DNA of 64,000 nucleotides, taken from Eublepharis macularius. Its lineage: Eukaryota; Chordata; Lepidosauria; Squamata; Eublepharidae. The position numbers were made by a program, and so were the translations under genes. The stretch's first letter is position 1; the number at the start of each line of letters is the position of its first letter. The stretch lies in NCBI RefSeq assembly GCF_028583425.1, contig NC_072807.1, positions 33,113,001 through 33,177,000 on the forward strand, read 5' to 3'. The notes under the pieces were generated by a model, which saw nothing but the letters and a program-made list of their open reading frames with translations, was not told the origin of the DNA and did not search any database. This document shows positions 1 to 64,000 of the stretch, piece by piece.

Positions 1-2737
1 AGAGGGGAAATTGACAAATCCGATCTCTTTTAAAACTCAGCTTCCTGGCTAACATTGTGATTCCCTTCACGTGCACGTCCTCATGTGATTCGTCTCTTTG
101 TAGCTTGGTTCTCATACTCTTCCTTGCCCCACCCTCAATTCTGGATACGAACCTGTCACATGGTGTTACTGTTAAACAGCAGATACACACTTGGATATAG
201 ATGGGGTGGAAAAAGCAGTAAACCATGGGGGCAAAAGCAAGAAGTACAACCTGTGCCGTTTCTTCACAAAGCTCAAACACACACAAGATAAGCAGCGTGA
301 TCCACTGCAAGCAGAAACTGGTGATGCCACATTTCAAAGGGCCATTGTGAATGGCCGTTGTGATTATCAACAAAATATCACAGACAGGGCTTCTTGCATT
401 GCGTAATCCTTGGCCTAGCTATCTACAGTACAGACAGAGGTTGCAGAGTTTAGGCACAAAAGCCACACTGTCCCTTTCATTCAGAAAAAAAAAACCCTAA
501 ACAGCTCACAAGCTTCAGAGTTTGCCAAAACCTTTCTTCAGGCTGAATATCTATAACATGTTTCTTTCTGCCTAACTTAAGTATCTTTGCCAACGGAGGG
601 GGTCTTGAATCTGACGAAGTGGGCTGCAGACCAGGAAAACTTCCATGACAATAAACCTCTTAATCTCTCTGATGCCACAAGGGCTTTCAAAAGAATAGCT
701 GTGTGATCGTCTGTTGCTGCAAAGTAAAACAAAAATCAAATAGCACTTCTGATGAAGTTGACTCAGAAAAACCTTATGCTGAAATAAATGTGGTTAGCTG
801 TAAAGGTGACACAGGACTTCTGCTTTATTTTGCTACAACAGACTAACACACCTACCCCTCTGCAACTACCTTTAAGACTAACCACCTTCATTTCATCACA
901 AGCTTTCTTGTATCAGACCTCATTTCTTTAGATACACAATACAAACTGAGGGGAAAATTACACCAGCATATATAACTACAATCACAGGGGGAGAACTAGG
1001 CGGAGTGCAGCACATGAAGTTTTGTAGCAAATCATTCCAAATTAGTCCATGTGTAAGGGGCTGGAATGAATGAATGAATGAATGAATGACAAGAATGGGG
1101 TCACAGGTTCCAGTCTCTTGTGGAGTTCAGTTAGAGGGAGAGAAACAAAGTTGAAAAGAGAGAAATGAACATTCTTCAAGGAAGGTTCGGTGTGAAGTTT
1201 GGTTAGTATTCAAAATGCCTCTTCCCAGAGAAGTTTTGTAACTGCATGCATTTAATATAGGATGCCAGTAAGAAGAGATCCTAACTTCATAGCCAGAAAG
1301 ATCTGCTTCTATGTTTTCAAAAGTTGTAACATTCAGCCAGATGAAAAGTTCTGATGAGTTGAAAAGCTTGCACAAGGCTTTCTGTCAATTTGGTCAGTCC
1401 TAATAAAAAAGAATTACATGCATTTTATAATACTTGCAGTCCTAAAGGTGCAACTTGATTTCTGTTTTGACTTTTCTAATACGGCCACCCCTCTGGAATT
1501 TGGAAAAGGAGCCTAGATCTATATAGTCTTGGCTAATGGCGCCACCTGCAGGTCATTTGTGCATCTGCTGCAGAAAGCCATCTAATGGCAAAGCAGGTTC
1601 CCTCTCAGAGATGACCCTGTCTTACCACTGGCCTTTGTCCTAACTAGCAGCAGGTGATTTGTATCTTAGCAAACTGCAAATTGTGCAACACTGGCCAATT
1701 CCACCTATGCTAAAAGAAACCAGCTTTGCAGCTGCGAAGCTTTCAAAGATCACATGTACCAAATCGGCGCATCTCAGAGGCCAACATGCTGGGATGGCCT
1801 CTACTGTTCCTTTGCCATCTCATCCTGGCTAACTCCTGCTTCAAAATAAGCAAACTTCTAATACTGTAAACACCTCTTTGGTCCAGTACTGGGGACATTC
1901 CATTCCATGCTCCTTTCTCAAACCCATTCTGACCACAAAGTTTCGAACAGTTTTGGGAAAGCTTGGAAAGCAACGAGGTAAGTGAGGGGCTGGTGTTTAT
2001 CATGAGCTGGAAGCCAGATCCAGGAATCTCAGATGCTTCAATGAAACTCAGAAAACTGCAAGGGAGCTCAGGGTTTCCACCAAAGTCTTCCCAAAGTATG
2101 AAATTAAACAAAAGTGATGGGGTGTGTGTGAACATATTAGCGGCTGTGAGCATGGTGAAAATTTCCATTGGCATATGCGACTATCCCAATCTGCTGACTT
2201 TAGAAGTTCTTCATAGGACCATTAGCCCAGATGCAAAACTGAATTATTCAAAAAGGCTTTTTACTCAAATGGGAGGGCTGTATTGTAGGGAGGGGGTCTC
2301 AGATGCTTCGCTAATGAGTTAGGGACCATAGACTTCACCGTTATGTTGCCTGACATATTATCTGTTGGTTTAAATACGTACTCCTATGTATTACCTGTGC
2401 TTTATGTTTGCTTTATGTTGTCTAATGTCAATCCTAGAAGCGATTATGTTCTGTTTCAGTATTTTCTTCTACTTTGTATTGGATTCTTGCCAACGCTATG
2501 CCTTTTAAAACTTGTATCTATTTACCCTATGGTATTGTTTATGGAAATGTCCTTGATACTGTAGGGAAATATACTTGATACAGATTGTACTAATCTCATA
2601 CTGTGTAATCTGCCTTGAGTCTCAGTGAGAAAGGCGGACTACAAACAAACAAACATTACAGGAACCTCTTCCCTCCCTTTCTTTGAAAATGGTACAGCCA
2701 GCAGCAATTTGGATCTGTCCCTGCAACAGCTACTCAC
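1..2737 (-). other. PPCDC: PPCDC intron sequence following the first coding exon
   Basis: No exon is recognisable here on either strand. It contains a short (AATG)n run at about 1068-1090, a degenerate fragment of a PLE-type end at about 815-905, and at about 2190-2660 a LINE 3' end that reaches to within about 80 bases of the PPCDC exon. The rest shows nothing identifiable. Confidence 0.6.
2190..2660 (+). repeat. L2/CR1-type LINE 3' end
   Basis: It ends with the tail signature CTTGAGTCTCAGTGAGAAAG followed by GCGGACTACAAACAAACAAA. The same family occurs in the opposite orientation at about 33095-33740 and 33795-34085; for example, the text around 2290-2340 is the complement of the text around 33405-33450. 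Shorter copies of the tail lie at about 9690-9735, 21780-21845 and 41690-41750 on the plus strand, and at about 3060-3095 and 24330-24370 on the minus strand. The exact LINE clade is inferred. Confidence 0.6.
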
Positions 2738-2903
2738 ACCAGGTATCTTCAGAAGCTCTGTCACGAGAAGAGGCAGCTTTAAGGCAGCCACGCTTCCGGT
2801 CACCCCAACAAGTATGTGGACATTCTTCTGTGCAGCAACTGCAGGGCACTGCGGCTGAAGATGAGGTGCTCTATTCATCGTAGTCTTCGGCAGCAGTCAC
2901 ATT
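2738..2903 (-). CDS. PPCDC: PPCDC first coding exon (gene partial in window); coding part 2738-2878
   Basis: Phosphopantothenoylcysteine decarboxylase is the flavin-dependent enzyme that converts 4'-phosphopantothenoylcysteine to 4'-phosphopantetheine in coenzyme A synthesis, in the cytosol. The ATG at 2876-2878 opens 47 codons. Residues 21-44 hold the family's N-terminal Rossmann strand and helix, including the motif HILVGVTGSVAALKLPLL, which is almost identical to the human protein as I recall it. The exon closes after ATA CCT GGT at a consensus donor (GTGAGT, complement of 2732-2737), phase 0. A plausible acceptor (TTGCTGATAG) puts the upstream exon edge at 2903, so 2879-2903 is 5' UTR. 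Later exons, which carry the catalytic His and Cys regions, were not found between 1 and 2737 and should lie left of the window. The gene follows SCAMP5 on the same strand, as in human. Confidence 0.9.
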
Positions 2904-4309
2904 CTATCAGCAAGGACAGAGAAAACAGGGCCTTTACTATATTCATTCATTCATGAAGAGCGAAGGATAAAGGATACGTAATTTGTATCCTGCCCTAACT
3001 CCAAAAAGTTCAGGGCAGCATGCACTTTATTTATCATTTGTTCATCTCCTTCATTTATAATTCCCCTTTCTCAGAGACTCAAGGCAGATTACAATATATA
3101 TATATATTTTAAAAATTTAAAAATCATGCTCACATTTTATCCCCACAACAATCCTGGGAGGTAGACCAGGCTTAGAGAGAACAACTGGCCCAAAATTGCC
3201 CAGCGGGCTTCCAACTTGAGTCTCCTCAGTCCATAATGTGATACTTTAACCATTAGACCACACTGGCTCTCACCATCTAAAACCAGTACAGAGATTTTTA
3301 TTTCTTAGCAGGTTGTCTGGTTTTGAGTTTAGATTTTAATATGGACTAACATAACTACTTGCAGCCTTTGTGGATAGGAAAGGCAGTGGAGGCAGAGAGA
3401 GTGAAGGAACTCTGCACATGCCCAGGGGAAAATTCATATGGCTGACTTCTACATAGCGACTGATACCAGTACTTCACTGGAGAGGATAATTCCAGAAGAT
3501 TAGCCATGTTAATCTGATGCAGCAAAATACAGTGGAACCTTAAAGACTGAACAAATCGATTTCAGCGCCAACTTCTTTGTGCTCATGCCTTGCATCTGAG
3601 GTATGACAACTGATACTGAAAAACATTTTGTTAGTCCTTAAGGTACGACTGGACTCCTGCCTTATTTTCCTGGTAAGGAGAGAACTCTTTCATATCATGG
3701 GGAACTTTTTACCATTACTTTATGCCTTTGGCATCTGCTCCAGCACTGATATCAATCATTTACCAGTGACAATTCTGTACACACTTAAGGGTCATCTCTT
3801 ATTTCCAATCACAAACATTTGGCCTTGGCTTGGACAACCAACTCAAGCACAGGAAATTCCTAGAGAATTAAGAGCAATGCTTGGAGAGCAGAGGGAGCTC
3901 TGCAGAGATGTGCAGCAATAGAGCCCACTTTCTATGTCCTCCAAGGGAATGGATTTCTGTACTCTAGAGATCAATTGCCATTCCAAGAGATCTCCAGGCC
4001 CCACCTGGAGATTAGCAACCCTGGCCTCTACCCACACCAACAGCAGTCACACTGTGTAACCTGCCTTGAAAGAAAGCTCTGCACATGCTCAAGGAAACAT
4101 TTTGCTGCTTCTTGAGATATCTGGCCCATGCCCTGACATTGGTACCAGCTATCCACTGGTGAGAGAATTCTGCACACGCCCAGAGGAAGTTTCTGTGAAA
4201 CTTCACACGCACCTACCCTCTCGCCCTGACACCAGTGAAGCCTCCTGCAACACAACACAACACTCTGCCTGCAAGAAAGCAAAGGCAGAGGACTCCCCCT
4301 CCCCTCAAA
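2904..4309 (-). other. PPCDC: PPCDC 5' intron or leader region with old repeats
   Basis: This separates the first coding exon from the CpG-rich promoter and is probably intron 1 of PPCDC. It holds a minus-strand LINE tail with (TA)n at about 3060-3115, a reversed tRNA-type SINE at about 3120-3275, a worn PLE-type end at about 3500-3665, and the right-hand end of a TAGGGTTGCCAG-type hAT element at about 3958-4025. The donor of a non-coding exon 1 could not be fixed. One candidate lies at about 4209-4216 (complement reads GTAGGT). Confidence 0.45.
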
Positions 4310-4800
4310 AACAGCCACAGTCGCGTACGCTATGACGTCACTCCGCGCGACCCTGTCGGCCTCCTCGAAGAGACTTCGGTTCCTTTCCCCGAGGCCAGTT
4401 GCGAACGCGCAGGCGCACATCGCCTCCGGAAATGTGGGTCCCGTTTCCGAAAATAGCTGCAGCCCGTACGCGCCTGAAGCATTCTGGGAGTTGCAGTTCT
4501 CCATTGGACATTTCCTCTCAAGGAAACAGGGGCGGGGGAGGAAAGCATCCCAGAAGTATCCCATTAGTAGCTCTTATTTGCCTTTCCGTTCTCAAACCGA
4601 AACTGGGAGGGGGGAAAAAGAAAGGAGAATTTTTGCATAGAGATGCTAAGGCCTAAAGTGACGCTATTAATTCATGGACGACGGCGGATGTATATCTTTC
4701 CGGAAGTTGTCACTATGGAATGCTCTAGGTTTTCTTCTTGATGATGCTCGTCGGCCTCCCCCTGGGTTTCCTTGGGATTGTGGGAGTTGTAGTTCTACTG
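4310..4800. promoter_or_regulatory. PPCDC: CpG-rich promoter, probably of PPCDC
   Basis: The stretch is rich in CpG, unlike its surroundings. It carries a palindromic CRE (TGACGTCA, 4333-4340), an ETS site (CCGGAAGT, 4700-4707), and two matches to the ZNF143/Staf SBS motif: GCATTCTGGGAGTTGCAGT at 4479-4497 and GGATTGTGGGAGTTGTAGT at 4775-4793. An inverted CCAAT box lies near 4500-4507. This set of motifs is typical of TATA-less housekeeping promoters. Its position about 1.5 kb upstream of the PPCDC coding start fits a non-coding first exon here. The transcription start itself is not determined. Confidence 0.65.
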
Positions 4801-5530
4801 CTGTTCTGTTGTAAAACTTGAGCGGAAGAGGCCTGCCCTGAGCTTACAATGGCTGTGCAGTAGGGTACGGTGGTTAGAGTGTCATACTGCGCCTGGAAAT
4901 ATCTGAGCTCAAACCGCCACACTCGGTCCTATCTTTCCTGAAGCTTCTTGGGCTTGTAAGGTAGCAGCACTCTGTGCGGTTGTCAACCTCCAGGTGGGGA
5001 CTGGTGATCTCCCAGAATTGCAACTGATCTCCAAGCCTCATATTTTATCCTGGAGAAAACTGCTGCTTTGGAGGGTGGACTCTGGGGTATTATACCCTGC
5101 TGAGGTCCCTCCCCAAACTCCACCCGCTTCAGTCTCTCCACACCTCCCAAATCTCCAGGAATTTCCCAACTTAGATCTTACAACCCTACCTGGGGAGGGC
5201 CAAGTATGTCACTTTGAGCTTCTTCAAGAAAGAGGGACATACAATCTAAAAAATAAATACTGAACGGCACCCCAAATAAATAATCCCCAATCAAAACAAA
5301 AAAGAAGCTTGCAGCCAATGTTTTGGCTAGTAAATTCTATCCCATGCCAACTGCCCCAACACTGAAAACTATGGAAGAATCTCTCCACATCCTCACCTTC
5401 TAGAGCCCCTAATTCCCTCCTGCTTATTTCTCTCCATCTTCCTTTCTTCCCCTTTTCCCCCTCCTGCGCACCTCTTCCATGTCCGTACCACTTGCGGTGT
5501 GGTGTTACAATACAAGACCACCCAAAGGTA
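4801..5530. other. Spacer between the PPCDC promoter and the SCAMP5 3' end
   Basis: It contains a partial tRNA-type SINE at about 4857-4965 and an hAT-type short element at about 4976-5188 (ends resemble GGTTGTCAACCTCC and ACAACCCTA). The remaining about 340 bases show no recognisable gene. Confidence 0.5.
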
Positions 5531-8500
5531 CAATCTTTGATAGAACTTTTTTTATTAGTCTCCAGATTGACACAGTTTCATCGGGGACAAACATGGAATG
5601 ACTAGATAATCACAAGTGGTCCCCATATTTTAAAAGTCCGTTTTCTCTCCCTGCCCCCGTTTTTATATAGAACGTGGTTTTTTGTTTTTTAATTCTGTTG
5701 TCAATAAAAGTACACCGACATGATTACTTATGGCACCACAGCTACTCTGGGAGTCTAGGACAAGAAACGCGGAAAAGGATCACCAGGTCTTTTCTGTACA
5801 GTGCCAGGGTGGAGTTGAGCGAAGGGCAGATCTCTGTCATGCCAAAAGAAGAGCAAATCCCAAGGGATTCAGTGCAAGCATTCCAAAGTCACCGACCTTT
5901 CTTTCTTACAAAGTTAGTCATTGCAAACCTTCTTAACTTACTCCAGCTATGGCGCCAACCGATGAAAGCTACTCAGCCACTGGTGAAAACAGCCCTGCTA
6001 ATCTAATCCATGCTCATCATCCCCAATGTAGTTGCCACCTTTCCCTGGCTGAGATTCAGGGCTTTCTCAGAGCATCATCTCAGGATCCAGGCTGCTTCCA
6101 CACAGCTGTTTTGTTACACCCTGGCTCTCCAACTGGAGGCTTTTATTTTTCCAGAGCACCCATCTTGCATTGTTTTACAGTGGTTCTCCTGTATCTTTCC
6201 GTAGTTCCCCCAAACCTGCCTGGGTCTGATCATTCCAGAAAGATTGTACTCGGAGTGGGTTTTCCCACTGAGAGGATGGGAAAGTGTGAATTTTTAACTT
6301 CCCAAGTTAACACCTTTCCCCCTTTTTCCCCTCTTGCACCTGCCATCACACACTGGGCAAGCTTTTGCTGACATTCTAAATCAATTGTCACTATAGCGTT
6401 ACGACCCAATAGTGCTATATAGCTACTACAGATTAAAAGCTCTCTGGTGGCATGTGAAATAGCAGACAATCAGGGATACCATGAAAAATCCCCCTATGAT
6501 TGGGCCATGACAACATGTGGATGCTTTTTAAAAAGCACTGGTAGCCAAAGCAGACAAAAACCTCGGTGTGGAAGTAGATGGAATCAGACTGCATGGATTC
6601 CAGACAGTTCAAACAGGGAAACTGAGTCAAGTCAAAGTTTAAACTCCACCTGCTCAAAACAGAAGCCCTGTTTGCAAGTTCACAGTGTACACTTGATTTT
6701 TTTAAACGTGCATTTAGTAATTCTTGTGATATATTCAACGCACGTATAGCTGAATGTGTTATACAAATCCCACGTTTATCCAGGGACTGCGTCCTGGTTT
6801 TATGTTGAGCAGTTGTTGGCTCTTTCTAATAAACAGATGTACGCATGTACATGAAGGATGCATGTGTGTTTCCTGTAACGTGTGAACAGGGCTTGAATTG
6901 GCAGCATCTATCTCTGAGTAGGAAGCACTTTTCTGTTAAAAAATGTGAATCTCACAGAATTCTACACATTAGGCTCAAACACTGAAACAAGGAGATGGAT
7001 GGATGCTTAAAATAATAAGTTTTAGATTTCCTGCCACAAGCTTTCATGTCTCAGATAGGTAATGCCATTTCTCAGTTCCCAAACAATGGGAGGAAATGTG
7101 AATAGGTTAAAAATAATAACCGCACTTGAGGAGTGGGGGAGAGAGCTAGAAGGTAAGAGTAGAACACTGCATAGCTGAATGAAGTCAGAAAGCACCCATC
7201 TATGGGATAGTCTGATCCTCACAGGATTATGAAGCTTAATTAGATTATTCGATTAAGTAGTTCCTCCAGGGTAACTAGAGGGCACGCATGAACACACACG
7301 AGTACTGCCAAAACAATGAGACGGTTGCTTTGTGATACATACAAAAGTTAAAGTGAACGAGCGCTCTTTCTTGACCAGAGAGCGACATTAAATTCTAAAG
7401 GTGGGATCTTAAAGGGTTTTTAGTTAGGTGTGTAAAAGAACAGAGAAGGTGGAAGAAAGCAACAGAATAAAGGAGAGGAGAAGATCGAAACCATTCAAGC
7501 AAAGATAAGTTTCCCCTCTCAGTACAGAAACGCTTCCCAGCAACCTGAACATCAAGGGATTCAAGTTGTTTTTTTCTTTATACAACAAGAAATAAATCCT
7601 ATCTTCGCTTCATTTTTAAAAAAGCTTTGTGGGGCCCTGGTTTGGGTCAGCAAAAGCGATCTAACTCTTCCTTTCCCACGTGGTTTTGCCAGTCAAAACT
7701 GTCCTCCCCATTTCTAATGCTGTTATTATCCTCAATAGAAAGATGGACAACCTTTTTTTGTTTTGTTTTCAGAGCTAATAACAGCCAACAAAACCAGAAG
7801 GGGAAAAGCATTAGACCCTGTCTCTTCCCTTGCACCCAATCCTGTGCAACTCATATGACTTCTATGAGAATTTTTTTAAATACTGGGAGGATCGCGCGAC
7901 ACAGATCTGTTGGTGCTGATGCAGAAAAAGCATGGATTTTAAAAACAGCAGAGTTAATAGGGATTAAGAAAACGCCATCAGTGGTTTGAGGGGATGATTT
8001 CCCACATTACAACACGTGCAGGTGGAAAACTTGCAGTTCAGAAGTTGCTTTCGCTCTGGGCCATCAACCCAGATGTGGGTTTCGCATTCCTCTCATAATG
8101 CAGGAAGCAGCCTTAGTGTTTTCTGCCTTCGCTATCCCCCCCAAATACTACAAGGATAAGAGCCTTTTTTGAGGCACCACCCAGTTCAGAAACTCACAGA
8201 GTTGCTCCACGCAACAGCATAAGGTAGAAAAGCTGCCTGCCTTAGATTTCCAGCCGGCCAACCTGCCTCTGTTTAAGTGCCAGCCTAGGAGACTCTTCTG
8301 CCACACAAAAAGCGTATGGATGCCAGAAGGGTCTCAGAGTTCTGCAGCTTCCTCCATCCAGCAGATATGATGTCCTTGGTGGGCAGATAGGTCTATGCAT
8401 GGTTCAACTGATCACCTAGGAGCAACTGCAGCTCACCCAGGTGAATAGAAAACTACACAATTGCTAAAGCACTCCTTTTAAAGCTACACTCTACACTCAG

Positions 8501-9419
8501 CTGGATTTTATATACTCTTTCCCCTGCGCAGCACCAACCTGTCAAGATGCAAGGGATCCAATGAAGAGAACCCACAACGTCAGCTGGGAAATTTAAAAGT
8601 GGTTGTTTTGGATGGGAGGAAGACTTGGTTGTAATATGATGAATTTCACACTGCATAGCAGAGGTCTCCACAATAATGCCAGATGAATCATCTCTTTGAA
8701 AGTCACACACAATTATCATCTTCCTAGTAAGGACGCTAGAAGGAAAAAATATTATTTTGCTCACAAGCATGTGGTTAAGATGCTCTGTGGACTCCGACAT
8801 GAGGATGGCAGGTGGGGGAGCGTTGGGCGCCCTTGGCTAGAGGAAGAGCAGGAATTAAGTGCTAATAAGGCAGCCATCCAAAATATCTTAGGCATTGCAA
8901 CCTCCTGGGACAGGATGAATGAAGCCAAAATCTCACCAAAAGGGCAGCCAACGTGGTTTTCGTTTTTGCTAGCCATTTGGGGGCTGCTCAGTTTCCCCGC
9001 CCTCCCTGCCCAACGTAGCTATGAGTACCACCTACCACCACAGTAATTTTAAAAAAACCACCACTGCACACAATTTCACAGAGGGGAAAAAACAGTTCAG
9101 CGCACGCACACACGATTACTACAGCACAAACACCATTGTCCTGCAGCTCAAACTCACGGCTTCTTCAAACGGAAAAGGGAGAAAATATATATCATCTCCA
9201 AGGATGCGAACCCCGAAAAAGGATCCCGTTCCAAAGTCAAAAGGAGGAGGGAGAATAAATATCTGACACGCCTCCTCCGTCAGGAAAGTTATTATACATC
9301 TGGCTCTGCCCTCCCCACCCCAACACAGCGGAATCCACACTCTCTCATACACACACATTCAGTCACACAACAAGCCCTGCTCCAGTTCCTCCCGCCCACC
9401 TCAAGCCATAACTCTCCCT
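5531..9419 (-). other. SCAMP5: Probable SCAMP5 3' UTR (about 3.9 kb)
   Basis: The stop codon of SCAMP5 is at 9420-9422. Going downstream on the minus strand, a clean AATAAA lies at 5551-5556, with T-rich and GT-rich text beyond it. Few recognisable mobile elements occur between 5560 and 9400, in contrast to the flanks, as expected of a long brain-type 3' UTR. Human SCAMP5 also has a long 3' UTR and ends close to PPCDC. An alternative AATAAA (complement of TTTATT near 6140) could give a shorter form. Extent is inferred. Confidence 0.5.
5551..5556 (-). terminator. SCAMP5: Candidate distal polyadenylation signal of SCAMP5
   Basis: The complement reads AATAAA followed by further A residues. It is placed about 3.9 kb past the stop codon and about 730 bases before the PPCDC promoter. 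Cleavage would fall at about 5525-5540. Confidence 0.5.
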
Positions 9420-19958
<10,539 letters not shown>

Positions 19959-19965
<7 letters not shown>

Positions 19966-20025
19966 GGCGGCTCTTGCTTTTTATGCCACAGCCTGACAGA
20001 AGAACCCTTCACAGCACCACCAAAG
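19959..20025 (-). CDS. SCAMP5: SCAMP5 exon 2: start codon exon (coding 19959-19965)
   Basis: It contains only seven coding bases, ATG GGA G, giving Met-Gly and the first base of Glu3. The start sits in a strong context, GCCGCCATGG. The donor reads GTAGGA, and the likely acceptor is CCTGTTCTCTTTCAG, making a 67-base exon. Human SCAMP5 begins MAEKVNNF and this gives MGEKVNNF, so the total is exactly 235 residues. That agreement is the main reason for choosing this start. Confidence 0.85.
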
Positions 20026-20993
20026 CTGAAAGAGAACAGGAGAAAGCTGTTAGGTTAAAAGGAAATGGAGTTCTTTTAAAAAGTACAGGAAACAAGCACA
20101 TTCATTTTCCGCTTAACTTTCCTGCTTCTAACAGCTGGACCATAACCCACATACAACAGTTCAGTCTTAATTCAGGTTTGAAAGAAAAATGAGCCCCCCT
20201 TGGAATTATGCCGGCCTGCCTACTGCGTTCCAGTCCTAGAACTGGGAAAGCGTGTGCTGAAGTCCACACAAAATCTTCCTACCAGTCTCCAAGCACAACT
20301 GATCTTTGCCAGTTTCCAAGGTCTCAAGCCTGTGTTCCTACCAGAGATGTGTTTTTTTTAAAAAAAAAAAATCCTAGCAACATGGGATAGCCATCATTTG
20401 GCTCTGGCACTTTCTGGCTGACCTACATCTGACCTCCGATAACCCTTTTGTGCCATATTCCAGAGAAAGGGATCAGCCATCCTTGGAAAAGGACCGGAAC
20501 AGCCACACGAGAGGAGTCAGCTCAACTTCCAAGAGTCAGGCAGGCAGGCAGCCCTTGTGGGAGTTTTGGGCTTCACTGTGTGCTTTCCAGGAGATGAGTC
20601 AGAGAAAGCAAGAGATTCAGGCATTAATAGCCAAATGAAACACACACAGCAGGACCCACTTGGGGGAACAAGTCTTTCTTTGCTGTATTGATTAGCTAGT
20701 TGTTTGGTTTCTTTCCCCCAGGTTTCAGAGACGGCGAAACCAGCTTTCCCAGCTTCACTAAAATGAGGAGGGAAGACAGGCAGATAGGAACCATCCAGCC
20801 CAAATCCACTCCCACCCCCCTCAAGGACACATTACAAAATGGTCCCCCAGCCTCCCATCAAAAATGAAAACACAAAAGGGCACTCTAGACAAGGCAACTA
20901 TTTATACAGGAAGTTCCACCGTAGTGTAACAGAATGGATCAGGAATGCATTTTCCATGAGGTTAAAAGGTACCTAAGTATATGGTTGCAAACG

Positions 20994-21610
20994 AAAAAAT
21001 AGGAGACAGAATCGGGTATTGGCAAGCTCTTTTTTCATTTTCATTTGTGTGCGGATTTTTAATATAAACGTAATATAAAGCATTATTGCTATCCAAAACC
21101 ATTTCTGTGAACCAATTTCAGCAGTTCAACTTAAGTAAATTTCTTATTGATGGCAACTATATGGAGTCTAACATTTTTATCATACAGTAGATTCCATCCA
21201 TTCACTATACTTTTCTAACTAAGTTGTCCTACATGCAAGTACATGTTTTTACTGTTGTCTGTCTTCTGTGCTGTTCCTGTAAGTTTGCTATTAAAATACA
21301 ATCAAAAAATAGGAGACAGAATCGGGTATTGGCAAGCTCTTTTTTCATTTTCATTTGTGTGCGGATTTTTAATATAAACGTAATATAAAGCATTATTGCT
21401 ATCCAAAACCATTTCTGTGAACCAATTTCAGCAGTTCAACTTAAGTAAATTTCTTATTGATGGCAACTATATGGAGTCTAACATTTTTATCATACAGTAG
21501 ATTCCATCCATTCACTATACTTTTCTAACTAAGTTGTCCTACATGCAAGTACATGTTTTTACTGTTGTCTGTCTTCTGTGCTGTTCCTGTAAGTTTGCTA
21601 TTAAAATACA
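20994..21610. repeat. Perfect tandem duplication, period 310 bp, two copies
   Basis: The 300 bases from 21001 to 21300 recur base for base at 21311-21610, joined by a 10-base linker that repeats the AAAAAAT preceding copy 1. Each copy runs from AGGAGACAGAATCGGGTATT to TTTGCTATTAAAATACA. No coding content is recognised. The unit could be a retroelement tail, since it ends A-rich, but I cannot assign it. Confidence 0.95.
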
Positions 21611-22319
21611 TGAAATAAAAAAGGAATGCATTTTTATAAAGGGTTGATGCTTATTGCACTGTTTATCATACGTAGTGTCTTGCTCTTTCTATATAGTCCT
21701 CTCTCATTGTTTCAGGCTTCTGTGATCCCAGTCCTATTACACTGCTTATTAGATATCTCGTTCTATTAATTGCATTGACTTACCCTGTGTAATATGCCTC
21801 AAGTCTCAGCGAGAAAGGTGGACTATCAATAATGCAAGTAAATAAATAGATTTCATTCTTTGCGCTGTTTATGGTTTGTCACATCTTACACTTCTTTTAT
21901 GGTTTGCATTTGTGTCTAACTTTGTAATTCTACTTTTATTGCATTGTTTAGTGGAGGTCTAATGGTTGTAATTCACCTCAAGCCTTAGCAAGAAAGACGG
22001 GCGACAAAAAAGGAAATGAAATCAATCAGTACTGATGATACATGTGTATGATGCTCAGATTTCAGGCATGCATTCCATTAGATTTTTGTTTCTGATGGCT
22101 GCCAACCAGCTCCTTAATGCTAGGTTTAATTCCTATTTGCTGTGTGTCACTATTTGAGGGCTGGGGGAGGGGGTTAAAATCTGACCCTCAGGGTGGGATG
22201 AGCAATTTAAAACAACTCTCCTCCACTGGTTGTCAGTGTAAGGGGGAAGAAAAAGCTGCCGCAAACCCCAAATGTCCTCAACAAGTCTGAATGCCCCCTA
22301 AGATTCGGAGACCACTCAT

Positions 22320-22525
22320 GAGCAGAGACCTAAATAGCCTGATCTTGTCAGATCTCAGAAGCTAAGCAGGGTCGGCCTTGGTTAGTAACTGGATGGGAGA
22401 CTTCCAATGAAGACCAGGGCTGCAGAAGCAGCCAATGGCAAACCTCCTCTGTTAATCTCTTGCTCTGAAACCCTCAGCAGGGGTCCCATAAGCCAGCTAT
22501 GACTTGACGGCACTCTCTACCATGA
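22320..22525 (+). repeat. 5S rRNA-derived SINE, copy 1
   Basis: The head copies the 5S rRNA internal promoter region: GATCTTGTCAGATCTCAGAA, GCTAAGCAGGGTCGGCCTTG, GTTAGTAACTGGATGGGAGA. A body and tail with GGCAAACCTCCTCTG and TATGACTTGACGGCAC follow. Confidence 0.85.
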
Positions 22526-22599
22526 AAAGAATATACTGATAATACAGGGCAAAAGACCCTGGTTGTAGAAGGGATAGGACAAAAACAGCCCTGACCTGG

Positions 22600-22785
22600 A
22601 TAGTGCAGGCAAGCCCAATCTTATCAGATCTCAGAAGCTAAGCTGGGTCGGCCTTGGTTAATAATTGGATGGAAGACCTCCAACAAAGACCAGGTTTGCA
22701 GAGGCAGGCAATGTCTCTTGCCATGAAAACCCCACCAGGGGTTGCCATAAGTCATCTATGACTTGACAGCACCCTCCACCACCAT
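22600..22785 (+). repeat. 5S rRNA-derived SINE, copy 2
   Basis: Same family as the preceding copy, about 280 bases away and in the same orientation: ATCAGATCTCAGAAGCTAAG, CTGGGTCGGCCTTGGTTA, ending TATGACTTGACAGCACCC. The two copies are diverged from each other, so they are probably independent insertions. Confidence 0.85.
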
Positions 22786-23644
22786 CACTGGCATGGTAGC
22801 TTTCTCCTTAGAACCATACAATCAAAACCAAAGCTTCTTTTAATTACTAGGCTGCATCCAGACTAAAGTGGCAATTTACACTAATTCCCCCTTACCGCCC
22901 CATGTCATTGATCAGGGTCCCCCTTATCCCCCAGGGGCAGCATTTTATGGAGATCAGTGGACTGCAGTAGTGTTGAGGTGGGTGCCGGAGAGGTAGAAAG
23001 CACAAATCTTTCCCTATTTTAAAAGTAAAAGTACTAAAGACACAATGCAATATGTCCATGTAGTGTGGGAACAGTATTTAGCCCAATAGTCATTTTAAAG
23101 ATAACTGTATTGCATCAAGGCTAAAGTACACTGATTGTCTCACCATAGTCAGTCACAGAGAAAAACCAAAATAGTGATAAATGCATGTCCTTATAAGTCC
23201 AACTGACTGAAATGGAACATATTTCCAATTAAGATCTCTTACAAATCAGTCCCAGTTCTGACATCAACAGTGGCATTTACAAGCGTGAAAACACACCCAC
23301 TGCTTTTCTGGAAGCTAACTAGGCAGCAGCGTCTTCATGTTTTATCAAGAGATCTGACCATCTTGTCATAAATGGAACCACAAAATCTGTCTTCAAGTGG
23401 CCAGATTTTAAAACACCAATCTAGTCTAAGAACCGGGGGGGGGGGGTGTCAATTCCTACAGACTGATGTCAAATCTCTACATACTCCTTAAGTCTAGTAC
23501 CTAGGTTTTTTTGATAACCCTGCCCCTAAACAATTTATTGTGCCCCATAATGAGGCTGATCCCAAACTCTAGGAGCCACAAATCTAAGCAAGATTCTACA
23601 CGAGTATTTTCTTAAGGGTATCTCATCCTCATCTTTTATCAGGT

Positions 23645-23815
23645 AGCCGGCTCAAGGTTGACTCAGCCTTTCATCCTTCTGAGGTCGGTAAAATAAGTAC
23701 CCAGTTTCCTGGGGGTAAAGTGTAGATGACTGGGGAAGGCAATGGCAAACCACCCTGTAAAAAGTCTGCCAAGAAAACGTCGTGATGTGACGTCCCCCCA
23801 TGAGTCAGTAAACCT
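23645..23815 (+). repeat. Interspersed SINE-like repeat
   Basis: It contains CTCAAGGTTGACTCAGCCTT, GGGGAAGGCAATGGCAAACC and the CGTGATGTGACGTCCCCC segment. The same family is seen reversed at about 28128-28265. Confidence 0.6.
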
Positions 23816-24329
23816 TTATGTTTATCTCATCCTCAGTTTATAAGTTATTAAGAAACACTTGCTCCCAGATATTTCAGCTTACAGGAGAGCCATTGGAAGA
23901 GTGGTAAAGTTTGGAAAGAGGCAGGATGGAGCTTCCCAACTTTGCTGAGCTTGTGTGTACTTCTAGAGCTTCAAGGATGTCAGGTGGTGAGAGAGACATT
24001 TCTTTGCCCGAGATCCTTGAGAGCCCCTGGCCGTCAGAGCGCACTATACCAAGCCAAAAGGGTCAGAGGTCAGAAGTGGCTTCAGAGGTTTCCTAAAGGA
24101 TTGTCTTTCTGAAGTAGCCAGATCTCATTTCAGTGGGACACCTGCCCAACCACACATGGGAGGGCACAGAGACCGTAGGATGAAGCATAGAATATATCTG
24201 ATAATCTCCAGCAATGTTGTTATAATTGAACCACAACCTCAGCGCTTCCTACAAATATGTGTTCTTCCTCCCCTGAAATGAGACACAGGTAGTCCCAGTG
24301 GATTTACTTTATTTTATTTTTCCTTTATA

Positions 24330-24760
24330 CACTTACCTTTCTTACCGAGACTGAAGGTGGGCTACAAAATTAGAAAAACTATGCAATAAAACAGTGTAAG
24401 ACATCCCCGTAAAGCAGCGCAACAGTTGGATTACAAATATAAAGAAACAATGGAGTACAACCAAGACCGTACAAATGCTATGCAATGAACTCCAACTCTA
24501 TTACCTTTATGGAAGTCACTTTTCTACAGAATTCTATTTTACTACTATCCCGTTCCCTTTATAAAAATGCTCTCTCGAACCATTCCATTTTACACTTTTT
24601 GCAGAACAACAGAACGGTGGGAGCCTTTCCTGACCAGGCCATTCCTGAACAGGCCATTCCACCAGGTGAGAGCTACAACAGAGAATGCGCAAATACATTT
24701 TTGATCTTACCCCTTTGGGAGGTGGCATCTCTCTGGCTCAAACCCATCGATAGCCACCTC
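24330..24760 (-). repeat. L2/CR1-type LINE 3' end
   Basis: It starts on plus with TTACCGAGACTGAAGGTGGG, the reversed tail signature, and continues with text related to the 33095-33740 copy (for example GGTGGGAGCC near CCTGACCAGGCCATTCC). Diverged. Confidence 0.45.
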
Positions 24761-25477
24761 CACTTGTTTGGATATGCCATAACGATGGCCCCCACTACGG
24801 GACACAATCCAGCAATCACCTTCACTCACGCTAATTGTCACTCCTACTGCTGTGAGGATATTGACATATGAGAAATGCAATCTACTCTTTTATGTTCCTT
24901 TTCAAAGGCTGAAAGAGAAATGAAGGCCACAAGCACTTCCCTCTAGAGAAGCAAGCATTTTTTCCCAGTGCCACTGTAAAAGAAATATCCCAATGGCGTT
25001 GAAGAAGCTAGAAAAGAGAAGGAAAAAACATGGCGGTAGGGAGTCACCCTAGCATGCATGCCACCAAAAGCTGAGCTTCACAGATTAGGAAGACGCATCC
25101 CCCCTGCAGGGGACAGACAGTCACAATTTCAGCTTGGGAAGTGAAAACGCGGACTCTGCTACTGTATCCGACACCTAGTTCACGTGGGCATGAGAACGAG
25201 GTGTTCGGACACTGACTGAGTTTCATCTCTCACAGAGACTCCCAAGGGAGTACAAATCACTCTAAGCATCCCACCGCTGGAGGGAAGAGCTAACTCAAAA
25301 TAGCTGCTCTCTTGGATGACACCAATGGCCCATCTAGTCCAGCATCCTGGGTCATACAGCAACCAATGGGATACCCACAGGAGGTTCACAAGCAGGTGTA
25401 TGGAAACCAATGTCTCTCTTTGCAATTGCCTCCTAACAACTGGAATGCAGAGGTACACAGCACCTGAACACAGAGGT

Positions 25478-25528
25478 TGTATTCATTCATTCATTCATTC
25501 ATTCATTCATTCATTCATTCATTCATTC
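25478..25528. repeat. (ATTC)n microsatellite with reversed LINE tail
   Basis: About 12 units of ATTC. They are followed to about 25630 by a reversed LINE-type tail in which GTCTGGTGCTCAAGGTGGAT occurs twice, separated by a TA-rich run. Confidence 0.85.
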
Positions 25529-26970
25529 AACTTATACACTGCCTCTCCACTATGTCTGGTGCTCAAGGTGGATTACAACATATATATATGTTGTATATAT
25601 GTCTGGTGCTCAAGGTGGATTACAACATGTGTGTGTGTGTGTGTAAAGGACAAATGTTAAAATCAGTAATACAATATTAAAATAAAATGCAGACATGAAA
25701 AACCAATAACATAATAAAATACAAACATTAAAACCCACAGTAGAATACAAACATGAAAACCCACACATCTAAAAGAACGGCACCATCTCTAAATCCTACT
25801 CATGTCTTTTCCTCTTTTTTTGAAGAGCTTGGGAGAACATGAAAGCTTGCGCACCATTCAGTTATTTGGTGTATCCTAATCAAAGGTAGACTGTATTGTG
25901 GTTGGCCACCATTGAAGGACCTGTCCTCCGTAAATTTGTCTAATCCCCATTTAAGGACACCTACCCTAGATGCCGTCATAACATCCTATGGCAGTGAGTT
26001 CCGTAGGTTAATTACGCATTGCTTTAACAAGTAGTTTCATTCCTTCGTCTTAAATTAACTATCAGTTCTCAAGGTACCTTCCAAGTTCTAGTTTTTGAGG
26101 AGAAGGAGAAATGTTCTTTCCTCACTTTCTCTAGACAGTGCTTAGTTTTTTATAAACTGTAATAATTTCTTCCCATTCATCTTTTTTGTAAACTAAAATT
26201 CCTGAACTCTTTAGCCCTTTCTTATAGGGAAAGCGCTTCTATCTCTTGGTCATTTGAGCTGCACTTTTTCTAGTTCTTCATTACCCTTTTTCCTTCCTTA
26301 AAAAAAAGATATAATGACCAGGACTATACCAACCACAGCTCTATATAAGGGCATTACAATACCACCCATTTCATTATAGGGGTCACTGCCTGTGGAAAGA
26401 GTATATGGGTCAGGCACCCAATGAGACTGGAAAGTGTATGGCTATTGAACGGGGAAAGGACACCGCCGAAGGGTGGATACCAAATTAGATTATGCTCACA
26501 GCAGTCCACTGGTGATGTCACTTTCCCCACATTTTTGCACACACAAGCAAGGGATGGGGGGAGTCAATGAGAGGTTTGCTTTAAGCACATCCAGAGAAAG
26601 CAATGCTGACCCATGGGTGCCACAGACCCGTGTCTGTGGGTCAGCATCGCAGCCTGCCAAGAGCCCGTGCTAAACACTCCAAGCCAGCGAACAGAAGGCC
26701 TCAACTAGCCGGCGGGTGACCTCTTTTAGAGCCTATCCGGGCTTTGGAGGATGGAAGGAGGGGAGGCGGTGGGCATGGCCACGGGTGAGCGTGCGTGCGT
26801 GCGTGCCTGCGGGGAAAGGGAAAGGAACCAAATATACCCCCCCTTTACCCCCGAGCGCACAGGGGCCGAATCTGCAGACTCGCCGTGCAATTTCTGCAGG
26901 GAGGGGGGAGCTGGGGAAGGGGTTGGTTTGGGGAGAAGGCTGTTTTTTGGCACGGATTCTCTGCCCGTAG

Positions 26971-27270
26971 ATCTAAAGACCACATTGCACGTCCGTAAGG
27001 GGACTGGATATAGCCCACCCCTGCATCGCTGTAGGTCGTTGCACATCCAGGGGTGGAGGGGACTGGATCTAGCCCACCTCTGCTTCGCCGGAGGACTAAA
27101 GGCCACATTGCACGTCCCGGGGAGAAGGGGATACAGCACACCTCTCCTTCGCCCTAGGCAACAGTGCACGTCCCGGAGGGCCTGGCTGTAATCCACCACC
27201 GTCTTGCCGTAGGTCTAAAGGCCACATTGCACAGCCGTGGGGAGGGCCTGGATCGAGCCCACCCTGCCTA
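26971..27270. repeat. Minisatellite, about 60-bp unit, five imperfect copies
   Basis: Copies begin near 26971, 27032, 27092, 27156 and 27211. They share TAAAGGCCACATTGCACGTC, GGGGACTGGATCTAGCCCAC and CTGCTTCGCCGTAGG. Unit lengths differ by a few bases to about 10 bases. It lies just inside intron 1 of SCAMP5, beside the CpG island. Confidence 0.85.
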
Positions 27271-27339
27271 ACTAACTGAGAGGCTGGGGTGCGGGAGGAT
27301 TCCTTCCCGGACGACTGTCCAGAGTCCTGAAAGGGACCA

Positions 27340-27700
27340 GGCGGTGCAGGGGACGGGCAGCGGGGCGCAAGGGGGTCTCCTTGGAGCAGGGAAAGACCCC
27401 TTTGGGAGAGGGGGACCGTTCCGGCCTCTGCCCCCCGCCCCGGCCCCGCACTCACCGCTCCGCAGCCCCGATCCGCGGGCCCCGCAACCCCGTCCCCGGA
27501 TCCGTCCCGCAGCGCCCACCGGCGCCTCCTGCCGCAGCGGCCGCAGCTCTCGCGAGGCTCCGGCGGCTCCGGCAGAGGCGGGGCGAGGCGGGGCCGGAGG
27601 AGCGGAGACGCTGTCCAGGGTGCTGAAAGAGGCCCGGAGCGCGGGCGGGGCGCGCAAAAGCGAGGAGGGCGCAACGGTTCGGGGTGAACGCGGGACAGAG
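27340..27700 (-). promoter_or_regulatory. SCAMP5: CpG island; probable SCAMP5 promoter and non-coding exon 1
   Basis: A sharply bounded G+C- and CpG-rich block with GC boxes (CCCCGCCC near 27433). On the minus strand it holds a consensus donor, GCGGAGCG followed by GTGAGTGCGG, placing the exon edge at 27456. The exon would run from there to a start site somewhere in 27500-27680. It would splice to the acceptor at 20026. Open frames across it on both strands are by-products of the base composition. Confidence 0.6.
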
Positions 27701-27791
27701 TCACACCGGTGGGCAGTTTAAACGTGGCCCCTTAAAGGCATAGCAGGCTGATTTCAGTATATATGCTTGATGGGGGTTTTTTTGGGTGGGG

Positions 27792-27935
27792 GGGAATCAA
27801 GTCACAGCCAATTTATGGAGACCCCAAAGGGTTTTCCGGGCGAGAGACGATCACAGATGAGACTGTCATTGCATGCCTCTGCATAGCGACCATGGATTGG
27901 TGGTCTCCCGTCCAAGAAAATTAGTTCTCTGGTTC
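27792..27935 (-). repeat. Reversed 5S-derived SINE fragment
   Basis: It contains GTCACAGCCAATTTATGGAG, CCAAAGGGTTTTCCGGGCGA and TGGTGGTCTCCCGTCCAAG. The last is the complement of the GGATGGGAGAC part of the 5S head. Confidence 0.55.
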
Positions 27936-27975
27936 TGTTCGAGCGCTGGGCCTGGTAATATTCTTCATCCAATAA

Positions 27976-28125
27976 AGGTACATAAGAACGTAAGAGAAGC
28001 CATGTTGGATCAGGCCAATGGCCCATCCAGTCCAACACTCTGTGACACACAGTGGCCAAAAACCAGGTGTCTTCAGGAGGTCTGCCAGTGGGGAAGGGAC
28101 ACTAGAAGCCTTCCTACTGATTGCC
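27976..28125 (+). repeat. CR1-type LINE fragment
   Basis: It contains GAGAAGCCATGTTGGATCAG and CAATGGCCCATCCAGTCCAA followed by ACACTCTGTG, a common amniote LINE 3' text. Related pieces occur at about 25310-25470, 38390-38530, 42560-42640 and 63880-63940. Confidence 0.65.
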
Positions 28126-28283
28126 CCAAGGTAAAGGTAAAGGTGCAAGCACCGAATCATTACTGACCCATGGGGAGACATCACATCATGACATTTTCTT
28201 GGCAGACTTTTTGTTGCGGGGTGGTTTGCCATTGCCTTCCCCAATCATCTACACAGGTGAGACAAAATTCTCCTCCAGCTAAG

Positions 28284-28504
28284 AAAAGAGCAAGAGTCCA
28301 GTAGCACCTATAAAACTGACAAGATTTGTGGTAGGGTATGAGCTTTCGTGAGTCACTGCTCACTTCTTCAGATATCCAGTATCTGAAGAAGTGAGCACAA
28401 AAGCTCATACCCTACCACAATTTTTGTTAGTCTTATAGGTACTACTAGACTGTTGCTCTTTTCTACTGCTACAGACAGACTAACACAGATAGCCATCTTG
28501 ATCT
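28284..28504. mobile_element. PLE-type inverted-repeat insertion with hammerhead core (type B)
   Basis: Two facing copies of the end are joined at a short centre near 28371-28383. Flanks TCCTCCAGCTAAG (28271-28283) and TCCTCCACCTAAG (28505-28517) form a 13-bp target duplication with one difference. The minus-strand core looks intact: CTGAAGA (complement of 28365-28371), stem II of GTGAG and CTCAC, GAAA (complement of 28344-28347). Confidence 0.7.
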
Positions 28505-28857
28505 TCCTCCACCTAAGGTGCTACTGGAATCGAACCTTGCTACACTACTTCATCAAGAAGACCCTGAATTGCCCAAAGTCTATACATCTGTCTGTCCCAC
28601 TTGGTGTAGGACACTTAGGGCAAGAACTGGTCTCTCTGAACACCTAGAGGAGCTTAAAAGTAGCCCAGATATATGGTAAAGCTAACATTTTCATACTAAT
28701 GATGACCTTGTCTTGTATCTCTTCTCCAGGTGACTTGGAGATGGGGCAGATGTCTTGTGTGAAATGTGTTTTTCTCCTGTCCTTCATGTACTTATCTAAT
28801 GAGGTTAGCAATCTCACTTACATCTACTAGTCATGCATCTCTCTTCTTCTTTTGCTG

Positions 28858-29050
28858 TCAAGTTGCAGCTGCCTTATGGTGACCCAGCAGGGTTTCCAAG
28901 GCCAAAAATGTTCAGAGGTGGGTTGCCATGGCCTACTTCTGCAAAACCACCCTGGAACTTCATTGGTGGTCTCCTATCCAAGTACTAACCAGCACTGATC
29001 CCACTTAGCTTCTGTTATCTGAGAGGATCAGGCTAGCCTGGGCCATCCAA
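28858..29050 (-). repeat. Reversed 5S rRNA-derived SINE
   Basis: It reads, on plus, CAGCTGCCTTATGGTGACCC, AGAGGTGGGTTGCCATGGCC, then GTGGTCTCCTATCCAAGTAC and AGCACTGATCCCACTTAGCT, the complement of the 5S head. Confidence 0.8.
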
Positions 29051-29268
29051 GTCAGGATACATCAGGCATTTCAAAATATTTCTAGGATTAGGATTTCTTG
29101 CTCACTATAGGTATTAGCTAATTAGTGAAACCTATGGCCCATTTCAGGTTAACTAGCTTAGAAAAACTAATGAATGTGTAATTTGCTTGCAGTTTATTTT
29201 TTATTTTTCCTTCTTCTCCCATAAAAGGTCTGCCTAGCGAGCAGCCACTCATCACTGCATGGTAAAAA

Positions 29269-29640
29269 ATGGATGGATGGATGGATGGATGGATGGATGG
29301 ATGGATGGATGGATGGATGGATGGATGGATGGATGGATGGATGGATGGATGGATGGATGGATGGAAATCCAGATGGAGATCCAGTTTGGTATAGTGGTTA
29401 AGAGCACGGGACTCTAATCTGGAGAGCCGGGTTTGATTCCCCACTCCTCCACTTGAAGCCAGCTGGGTGACCTTGGGCTAGTCATGGCTCTCTGGAGCTC
29501 TCTCAGCTCCACCCACCTCACAGGGTGTTTTGTTGTGGGGATAATAATGTCATACTATGTAAACCGCTCGGAGTGGGCATTAAGTTGTCCTGAAGGTTGG
29601 TGTATAAATTGAATGCTGTTGCTGTTGCTATTGCTGTTAT
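29269..29640 (+). repeat. (ATGG)n microsatellite followed by a tRNA-derived SINE
   Basis: About 24 units of ATGG end at about 29365. A SINE follows at about 29374-29640 with an A-box TTTGGTATAGTGGTTAAGAG, a B-box GGGTTTGATTCCCC, the body CCAGCTGGGTGACCTTGGGC, and the tail TGTAAACCGCTCGGAGTGGG. This is a typical squamate SINE of a different subfamily from the 9896 copy. Confidence 0.85.
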
Positions 29641-29700
29641 GGATGGACGGACAATGAATGGACAGACAGACAGACAGACAGACGGATGGATGGATGTACG

Positions 29701-29762
<62 letters not shown>

Positions 29763-29872
29763 TAAAGAGACGGATGGACGGACGGACGGACGGATGGACA
29801 GACAGATAGAGAGATGGATGGATGGACGGATGGACAGGCAGACAGAGAGACGGATGGATACATAGATACACA
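29640..29872. repeat. Compound (GACA)n / (GGAC)n / (GGAT)n microsatellite
   Basis: A long mixed tetranucleotide array beginning at the 3' end of the SINE, with an uninterrupted CAGA-type core at about 29706-29762. Ser/Val/Cys-rich open frames on the minus strand are produced by the array and are not genes. Confidence 0.9.
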
Positions 29873-30876
29873 GATACTCTATATACATTCCTGTACTTGG
29901 TGGCTTAAATTGTACTCAGGTCCCACCTGGAATATGGCATGCCCTGTAACCATGAAACCTAGAGCATCCCTCAGTATGCTTAGCATGGATTTTCTCTTGC
30001 CACCACAGAATGATCACAACAGGCTAGCCAGCTGCTGGCACTTGCCCACTCCTTCACACCCTCTCTGTCACAAGGGACAGGGCTTCTAGCTGAAAGGATC
30101 AGACTTCGAGGCAGGTTAGACCCATGCACACCCCACACATACACACCGCCATTTTCAAAAGCACCTGCTGACCCTGGATCTCTGTTGCATTGAAGGCCAC
30201 AAGGTTCGCATGCTCGTTTTATGTTCTTCTTTTGGTCTACATTCAATCATTGTGCCAGCAGCTGCCCTTGGGTGTCCTGTTTGAAAATTAGGTGGTAGCG
30301 ATAATAAAAGGCTTTATTACTAGAGAATCTGTCTGCTGCACTGAGTGTCCATGTATTCATGGATGCTGTGTGCGCTTGAGTGGCAGTAAGCCCCACTGAA
30401 CTCTTACTCCCACATAAACATGCAGACAGCTGAAGTTTATCTAGTTTGTGCTCTTAGAATAGTAAAATATGAAAGTCTGGTGTTGATGGTGATAATTAGC
30501 TCGATGGGAAGGAACAATTAAAGAGCAGAAGATAACAGTAACTCCCAAAATACTTTCATGTATGAGAGTGTTGCCAGGTGGGAAAACATAGAAATGCCAT
30601 TCACTCATGCCTGAAAGCCTCCAGGCAGAGGCAGTTATAGCAGCCATGACCCACACACAATGGCTTCATTGTTGCTGTCTGCAACGAGGTGAATGCGATC
30701 CTTCATGCCTGACAGATGCTTCTTATATCAGCAGGTCTGAAAGAAGAAGGTTTGATCAGGCAATGTCACTGTTCTCTAGCGATGGACCACAAAGTCAGCT
30801 TTAAGTCTCCACAGCTGAAGGAAAGAGAACGAGGTTGTTGTGGGTTTTCCGGGCTGTATTGCCGTGGTCTTGGCAT

Positions 30877-30927
30877 TGTAGTTCCTGACGTTTCGCTAGC
30901 AGCTGTGGCTGGCATCTTCAGAGGTGT
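30877..30927 (-). ncRNA. Hammerhead ribozyme motif (type A), left arm
   Basis: Mirror image of the right-arm motif on the minus strand: CTGAAGA is the complement of 30915-30921 and GAAA the complement of 30891-30894. Stem II reads GCCAGC with GCTAGC, one pair weaker than the right arm. Confidence 0.55.
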
Positions 30928-30993
30928 GGCACCAAAAGACAGAGATCTCTCAGTGCCTGAGAGATCTTTGAGAGATCTCTGTCTTTTGGTGCC

Positions 30994-31045
30994 ACACCTC
31001 TGAAGATGCCAGCCACAGCTGCTGGCGAAACGTCAGGAACTACAA
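30994..31045 (+). ncRNA. Hammerhead ribozyme motif (type A), right arm
   Basis: CTGAAGA (31000-31006), perfect six-base stem II GCCAGC/GCTGGC (31008-31013 with 31021-31026), GAAA (31027-31030), then CGTC. The ACGT forms a minimal, self-complementary stem III, so the predicted cut follows GTC. Stem I pairs CCT before the core with AGG after it. It looks like a complete minimal type I core. Confidence 0.65.
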
Positions 31046-31252
31046 TGCCAAGACCACGGCAATACAGCCCGGAAAACCCACAACAACCATCGTTCTCCGG
31101 CCGTGAAAGCCTTCGACAATACATCGAAAGAGAACGAGGCTTGCAACCTTGAGCCAAGAAGGGGCACCCACGTTAACAGGACAATCCTAGGCAGAGTTAT
31201 GGCCCTCTGTCCAGTGAAATCAATGGACTTCTAAGGGTGCAACTCTGTTTAG

Positions 31253-31655
31253 TAGAGATGGGCACAAAGTGGAAAAAAAACGAACTGTGCTGTTCGTAGT
31301 TCATCGCATTTCAGGAACTACAGCTTTCACAAACCTGCCCCAGTTTGTGAACCGGTTCGTTTGGTTCGTGAAAACATCACACTCGGGTCAGCAAATTGTC
31401 ACTTCTAGGTCAGCAGAAGGTCACTTCCGGGTCAGCAGAAGGTCTGCAGGAAGTCCATTCCCTATTGCCTAGGAAACTGATTGATCAGCGCCAGGCTGTC
31501 TGCAGTGATGACCCAAAAAATGAACCAAACAAACCAGCCTAAAGTTCGTGGTGGTTCGTCAGAAATGGGATCTGACTAACTGCTGGTTCGCGAACCACGA
31601 ACTGGCCTGGATCGTGACGAACTTTGGTTCGTATTTTAGTTTGTGCCCATCTCTA
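31253..31655. mobile_element. Short hAT-type DNA transposon nested in another repeat
   Basis: Ends TAGAGATGGGCACAAA and TTTGTGCCCATCTCTA are perfect inverted repeats of 16 bp. The flanking octamer CTGTTTAG is exact on both sides (31245-31252 and 31656-31663). The host sequence is itself a copy of a CAATCCTAGGCAGAGTTAT-type repeat (about 31168-31252, continuing at 31664). Inside are several TTCGTGAACC-like blocks and no gene. Confidence 0.85.
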
Positions 31656-32169
31656 CTGTTTAGTATTGCACCGTAAATCAAGTGGAATTGTTGCACAATC
31701 GGGGCGACTGATGGAAGGAGCTGTTACCTTTAGGTGGCATTCTTCTCCTATGATTCAGTACAAATCCAGGGACCCCATTCTAGTTGGTGCTTCTTCTCTC
31801 CTTTCTCCGTTTTCTATTGCCAACAGAGGCCAGACAGGAGCTTTTCTGGAAGGAAGTTTGCAAGGACATGAAGGCAACACCTTCACTTGGCCTCCAGCAC
31901 AACTTGCATTCTTATATCAGCACTCAAAGCAATGTATAAAAGAACCTATTAAAACCACAACATGTGAAGTAGCCTTGACAGATGACCACATTCTGGAATG
32001 GTAAAGATAGATCCAGTTGGATAAATTTGCTGGTCTGCAATAGAAGAGCAACATTTGAATCCAGTAGCACCTTGGCCGTGAAAAGGGAATTACATTTTTG
32101 CTTCTAGCATTGGGAAGGGGCATGCAAACTTGTAAAATGGCCCCTCCTACACACCCGTCAACACTACAG

Positions 32170-32850
32170 CCCTTCATCCCATACATACCCTATCACTAAC
32201 CATGGGAAAGCTTGTTTCAGTTATGAAATTACTGTTGCATAGTCTACATTTCTGAAAAACGCCCGGATAAACAGAGTTCTTCCTTGGTGTCCTCTTCCAT
32301 GCTCTGTGAGGCTCTTGGCTCCTTGGTTTAGTGGACTGGAAGATGACTAGAGAAACGTTGGTGGAGGACTTGGGATGAATCAGGCAGATCATGTCATAGA
32401 TCCCGTCAGGATCTTCGATCATTTCAGCGGGCCCGTAAGACGGAGATGTTCTGCCAGGCATATGGTTGAGGCCACCATGAGATCTTTACTGAGCCTTCCA
32501 CCAGTATCCCACTAAGTGTGGGGTTATACAGTGTCCACCGGCCGGCTGCCCAACATATGGGTACAGCACGGGGCTATGTAGTGCCCATCCGTTAGCTGAC
32601 CTATGTATGGGTTGCAGTACGTTATCCGTCGGCTTCCCTCTCCTTGTATGTTGATGGGCAGGAATCCGGAATTGACCCCTTCTTGCGATAGTTATTATCT
32701 GTTTGTTGATTTTATGATATGAACTGTTGTTTTATGAACTGTTGTTTAATATTTGTGTTGTATTTTTATAACTGTTGTACCTCGCCCTGAACCCGCTTGC
32801 GGGAAGGGCGGGTTAGAAATGTAATAAATAATATATAATAGAGCCCCTTT
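32170..32850 (+). repeat. CR1/L2-type LINE 3' end
   Basis: It finishes with CCTGAACCCGCTTGCGGGAA, GGGCGGGTTAGAAATGTAAT and an AATAAATAATATA tail. The same tail closes a copy at about 45095-45270. Upstream text at 32400-32460 resembles a worn coding end. The start is approximate. Confidence 0.6.
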
Positions 32851-33094
32851 GCAGGCCTAAGAGGTGTGGGTGATCGTGGCAAAGATTACTTTCTTGCCTT
32901 CCACTACTATGCCTCTCCCAGCTCAATTGCGACTTGATAACACTTAAGTCCGACTCAGCTATCCCTGAGCTGTGATAGTTTTTTTGCAAGTGTCTTTGCT
33001 GACAACATCGCCTTCATCTTTTCCAACTTGAAGGCCCGGTTGAGAGCAGATCCGGTATTTGAGGTGTCAGAAGTGCCTGCTTGTCCTTTATTTA

Positions 33095-33740
33095 TTTATT
33101 TGTTTGTTTTGTTTTATTTATGTCATTTATCATCCTCTTTTCTCACTGAGACTCAAGGCAGATTACGAAGCGCGAGATTAGTACAGTCAATATCAAGTAC
33201 ATTTCCATAAACAATGCCATAGGGTAAATAAATACAAGTTTACAGAGACATAGCATCAGCAAGAATCCGATAAAAAGTTGAAGAAATGCTGAAACAGAAC
33301 ATAAGCAATTCTAGGGCTGACATTAGACAGCATGAAGCATGAGTAGCTTATAGGAGCATATATTTAAAACAACAGTACGTAACGCAACATAGTGGTGATG
33401 GTGAAGTCTATGGTCCCTAACTCATTAGCGAAGCATCTGAGACCCCATCCCTACAATACAGCCCGCCTATCTGAGTAAAAAGCCCTTTTGAATAATTCAG
33501 TTTTGCATCATTTGCAGAAAGCCAGGAGAATGGGAGCTCTCCTGACCTCCTCAGACAGGCCCTTCCACAGGGTAGGGGCCCCCACAGAGAAAACCCATGT
33601 ACAGGTTGCTCTGAATTTTGCCCATGTGCAGGGTGGCGCCTGCAGGAGACCCAGTTTGGATGAGTGAGTTATAGATAATTTCAGATTGATTCTGCCTCTG
33701 GATGCTGACAAGGAACTGAGGAGTATGAGAGCCACGACTT
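33095..33740 (-). repeat. L2/CR1-type LINE 3' region
   Basis: It begins on plus with CACTGAGACTCAAGGCAGAT, the reversed tail, and runs to about 33740. It shares long text with 2190-2660 in reverse. The GACCTCCTCAGACAGGCCCT and TTTTGCCCATGTGCAGGGTG parts appear typical of the family in squamates. Confidence 0.65.
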
Positions 33741-33794
33741 ATGCTCTGGACCCACTCCCGTCCTAGCTTTTTATTATTTTTTTTCATTTTATAT

Positions 33795-34085
33795 CATTTA
33801 TATTCCGTCTTTCTCACTGACACTCAAGGCAGATTTCATAGTGTGAGATTAGTACAATCAGTGGCAAGGACAAGGACAGGCATTTTCATACAGTGTCAAG
33901 AACATTTATATAAGCAATGTCAAGGGGTAAATGAATATAAGTTTACAAAGATATAGTATTAGGAAGGATCCAGTATGGGGTTGAGGAATTGCTGAGACAG
34001 AACATAATCAACTCTAGGACTTATATTAAACGACGTGAAGCACAGGTAGTATATAGGAGTACGTATTTAAAGCAACAGATAGCAT
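33795..34085 (-). repeat. L2/CR1-type LINE 3' region, second copy
   Basis: It repeats the beginning of the 33095 copy (CACTGACACTCAAGGCAGAT and AGTGTGAGATTAGTACAATC), so the two are side by side in the same orientation. It stops before the reverse-transcriptase fragment that follows on the other strand. Confidence 0.65.
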
Positions 34086-34870
34086 CTTGTTGGAAGGAAA
34101 TATTGGAGCCATTAGTGAACACTGTCAATTTCTCCCTCATTGAGGGGGCTCTCCCTAAACCTTTGAAGGAGAAAGTTATTAAACCCAGGGCTCATTTTGA
34201 GGGGGAATGCACAGGAACGGAGTTCCAGTAGTTTTCCAAAGAGGTCACATGTCAGGTGGCCCTGCCCACCTGATTTTCAGCCATTTTGGGCCCCTTGCGG
34301 CCTGGATTGGGGCCGAAACAGCCTGGATCGGGGCTGAAATGGCCCAGATCGGGTTGGTGCCAGGTGGGGGAACACTCCCCTGCCCAGCACCAACCCAGTC
34401 CCAGCCGTTTCAGTCCTGATGCAAGCCCAAACGGGCCCAAAATGGCCACTTTCAGCCATTTTGGGCCCAGAACAGCCAGGATTGGTCTCAAAATGGCCCA
34501 GATTGGGCCTCTGATGGATGGTGGATCCTGACCATTTTGGGCCCCTTTTTGGCCATTTTCATCCCCCTTTTGCCATTTTGGGCCCAATTTTGGCCCTGAA
34601 TGGCCAGAATTGGGTCCAAAACAGCCAGGATAGGTGATGTCAGGGGGTGTGGCATATGCAAATCAGTTATGCTAATGACACACTTTCGGTGATGTCAAGG
34701 GGCGTGACATATGCTAATGAGTTATGCTAATGCGTCCCTGCAGCTCTTTTTCTGATTAAACCTCTGCTCACAAAGCCTTCATTGGCTAGGGATGAGGTAG
34801 CTAATTGTAGACCAGTCTTCAATTCGCCATTTCTAGGAAAGGTAATTGAGCATGCCTAGCTAGCCAGCAG
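34086..34870 (+). mobile_element. LINE reverse-transcriptase fragment, split by an hAT insertion
   Basis: Plus-strand translation of 34090-34185 gives NTVNFSLIEGALPKPLKEKV followed by IKP. After the inserted element, at 34763-34860, the same theme resumes with LARDEVANCRPVFNSPFLGK and VIEH. This is the N-terminal reverse-transcriptase region of L2/CR1-clade LINEs (P.S.K...RP...N..FL.K..E). It is a short pseudogene fragment and not functional. Confidence 0.65.
34186..34754. mobile_element. Short hAT-type DNA transposon inserted in the LINE fragment
   Basis: It starts CAGGGCTCATTTTGA and ends CAGCTCTTTTTCTG. The octamer ATTAAACC is exact on both sides (34178-34185 and 34755-34762). The middle consists of short near-repeats around GCCATTTTGGGCCC and GGATTGGGGCCGAAACAGCC. 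Same family as 49707-50142, which keeps the full right end. Confidence 0.85.
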
Positions 34871-35805
34871 AATTGCCTTGACAAGTTTGTTTCTCCTAGC
34901 AACAGAGGAGGTTTGTGGGCAGGGAGGAGGAGGAAGAGGATGCAGACTAAGCCCCTCCCCTCTTACCATCAAGGCCACTGAGGCTGAGGGGGGCGGGGAG
35001 GCTGACACGGCCTTTTCACATCAGTCTTTCAAGCCCTTGGATTGCAGCTCCTGCTGTTGCAGATCTTACAATCATTACATTTGATTTGACTGCAATTGTT
35101 ACAATATTTATTAATATTATGACTGCAGTCTTTTTATTGTAAAGATTATTGCAGTTGTTAAGGAGTGGGCCCGGCAGGTTTTTACCTAATGGGCTGGCAT
35201 CCTTGCTTGTAACGTGGACTGAACTTGGTTCACATGCCCTTTTCCTCTACCTCTGCTTTTGTTCTCTTTCCTCCTACGCTTACCTCCCTGATGAAGTTCG
35301 AGCAATTTAAAGCCCACACATGAAAACGTTTTGCTAATCTAGAAGTACATCACGTCGTATGCAGGCAGGGATTTGGGACCAGGTTGGCGGGAGCCAATCC
35401 ATTTCAACACGCACCAGTCAAAGCGGATTCCAGTTGGTGAAGTCTTTGATGTAGGCTTGAAGTTGCCGCAAGATTCCTTGTTTGTTTCGGCTTGTTCAAA
35501 ACATACCAAAAAGAGCGGTATCTTGTGCAAACCTCAAGGTGGTGCTATATCATATTTTGTGTGGGTTAACATCAGTAAATTAGGATTCGGAACACCAGTC
35601 CTAAATACTCTTTCTTATTACAGTCACAGAATTGCAGGCCATATAACATTCCAGAGGAACAGCTGTGCTGAGTCTCTCATTTGATGCCGAAACATCTTGC
35701 AGCATCTTAAAGACTATCGTTTACTATGACACAGACTTTTATGGTCTACACATGAGCTACGTCTACATAAGTGGGCTTTACTCCCCAAAAACTTATAATA
35801 CATCT

Positions 35806-35952
35806 GGGCCGTTTCCACACGGCTTACCTTTTGCCGGAACACAGCGTCTTCATGCGTGAAATTGCTCTAGGAAGATGCTGTTACCACGCCGTGCGATTTC
35901 ATGCGAGAACACGCTGTGTTCCGGCAAAAGGTAAGCCATGTGGAAACGGCCC
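35806..35952. mobile_element. Snap-back element, 147 bp
   Basis: Long inverted arms with an almost perfect match, from GGGCCGTTTCCACACGGCTT and ACCTTTTGCCGGAACACAG to their complement at the right end. No clear target duplication; family unassigned. Confidence 0.7.
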
Positions 35953-36120
35953 TGGAGTCCTATAGTACCTTAAAGACTAACATGTTTTTATTCTAGAACA
36001 ATTGTTTGAGGACTAGCGTATCTTACAATAAAAACATGTTACTAATAATAACCGTATGCTTATATACCACTCTTCTGGACAGGTTAGTGCCACACCCAGA
36101 CCAGTTAACAAAGTTACTGT

Positions 36121-36200
36121 GCAATCCTAAGCAGAGTTACTCAAGTCTAAGCCCATTGAAATCAATGGGCTTAGACTGGGATAACTCTTCTTAGGATTGC
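36121..36200. mobile_element. 80-bp palindromic element inside a SINE-like repeat
   Basis: Arms GCAATCCTAAGCAGAGTTAC and its near complement at the right, with AAGCCCATTGAAATCAATGG in the centre. It is a very common squamate fold-back repeat. A second copy lies at 47234-47311. Confidence 0.8.
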
Positions 36201-36325
36201 GCCATCAGTGTTATTATTATACCCACAATACGAATTGGCTTACTCAAGGCTACCTGCAGAGTTCATGGCAATAGTGAGAGTCGAACCAGCACAGTGTTAG
36301 TTTAAGGTACCAAAAGACTCCTGTG

Positions 36326-36645
36326 CAGGGCTTTTTTTCAGCTGGAACGTGGTGGAATGGAGTTCCGGCACCTCTTGAAACTGGTCACATGGCCGGTGGC
36401 CCCGCCCCCTGATCTCCAGACAGAGGGGAGTTTAGATTGCCCTCCTCACATGGAGGGTAATCTAAACTCCCCTCTGCCTGGAGATCAGGGGGCGGGACTA
36501 CCGGCCATGTGACCATTTTCGCCGAGAGCGATTTAAACTTTAAAAAACTCCCCGCTTGTTCCAGCTGACCCAAAGTGATGTCATCGTGCAGTCCTGAGTT
36601 CCACCACTGAGTTCCACCACCTCTTTTCCCAGAAAAAAAGCCCTG
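36326..36645. mobile_element. Short hAT-type DNA transposon, copy 1
   Basis: Ends CAGGGCTTTTTTTC and GAAAAAAAGCCCTG. Exact 8-bp flanks CTCCTGTG (36318-36325 and 36646-36653). Inside is a palindrome around GGGGAGTTTAGATTGCCCTC. Confidence 0.9.
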
Positions 36646-37817
36646 CTCCTGTGTTTCTTTGCAACAACACATTAACCTGGCCATTCTTCTGTAATTATAA
36701 TAAACCTGATAACATTTAGGATGTCATAATACTCTCCTTTTCTTAAGTTATAAAAGTGGTAGATATTATCATTACTGGGACCAGAAGACAAGCTTCAAGA
36801 GACTGGGCAAATTTGGGTAATGTCAACAATCAATCCACAAGCAAATTAAGCCGTGGTCCTTGGATTTGAGTAAATGTTCATTTAAATCAGGATTTGGATT
36901 TAAATTCAATTACATCTTCTTTATTCCAGTTATTCAATTATGACTGCTGTATGGGTTGGTCAACTAGACCCAAGTACATAAAGGAAATCAAGTAGGCTGA
37001 GGTCCAAGTGCTAGATTTCCTCAGAAGTATTAGAGTGGACTTACTACCCAAGAAATATGCATACATGGGGTTGCAGGATTAATTGGTTTGTGAATCACAG
37101 TAGTAGGGTCCATCCGCCGAGTTTTAGATGGTAGGTTATACCAAACACTTTCCCCCTCCAGTTTTCTAGTCACTGAGAAATAAAGAGAGAAAACACCTAC
37201 AAATTATTTCCATTTTTGTTTAGTACTGTGGGCTACAGTACTAAAGAAAAATGGAAATAATTTTCCTTTTTGTTACTTCTGTTCAGATCATTGTTAAGTG
37301 GATTTTGCAATTAATTCACAGGCTTTTTGTAAAACTCTAACCTCGCTGAGCATAGCTGATGTCTCTTCTCTTATTCTGAGAAAATACCCCTGTACAGAAA
37401 TATTCCCTGGATGTGTTTCTACATGGTTTAGATATACCAAATCTGTATATTTTTAGTACCATAGAAATCTGGCTCTGACATCTATATGCTTCAGAATTTC
37501 ATTATTCAGAAGGTATGAGCAAAGTCATTCAATCTGCGATCAAGGCCAGAAACTGGATATTCTATCAGCCGTACATGTAAACTTAGAGGCTTTGCTATGC
37601 ACAGATTTAGTATCTATATCAACAACCGGTACACATGAGATTAAAAGAGATGCGGTGCCTACTGAACCACAATCAAATTTTCAAAATAGGAGCACCTTCT
37701 TTTTTTTAAGTAGAGATTTTTCTCTTCACAGACCTACCAAAAACGGTAAGTCATGCATAGCAAACCTTTATAGGACAAAGGAATTCTGTTTAGAACATAG
37801 GAAGAGTTGTTCTAGAT

Positions 37818-38372
37818 CAGGGGTGGCCAAACTACAGCTCAGGGGCCACATGTGTCTCTTCTAGATATATTGTTTGGCTCCTGGAGGTCTCTGAGTATCG
37901 TTGTGGTCATACATTTTATTTTAGTCTAGTTTATTTCCCTCTCTCCCTCCCTCCCCTCCCTTTACTCTTTTCTTTCCAAGTCTTTCCCTCCCTTTTCCTT
38001 TTTTCCTTCCTTCCTTCTTTCTTTCCATGTCTTTCATATTTTCAATAAAAATGTCGGGGTTGCCAGGTCTGACTCAGAAAATATCTGCGGACTTTGGGGG
38101 TGAAGCCTAACAAGGATGTGACATCATTTTTGTGATGTCACTTCCAAGTCAAAGGTCAGGTGATGGCTCTTCCCAAGCTCCATGCCTTCCGATGATGTCA
38201 CTACCAGCATACTGCACCAAAACCCCACCCCTTCCTCTGATGTCACTTTCGGGACACTCCCCCAAACCTACCTCTTCATCTGAAGTCACTTCAATGCATC
38301 ATGTCTTGCAGCTCTCAAACATCTGACGTTTATTCTATGTGGCTCTTACATTAAGCAAGTTTGGCCACCCCG
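37818..38372. mobile_element. Short hAT-type DNA transposon
   Basis: Ends CAGGGGTGGCCAAAC and GTTTGGCCACCCCG. Exact octamer TTCTAGAT on both sides (37810-37817 and 38373-38380). The inside holds a CT-rich low-complexity stretch at about 37935-38040 and blocks of GATGTCACTT text. It is inserted in a CR1-type LINE fragment whose text resumes at 38381. Confidence 0.9.
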
Positions 38373-38380
38373 TTCTAGAT

Positions 38381-38900
38381 CAAACAAAGGATCCATCTTG
38401 TCCAGTTCCCCATTTCCCACAGTGGCCACTGGAAAACCTACAAGCAGATCAAAGTGCTCTTTCCCCTCCAGCAACTGATATTTAGAGGTATGCTGCTTTT
38501 GGACATGGAGGTTCCACTTTGCTATCATGCTAATAGCCAACGATAGGGCTACCCTCTGCAAATTTGTCTAAACATCTCCTAAAGGCACATATGATGCAAA
38601 CAGTACAGAGTTGCTCTATTAAGCAAGTGGCCATTTGCACAACCGATGGCATGAGATTCCATAAACAAATTCCACGTGGTGTGAAAACGCATTGCCTTAC
38701 AGTATTAAGAGACGGGACTTGCCCACTGAAGTCAATACAGCTCCCAGTATTTCCCAAGGGTGCCCATTTCCTGCTTCTTTGTTCTACACAGAAAAATTCA
38801 CGAGCATACCAATGCTGGCTTTGAGCACTGAAAGTAAGCACGAGGAAAGGCACTGGGCTTTGATGCTAATGCTCCATAGCATCGTTTGGGCAGCGGAAAG
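38381..38900 (+). repeat. Old CR1-type LINE 3' fragment
   Basis: It contains CAAAGGATCCATCTTGTCCA, TTCCCACAGTGGCCACTGGA and GGACATGGAGGTTCCACTTT. The last segment recurs at about 63910-63930. The right border is uncertain. Confidence 0.5.
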
Positions 38901-39406
38901 AGTGCCTCGGAGGCATTGAAAATGACTGCAAACCCATCGTGAAAACTGACCTCGGCATAAATGAGGATAAAGATCTCCCTTCCACCTCTCCCTCCCTCCC
39001 TCCTCTTCTCTAAATAAAGCTTATCTCAAGCTCTGCTATTTTTTGCACACAGCAGAGGAGGCCTAGCAGAGGTCACATGGCTAATTGAAACATACAGCCA
39101 CGCAAGTTTGAGAGAACATTAGAAGATGGTCGCAAGCTGAGTCGGAATGTCCAGGACTGCGAAAAATGGGCATGTCTTGGAATATCCTAAGGAAAAACAG
39201 AAAAAAACACATGGAGGGTTTTTTTTGGATAAATTTTAAAGTGGGCTGTGCTGTTGCAGGGGTGCATGCATGTTTACCATGTGCTCTTTTTTGCACACGT
39301 TGCAAGTCCCATCGCAAGACACCTGAGCATTTGCCTTGTGTACATCCATGCACATTTGGACATTCCCCTCCTCTTTCAAGTGTATAATTATAATTATAAC
39401 CCCAGC

Positions 39407-39620
39407 CAGGGCTTTTTTTTCTGGGAAAAGAGGTGGTAGAACTCAGTGGGTTGCCCTTGGAAAAAATGGCTGGGGGCCCTGCCCCTGATCTCCGCAGCCT
39501 GGAGGGCAATCTAAACTCCCCTCTATCTGAAGATCAGGGGGCGGGGCCACCAGCCATGTGACCATTTTCAAGAGGTTCCAGAACTCCATTCCACCGCGTT
39601 CCAGCTGAAAAAAAGCTCTG
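39407..39620. mobile_element. Short hAT-type DNA transposon, copy 2 (opposite orientation)
   Basis: Same family as 36326-36645, reversed. Exact octamer ACCCCAGC on both sides (39399-39406 and 39621-39628). Shorter inside. Confidence 0.9.
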
Positions 39621-39727
39621 ACCCCAGCCTCAGTTTACCGCATCAGTAACTGCACTCTTTGGAACTTTTCAGGAATGCATCTGAACATCTATGCGAAGTG
39701 CACTCTCCCCCCCCCTTCCTACTTTGG

Positions 39728-39900
39728 AGAGGGACTGTGGCTCAGCAGTACATCATCTGTTTGGCATGCAGAAAGTCCCAAGTTCAATCCCCAGCTTGTC
39801 AAATTAAAAAAAGACTAGACAGTAGGTGACAAGAAAGACCTCTACTGAGGCCCCGGAGAGATGCTGTTAGTCTGGGTAGATAACGCTGACCTCGATGAAC
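39728..39900 (+). repeat. tRNA-derived SINE (GGGACTGTGGCTCAG type)
   Basis: A-box ACTGTGGCTCAGCAG, B-box AGTTCAATCCCC, and the body CCGGAGAGATGCTGTTAGTC. Related copies lie at 55588-55795 (plus) and about 57760-57960 (minus). Confidence 0.75.
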
Positions 39901-40384
39901 GAGGAGTCTGACTCAGAAGAAGGCAACCTCATGTGTTCATGTGAAGGACCAGAGCTGTGTTCCAAGTCCTGCAGGAACTTTAAACCTGAGATGGGCCAAG
40001 AAGACCCTTTGAGGCATTCCGTTGCAAGACATTTTCAGGAGGAGAGGGGTAGCCGGCTGCTGCTTCAAAAGAGAACCAGAATTAAGGTGCATATGGCTGA
40101 CTGCAGTACTCTCAGTTTTGACCTGGGTCTTGGTCAGTCCGTACCCTTGAAAATGAGTCTGTCAACTTAGGCCCTTCTGCATGCAAAGCAGAGGCTGTGC
40201 TATGGAACTACGGCCCCTTCGTCTTCCCTTGTGCCCCTTTACCCTTAAGCCTACAGCTTACAATAAACCACATGCTGCTGCTGGCCTGTCTCCAATGGAG
40301 CTTCCAGACCTATCCTTGTTGCTTTGGCCTTGGGTCTAATTCAGCTCCAGGCCAGAATCTGCCAACCAAACCTTCTCCAGCCCT

Positions 40385-40586
40385 GGGCTGAATCCACACA
40401 TCTCAGCACATCCCAGCGTTGCGCTAAACTTCAGGAAGTTTGCATTAAACTTCCATAAGTATAGCGTCTTTCTAGCGCGATTTCTGACTCATCGCGCCAC
40501 AAGTCAGAAATTGCAATAGGAAGACACTATACTTCCGGAAGTTTAGCTAAAGTTTAGCACTGCACCGGGATGTGTGGATTCAGCCC
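40385..40586. mobile_element. Snap-back element, 202 bp
   Basis: Ends GGGCTGAATCCACACATC and GATGTGTGGATTCAGCCC. The arms extend inwards with the ATAGCGTCTT and AAGACACTAT blocks. Family unassigned. Confidence 0.75.
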
Positions 40587-40605
40587 TGATCTTCTTTATA
40601 TTGCA

Positions 40606-40737
40606 AGAGTCCAGTGGCACCTATAAAACTAACAAAATTTGTGGTAGGGTATGAGCTTTCGTGAGTCACAGCTCACTTCTTCAGATGCTAAACAGACAGA
40701 TACCTACAGACAGCCTAACATGGCTCCCCATCTTGAT
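40606..40737 (-). mobile_element. PLE end with intact-looking hammerhead core (type B)
   Basis: On minus: CTGAAGA (complement of 40678-40684), stem II GTGAGC/GTGACTCAC pairing GTGAG with CTCAC, GAAA (complement of 40657-40660), then GCTCATACCC. A single copy with no inverted partner. Confidence 0.7.
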
Positions 40738-41761
40738 CTCCTTCTTTAAATTGCTTATTCCTCCTCCAGTTCCTTATTTGAATGATAAAAAAATAACAAG
40801 CAGTTGTCATAGCCATTGATTTATTGGGCAAACAGCCAAAACAAGAAGGGGGAAGAAGGGGAAAATGTCGAAAATTAGCCTGGAAGTGCCAGAAATTGAG
40901 CACGTACATGCATGCATGTGCACACGTGCACACACACACAATAATTATATGCTAGGGAACAAATACAATACTAATAAAAGTAGACAAATGTTCACATATT
41001 GGTACAATATAATTGGGAAAAACAAACTATAATGATAGTCATCGATAACCAGTTACAAACGAGACCCAAATAAAATATTGGCTTTACACATTCGAAACAT
41101 GCACACAACTGTTATTACTATAAAGATCAATGGCTACAATCCAGTATTGGAGAGGGGGCAGAGCAGTTCTAATCAAAATTCAACCGTGGTGGTCCATTTA
41201 TGCTGGCCTCAGGAGAGGACCTCCAGAAATCCTTTTATTCTAACCTTGCCAGCATAGAGATGTCTGCTCACTCAAAGAGAGAGTTTTGTGGGTGTGTGAT
41301 AAATTGGGTGCAGAAAGAAGCAAATCGCTTCAAATTTGAAGTTCCGTTCTTAGGAAGTAACCCCTGAGATGCATGACAAAGCAGCCATTCCCAAAATACT
41401 AGAATTTGGGGGCACCCAATAAAGATGATGGGCTATAGAATCGGGAATGAAGTATTTCACTCAATGAATTATTAAATTATAGGATTCACTGCCGATACTG
41501 ACGGCCAGGGGCATAAAGGGCTTTGAAAGGTGATTATATAGATTCCTGCTCCCCCCACATTGTCTTCTGTTTGTGAAGTACCATTTTCTGCATTGTTTAA
41601 TGTATGTCCAACTTCTTTTCTGCTCCCCTCCACACAAATTACTCTAATCATAGTGCAATTAAGTTGCTCGTTAGATGTCATATCCTATTGATCACATTGA
41701 TTTACACTATGTAATCTGTCTTGAGTCTCAGAGAGAAAGGCGGACTATATATGAACAACTG

Positions 41762-42390
41762 TGATGTAGTAACTTGAGTGTCAGACTAGGATCTGGGAGG
41801 CCCGGGTTTGAATCCCCGCTCTATCATGGAAGCTTGGTGTGTGACCTTGAGCCTGCCACACACTTTCAGCCTAACCTACCTCAAGGGTTACCAGGGGTCT
41901 GCTGGTGGCAGGCAAACTCCCGGGGATTTGCCCCCTTATCCACGAATCGCTGAGTGATCGGTGGGAGGGGGCAAACTCCTGCAGTGTGCCTGCCACTGGC
42001 ATGCAACTCAGGAGCGTGCACCATGCGCACGCTCCCACTCCTCACGCTGACCACGGGAGCATCCCTGTGGTCCGATTTGGCCCCAAACTGGCCAAATCGA
42101 AGTGTGGAAGTGCTCCCATGGCCAGCATGACAACGTCACTTACAGAAGTGACATCGCCATGCATGTGGTGTAGTGACATCACTTCCGGAAGTGACATCAT
42201 CATGCCGCCACCGGAGCACACACGTGAGTAAGTTCCAGGCCCCTATCCTCCCACTGAGAGGATAGAGGGACCTGGCAACCCTACCTACCTCCCAGAGATG
42301 TTGTAAAGATAAAACAGAGGAGAGAAGAATGACGCAAGTTGCTTTGAGTCCCCACTGTAGAGGAAGTTGAGGTATAAACGACATAAATAA
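41762..42390 (+). repeat. tRNA-derived SINE interrupted by an hAT-type element
   Basis: The left part (41762-41882) has the B-box GTTTGAATCCCC and CCTAACCTACCTC. The right part (42284-42390) resumes at TACCTCCCAGAGATGTTG and GAGTCCCCACTGTAG. The insertion at 41883-42283 separates them. Confidence 0.85.
41883..42283. mobile_element. Short hAT-type DNA transposon inserted in a SINE
   Basis: Ends AAGGGTTACCAGG and CCTGGCAACCCTA. Exact octamer CCTACCTC on both sides (41875-41882 and 42284-42291). Inside are inverted copies of AGTGACATC text. Same end type as 51373-51576 and 52601-52838. Confidence 0.85.
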
Positions 42391-43410
42391 ATGCAATGGA
42401 GGAGAAGTCCATCAATGGCCACTAACCATGAAGACTAAAGGGAACCTCCATATCCCGGGGCAGTCAAGCTCTGACTAGCAATGTTGCAATGCAACAATGA
42501 GGGGGAAGTTCTTGGCTTCTATGCCCTGAATTTTGCCCCTCTGGGACCGCTGGCTGGCCACGGTCCGAAACAAGATGTTGAACTAGTTGAAAGACGGGTC
42601 TGATCCAACAGGGCTTTTCTCCTGTTCTGTCCTGAATGAATATGTTATTCCTTGTTCAGAATAATTTAGAAGATAAACTCCAAAACTGGGAGTAGGGGGA
42701 GGAAACTGTGTATTTCATTATTTCCAATTCAACTTCCAGTCATGGAAGTGCATCCACATCCCTTTCTTCTCTCCTTCTTTCCCCTCTTTTCCTCGTAGGA
42801 CTTCATTAGGGTTAGAAGACTGCCAATCATCACAAAACATAATACAAATTTGCATTGCAGCAGCCAGACAGAGGGCCCCTAAAGCTTCCCTGGCATCTTT
42901 GTGAAAGCAGCAATAGTCCTCCTTTCCGCTGGTTTCCTAACCCCTTCCCTGCCTTCCTGTGTGTTAAGCAGTTTAATTATTGCTTTTAAGAGTCATGATT
43001 GTGTTATCTCTGCATGGAGCTGCCACCTTAAGAGCTACTGTGAATTTGTTCACCTTGATCTTTTTGTGGCAGAGCGATAAAGTCTTATTGTGTGTGTGTG
43101 GGGGGGGTGCAGCATTGCTTTCTATGCATATAATGGGGGGGTCACCAGCCACTTGATTGTCAGGCCCTGTCTGGAGAGGTGCACAGCACCTACTCGAAAA
43201 ATTAAAAGAGATTTCCTCTCCCTTAAATAAAGCTTAGTGGACATACAAGTCATTTATTTCCTACAGACCATTTGGGTAGCCCTCGTCCCAAACACTATGG
43301 CACTTGCAGTCAAGATACAAAGATTTAGACTCTGGGGGTCAGCAGAGGATGAGAGATTATCCCAAAGACATTCTGTGAGCTTCATGGGAGGTTGACCAAA
43401 AGTCTCACCT

Positions 43411-43512
43411 GTCTGAAAGCCAAGCTACAAGTGACGAATGACACTTGCCTGGCAAGTGAACAGACTCACGTGTATTCCTCCCTGTTCACTTGCCATTCAC
43501 TTGTGCTCTACT
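43411..43512. mobile_element. Small snap-back element
   Basis: AAGCCAAGCTACAAGTGACG at the left resembles the start of 13790-13990, but the inside (CTTGCCTGGCAAGTGAACAG) differs. A related subfamily. Confidence 0.5.
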
Positions 43513-44604
43513 TCCCGAAACAAACCAAAATCCTTACGTTGCTCAATATCAAATGGGAGCCGGTTAGCTGTTTTTCTAAAACGTGTTGGAATCACCTGGA
43601 TGTAAGGATTGTTTCGTCCGTAACCACGAACCCCCAAATTTCATAGTTCCAGCTCCTGCCCTACAGGCTTTGTGGTGTGGAGGCAGCCGCTATAAGGAAC
43701 ACATTGGAGACATCCCCTTTAGCCAGCACAGTCAGCAATGCAGATCCAGGCTGAAATGTCTGCCTTCCTTTCAGAGGTGTTGGAAGTCCCCAACCTGTCC
43801 TTTGAGCCAGGACTGAGCAGTGCCTCCCCTCCAGCCTTGACAGCTGCACCACGATGCCAGCATTCCCCAATGCTGACCCCAGTTCCGACGGTTGGCTTTG
43901 CAGAGGAATGTTACGAAGGAGAGAGATGGCTTGGAAGGGGTGGCAACTGTGCAAGAAATGTGTGCCATACAGAAACCTCCCCCAAAGGTGTCTGTTGAAG
44001 GCAGCAATTGGCAGGCCGTGCACTCTTTTTTCCAGGTGACCCTGTTCGACTGTCTTTGAGCTGCCAGGACAAGTGGCAGAGATCTGAGAAGGGGTGATGT
44101 GACACAGAGATAGAAAGTCATGGAAAAAGAATCATCTTGTATCATATGCATCAGCTTTCCGTATTGCTGTAATAAAAGGTCAGCAGGGCTGAAAGGAAAC
44201 CGAGGGGGCTGTGTGGCACATCTCTCTGATTTGCCCAGCATGTTTGCTCCATCCTTCTCTTGCTTGAGGAGCGACACGATTTCTTTCTCTGGCTGTTTCT
44301 TCAGTATAACCTGGGTATTTTTGACCCACTCGGCAAATGACTTTCCAAGGCACCCTAATTGCAGCCTTTACCCAAGCGGGGCTGAACTGGCCTGCCTCAT
44401 TACTGGAATGAGGCATGATGCCGATAGATGAGCCCTCTTGCAAAACTGTAAGACAGACCCTGCAAATACAGAGAGGATGACTTCATTCCGGCAGGTTGAG
44501 AGTTAGAAAATTCAGTCAAGTTTGGGTCAACCTCTGTTCAGACCTGCATTCTTGTCTCTTGCGCCTACAGTTCCAGCAATGCTCGACTGGAACCAAATAC
44601 TTAC

Positions 44605-44800
44605 ATACGTGCTGTTAAATTGCAGCTGACTTATGATGATACCAGCTAGGGGCTTCCAAGGCAAGTGAGACGCAGAGGTGGTTTGCCATTGCCTTCCTCT
44701 GCAGAAGAGCCCCAGTCTTCCCTGGAGGCCTCGCATCCAAGCACTGGCCTTGCTTAGCTTCCAAGCTGTGCCGAGATTGGGCTACATGATGCCTCCTTCC
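44605..44800 (-). repeat. Reversed 5S rRNA-derived SINE
   Basis: On plus: GCAGCTGACTTATGATGATA, AGAGGTGGTTTGCCATTGCC, then CCTCGCATCCAAGCACTGGC and TTGCTTAGCTTCCAAGCTGT, the complement of the 5S head. Confidence 0.75.
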
Positions 44801-45094
44801 CTACCCCTGGAACCAAATACCCCTTTAAAAAAAGAAAAGAAAATGGAGATTAGAGTCAAGAAAATGGCACCCTATTGGGAATCGGCTGCTTTCCTGGTGA
44901 AGGTAGCCCTGGCATTTAAGTCTGCAGGAAGCCTCTAAGCAAAAATCTCTGCCCTTCCCGGATGAAATCTGCACATGTTCAGAGGCATGAACACAGACAT
45001 TCAAACAGGTTTGCCAACTGCAGGGACAGTCTTAGCCAATAACCTCCCCATCAGATCTGTCCACCATCCTGTTTTCAATTCGCTAAGCAGTGAT

Positions 45095-45312
45095 GCCGCC
45101 GCCTGGGAAATTATTTATTATATTTTTATTATGACTGAGATTTTATAATGCTTTTAATGATTGTTATAATGTTTTTAATGATTGCATGTAATTGTGTTAC
45201 TGTGTTTTTAAATGAGGCGATCCACCCTGAGCCCGCTTGCAGGGAAGGCGGAATAGAAATCCAATAAAACGAAGGAAGGAAGGAAGGAAGGAAGGAAGGA
45301 AGGAAGGAAGAA
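45095..45312 (+). repeat. CR1/L2-type LINE tail with (AAGG)n microsatellite
   Basis: GATCCACCCTGAGCCCGCTT, GCAGGGAAGGCGGAATAGAA, then AATCCAATAAAACG and about ten AAGG units. The 300 bases that follow (45320-45620) are very G+C-rich with internal GCCCTGCNGG-type repeats and no credible gene. Confidence 0.7.
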
Positions 45313-46769
45313 GCAGCTGCCCAGACTTCACGTGGAGGGGGGGCATCAGGGGGTGGCTGGCTGCCCCCTCTCCTATGGGGCAGGTGAATGGCGTGGGCAG
45401 CCACGCTGCCCTTTGCCCGCCCTGCAGGACAGGGGGTGCACAGCAAGCCGGCTGCCCCCTGCCCTGCGGGGCAGACGAAAGGCAGCGCAGGGGGCTGTGA
45501 GGCTGCCCATGCTGCCGCCTGCGAGCTCCAGCAGCTGGCAGCTGCTCCCAGCGCCGCCTCCCTGTCAGTGCCGGGGGCAGACTACCCCCCCTGCCCCCCC
45601 TCGATCCGGCTCTGGCATCAGCCATGGCCCTAACTCTGAAGGAGGGAGGAAGAAGAGCATGTTCTGTTGGGGGTTTGGGCAGCTTTCTTCCAGAGGCAGC
45701 AGTGGACCCTGCTCATCCCGGACAGAGTGAGCCACTCTTGCTTGTCTCTGGTAGGGGGGATGTTGCAGGGACTGCGATGATTCTGGGCCCCCCTACTGGT
45801 CTTTTGCCGAGAGCCTCAGAATCACTAAGACTACCCGTGGCCAACAGACTGGAAAAGCTGAACCTGGTCAGTTCAAGGTGTGGAAATCATCAGCCGCTGC
45901 TTCTCACAGCACGGAGATCAGCAAATAGACCTACCAGGTCAGGCCGCTCTTTGAAAGCACAAGAACAGAGGCAAGCGAATGAGGGTGGCAACCTGACTTT
46001 CAAAAGAGGACCACGGGATGGACTCCAGCTCAAATCAAGCTTTGCTATCCAGAGTACAGACAGGTGATGTTCCGATCTTTGACTGTGACAACTCCCACTT
46101 TTAAAAAATCCTAATATTTTGTACCCTATGGGAACATAGAGGCACACACCCGTATGCTCGGCATCCCTCTTCTGCTTAGCAGCTCTTGTCTGCGTGACTC
46201 TGCTCCTTAGGCCCTGGCTGCTGGGATTTTTCTTCTTTCTGAATGTCATGATCCTGGCTGGGCGACACACCTGCTTTCCACGGGTCTGTGACTTTCTCAA
46301 TAGACGTGACCGACAGCTGTTCGTCTTGTTTGAATGGGACCGAGATGTCCTCTTGCACCTGAGCCGAGCCGAGCGTGTCTTTCCTCAGAGAATGATGGGC
46401 AAAGCAGAGGCAAGGATTGACAAACACATTTCTGGAGTGTCTGCAAAGATTAAAGGCCTGAATGCTGAAGTGTATGAGGATGCCGGCCGAATTGCAACAG
46501 CTAGGCAAAGAGGCCATTTCCTAGAGAGTTACTATGCAGGCAGGAGGAAGCAAGGAAGCATTGGCGTGAATAATAATGAGCTGGCCCCATATGAATTGCG
46601 GGTGGACATCTATTCCAGGTTTTCTGCCCTTTGAGTTACCTTGTTAAAATCTTTGTCACTGTAATTTTTTAGTCATTCTTCAGGGCCCTTCACACGGGCT
46701 CCTGAACACTTTTCTAAGCCTAGGAGATTCAGAAGTGTGTAACTTTGTTTAGAATTGAACTGTAACAGT

Positions 46770-47232
46770 CTCTCTACACGTTACTTCTTTTACATGTTCT
46801 CCGTAAGTGCTCCATGGAGCCAACCTGTGCTTTGCGCAGACACACATCAGATTGGGGATTGGCTTCTATTAAAAAACCAGAGTGTAAATGGGCTCGGAAA
46901 GCTGTTGCCAGGGGAGGAAGAACTCCTGCCTTTCTCCCAAGCTTCCCCCCCCATGCAAAAACAGTGCGGGTGGGAGAGTTTTCCCCTTTCTGCAGCTGCA
47001 TGTGAACACAATATCTCCACGTCGAGCAGCAGAAATGGGGAAACGTCTCCCCGCCAGATGGGGAAAAAAGCTTGGAAGAAAGGCGGGAGCTTCCCTCCTC
47101 CAGAGGCAGCTTTCTGAGCCTATTTGCATGCTGGTTTTTTTTCCTAAATAGAAGCCAAGCCAAGGTGTGTATCGGTGCAAAGCACAGGATGGCTCCATGG
47201 AGAACTCGTAAAAGAAGTAACTGTGTAGAGAG
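46770..47232. mobile_element. Large snap-back element, about 463 bp
   Basis: Arms CTCTCTACACGTTACTTCTT and its complement at the right end. The match continues inwards through CCATGGAGCCAACCTGTGCT and GGCTTCTATT for roughly 200 bases per arm. Open frames on both strands echo one another because of the palindrome. Confidence 0.75.
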
Positions 47233-47233
47233 T

Positions 47234-47311
47234 GCAATCCTAAACAGTTACTCCAGTCTATGTCCCCAAAAATCAGTAGGCTTAGACTAGAATAACTCTG
47301 CTTAGGATTGC
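47234..47311. mobile_element. 78-bp palindromic element, copy 2
   Basis: Starts GCAATCCTAAACAGTTACTC and ends CTCTGCTTAGGATTGC. Same family as 36121-36200. It abuts the preceding snap-back element. Confidence 0.8.
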
Positions 47312-47348
47312 GTTGCTAGTCTCTTGAAGAAGTTGGATGCACTGTAGA

Positions 47349-47567
47349 CTGAGAGCCAAGCTACAAGTGATGCCTGACACAGGTTGGACACTTGTCAGCT
47401 TCCCTCAGGTTTTGATGGGAAATGTAGGCGTCCTGGTCTTGCAGCTTGGCTCTCCATTACAGCTGCAAGACCAGGATGCCTACATTTCCCATCAAAACTT
47501 GAGGGAAGCTGACAAGTGTCCAACCTGTGTCAGGCGTCACTTGTTGCTTGGCTCTCAGCGGTCTTGT
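47349..47567. mobile_element. Snap-back short DNA element, copy 2
   Basis: Ends CTGAGAGCCAAGC and GCTTGGCTCTCAG are perfect 13-bp inverted repeats. The inside matches 13790-13990 almost throughout (GACACAGGTTGGACACTTGT, CAGCTTCCCTCA). Confidence 0.8.
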
Positions 47568-48179
47568 TGTGACACCTTAAAGGTAACAGGCTCTTATTTT
47601 AGCATAAGCTTTTGTGAACTAAAGTCTGCCAGTAAACCAAACCGAGAGCCCACTAGTGAACGCAATCGAGGAGCGTGTTGACTAACGCTGCTCCAGCCAG
47701 CAAGTCTGCTAGACCCAGGCATGTATTTCTTCCTAGCTGTCAGCTAGAGTAATGGCCCATTGGGATATTTCTCGGTGAGTTCAATGGCCAGTCCATCCCA
47801 GCAGGGCTGTGCACTGTTGATGCGACATCTGTAAATGAAAGGAGGGCAAATAAACCCAAGAAATGATGCATAGTGTCAGAGGAGGGGTGAAAGGAGCTTG
47901 TCCTTATTTCCATCTGCAAAATCCCGAAAAGGAACACCGCTTGCCAGACAGACAGATAATAGCCTTTAAGCACTCTCTGTCTCTCCCTGTTTTCCATTCA
48001 CATTTTCTCCCTCCGTCTGAATCCTCCCCATCAATGCCTCTTCTTTTGTCTCTACTCTTTTAAAACAATTAAGCCATTCTCCACTCCCACGGCTCTCTCT
48101 GGTCTTTTTCTACCCAACCTCCTCCCCTACCTCCTGCTCTCCCCTCATCCCTCTCTCCATTTAAAATATATGTGTGTAT

Positions 48180-48480
48180 ATATATACATGAGATAATTTC
48201 AGCTTTTTCCTTCACTTGGGATAAATGAGCCACTCTTGTCCTCCAGCCAATAAGCTGACAGGGTAATGAATGGCTTTGGATGGCAATTAGCGGATGGAGT
48301 TGCTAATAATGAAATTCATTTACATTTTAAGCACTGCAGAGAGAAAGAGAGCAAGCAGTAAAGCTGGGCTCTGTCATTAGCACCCCCCCCCCAAGATTGC
48401 TAGTCTGTGCTGGGGTGGGCAGGGGGAGAAGCTCCCTACCAATCAGCTTTAGTGAGGTGGAAACTGTTTAACATGATTGC
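48180..48480. promoter_or_regulatory. Possible conserved non-coding element (candidate enhancer)
   Basis: Unlike its surroundings it has no repeat signature. It is rich in AT-type homeodomain sites (CAATTAG, TTGCTAATAATGAAATTCAT, GGTAATGAATGG). It resembles vertebrate conserved non-coding DNA by texture only. No comparison could be made. Confidence 0.25.
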
Positions 48481-49706
48481 GCTTCATCGTTCTCATTTAG
48501 AAAGCTGAAATACGGAAAGAGTTTGTTAGAGCAGGCGATGAGATGCCAAACGTTTGCCTGGGATTTCAATAGCCAATCAACCCAGCTCTAGGGAGGTAAC
48601 CTGCACAGAAAGGGATGCTGTCTTTCCGAGCTCCCTTTTGGGAGGAAAAATACCCAGCGGGCCCAGAATAACATCTGTAGCACACACTGTCCTGTGGTTG
48701 GTTTTGCATAGCTGCAAGCTAGCCTATAACAGGGAGAGAAACAGTCACACTGGGCCATATAAAGTGAACGGCTCCCCAGATGTGCATTAGTGTCTCCAAC
48801 ATCTGTATGGGCTACCCAGCATTCCAAGCACACTGCTTTCAAGTTTCATGAGATCTCAGAGGCTGCCTCCTGCCCAAAATTTTGTTTAAGTACCCGCAGG
48901 AGGGTCGGATACATTATAATGAGTTTGGGGAACGATGGCCGCCATTTCTGCAACGCTGGAACGAAGCAATATCAATGGAAAATATCCAACAAAAGCATGA
49001 ACCTTGATGTAGGGAAAGCATAGAAGGAGAATCTGAGCTAGGTGAGAGTAAAGAGATGTTTAGGATTAATTTATTCAGACAAATGTAGGAAATGTGTGGT
49101 TTGTATTGTTTCTTACAAACATGTGTTTAAGGTTAAGAAATGGTTTACCTGTTGAATGTTTGCATCATACCATGTTAGTATATTTTTATATTCAGGTCAT
49201 TGTTTAAAAAAAAATTAAAAGACTCTTCATTCGTTTTATAGAATGCAAAACCCCAACTGTCACAAAGCAGCGACTGCACTTTATGCTGGGTGCACTTTAA
49301 ACAGAAAGCACTTTATCTAAGGTGAACCTTAAACAAAAAGCACTTTATGCAGAGAACATTAGAGGGTTGGAAAAAATGAATGAGGTTTTGACTTTGACGT
49401 TCATTTAAAAAAGGATACAACTGCAATGTGTGAGGCTGCCCTCCCATTAAAGAAAATTGTTGCCTCTGGTTTGTAGAACCAGCCCATCCATTAAGCATGC
49501 CTAGGGCGCCAGAGGGGGAGGGGTGCCCAAATCAGTCCTGTTGCTGCTCCACCCACCCACCATGTCAGGGTCTGCCATGGCAAGTGGTGAGGGAAGAGGA
49601 GAGAGGGTGGTGACTTTCCCACAGCGCAGGGGGTAGCAAATACTTAGTCTTTCCCTTCTGCTTTGAACACCCTACTGAATGTGCTCAGTAGCCTTATAGC
49701 CACCAA

Positions 49707-50142
49707 CAGCGCTCATTTCAATGGGGAACGTGCAGGAACACAGTTCCGGCAGTTCCCCAAAGAGGTCACATGTCAGGTGGACCCACCCACCTGACTCTCA
49801 GCCATTTTGGGCCCGTTTCAGCCTGGATTGGGGCCGAAACAGCCTGGATCGGGCCTCTGACGGGTGGTGGATCACTCTCCCACTCAGCAGTGGCCCAATC
49901 CTGACCATTTTGGGCCCCTTTTTGGCCATTTTCAGCCCCTTTTTTGCCATTTTTGCCTGAATGGCCAGGATTGGGTCCAAAACAGCCAGGATAGATGATG
50001 TCCGGGGGTGTGGCATATGCAAATCAGTTGTGCTAATGTCACACTTCCGATGATGGCAAGGGGTGTGGCATATGCTAATGAGTTGTGCTAGTCAGTTATG
50101 TTAATGAGTTCCGCCAGCTCTTTTTCTACAAAATGACCCCTG
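49707..50142. mobile_element. Short hAT-type DNA transposon
   Basis: Starts CAGCGCTCATTTCAAT and ends TACAAAATGACCCCTG. Exact octamer GCCACCAA on both sides (49699-49706 and 50143-50150). The inside matches 34186-34754. Confidence 0.9.
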
Positions 50143-51372
50143 GCCACCAACATTTTCCCCAAATGAAAACAGGGACACCCTTGTAGCTCCACTGACCTCA
50201 CACTAAAGACCATTGCCTACTCCCCCCACTCCCGGTGCATGCAATATGCTTTGCGTAATGTTCCATTCCCCCTGTTAATTTTCTCTGCGACAGCCTGTCT
50301 TGAGCTGATTTTTAAAAAGTTTTGTTCTTTTGGTTAAAGAGAAATATGATTCTCCTGTAATGTTTTCAAGACTCCAAAATACACTTCAGTGCATGAGCAA
50401 CAATTGCAGTGCCGTAGTGTTCTTGTGTACACCGTGCAGCAGCAGGCAGCGCTCTGCATGGTGCCACAGTGTCTATGTGCATTTCTTCACATGTGTGTAA
50501 GAGGCGCAGGACTGTTTCAGCCTCCCAATCTACCCTGCTATGCCTCCTTCCTAGATGCAAACCTTTATGCACAGCTTGCGGTGGGTGAGCAGAGAACTTC
50601 TAGAGGGGATATAAATCTCTAGAGCTTCATTAACCTCCCGAGAACCATTCCAGCTAAGTTACAAGAATCAAGCCACAGCCAGAGGGTTGTGCTTTTTGCA
50701 ATTACCATCTGTGGCTTTTAATTTAAAAACAACAATAACAGGATTTAGCATCTGTCACAATATCTGACAGTTTTCACAGAAGCATTAAAGAATCTGGGGA
50801 GTTCTGAGAGAACATCAGGCATTGCTACAAAACAGTAAAACTGTTGTTGGCTATGGATGAAGCCAGGTTCTTCTCCTTCTACACATGGAAAGGACACATT
50901 ATTGGCAAACCAGAGGGTGCATGCAGACTACAAACCTTGGTTTATAAACAACTTGATGAAATCCCAGTTGGTTATGAAATCCAGTTGCAAACAAATTGGA
51001 GTTTGCTGGCTAGTGTCAAACTGGAATTTCAGTCTAGGGTTTGTAGCTTGTTTGTTAACCAAAGTTTGCACAAATGTTTATATCCATATTGACAAACCAC
51101 GGTTTGTTGACTAGCACTGTCATATGCATATATGAACATATGAAGCTGTCACTTGCTAATTCTGCACTCATTGGATAATGCACTTTCAATGCACTTTAGC
51201 AATCATTTGGAAGTGGATTTTTTGTTTCAGACATGAAAAATTCAGTTCCAAATGATCTCTAAAGAGGATTGGAAGTGCATGATCCAATGTGTGTGGAATC
51301 AGCATTATACTGAATCAGACCATGACTGAGTGGTGATATGAAAGACTCCAACCTGAGAACATGGAGAGCCAC

Positions 51373-51576
51373 TAGGCTTGCCAGCCTCCAGGTGGTGGCT
51401 GGAGATCTCCCAGAATTGCAGTCGCCCTCCAGGCCATAGAGATCAGTTCCCCTGGAGAAAGTGGCAACTTCAGAAGGCAGATTGTGACGTTGTACCCTGC
51501 TATCCCCAAACCCTACCCTCTCCAGGCTCCACCCCAAAATCTCCAGCAATTTCCCAGCCTGGAGTTGGCAACCCTA
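51373..51576. mobile_element. Short hAT-type DNA transposon
   Basis: Ends TAGGCTTGCCAG and TTGGCAACCCTA. Exact octamer AGAGCCAC on both sides (51365-51372 and 51577-51584). Confidence 0.9.
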
Positions 51577-52600
51577 AGAGCCACTGGCAGTTGGAGTAGA
51601 CTATATTGATCTTGAGAGACAAACGGCCTGATTTAATGCAGGGCAACTTTGTGAGGTCAACATGCCCGGTGCTGGCCCTGCTCTGAAATCAGGATTCTGT
51701 TTAAAACCGAATCAAGAACCTTAACTTCTTAGCTTGCCATAAAACTTTATGCCCTGACTTAAACAGACCACCCCAAGCCTTGTTTTTGAGCATTTGTTCT
51801 GCGCTAATACCTTCTCTGAATGGCTGCCAGCTCCCCGCCAATTTGTCCCCCCCCCCCCATGCTGCTCTTTCTTGCCTGGAGAGGCAGCGTTTAGAAAGAA
51901 AGCACAGGGCAGGTGTCGGCTTCATCAGCTTCAGCTCAGCTGCCGAAGAAGATAAGCCGCTCTCACTCCTGCATGCAAACGAAGAAATTCGCGATAGAAT
52001 GGCAGACAAGGATCAGGCAGGCCTGGGTTCGAATCCCCCATTCTACCACGAATGACAGTCCTATTTGCTCAACCAAATCCACTTTCACTCAGCCTAATGT
52101 GCATCTTGACTTTGTTTGTAGCTGCAGTGTCTGTAATGCACAGCAGCGCCCTGGCACTGCCAAATGTACAACATGTGCCAGCAGTGGTGGTTGACTCCAC
52201 CATATTGTGTCACTGTTTTTTTAAAAAAAACTTCTGGAAGCAAGGTCAAACATGCCCTGCCAGCAGAGATCAACAGGTCCTAATGATACATAACGTTTTC
52301 CTCAGGTACGTCCCCAAGTCAGGTCACAGCACATGTGGGTTCTGGGAGTTCTGTACTTCCCAGGTGCACAATAGTCTTATTCGGATCATGATTATGGTGC
52401 ACATTAAGAAGGGGCTTAGCCCTTCTCCTCTCGCCTCCTGGTGCTGTTTTCCTGACTGAAATGACTGGGGGAGACTCGGGTTGCCATGTTAGGGCTTCCC
52501 ACAAATTGGGAAGATCTAAGCCCCTCTTCCTCCTGTGCCACAGTTCCAAACAGAATTGGACAACCAAGCTGGTATGAAGCTCTCAGAACACATCTATGGC

Positions 52601-52838
52601 TAGAGTTGTCAATGCCCCTTTGGGGCCTGCAGTTCTCCTAGAATTACAACAGGTCTCTCCAGACAACAGAGATAAGCTCCCCTGAAGGAAATGGCAGCTT
52701 TAGGGAGTGGAACCTATGGCATTACATCCCCATTTAGCTCCCTCCCCTCCCCAAATACTCCCCCTTCCCAAATACTCCCCTCCCCAGGCATTGCAGCCAA
52801 ATCTTCAGGACTCTCCAAAGGCAGATTTGGCAGCCCTA
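52601..52838. mobile_element. Short hAT-type DNA transposon
   Basis: Ends TAGAGTTGTCAATG and TTTGGCAGCCCTA. Octamers TCTATGGC and TCTATGAC differ by one base. A reversed, more worn relative lies at about 52917-53125. Confidence 0.75.
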
Positions 52839-53639
52839 TCTATGACCCAGTCCAGGGGAAAAGAACGTAACACATAGTTAGGCCCTTGGATTTCCCAAAT
52901 CAAACTGGAAACTGGCTAAGGTTGGGAAATTCCTGGAGATTGGGGGGGGGGAGCCAGGGAGAGAGGGGTTTGGGGAAGGGAGGGGCCTCTGTGGGTTATA
53001 ATGCCACAGAGTCCACCCTCCGAAGCAGCCATTTTCTCCAGGGGAACTGACCTCTGTAGTCTGGAGATCAAGTATAATTTTGGGAGATCTTCAGGCCCCT
53101 CCTGGAAGTTGGCAATCTTAGCATGGACATTGACCTCCTTCTAAACAACTACATGGCCCACATTTTTAGACATAATGCTGCAGAAAGCATTCCGGCACAC
53201 AGTCAGTTTAAGCAAAAGCCCACCCTGTTCCCTGTTCCCAGGAGCTTGTTATGGGGATAAATGGGAGGGGGACCATAAGACATCGCCCTGAGCTGCTTCA
53301 AGGATGAATGGGTAAAATATGTGGTCAAAAGAAAGGGCTCCATAGATCATTAACCACGGCCATAGCTTATGCCCTTCAATATTTCACAGACAAATATAGT
53401 AACCCATTGCAACACCCCAATCCCTCTACCAAGGATTGGTAGCGAAAAGAATCCCCCCTTCCCCAAATATATATGGCTGCACATTCTTTGTGGGTTTTCA
53501 CACTGTCTTCGTTTACTTTTTTGCTGATTTAAAAAGGGTTGTGTTTGCTTGTTAGACTAAAGAAAACTTTTTAAAAACCCAAGTGCTAAAGATGGGTAGA
53601 TGTGTTCGTCTGTTTAGGTAAAAGTAAAGGTAGTGCAAG

Positions 53640-53985
53640 TATCATAGAAAAAAGCAAGAGAACGGTAGCACCTACAAGACTAACAAAATTTATTGTCGGT
53701 TATGAGCTTTCGTGAGACGTAGTTCCCTTCTTCAGATTTGCAGATTTCTTCAGATTACACTGTTAGACTCAAATACCCACAGTGGTCCTTATTGTCAGAC
53801 GAGGACTGGAGAGACCTGAGTTCAAATCCCCACCATACCATAGAGTTCACTTGGTGACCTTGAGACAATCACATAATCTCAAATTAAACTCCCTCACAAG
53901 GTTGTTGTGTAGGCAAAAATGCCACCCTGGGCTTTCCAAAGGAAGAAAAGGATAAAAACCAGATAGATAGATAGACAGTTAGGTA
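53640..53985. repeat. Degraded PLE-type end followed by a tRNA-derived SINE
   Basis: 53645-53765 holds GTAGCACCTACAAGACTAAC and GAGCTTTCGTGAGAC, a worn type B end. 53790-53985 holds the SINE B-box GTTCAAATCCCC and a tail running into (AGAT)n. Confidence 0.65.
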
Positions 53986-55587
53986 ACCAGCCATTCCAAA
54001 TATATTTCAGAGTCTCCAGTATGTAAAAAGGCAGGCTATTCACTCTGCATGTTGCCTTAATACTCATGCATATGTATTAACATGGATGCGCGCTAGATAG
54101 GAGATGCCTCCATTTCCCATGCTGAGATTTCACTTCCAGAGACTTTCCTAGATAACTGGACTCAGAAGAATGACTGTTCTGTCAGCCTGCATTTTGACAA
54201 AGCATCCTGAGCAGGCAAAAACAGCCGCCCAGCAGGGCCAACGATTTCCTTGGGACGCATACCAGAAAACAGGACTTGTCCTCAGTCAGTTGGTCGGTTG
54301 AAGAGTATGTGAACTCAGCGAGATTTAAATGAACACAAGATTAGGGTCCATTTACCATCCGGCAATTGCACAACCACTACCAAGAAGTAATAAAAGACCC
54401 GTTCAACAAAGTTTGCTGGAAAAGAATCAGACAGAGAGAACGGTGGCCATTGCAGATAAGGTTCGGTTTTCGCCCCTGCATGGAGGAAAAACAAACCATT
54501 ACGCCAGGGCAAAAGGCAGCAGGGTACCTGGCGGAAAATCCAAGTCCAACTTCAAAAGCATTTGCAAAGACAGATGGGAGGCACAGAATTATCTCACTGG
54601 AGCACAAGCGATTTCCATAGAAATTCAGATGCAGAGCCAAGCCCTGAAGTCCCTCAGCCTTACTGAACCATAATGTTATCGTACACAAGGATGCGCCGCA
54701 GGGATAATCCCTGTGGCATGAAGCCTCTCGGGTCTCAATCTCTGAGCTGGGCAAAACACAGCTTGCTATTCCAAGCTGACACACAGCATTCAGCTGAAAC
54801 AGTACACATCTATCTAGTGTGTGTGTTTTTTAAAAAAATGTGTTAACAAGGATCTTTGCAGTTTCCTTCATTGGAACTGCAACTTTAATTCATTTAATGA
54901 GAGAGATGCATGCCTTAGCGTGCAGTCCCCGAGATCAGCAATCCATTCTCAGGCACCCAAAGAGGCCACGTTCGGTGGAGGTCCCAATGACAAATTGATA
55001 ACCTCACAACTGTTTCCTTGTTTCCTCCTGTTTTTAACAGCTTGCAGGGCTTAAAAAATTGTAATCCTACTGAGATATCTGACACAGAATTGGGGTTCGG
55101 TTGAATGTGACTCAGTGATATCCAGATGTGTGGTTTAGCTTCCAAAATTGGTGGGGAGGATAAGACATGGGTCAGGCCATGGCTGTAGGGAAGGGTGTTT
55201 TTTTTTTAACCCTTTGCTCCATATCATTCCCCTGGTCAAAAATGCCCCGTTGCTTCCTCAACCTTCTAATCAAAAAGGCCCTTTGTTTTCTTATTTCCAC
55301 AATCAAATTTTCTCCCTTGCTTCAGCGCTATTTCCCTGACTCAACCTCCCCCCTCTCCCCCAGTAAGACTCAACTCCAGTAGGGAGACAAGGCAGGCGCC
55401 TAAACTTCCCCAGACATTTTCAGACCCTTTTTAGAAGGTAGAGCAGTCCAGCCCTGGAAGGGGAGCAGCGTAATACTATGCAGAGGTTCCACCCAGGAAC
55501 TTGTCAACCAAACTTTACAGGTATAGAAACTTCCAGTGGCTGTTGGCTCTGACGGTTGCTATAGCCAGTAAGAGGAAAGCTGAGGAG

Positions 55588-55795
55588 GGGCTGTGGCTCA
55601 GTGGAAGAGCCTCTGCTTGGCATGCAGAAGGTCTCAGGTTCAAGCTCAGTCCTCTCCATTTAAAAGGATCAGGCAGTAAATGTTATGAAAAGTCCTCTTT
55701 GAGACCCTGGAGGGCAGCTGCCAGTCCGGGCAGACAATACTGACCATGATGGACCAAGGGTTTGATTCAGTATAAGGCGGCTTCATGTATATAAA
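55588..55795 (+). repeat. tRNA-derived SINE (GGGGCTGTGGCTCAG type)
   Basis: A-box GCTGTGGCTCAGTGG, B-box GGTTCAAGCTC, tail TTTGATTCAGTATAAGGCGG. Nearly full length. Confidence 0.8.
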
Positions 55796-56224
55796 GCTCA
55801 CAAAAAGAAGGCACTCCTGGCTGAATCAAATGAAACCAACAGGAAGGAATTCCCAACCAGGGTTAGCACACAATCGTTACAGCAATTAATACAATTCTTC
55901 AAAATATTTCAATATTATTCAAGTCAATCCCCTTAAAGTGACAACACGTGAATATAAAGTGCTCATTCATTAATGTCAATAAATAGACTCAATAAAAACA
56001 ATGAATAGTTCATAAATACAATAAAGTTTTCAAAACCCAAACACCCTCCCCCCTCTTCTTTAAGGAGGAAGGACACATAACTCTGGGAAGAAAACCCAAC
56101 AGGTAAGTGACCCATTCCACAGGGATAATACAGTCCTGAAAAGTCTAATGTTTCTATCCTTTGCAGATGCTCAAGTGGACGATGACAGACAACTCCAAGC
56201 CCTAACTGGGGCCGGCTATTGAAA

Positions 56225-56265
56225 ACGCAGATTTCGTCCGATGGACTTCTTCAGGGGCAAGGATA
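56225..56265 (-). ncRNA. Hammerhead-like motif of a third PLE type (type C)
   Basis: On minus: CTGAAGA (complement of 56248-56254), stem II GTCC/GGAC, GAAA (complement of 56232-56235). Text of the form CCTGAAGAAGTCC...GGACGAAA is characteristic of Penelope-like ends in many vertebrates. The stem III and cut-site region deviates, so activity is doubtful. Borders of the host element (about 55800-56300) are unclear. Confidence 0.45.
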
Positions 56266-58129
56266 TTGTCCACAGTGGCATTTACGGCATTATTCCTTGT
56301 TAACACTCATAGCCCGGAAAATGGCGATCAGCTCTTCAATTGCGCCAATCCTCCACCACCATTTCCAGGCTTACATATGTCTTGAGACAAGATGTTTCCC
56401 GATGTACATATGCCTCCTGACATACTATCCCATATGAACGGATCTCCTCTTTGGAGGCCCTGAGCTGTTTGTCCCTGAATAAGGTGAGTGGTCAGGAAAG
56501 ATGGGGGTCTCTTCTGCCTTGGCAGTGTTGTCCTGGAACCCCTTGCCCGCGCTGATTTCCTTCATGGCAAGTCTTCCTTCCCTACTAGGTTCTAACATCC
56601 CTTTCCGTCCAGTCTTTGTACTAAGGTTGCTGCCTGCCTCTTGTACTTTAACATCTTTAATCAGTACTGTGGTTCTTTCTAATTATTATCTGTTGCGGCC
56701 CGTTGGTTTTACTGCTGAGGCTTTAGCGATCCATTTGATTCAGGCTTTTTCGTTAATATTATCGATCTTATTTCTTCCGATTTATTTTGGCTATTTATAT
56801 CTAATATTTTGGCTATTGTGTTGGAATTATATCAGTATGGGTGGGATATTCTAAGCTATTTGTAGACCACTGGATAAGTGAAACCTTCACTGTTTCATGT
56901 TAATACACTATGCATTTTGCTTGGCCTGCCTTTAATAGCTTCCTCTTTTATCATCCTAATACTTAACATGTTATTATTTGATCATCTTTTTTGCAATGGC
57001 AGCTTTTATTGTTGCTGCCAGGCACAGAATTCTCTTTTTTTATTACTAGGCTGGTTTCTGTGGGACTGTTTGTTTTTTTACTAGCCACTGGAGATGTAGG
57101 TATTGTGGTCACCATTGGTCCTGCTATTTTTACAAAGTTTTGTTGCCATTGTTGTTTGCAAGAATTATAATTTTGAGTGGGTCAGGGAAAAAATTATAAG
57201 CTGTCTTGGACGAGAGCAGGACAGAAACCCTCTGCCGCAAATTCTGTTAGTCTTATAGGTGCTTTCTGGACTCTTGCTCTTTTCTACAGAAACCTTCTGG
57301 TTATTTGTTTAAAAATTTTAAGTCCACTGAAATCAACAGACTTAGAAAGATGTGAGGACTGTACCAGACTATGCAGTTAAGTTTTCTCTTGGTGAGGCCC
57401 GCAGTATAGAATGCCTCTCTTGAACCTGCTCTAGAGGGGGCCAGTGGTTCAATGGCATACTTTCTTAGGAGCGATTTTTAAATTCCTGCAGCATAGTGAT
57501 TAAGTGGTTGGGTTGCAAATCAGCTCTCTGCTGGTTGGAATCCCGAGACTGCTGTGAGCTCAGCAGGTGGCCTTGGGGAAGCCACTCCTATCAGCCCAGC
57601 TCCCCAGCTGCTTTGTGGAGATAATAACAACACTGTGAGTGGAGGCACTAATCTGTCTAGAAGAGTGGTGCATATATATTTGCACAATTTGTTGTTGTTT
57701 TTGTTAATAATAATAATAAACTTCATTTTGGAACTTGATTGCAAAGTAACTTATACACATGACACTGCCTTATAATGAATCAGACAATTGGTCCATCAAG
57801 GTCCATATTGTCTACCTAGGCTGGCAGCTGCTCTCCAGGTCTCAGGTGCAGTTTTTTCACATCACCTATTTATTGCCTGCTCCTTTTTCCTGGAGATGGC
57901 AAGGATCGAACCTGGCACCTTCTGCATGCCAAGCAGAGACTCTTCCACTGAGCCTCCCTGACATCCTCCCTCCTCAGAACAAAACGCAGGCATTTCACAT
58001 GTTTATAAAATTGATTTTTATATAATATACGTAATGATTTTAGATAATTGATATAACTTCGGCTTGTAGCATTACTGAGCCACAGGTTACATTTTATCAC
58101 CGCTCTGCGGTTTAGGCAGACGCGAATCC

Positions 58130-59620
58130 TAATTTCCCCCCCCCGCCCCCAGCTCGCCCCGTTCTTTCTCCGTGGTGATCGACCTGTCAGAAAGGGGGCG
58201 CCAACTTTGGGGTCTCCACCCACAATCCGGTAAACCGCTGCAGCAGCTTGGCCTGCGGAAGTCAGCTTCTCAGCGCGCAGAGAAGAGAGCGCCGCCTTTT
58301 GAAGCTGCATTTGAAGGCACAGGAGGCAGTAGAAAAGTTGGCAACTCAAGCCCCTTGCAAGTTAGCACTACAAGCTCTGGATCTGCTGCTCGGCATCGCC
58401 ACGGCGAGTCGACCAGTGCTGCAGATGAACCCATAACCGAGTCTGCGAAGGAGCCTGCGTTGGCGCGCACAAGAGCAGGAGCTGGGTGCAAAGCTGGCAA
58501 CCCAAGCCCCGCGTCGCAACCGTCGCAAGCTCCCGGGTCTGGTGCTTGCAGTCGCCACGGCGCGCTGACCGTTGCTTCAGATCGCCCCGTCTGCGAAGGG
58601 GGCTGCATTGGAACGCACAAGAGCAGGCGCCGGGTAAAAAGTTGGCAGCCCAAGTCTCCAGGCGCAGCCGCCGGCTCTGGTGCTGGTCCAGCCAGGGCGC
58701 GCCCGGCAGCTGCTCCAGAGCGACCCTCCCGGGAAAGAAGCCCCCCAGCCTGGGGCCAGGCTGGAAGTGCCCCGCTGCGCCCTCCCCTCCCCGCTGGGAG
58801 CTCCAGCCCAGCCCCGGGTGGGAGGCGGGGAGAGGCGTCCCCTGGCGCAGCGGGAACGGCTGCCGGCACTTTGCTGACACCAGCGGTTCTGAGCGCCACG
58901 CCGTCCTTGAGCGGGCCGGATCCGCCGCCCGCGAGAAGCCCCGTTTGGCTGGCTGGCTGGCTGCGGGGGGGACGTGGCCAGCCGCCGCCGCCAGAGAGAG
59001 CCGGAGAGGAGCGCCGTCCCCGCAGCGTCTCCTGGACGAGAGAAAAGTCAGAGCCGGGGAGGACGGGATGCTCTGATCTGTAGTGATCTGCCATGAAGAA
59101 GCTGAGCTGGGCAGGGAAGAGGAGGAGGAGGGGGGAGGAGGGGGAGGGCCGGCTGGTGACACCCACCCCCGAGCACACAGCAGGGCTCTTGGGGGGCTGC
59201 TGAGAAGCCCGGCATGAAGCACGCCGGGGCAGCCGGGGCTCAGCGGGCACTGCCAAGCCAAGCTGCTCACCCAGACCCGAGGATCCAGTCTTCCCCGGGA
59301 CCTGCCGGCTTGGCGACTTTTTGACTCGGGGGCTGCATGGAGACCCCAGCCTGGCTCTGATCTCTCCCCCTCCTCACGAGAGCTCTGGAGCAAGAAGCTG
59401 CCCTCCGAGATGCACCCGGGAGACTTCGAGCCAGTGGGCTCCTCCTCGTCGGTGGCTGCCTGGCCCCAGGAGACGACTCCCGAAGGAGCAGAGCCCGCGC
59501 CGGTGCTGCCCACCACAGCCCAGTCCCGGATGGAAAACTTCAGGAAGGTGAAGACATCCGAGGAGGAGAGCCCCTTGCCCTTCTCCGACTTGCCCTCCGA
59601 TGTGGTGGAGATGAAGGTGA
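58130..59620. promoter_or_regulatory. RPP25: CpG island shared by RPP25 and possibly an upstream SCAMP5 exon
   Basis: About 1.5 kb of strongly G+C- and CpG-rich DNA ending inside the RPP25 coding region. On the minus strand a good donor (GTCTGG followed by GTGAGCAGC) sets a possible exon edge at 59271. In human, RPP25 and the SCAMP5 first exon are head to head and overlap, so this is a plausible second SCAMP5 promoter. Open frames of 300-460 codons on both strands are products of the composition. Confidence 0.6.
58320..58690. repeat. Three-copy tandem repeat, unit about 150 bp, in the CpG island
   Basis: Landmarks AGTTGGCAACTCAAGCC, AGCTGGCAACCCAAGCC and AGTTGGCAGCCCAAGTC recur near 58336, 58492 and 58640. 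Shared neighbours are CTCTGG, CGCCACGGCG and CGCACAAGAGCAGG. Copies are diverged. Confidence 0.7.
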
Positions 59621-60132
59621 AGGAAGGGAGCAAGATCCGGAACCTCATGGGCTTTGCCATGTCCAAGATGGGACTGGAGGCCACCAGGCAGATTGTCTTC
59701 AGCGGCTGCGGAAGGGCGGTCACCAAAACGGTGACCTGCGTGGAGATCATGAAGAGGAAACTGGGTGGGCTTCACCAAGTCACCAAGGTGCAGTACAAGA
59801 CTTTGCTGGAGGTCTGGGAGAACAAGGACCTCCAGCCCGATGGCCACAGGGAACACCTCACCGTCCACAAGAACGTGCCCTCCATCTGCATCCTGCTGTC
59901 CAAGGATCCGCTGGATCCAAACCAGATGGGTTACCAGCCCCCTGATCATCCAGAGGACCTGTGGGTGGATGAAACAGACACGCTGGAGGAGAGGTCTGGC
60001 TCTTTCCCAAAGGGGGTCAAGAGAAGGTTGGCATCGCCACCACATGAAGAAGAAGAGGAGCAGCATGCCAAGAAGCCACCATTGCAGGTACAAGACCATC
60101 AGGAGGACTTGGGGACCATGGCGGGTTGTTGA
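59530..60132 (+). CDS. RPP25: RPP25, RNase P/MRP subunit p25 (Alba family), single exon
   Basis: Rpp25 forms a heterodimer with Rpp20 that binds the P3 domain of RNase MRP RNA and RNase P RNA. It acts in the nucleus and nucleolus in pre-tRNA and pre-rRNA processing. From the Met at 59530 the protein has 200 residues (human about 199) and begins MENFRKV as in human. The Alba domain spans about 25-125: basic strand KVKEGSKIRNLM (29-40), FSGCGRAVTKTVTCVEIMKR (57-76), and NVPSICILLSKDPLDPNQMG (115-134), which closely follow human. The C-terminal third is acidic and Pro-rich and diverges. The frame extends upstream to another ATG at 59410, adding 40 Pro/Ala/Ser-rich residues. I prefer 59530 because it matches the family N-terminus. 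No intron, as in mammals. Confidence 0.93.
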   Translation: MENFRKVKTSEEESPLPFSDLPSDVVEMKVKEGSKIRNLMGFAMSKMGLEATRQIVFSGCGRAVTKTVTCVEIMKRKLGGLHQVTKVQYKTLLEVWENKDLQPDGHREHLTVHKNVPSICILLSKDPLDPNQMGYQPPDHPEDLWVDETDTLEERSGSFPKGVKRRLASPPHEEEEEQHAKKPPLQVQDHQEDLGTMAGC

Positions 60133-60225
60133 CATGGATGCGCAATTGGAAATCCAAGCCATATGTCATTTACGCAGTCTGTGTAGAAAATCCTCATGCT
60201 CCAGACTTGTAGCAGCCTGATAATG

Positions 60226-60231
60226 AATAAA
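60226..60231 (+). terminator. RPP25: RPP25 polyadenylation signal
   Basis: AATAAA 94 bases after the stop codon, followed by G/T-rich text (GTCTCGTGCAATGTG). This gives a very short 3' UTR. Longer forms cannot be excluded. Confidence 0.6.
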
Positions 60232-60739
60232 GGGGCAATGGAACTGCAATTTTACTCTGTAAATGGTCTCGTGCAATGTGCAAGGAGAAGCAGCTGGAAA
60301 AAACTTAACTGGTGAGGAGGTCCTTCCTTTCCCATCCAGACCACTGAGTGGTTTTTAGAATTCTCTTTCCTACATCAAATGGGTGAGGGTAGGTCCATTT
60401 AGACAGGCAGTGGTGGCATGTTAGGGGAGGAGAGAGACCGTTTCATGTGCACATGGTTGAGGCGAGGAGGGTATCTTTTTTTCTTTTTTTTTTGCATGGT
60501 GTACAATGTGGCTGTCGAAGGGCAATGATGAGTAGTGCAATGCCATGTGAAGAGCAGTTCCGGCAAGACAGGGTTATGTCTTCCGGTGAGAGATGACCTT
60601 TGTGCCTGTTAATGTATCGCTCTAGTGCCATCAGTGCAAAGGGTGCTTGAAAGACAGCAAGAACTCGGTTCTCTGCCTTGAGGAACATACAGTTTTTTAA
60701 AAAATTGAGGCAAAGGACACAGCAAAGGGTGGGGTGGTT

Positions 60740-60870
60740 TAGGTGGGTAGCCGTGCTGGTCTGCAGCACAACAGTAGGGTTTTAGTCCAGTGGCGCCTTA
60801 AAGACAATCAAGATTTTCAGAGTGTAATCTCTCGAGAGTCAGAGCTCCCTTCTTCAGAGCGAGGGAAATG
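60740..60870 (-). mobile_element. PLE-type end, degraded hammerhead
   Basis: Plus text GGTGGGTAGCCGTGCTGGTC, AGTCCAGTGGCGCCTTAAAG and GAGCTCCCTTCTTCAG. Same type as 12203-12411 (GGGAGCTC stem II), with a worn core. Confidence 0.6.
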
Positions 60871-62275
60871 CATAATGTGGAATTATTATAGGAGAGAGTG
60901 CCAGCCACTAACTTAGATTCCTTTAAAAGGGAATGAGGGGAATTTGTGGAAGGGAGGTCAACCTGTCGTTTTGAGCCATAGCGATTCAATAGAACCTCAG
61001 TGGTCTGAGGCAGTCTATCTCTAAAAGCAGTTGCAAGGGGTGACAATGTCATGGAGATGCTTTGGCCTCTGTGCCCCCAGATTTTGGGTTCTGCTGGGGC
61101 ACTTTGCAAAACATGCTGGTTTAGACGGACCATGAGCCTGACCCTTCGTAGGTGTCCTTATGAAGGACCAGAAGCTGGTGATAAATTGATGGATATTTGT
61201 TTGTCTGAAGAAGACCCAGAAAGCTGCCTGTGTGAGCATTTAATTTTTATTGTTTTACAATTGCTTCTAACAAAGCACATGGGAGCCCAGATACACACTA
61301 GGACTGAGGTAAATAATGGAGCAATATTCAGTGTGTTTCTCTGCCCTGATCACTGTTAGCACATCAGGTGTTAAAAGAGACACACACACCCCGCCCCTAT
61401 TGAACTGAATCTGTTACCTTCTGTACTGAGACATTTTGGAGGGAAGAATGATAGAAATTAATAAAATGATACATAGCATGGGTGGGGGGAAAGGTTTATT
61501 TCCTCCTTCTCCCATTTTGTGATTTGTATATTTGTCTAGTTGAAATATTTGTATGCCACCTCTCTAAATTCAGTTTCAAGCAGTTTCCGATCAAACATAG
61601 AAAACATGGTATATGAATAATCAGTCTAATGCTATAACAGTAAGAACCGTATAGATAAAAAACCAGCAGGGAATAATAAATGGTGCAAGGAAAAGGCAAC
61701 CGATGGTTTTAAGAGGTGGGGAAACTTTCGCCAGAGTTTGGGGCTTTGGAGTTTTAAAAAAGATGAGCAGGGAATGAGGTACACTAGAAGTTTATAAGAT
61801 TATAAGGCATACAATAAATTCGATAAAACCATCTAAAATGTCGCCGTTAGTGGCTGAAGGAAGGGAAGCTACCGTGAGAGGCTTTCGTGCCCTTCTGTGG
61901 GCTTTCTGGGACATCTGTTTCACCACTGGACGGTGGGCTAGGCAGTTCGAAGGATTTTAAGTGCAATTAATGTCGGGTCATTTTAAAATGGTTTACCTTT
62001 TGTAGTATTTAGTGTGGCATTGCTCAAAGCCTGTCGGCTAAATGAGCAGTATCATTAAAGTAAAGAAGGGTGGACTAGGTGGACTATTGATCTGATCCGG
62101 CAGGGCCTCCTTATATACTAACTGAAACAGCATAAAATGGCACAAAATCAGCAGATTTAAAACAAAATCTGAAAGACCAGCAGCTAAAGGATCGATTTAG
62201 ACAGGTCGAACATTCTAAAATTCAAAACAGGCAGAGAATAACACACAGCGATATTAGAGCTTGAGGTCCTGCGGA

Positions 62276-62510
62276 GACCCAGTTTGGTATAGCGGTTAGA
62301 GTGTGGGATTAGGATCAGGGAGGACCCAGGTTCGAAATCCACACTCTGCCATGGAAGCTTCCTGGGTGACCTTGGGCCAATCACACGCACTCAGCCTAAC
62401 CTACCTCACAGGGCTGTTGTGAGGATAAAATGTAGGAAAGGAGAACAATGAAAGCTGCTTTGGGTCTCCATTGGGGAGAAAGGCAGGGTAATAAATGATG
62501 TTAACAAATA
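62276..62510 (+). repeat. tRNA-derived SINE, nearly full length
   Basis: A-box TTTGGTATAGCGGTTAGAGT, B-box GGTTCGAAATCC, body CCTAACCTACCTCACAGGGC, tail GGGTCTCCATTGGGGAGAAA then A-rich. The best-preserved member of this family in the window. Confidence 0.85.
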
Positions 62511-64000
62511 AATACCATAGTAGAGTTCAAAACAGATGAAAAACTTTACTCAAACACATAATTGTTGTACCAGCTTCTGAAATGGTGACTTAGATGACTT
62601 GCGGGGGAGCGACATAAGGAAGGGAACATTGCTCACGGTAGTTAATGGAGGTTAAAGGCAGGTTAACCTCCAGGTTAAAGGCAATATTCCTCTGCAAACC
62701 TTTTTGCCTGGGGGAAGACGGGGAGGTCGTGTTGCTGTCATGCCCTGCAGGTGGGCTCCCCATAAGCATCTGGCTGTCCACTGCTGGAAATAGGATGCTA
62801 GGCTTAGTTGAGCTGATCCATCTGTGCCGCTCTTTTGATCTTGGGAAAACCGCAACATGTTTTCATTTCCAAGCTGTCTGCATTTCCTCAGGCTGAGCCA
62901 GAGATCTGTCCGGTTTTGAGAAACAGACCATGAGAACTCCTGCTCTCTTTTTCCTTGTTAAATATATGCTCTTTTTTTCTGAATCTCTCTGGAACTCTTA
63001 AACCCTCTTACAGCCCACGGAGCATTATCTTCCCTTGCTGGAAATTCTTGCAGAAAGGGATGGAGTGGGGTCGGGGGGGGGGGAGGGAGGCGGGGTGCAG
63101 CAAGGATGTTGTGTGAAGCAAATCATTCTGTATCTCTTTGCTTCTTGCAATGTGGTTGTGCTTATCATCCAATTTATTCCTTGCTGGAGCTGGGGAGGGA
63201 GAGTTTTGCATTGAATCAGAGTAGAATCCTTCTAAGTAGAGGAGGCTTGCGTTTGCTTGGATCTCAGCAGGTTCGACTCTCTTGCTAACCAATGTGTGTC
63301 TCTCCAGAATGAGAATCTAGGAGTATTTTCACAAGTGATGTGAAGATTGGCCCTTTTGTCAAGCGTCTGCCGCTTGTGATGGCTTCCGCAATACAGAAAG
63401 GAGAAAAAGAGATTTTTCAGTCTGGTTGAGGGAGGTTTTTGTGAGCTTTGAATAGGAATTTGCATACATTTTCAGCTTTCAGCTAGGAATACTGAGAAGG
63501 TTGGTTTCATTGCCATTTAAGCTTTCATAACAGGGGGGTAGTCCCCACTTTCTGCTATAAGCAAGCCACTGTCCTGGAAGACAGGCCATGACTGGAGGAC
63601 CCAGTGGCATACCTAACAAAATAAATTTGTTATCCAATAAAGGAGATTGCTCAGTGTTAAGGGACACAAGCTGTTTGCACACAGTGTCCTCGCCTTCCAT
63701 GCTTAGCATCTCCTATTTAAAGAATTTTTGGGACGGATCCCTGCCTAAGACCATGGGAAACTTTTTACTTCCAAGTAGATCCTGTCATCACCTTGTTTGC
63801 CACAGCGGCCAACCAACTTTCTCCATGAAGCCATAGACCAGGTGAAAGGACAAAAGAAACCTCCCCCAGCTGCCACCCCCTAGTAACTAGTTTTCAGAGG
63901 TACACTGCCTCTGGACATGGAGGTTCCATTTAGTAGCTGTGATTGTTATTTATTCATTATTCTCCTCCTTTCCATCCAAGGATGTCAAGGAAGAGAACAT

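Follow-up and report, generated by a model that had tools for sequence, protein, structure and literature searches.

Described systems with similar ends

The closest described system is PAc, the Poseidon-type Penelope-like element (PLE) of Anolis carolinensis, in which the ORF starts at stem II of a hammerhead ribozyme and the ribozyme cuts 26 nt past the start codon (PMC11167929). In vitro, both target strands are cut and extended, reverse transcription (RT) starts 111–118 nt into the ORF, and two internal RT start sites bound a tail of 30–40 nt; start sites showed no evident difference between the strands, and the protein was modelled as a dimer with AlphaFold2 (PMC11167929). The ribozyme needs this protein for cutting and is dispensable for insertion in vitro. 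The later steps of PLE integration were left unproven in that study, despite the two-strand cutting and the two start sites, and its main text contains no head-to-head inserts bearing one tail each (PMC11167929).

Inverted pLTRs, mostly head-to-head and with palindromes at their junctions, are reported for Penelope elements of rotifers (Pen2a_Av and others) in the available part of PMC3846280, where a 31-bp tail is optionally present on one of the inverted pLTRs and the target duplications are short (9 bp in Pen2a). Inverted pLTRs with one tail are, on this part of the paper, already published. The rotifer examples differ from the inserts described below in that they contain an ORF or captured DNA, self-priming is favoured as their origin, and the word hammerhead is absent from the accessible text of that paper. 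Animal retrozymes with type I hammerheads are likewise small and hammerhead-bearing, with PLEs as candidate movers, but as far as the available text of PMC7229834 describes them they are direct tandem repeats that give rise to circular RNAs, whereas the copies found here form an inverted pair. A search of the open-licence literature returned no statement that two arms regularly use two start sites.

A palindromic insert with an exact target duplication

The window (the whole 64-kb stretch of Eublepharis macularius DNA that was analysed) contains a 291-bp insert at 30835-31125, insert A, that is flanked on both sides by an exact 14-bp target duplication (GAAAGAGAACGAGG; left copy at 30821-30834, right copy at 31126-31139), the score of which was equalled by 7 of 5000 random placements. 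Its facing arms (30833-30952 and 30969-31088) are 120 nt long and 99% complementary, with a spacer of 16 nt and a single mismatch (30897/31024). The initial annotation had recognized two facing copies of a PLE end between exact 14-bp duplications, and its coordinates proved exact. Insert A is a very small addition to an already known kind of PLE insertion.

The left arm (30835-30955, minus strand, sense leftwards) is a PLE end without a tail, and its outer end lies 86 nt from the start of the CTGAAGA motif. The right arm (30969-31125, plus strand) carries a 39-nt tail and extends 125 nt from the same motif, to +120 of the ORF. The outer ends are unequal by the length of this PLE tail, an excess given as 37-39 nt because the left junction has two bases that belong equally to insert and target. 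Between the arms lies a junction filler, CC-TGAGAGATCT-T (30956-30968), the 10-mer of which recurs at the inner end of the right arm and, in inverted orientation, at that of the left arm; the junction carries the palindromic stretch AGAGATCTCT. Three long matches to the right arm were found within the window, namely the left arm of the same insert and both arms of a second insert, B (see below). A 19-mer and a 26-mer found no match in a viral contig collection, and the 19-mer had three matches among bacterial genomes that are probably due to chance.

The inserts in the window consist of ends only, without RT or endonuclease, which sets them apart from PAc, and neither an RT nor a GIY-YIG endonuclease domain was found in a Pfam scan of 10 of the 76 listed long frames. 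Elsewhere in the window, an open frame at 59218-60129 has an Alba domain and resembles the ribonuclease P subunit p25 (RPP25), and a 310-bp unit at 20994-21610 is present as two tandem copies of 100% identity, either a very recent duplication or an assembly artefact.

ORF start and hammerhead cores

From the inside outwards, each arm presents CTGAAGA, a single additional base, stem II and GAAA, followed by UC at the cut, and the core pattern CTGAAGA-N-stem II-GAAA-CGTC is found in both arms of insert A. The minimal core of the right arm (31000-31034, plus strand) has the six stem II pairs and the CGTC context that had been noted earlier, with a predicted cut after 31034, 26 nt past an ATG codon (31006-31008) within stem II. 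The core of the left arm (30887-30921, minus strand) is not its equal, because the base change at 30897 breaks one stem II pair. From the ATG in stem II of the right arm, the frame is open to the end of the insert (31006-31125, plus strand) and would represent the first 40 codons of the PLE ORF; the corresponding frame in the left arm is open for 27-28 codons before it runs into the flank. The view that the insert has no coding part is not borne out, as the arms hold the start of an ORF.

A strict scan of the window, in which the core had to be accompanied by stems I and II, gave four distinct positions: one in the right arm of insert A, one in each arm of insert B and one at 28371 in a third insert, C. 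No positions were returned from 60 simulated windows, and the left arm of insert A fails the scan by one stem II pair. The type I arrangement (CTGANGA, stem II, GAAA and UH, with stem I) accordingly occurs in one arm each of A (the right arm) and C and in both arms of B, self-cleavage being a prediction in each case.

At the gathering score, no Rfam hammerhead model matched anywhere in the 64 kb (the sole match was tRNA-like), and none matched at E<=10 over 360 bp, so the covariance-model check proposed in the initial annotation came back negative. The missing match does not exclude a hammerhead, because PLE hammerheads are usually minimal and without helix III, according to the available part of PMC6155905. 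Ten matches were obtained at E<=10 over the 360 bp, eight of them to miRNA families and two to bacterial-type sRNA families, most likely because any long hairpin fits such models. The best of them pairs the hairpin at 30894-31027 with MIR8565, at a sub-threshold 84 bits (gathering score 136).

Folding the RNA of insert A gives a single hairpin of ~120 bp (-254 kcal/mol; mean of shuffles, -89), while the hammerhead region folded alone gives a z of -1.08, with 24 of 200 shuffles equally stable. A transcript of either strand does carry one sense core, as had been expected, but that core is paired to the opposite arm and buried within the hairpin, and the left core lacks one stem II pair. Since the PAc ribozyme needs its protein and is not required for insertion in vitro (PMC11167929), and since the cores of insert A are paired in the hairpin, they may be viewed as passengers.

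These observations bear on the suggestion that the insert is a small, self-cleaving, mobilised RNA comparable to a retrozyme. A hammerhead core on each strand would suit this idea. Retrozymes, however, have direct tandem hammerhead copies that bound a monomer, and the copies in insert A are inverted only, so that no transcript has the two sense cores needed to free a monomer. With the core hidden in a hairpin, the Rfam hammerhead models unmatched, and the PAc hammerhead inactive without protein and dispensable for in vitro insertion (PMC11167929), a retrozyme-like origin appears very improbable.

Other inserts in the window

Eight head-to-head pairs are present in the window, drawn from the PLE group of insert A and from a second PLE-like group. 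Insert B (19197-19867) belongs to the same PLE family as insert A; its left arm (minus strand) has a tail, its right arm (plus strand) has none, and it is flanked by an exact 12-bp target duplication (TAGATTCAGGAG; 19185-19196 and 19868-19879). The arms match over 171 nt (95%), plus a 29-nt stretch beyond a 42-nt length difference, and are separated by a centre of 211 nt. In both arms, ATC replaces GTC at the hammerhead cut. Judged from these sequences, the source of insert B probably already had ATC, unless the arms were homogenised later, and the hammerhead of the inserted RNA may already have been altered.

The second group was found via the strict-scan position at 28371, and further arms came from profile searches. 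Its plan is CTGAAGA, an extra base, stem II and GAAA, then GC instead of CG before UC, so that these sequence-distinct PLE-like ends have a hammerhead-like core of GAAA-GC-UC rather than GAAA-CG-UC; the spacing of their two end sites is similar to that in the first group. It includes four pairs, all with a tail-less left arm on the minus strand and a tail on the right arm, on the plus strand. Inserts C (28283-28504) and H (12203-12411) are head-to-head pairs with target duplications of 11/12 (28271-28282 and 28505-28516) and 10/11 (12192-12202 and 12412-12422), respectively. The right arm of insert D (40605-40740) consists of the tail only, between duplications of 13/14 (40591-40604 and 40741-40754), and that of insert E (11191-11327) is ~45 nt including the tail, with an AT-rich, imperfect duplication that starts at 11177 and 11328. 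Random placements equalled the duplication scores in 7 (B), 13 (C), 9 (D), 33 (E) and 43 (H) of 5000 trials. The expectation that the two-arm layout with target duplications would recur was therefore confirmed by five more cases within the 64-kb window (B, C, D, E and H, with imperfect duplications in E and H).

The two remaining pairs are old. In J (3490-3674), the left arm (minus strand) has a tail and the right arm (plus strand) has none, and its target duplication is not significant (705/5000). K (697-866) has tail-like sequence on both arms and no target duplication, random placements scoring as high in at least 2525 of 5000 trials. The window also holds the single arms F, G, I, L and M, of which G alone had a significant duplication in the random-placement test, whereas F, I, L and M showed none. 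J, K, the five single arms and the weak fragments at 35951-35988, 28514-28548, 609-679 and 868-933 were excluded from the duplication-flanked count, and the random control windows were drawn without purging PLE copies or tandem repeats.

Three of the smaller features are described here in their own right. The arm G (57221-57299) is a very short single-arm insert, a 51-bp PLE-like arm without a tail between 14-bp target copies that agree at 13/14 positions. Next to insert C, within 28268-28550, is a PLE-like fragment that is older and weakly matched (28514-28548, E 0.053), as if PLE sequence had been the target. At 609-933, old PLE-like arms are clustered in alternating orientation, and the cluster holds K together with an arm that meets K tail to tail.

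One tail per pair

Of the pairs whose target duplication is significant, all six (A, B, C, D, E and H) carry the tail on one arm and lack it on the other. The pairs without a significant duplication divide: J fits the pattern and K apparently does not, for an overall 7/8 with K counted. Both ends of K match tails (scores reached by 24 and 8 of 3000 random pieces), and it may be two separate inserts. When the tail arms of the seven fitting pairs were compared with the other tails of their own group, 0-11 of 3000 random pieces reached the same score. The 45 nt past the tail-less arms resemble tails no better than random pieces do (A 188, B 2778, C 2858, D 1866, E 1866, H 1127 and J 2053 of 3000), the value for insert A being low because of an 8-nt match between target and tail. 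The tail-less side of insert E had looked by eye like a decayed tail, a resemblance discarded since random pieces were as good in 1866 of 3000 cases.

The two end sites recur at similar distances. Where the exact core is present, the interval from CTGAAGA to an outer end without a tail is 86 nt in A, 89 in B, 88 in C, 79 in D, 93 in E and 82 in H, compared with 125 nt in A and 121 in both B and C for an outer end with a tail (the arm of C is internally short by 8 nt). In ORF coordinates, the near end falls at +81 to +85 and the far end at +120 (A) or ~+116 (B), close to the RT start of PAc, and the tail of ~35 nt that ends near +120 is comparable to the PAc tail between its two start sites (PMC11167929). 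An ORF start at stem II with a cut 26 nt past the start codon, two end sites 30-40 nt apart and a short target duplication are traits of Poseidon/PAc-type elements, and all of them were seen here; the target duplication is present in A, B, C, D, E and H and not in J and K. By this anatomy, as distinct from sequence identity to PAc, inserts A and B are classed as ends of a Poseidon/PAc-type PLE.

At even odds and with independent arms, the probability of finding one tail in every one of six pairs would be 1/64. Because the rule was spotted in these data and was not formulated in advance, it is treated as a moderately strong lead.

The recurrent ends also bear on self-priming, the idea that a single cDNA folds back at its end and serves as its own template. 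Such a fold-back would produce the head-to-head layout and sits well with the palindromic stretch at the junction of insert A, and it is argued for the inverted pLTRs of rotifer Penelope elements, on an antisense template, in the available part of PMC3846280. A cDNA copying itself does not account for arms that stop at two different recurrent sites, one with and one without the tail, in all six duplication-flanked pairs, nor for the filler at the junctions of A and D. In insert D, the tail arm spans profile positions 94-128 and its partner spans 2-85; the two have no template stretch in common, so neither could have been copied from the other and fold-back copying cannot account for this insert. 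In insert E, the shared stretch is ~12 nt. Self-priming is therefore considered unlikely.

Target sites and junctions

Poseidon/PAc-type elements prefer, without absolutely needing, an AT-rich target with ATT at the cut, and this preference was not seen here. The A+T fraction of the target duplication is 0.50 in A, 0.58 in B and 0.50-0.79 in the other five inserts, and ATT directly follows none of the 14 inferred cuts in these seven inserts. CTT directly follows all four inferred nicks of A and B, and a shared 3-mer at any tested offset occurred in 12 of 200000 paired random draws. As a common cut motif CTT was rejected, being absent from all 10 nicks in C, D, E, H and G, and for the A/B family alone it remains a weak hint.

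At the tail-less junction of insert A, target and template match over 8 nt (33-35 of 20000 random cases), and primer annealing may have aided this insertion. Such matching was dismissed as a general rule for tail-less ends: the other six of seven inserts tested had no match (combined p 0.17), with the group consensus serving as template for D, E and G and an approximate template position for H. The junction fillers are a 10-nt copied segment in A and ~17 unassigned nt in D. End joining often leaves filler of this kind.

Proposed integration mechanism

The palindrome probably records a single integration event of a Poseidon/PAc-type PLE in which both cut strands of the target primed reverse transcription. 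The PLE endonuclease would cut both target strands with a 14-nt stagger, leaving two target 3' ends that would each prime reverse transcription of PLE RNA. One of them would start at the far site, where the tail ends (about +120 of the ORF), and the second at the near site (about +82, in CCCACAACAACC). The two cDNAs, each extended for ~120-160 nt, would pass the hammerhead, reach the pLTR and be united through end joining, with a short filler copied in between, after which gap filling would yield the target duplication. Two template copies would be used, either two RNAs or two pLTR copies on one tandem RNA; in A, B, C and H two templates are needed because both arms copy the same stretch. That insert A was made by two-strand priming, with two templates and a joining step, is what we infer from its layout.

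The initial annotation had proposed a special step in PLE integration, specifically a template switch. The first part is retained; as to the second, priming from both cut strands seems more probable than a template switch with one cDNA turning back, in view of the two end sites and the arms of insert D. Another possibility is that a pre-existing inverted pair served as the source and its full transcript was retrotransposed, which would make insert A a member of a short non-autonomous family. The RNA of insert A is a very stable hairpin, and whole-unit copying could apply to insert A alone. A and B, however, differ in arm length and centre, and C, D, E and H each have a centre of their own; because the centres differ, the six inserts do not derive from one inverted source, and copying of a unit is judged quite improbable.

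The layout also has a parallel outside the PLEs. In LINE-1 twin priming, a variant of target-primed reverse transcription, inverted segments lie between target duplications, and the segments usually copy different stretches of the template, the second site not being fixed. In the inserts described here, by contrast, the ends fall at recurrent sites and the arms mostly overlap.

A broader proposal is that PLE integration is regularly paired, with a dimeric enzyme, two templates and both strands cut, one strand primed at the far site and one at the near site. This we advance tentatively, as a possibility a little short of an even chance. The dimeric model of the PAc protein would suit a paired reaction. 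A strict rule of one site per strand is, by analogy, not what the PAc assay would predict, as the start site was similar between the strands (PMC11167929).

Significance

PLEs have been called a third class of eukaryotic retroelements, and what is at stake is how their integration is completed. The inserts in this window link the two-strand cutting and two start sites of PMC11167929 with the inverted pLTRs reported in the available part of PMC3846280: where a target duplication marks a single event, the insert has one arm per start site, one insert has arms that cannot derive from each other, and the tail count can be applied to any PLE-bearing genome. What merits testing is the paired-start rule. 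The palindromes would yield long hairpin transcripts, which may be raw material, or a seed, for small RNAs. If the paired reaction is true, the 'optional tail' and the 'inverted pLTR' would be one signature, and end-only palindromes would arise when both cDNAs terminate early.
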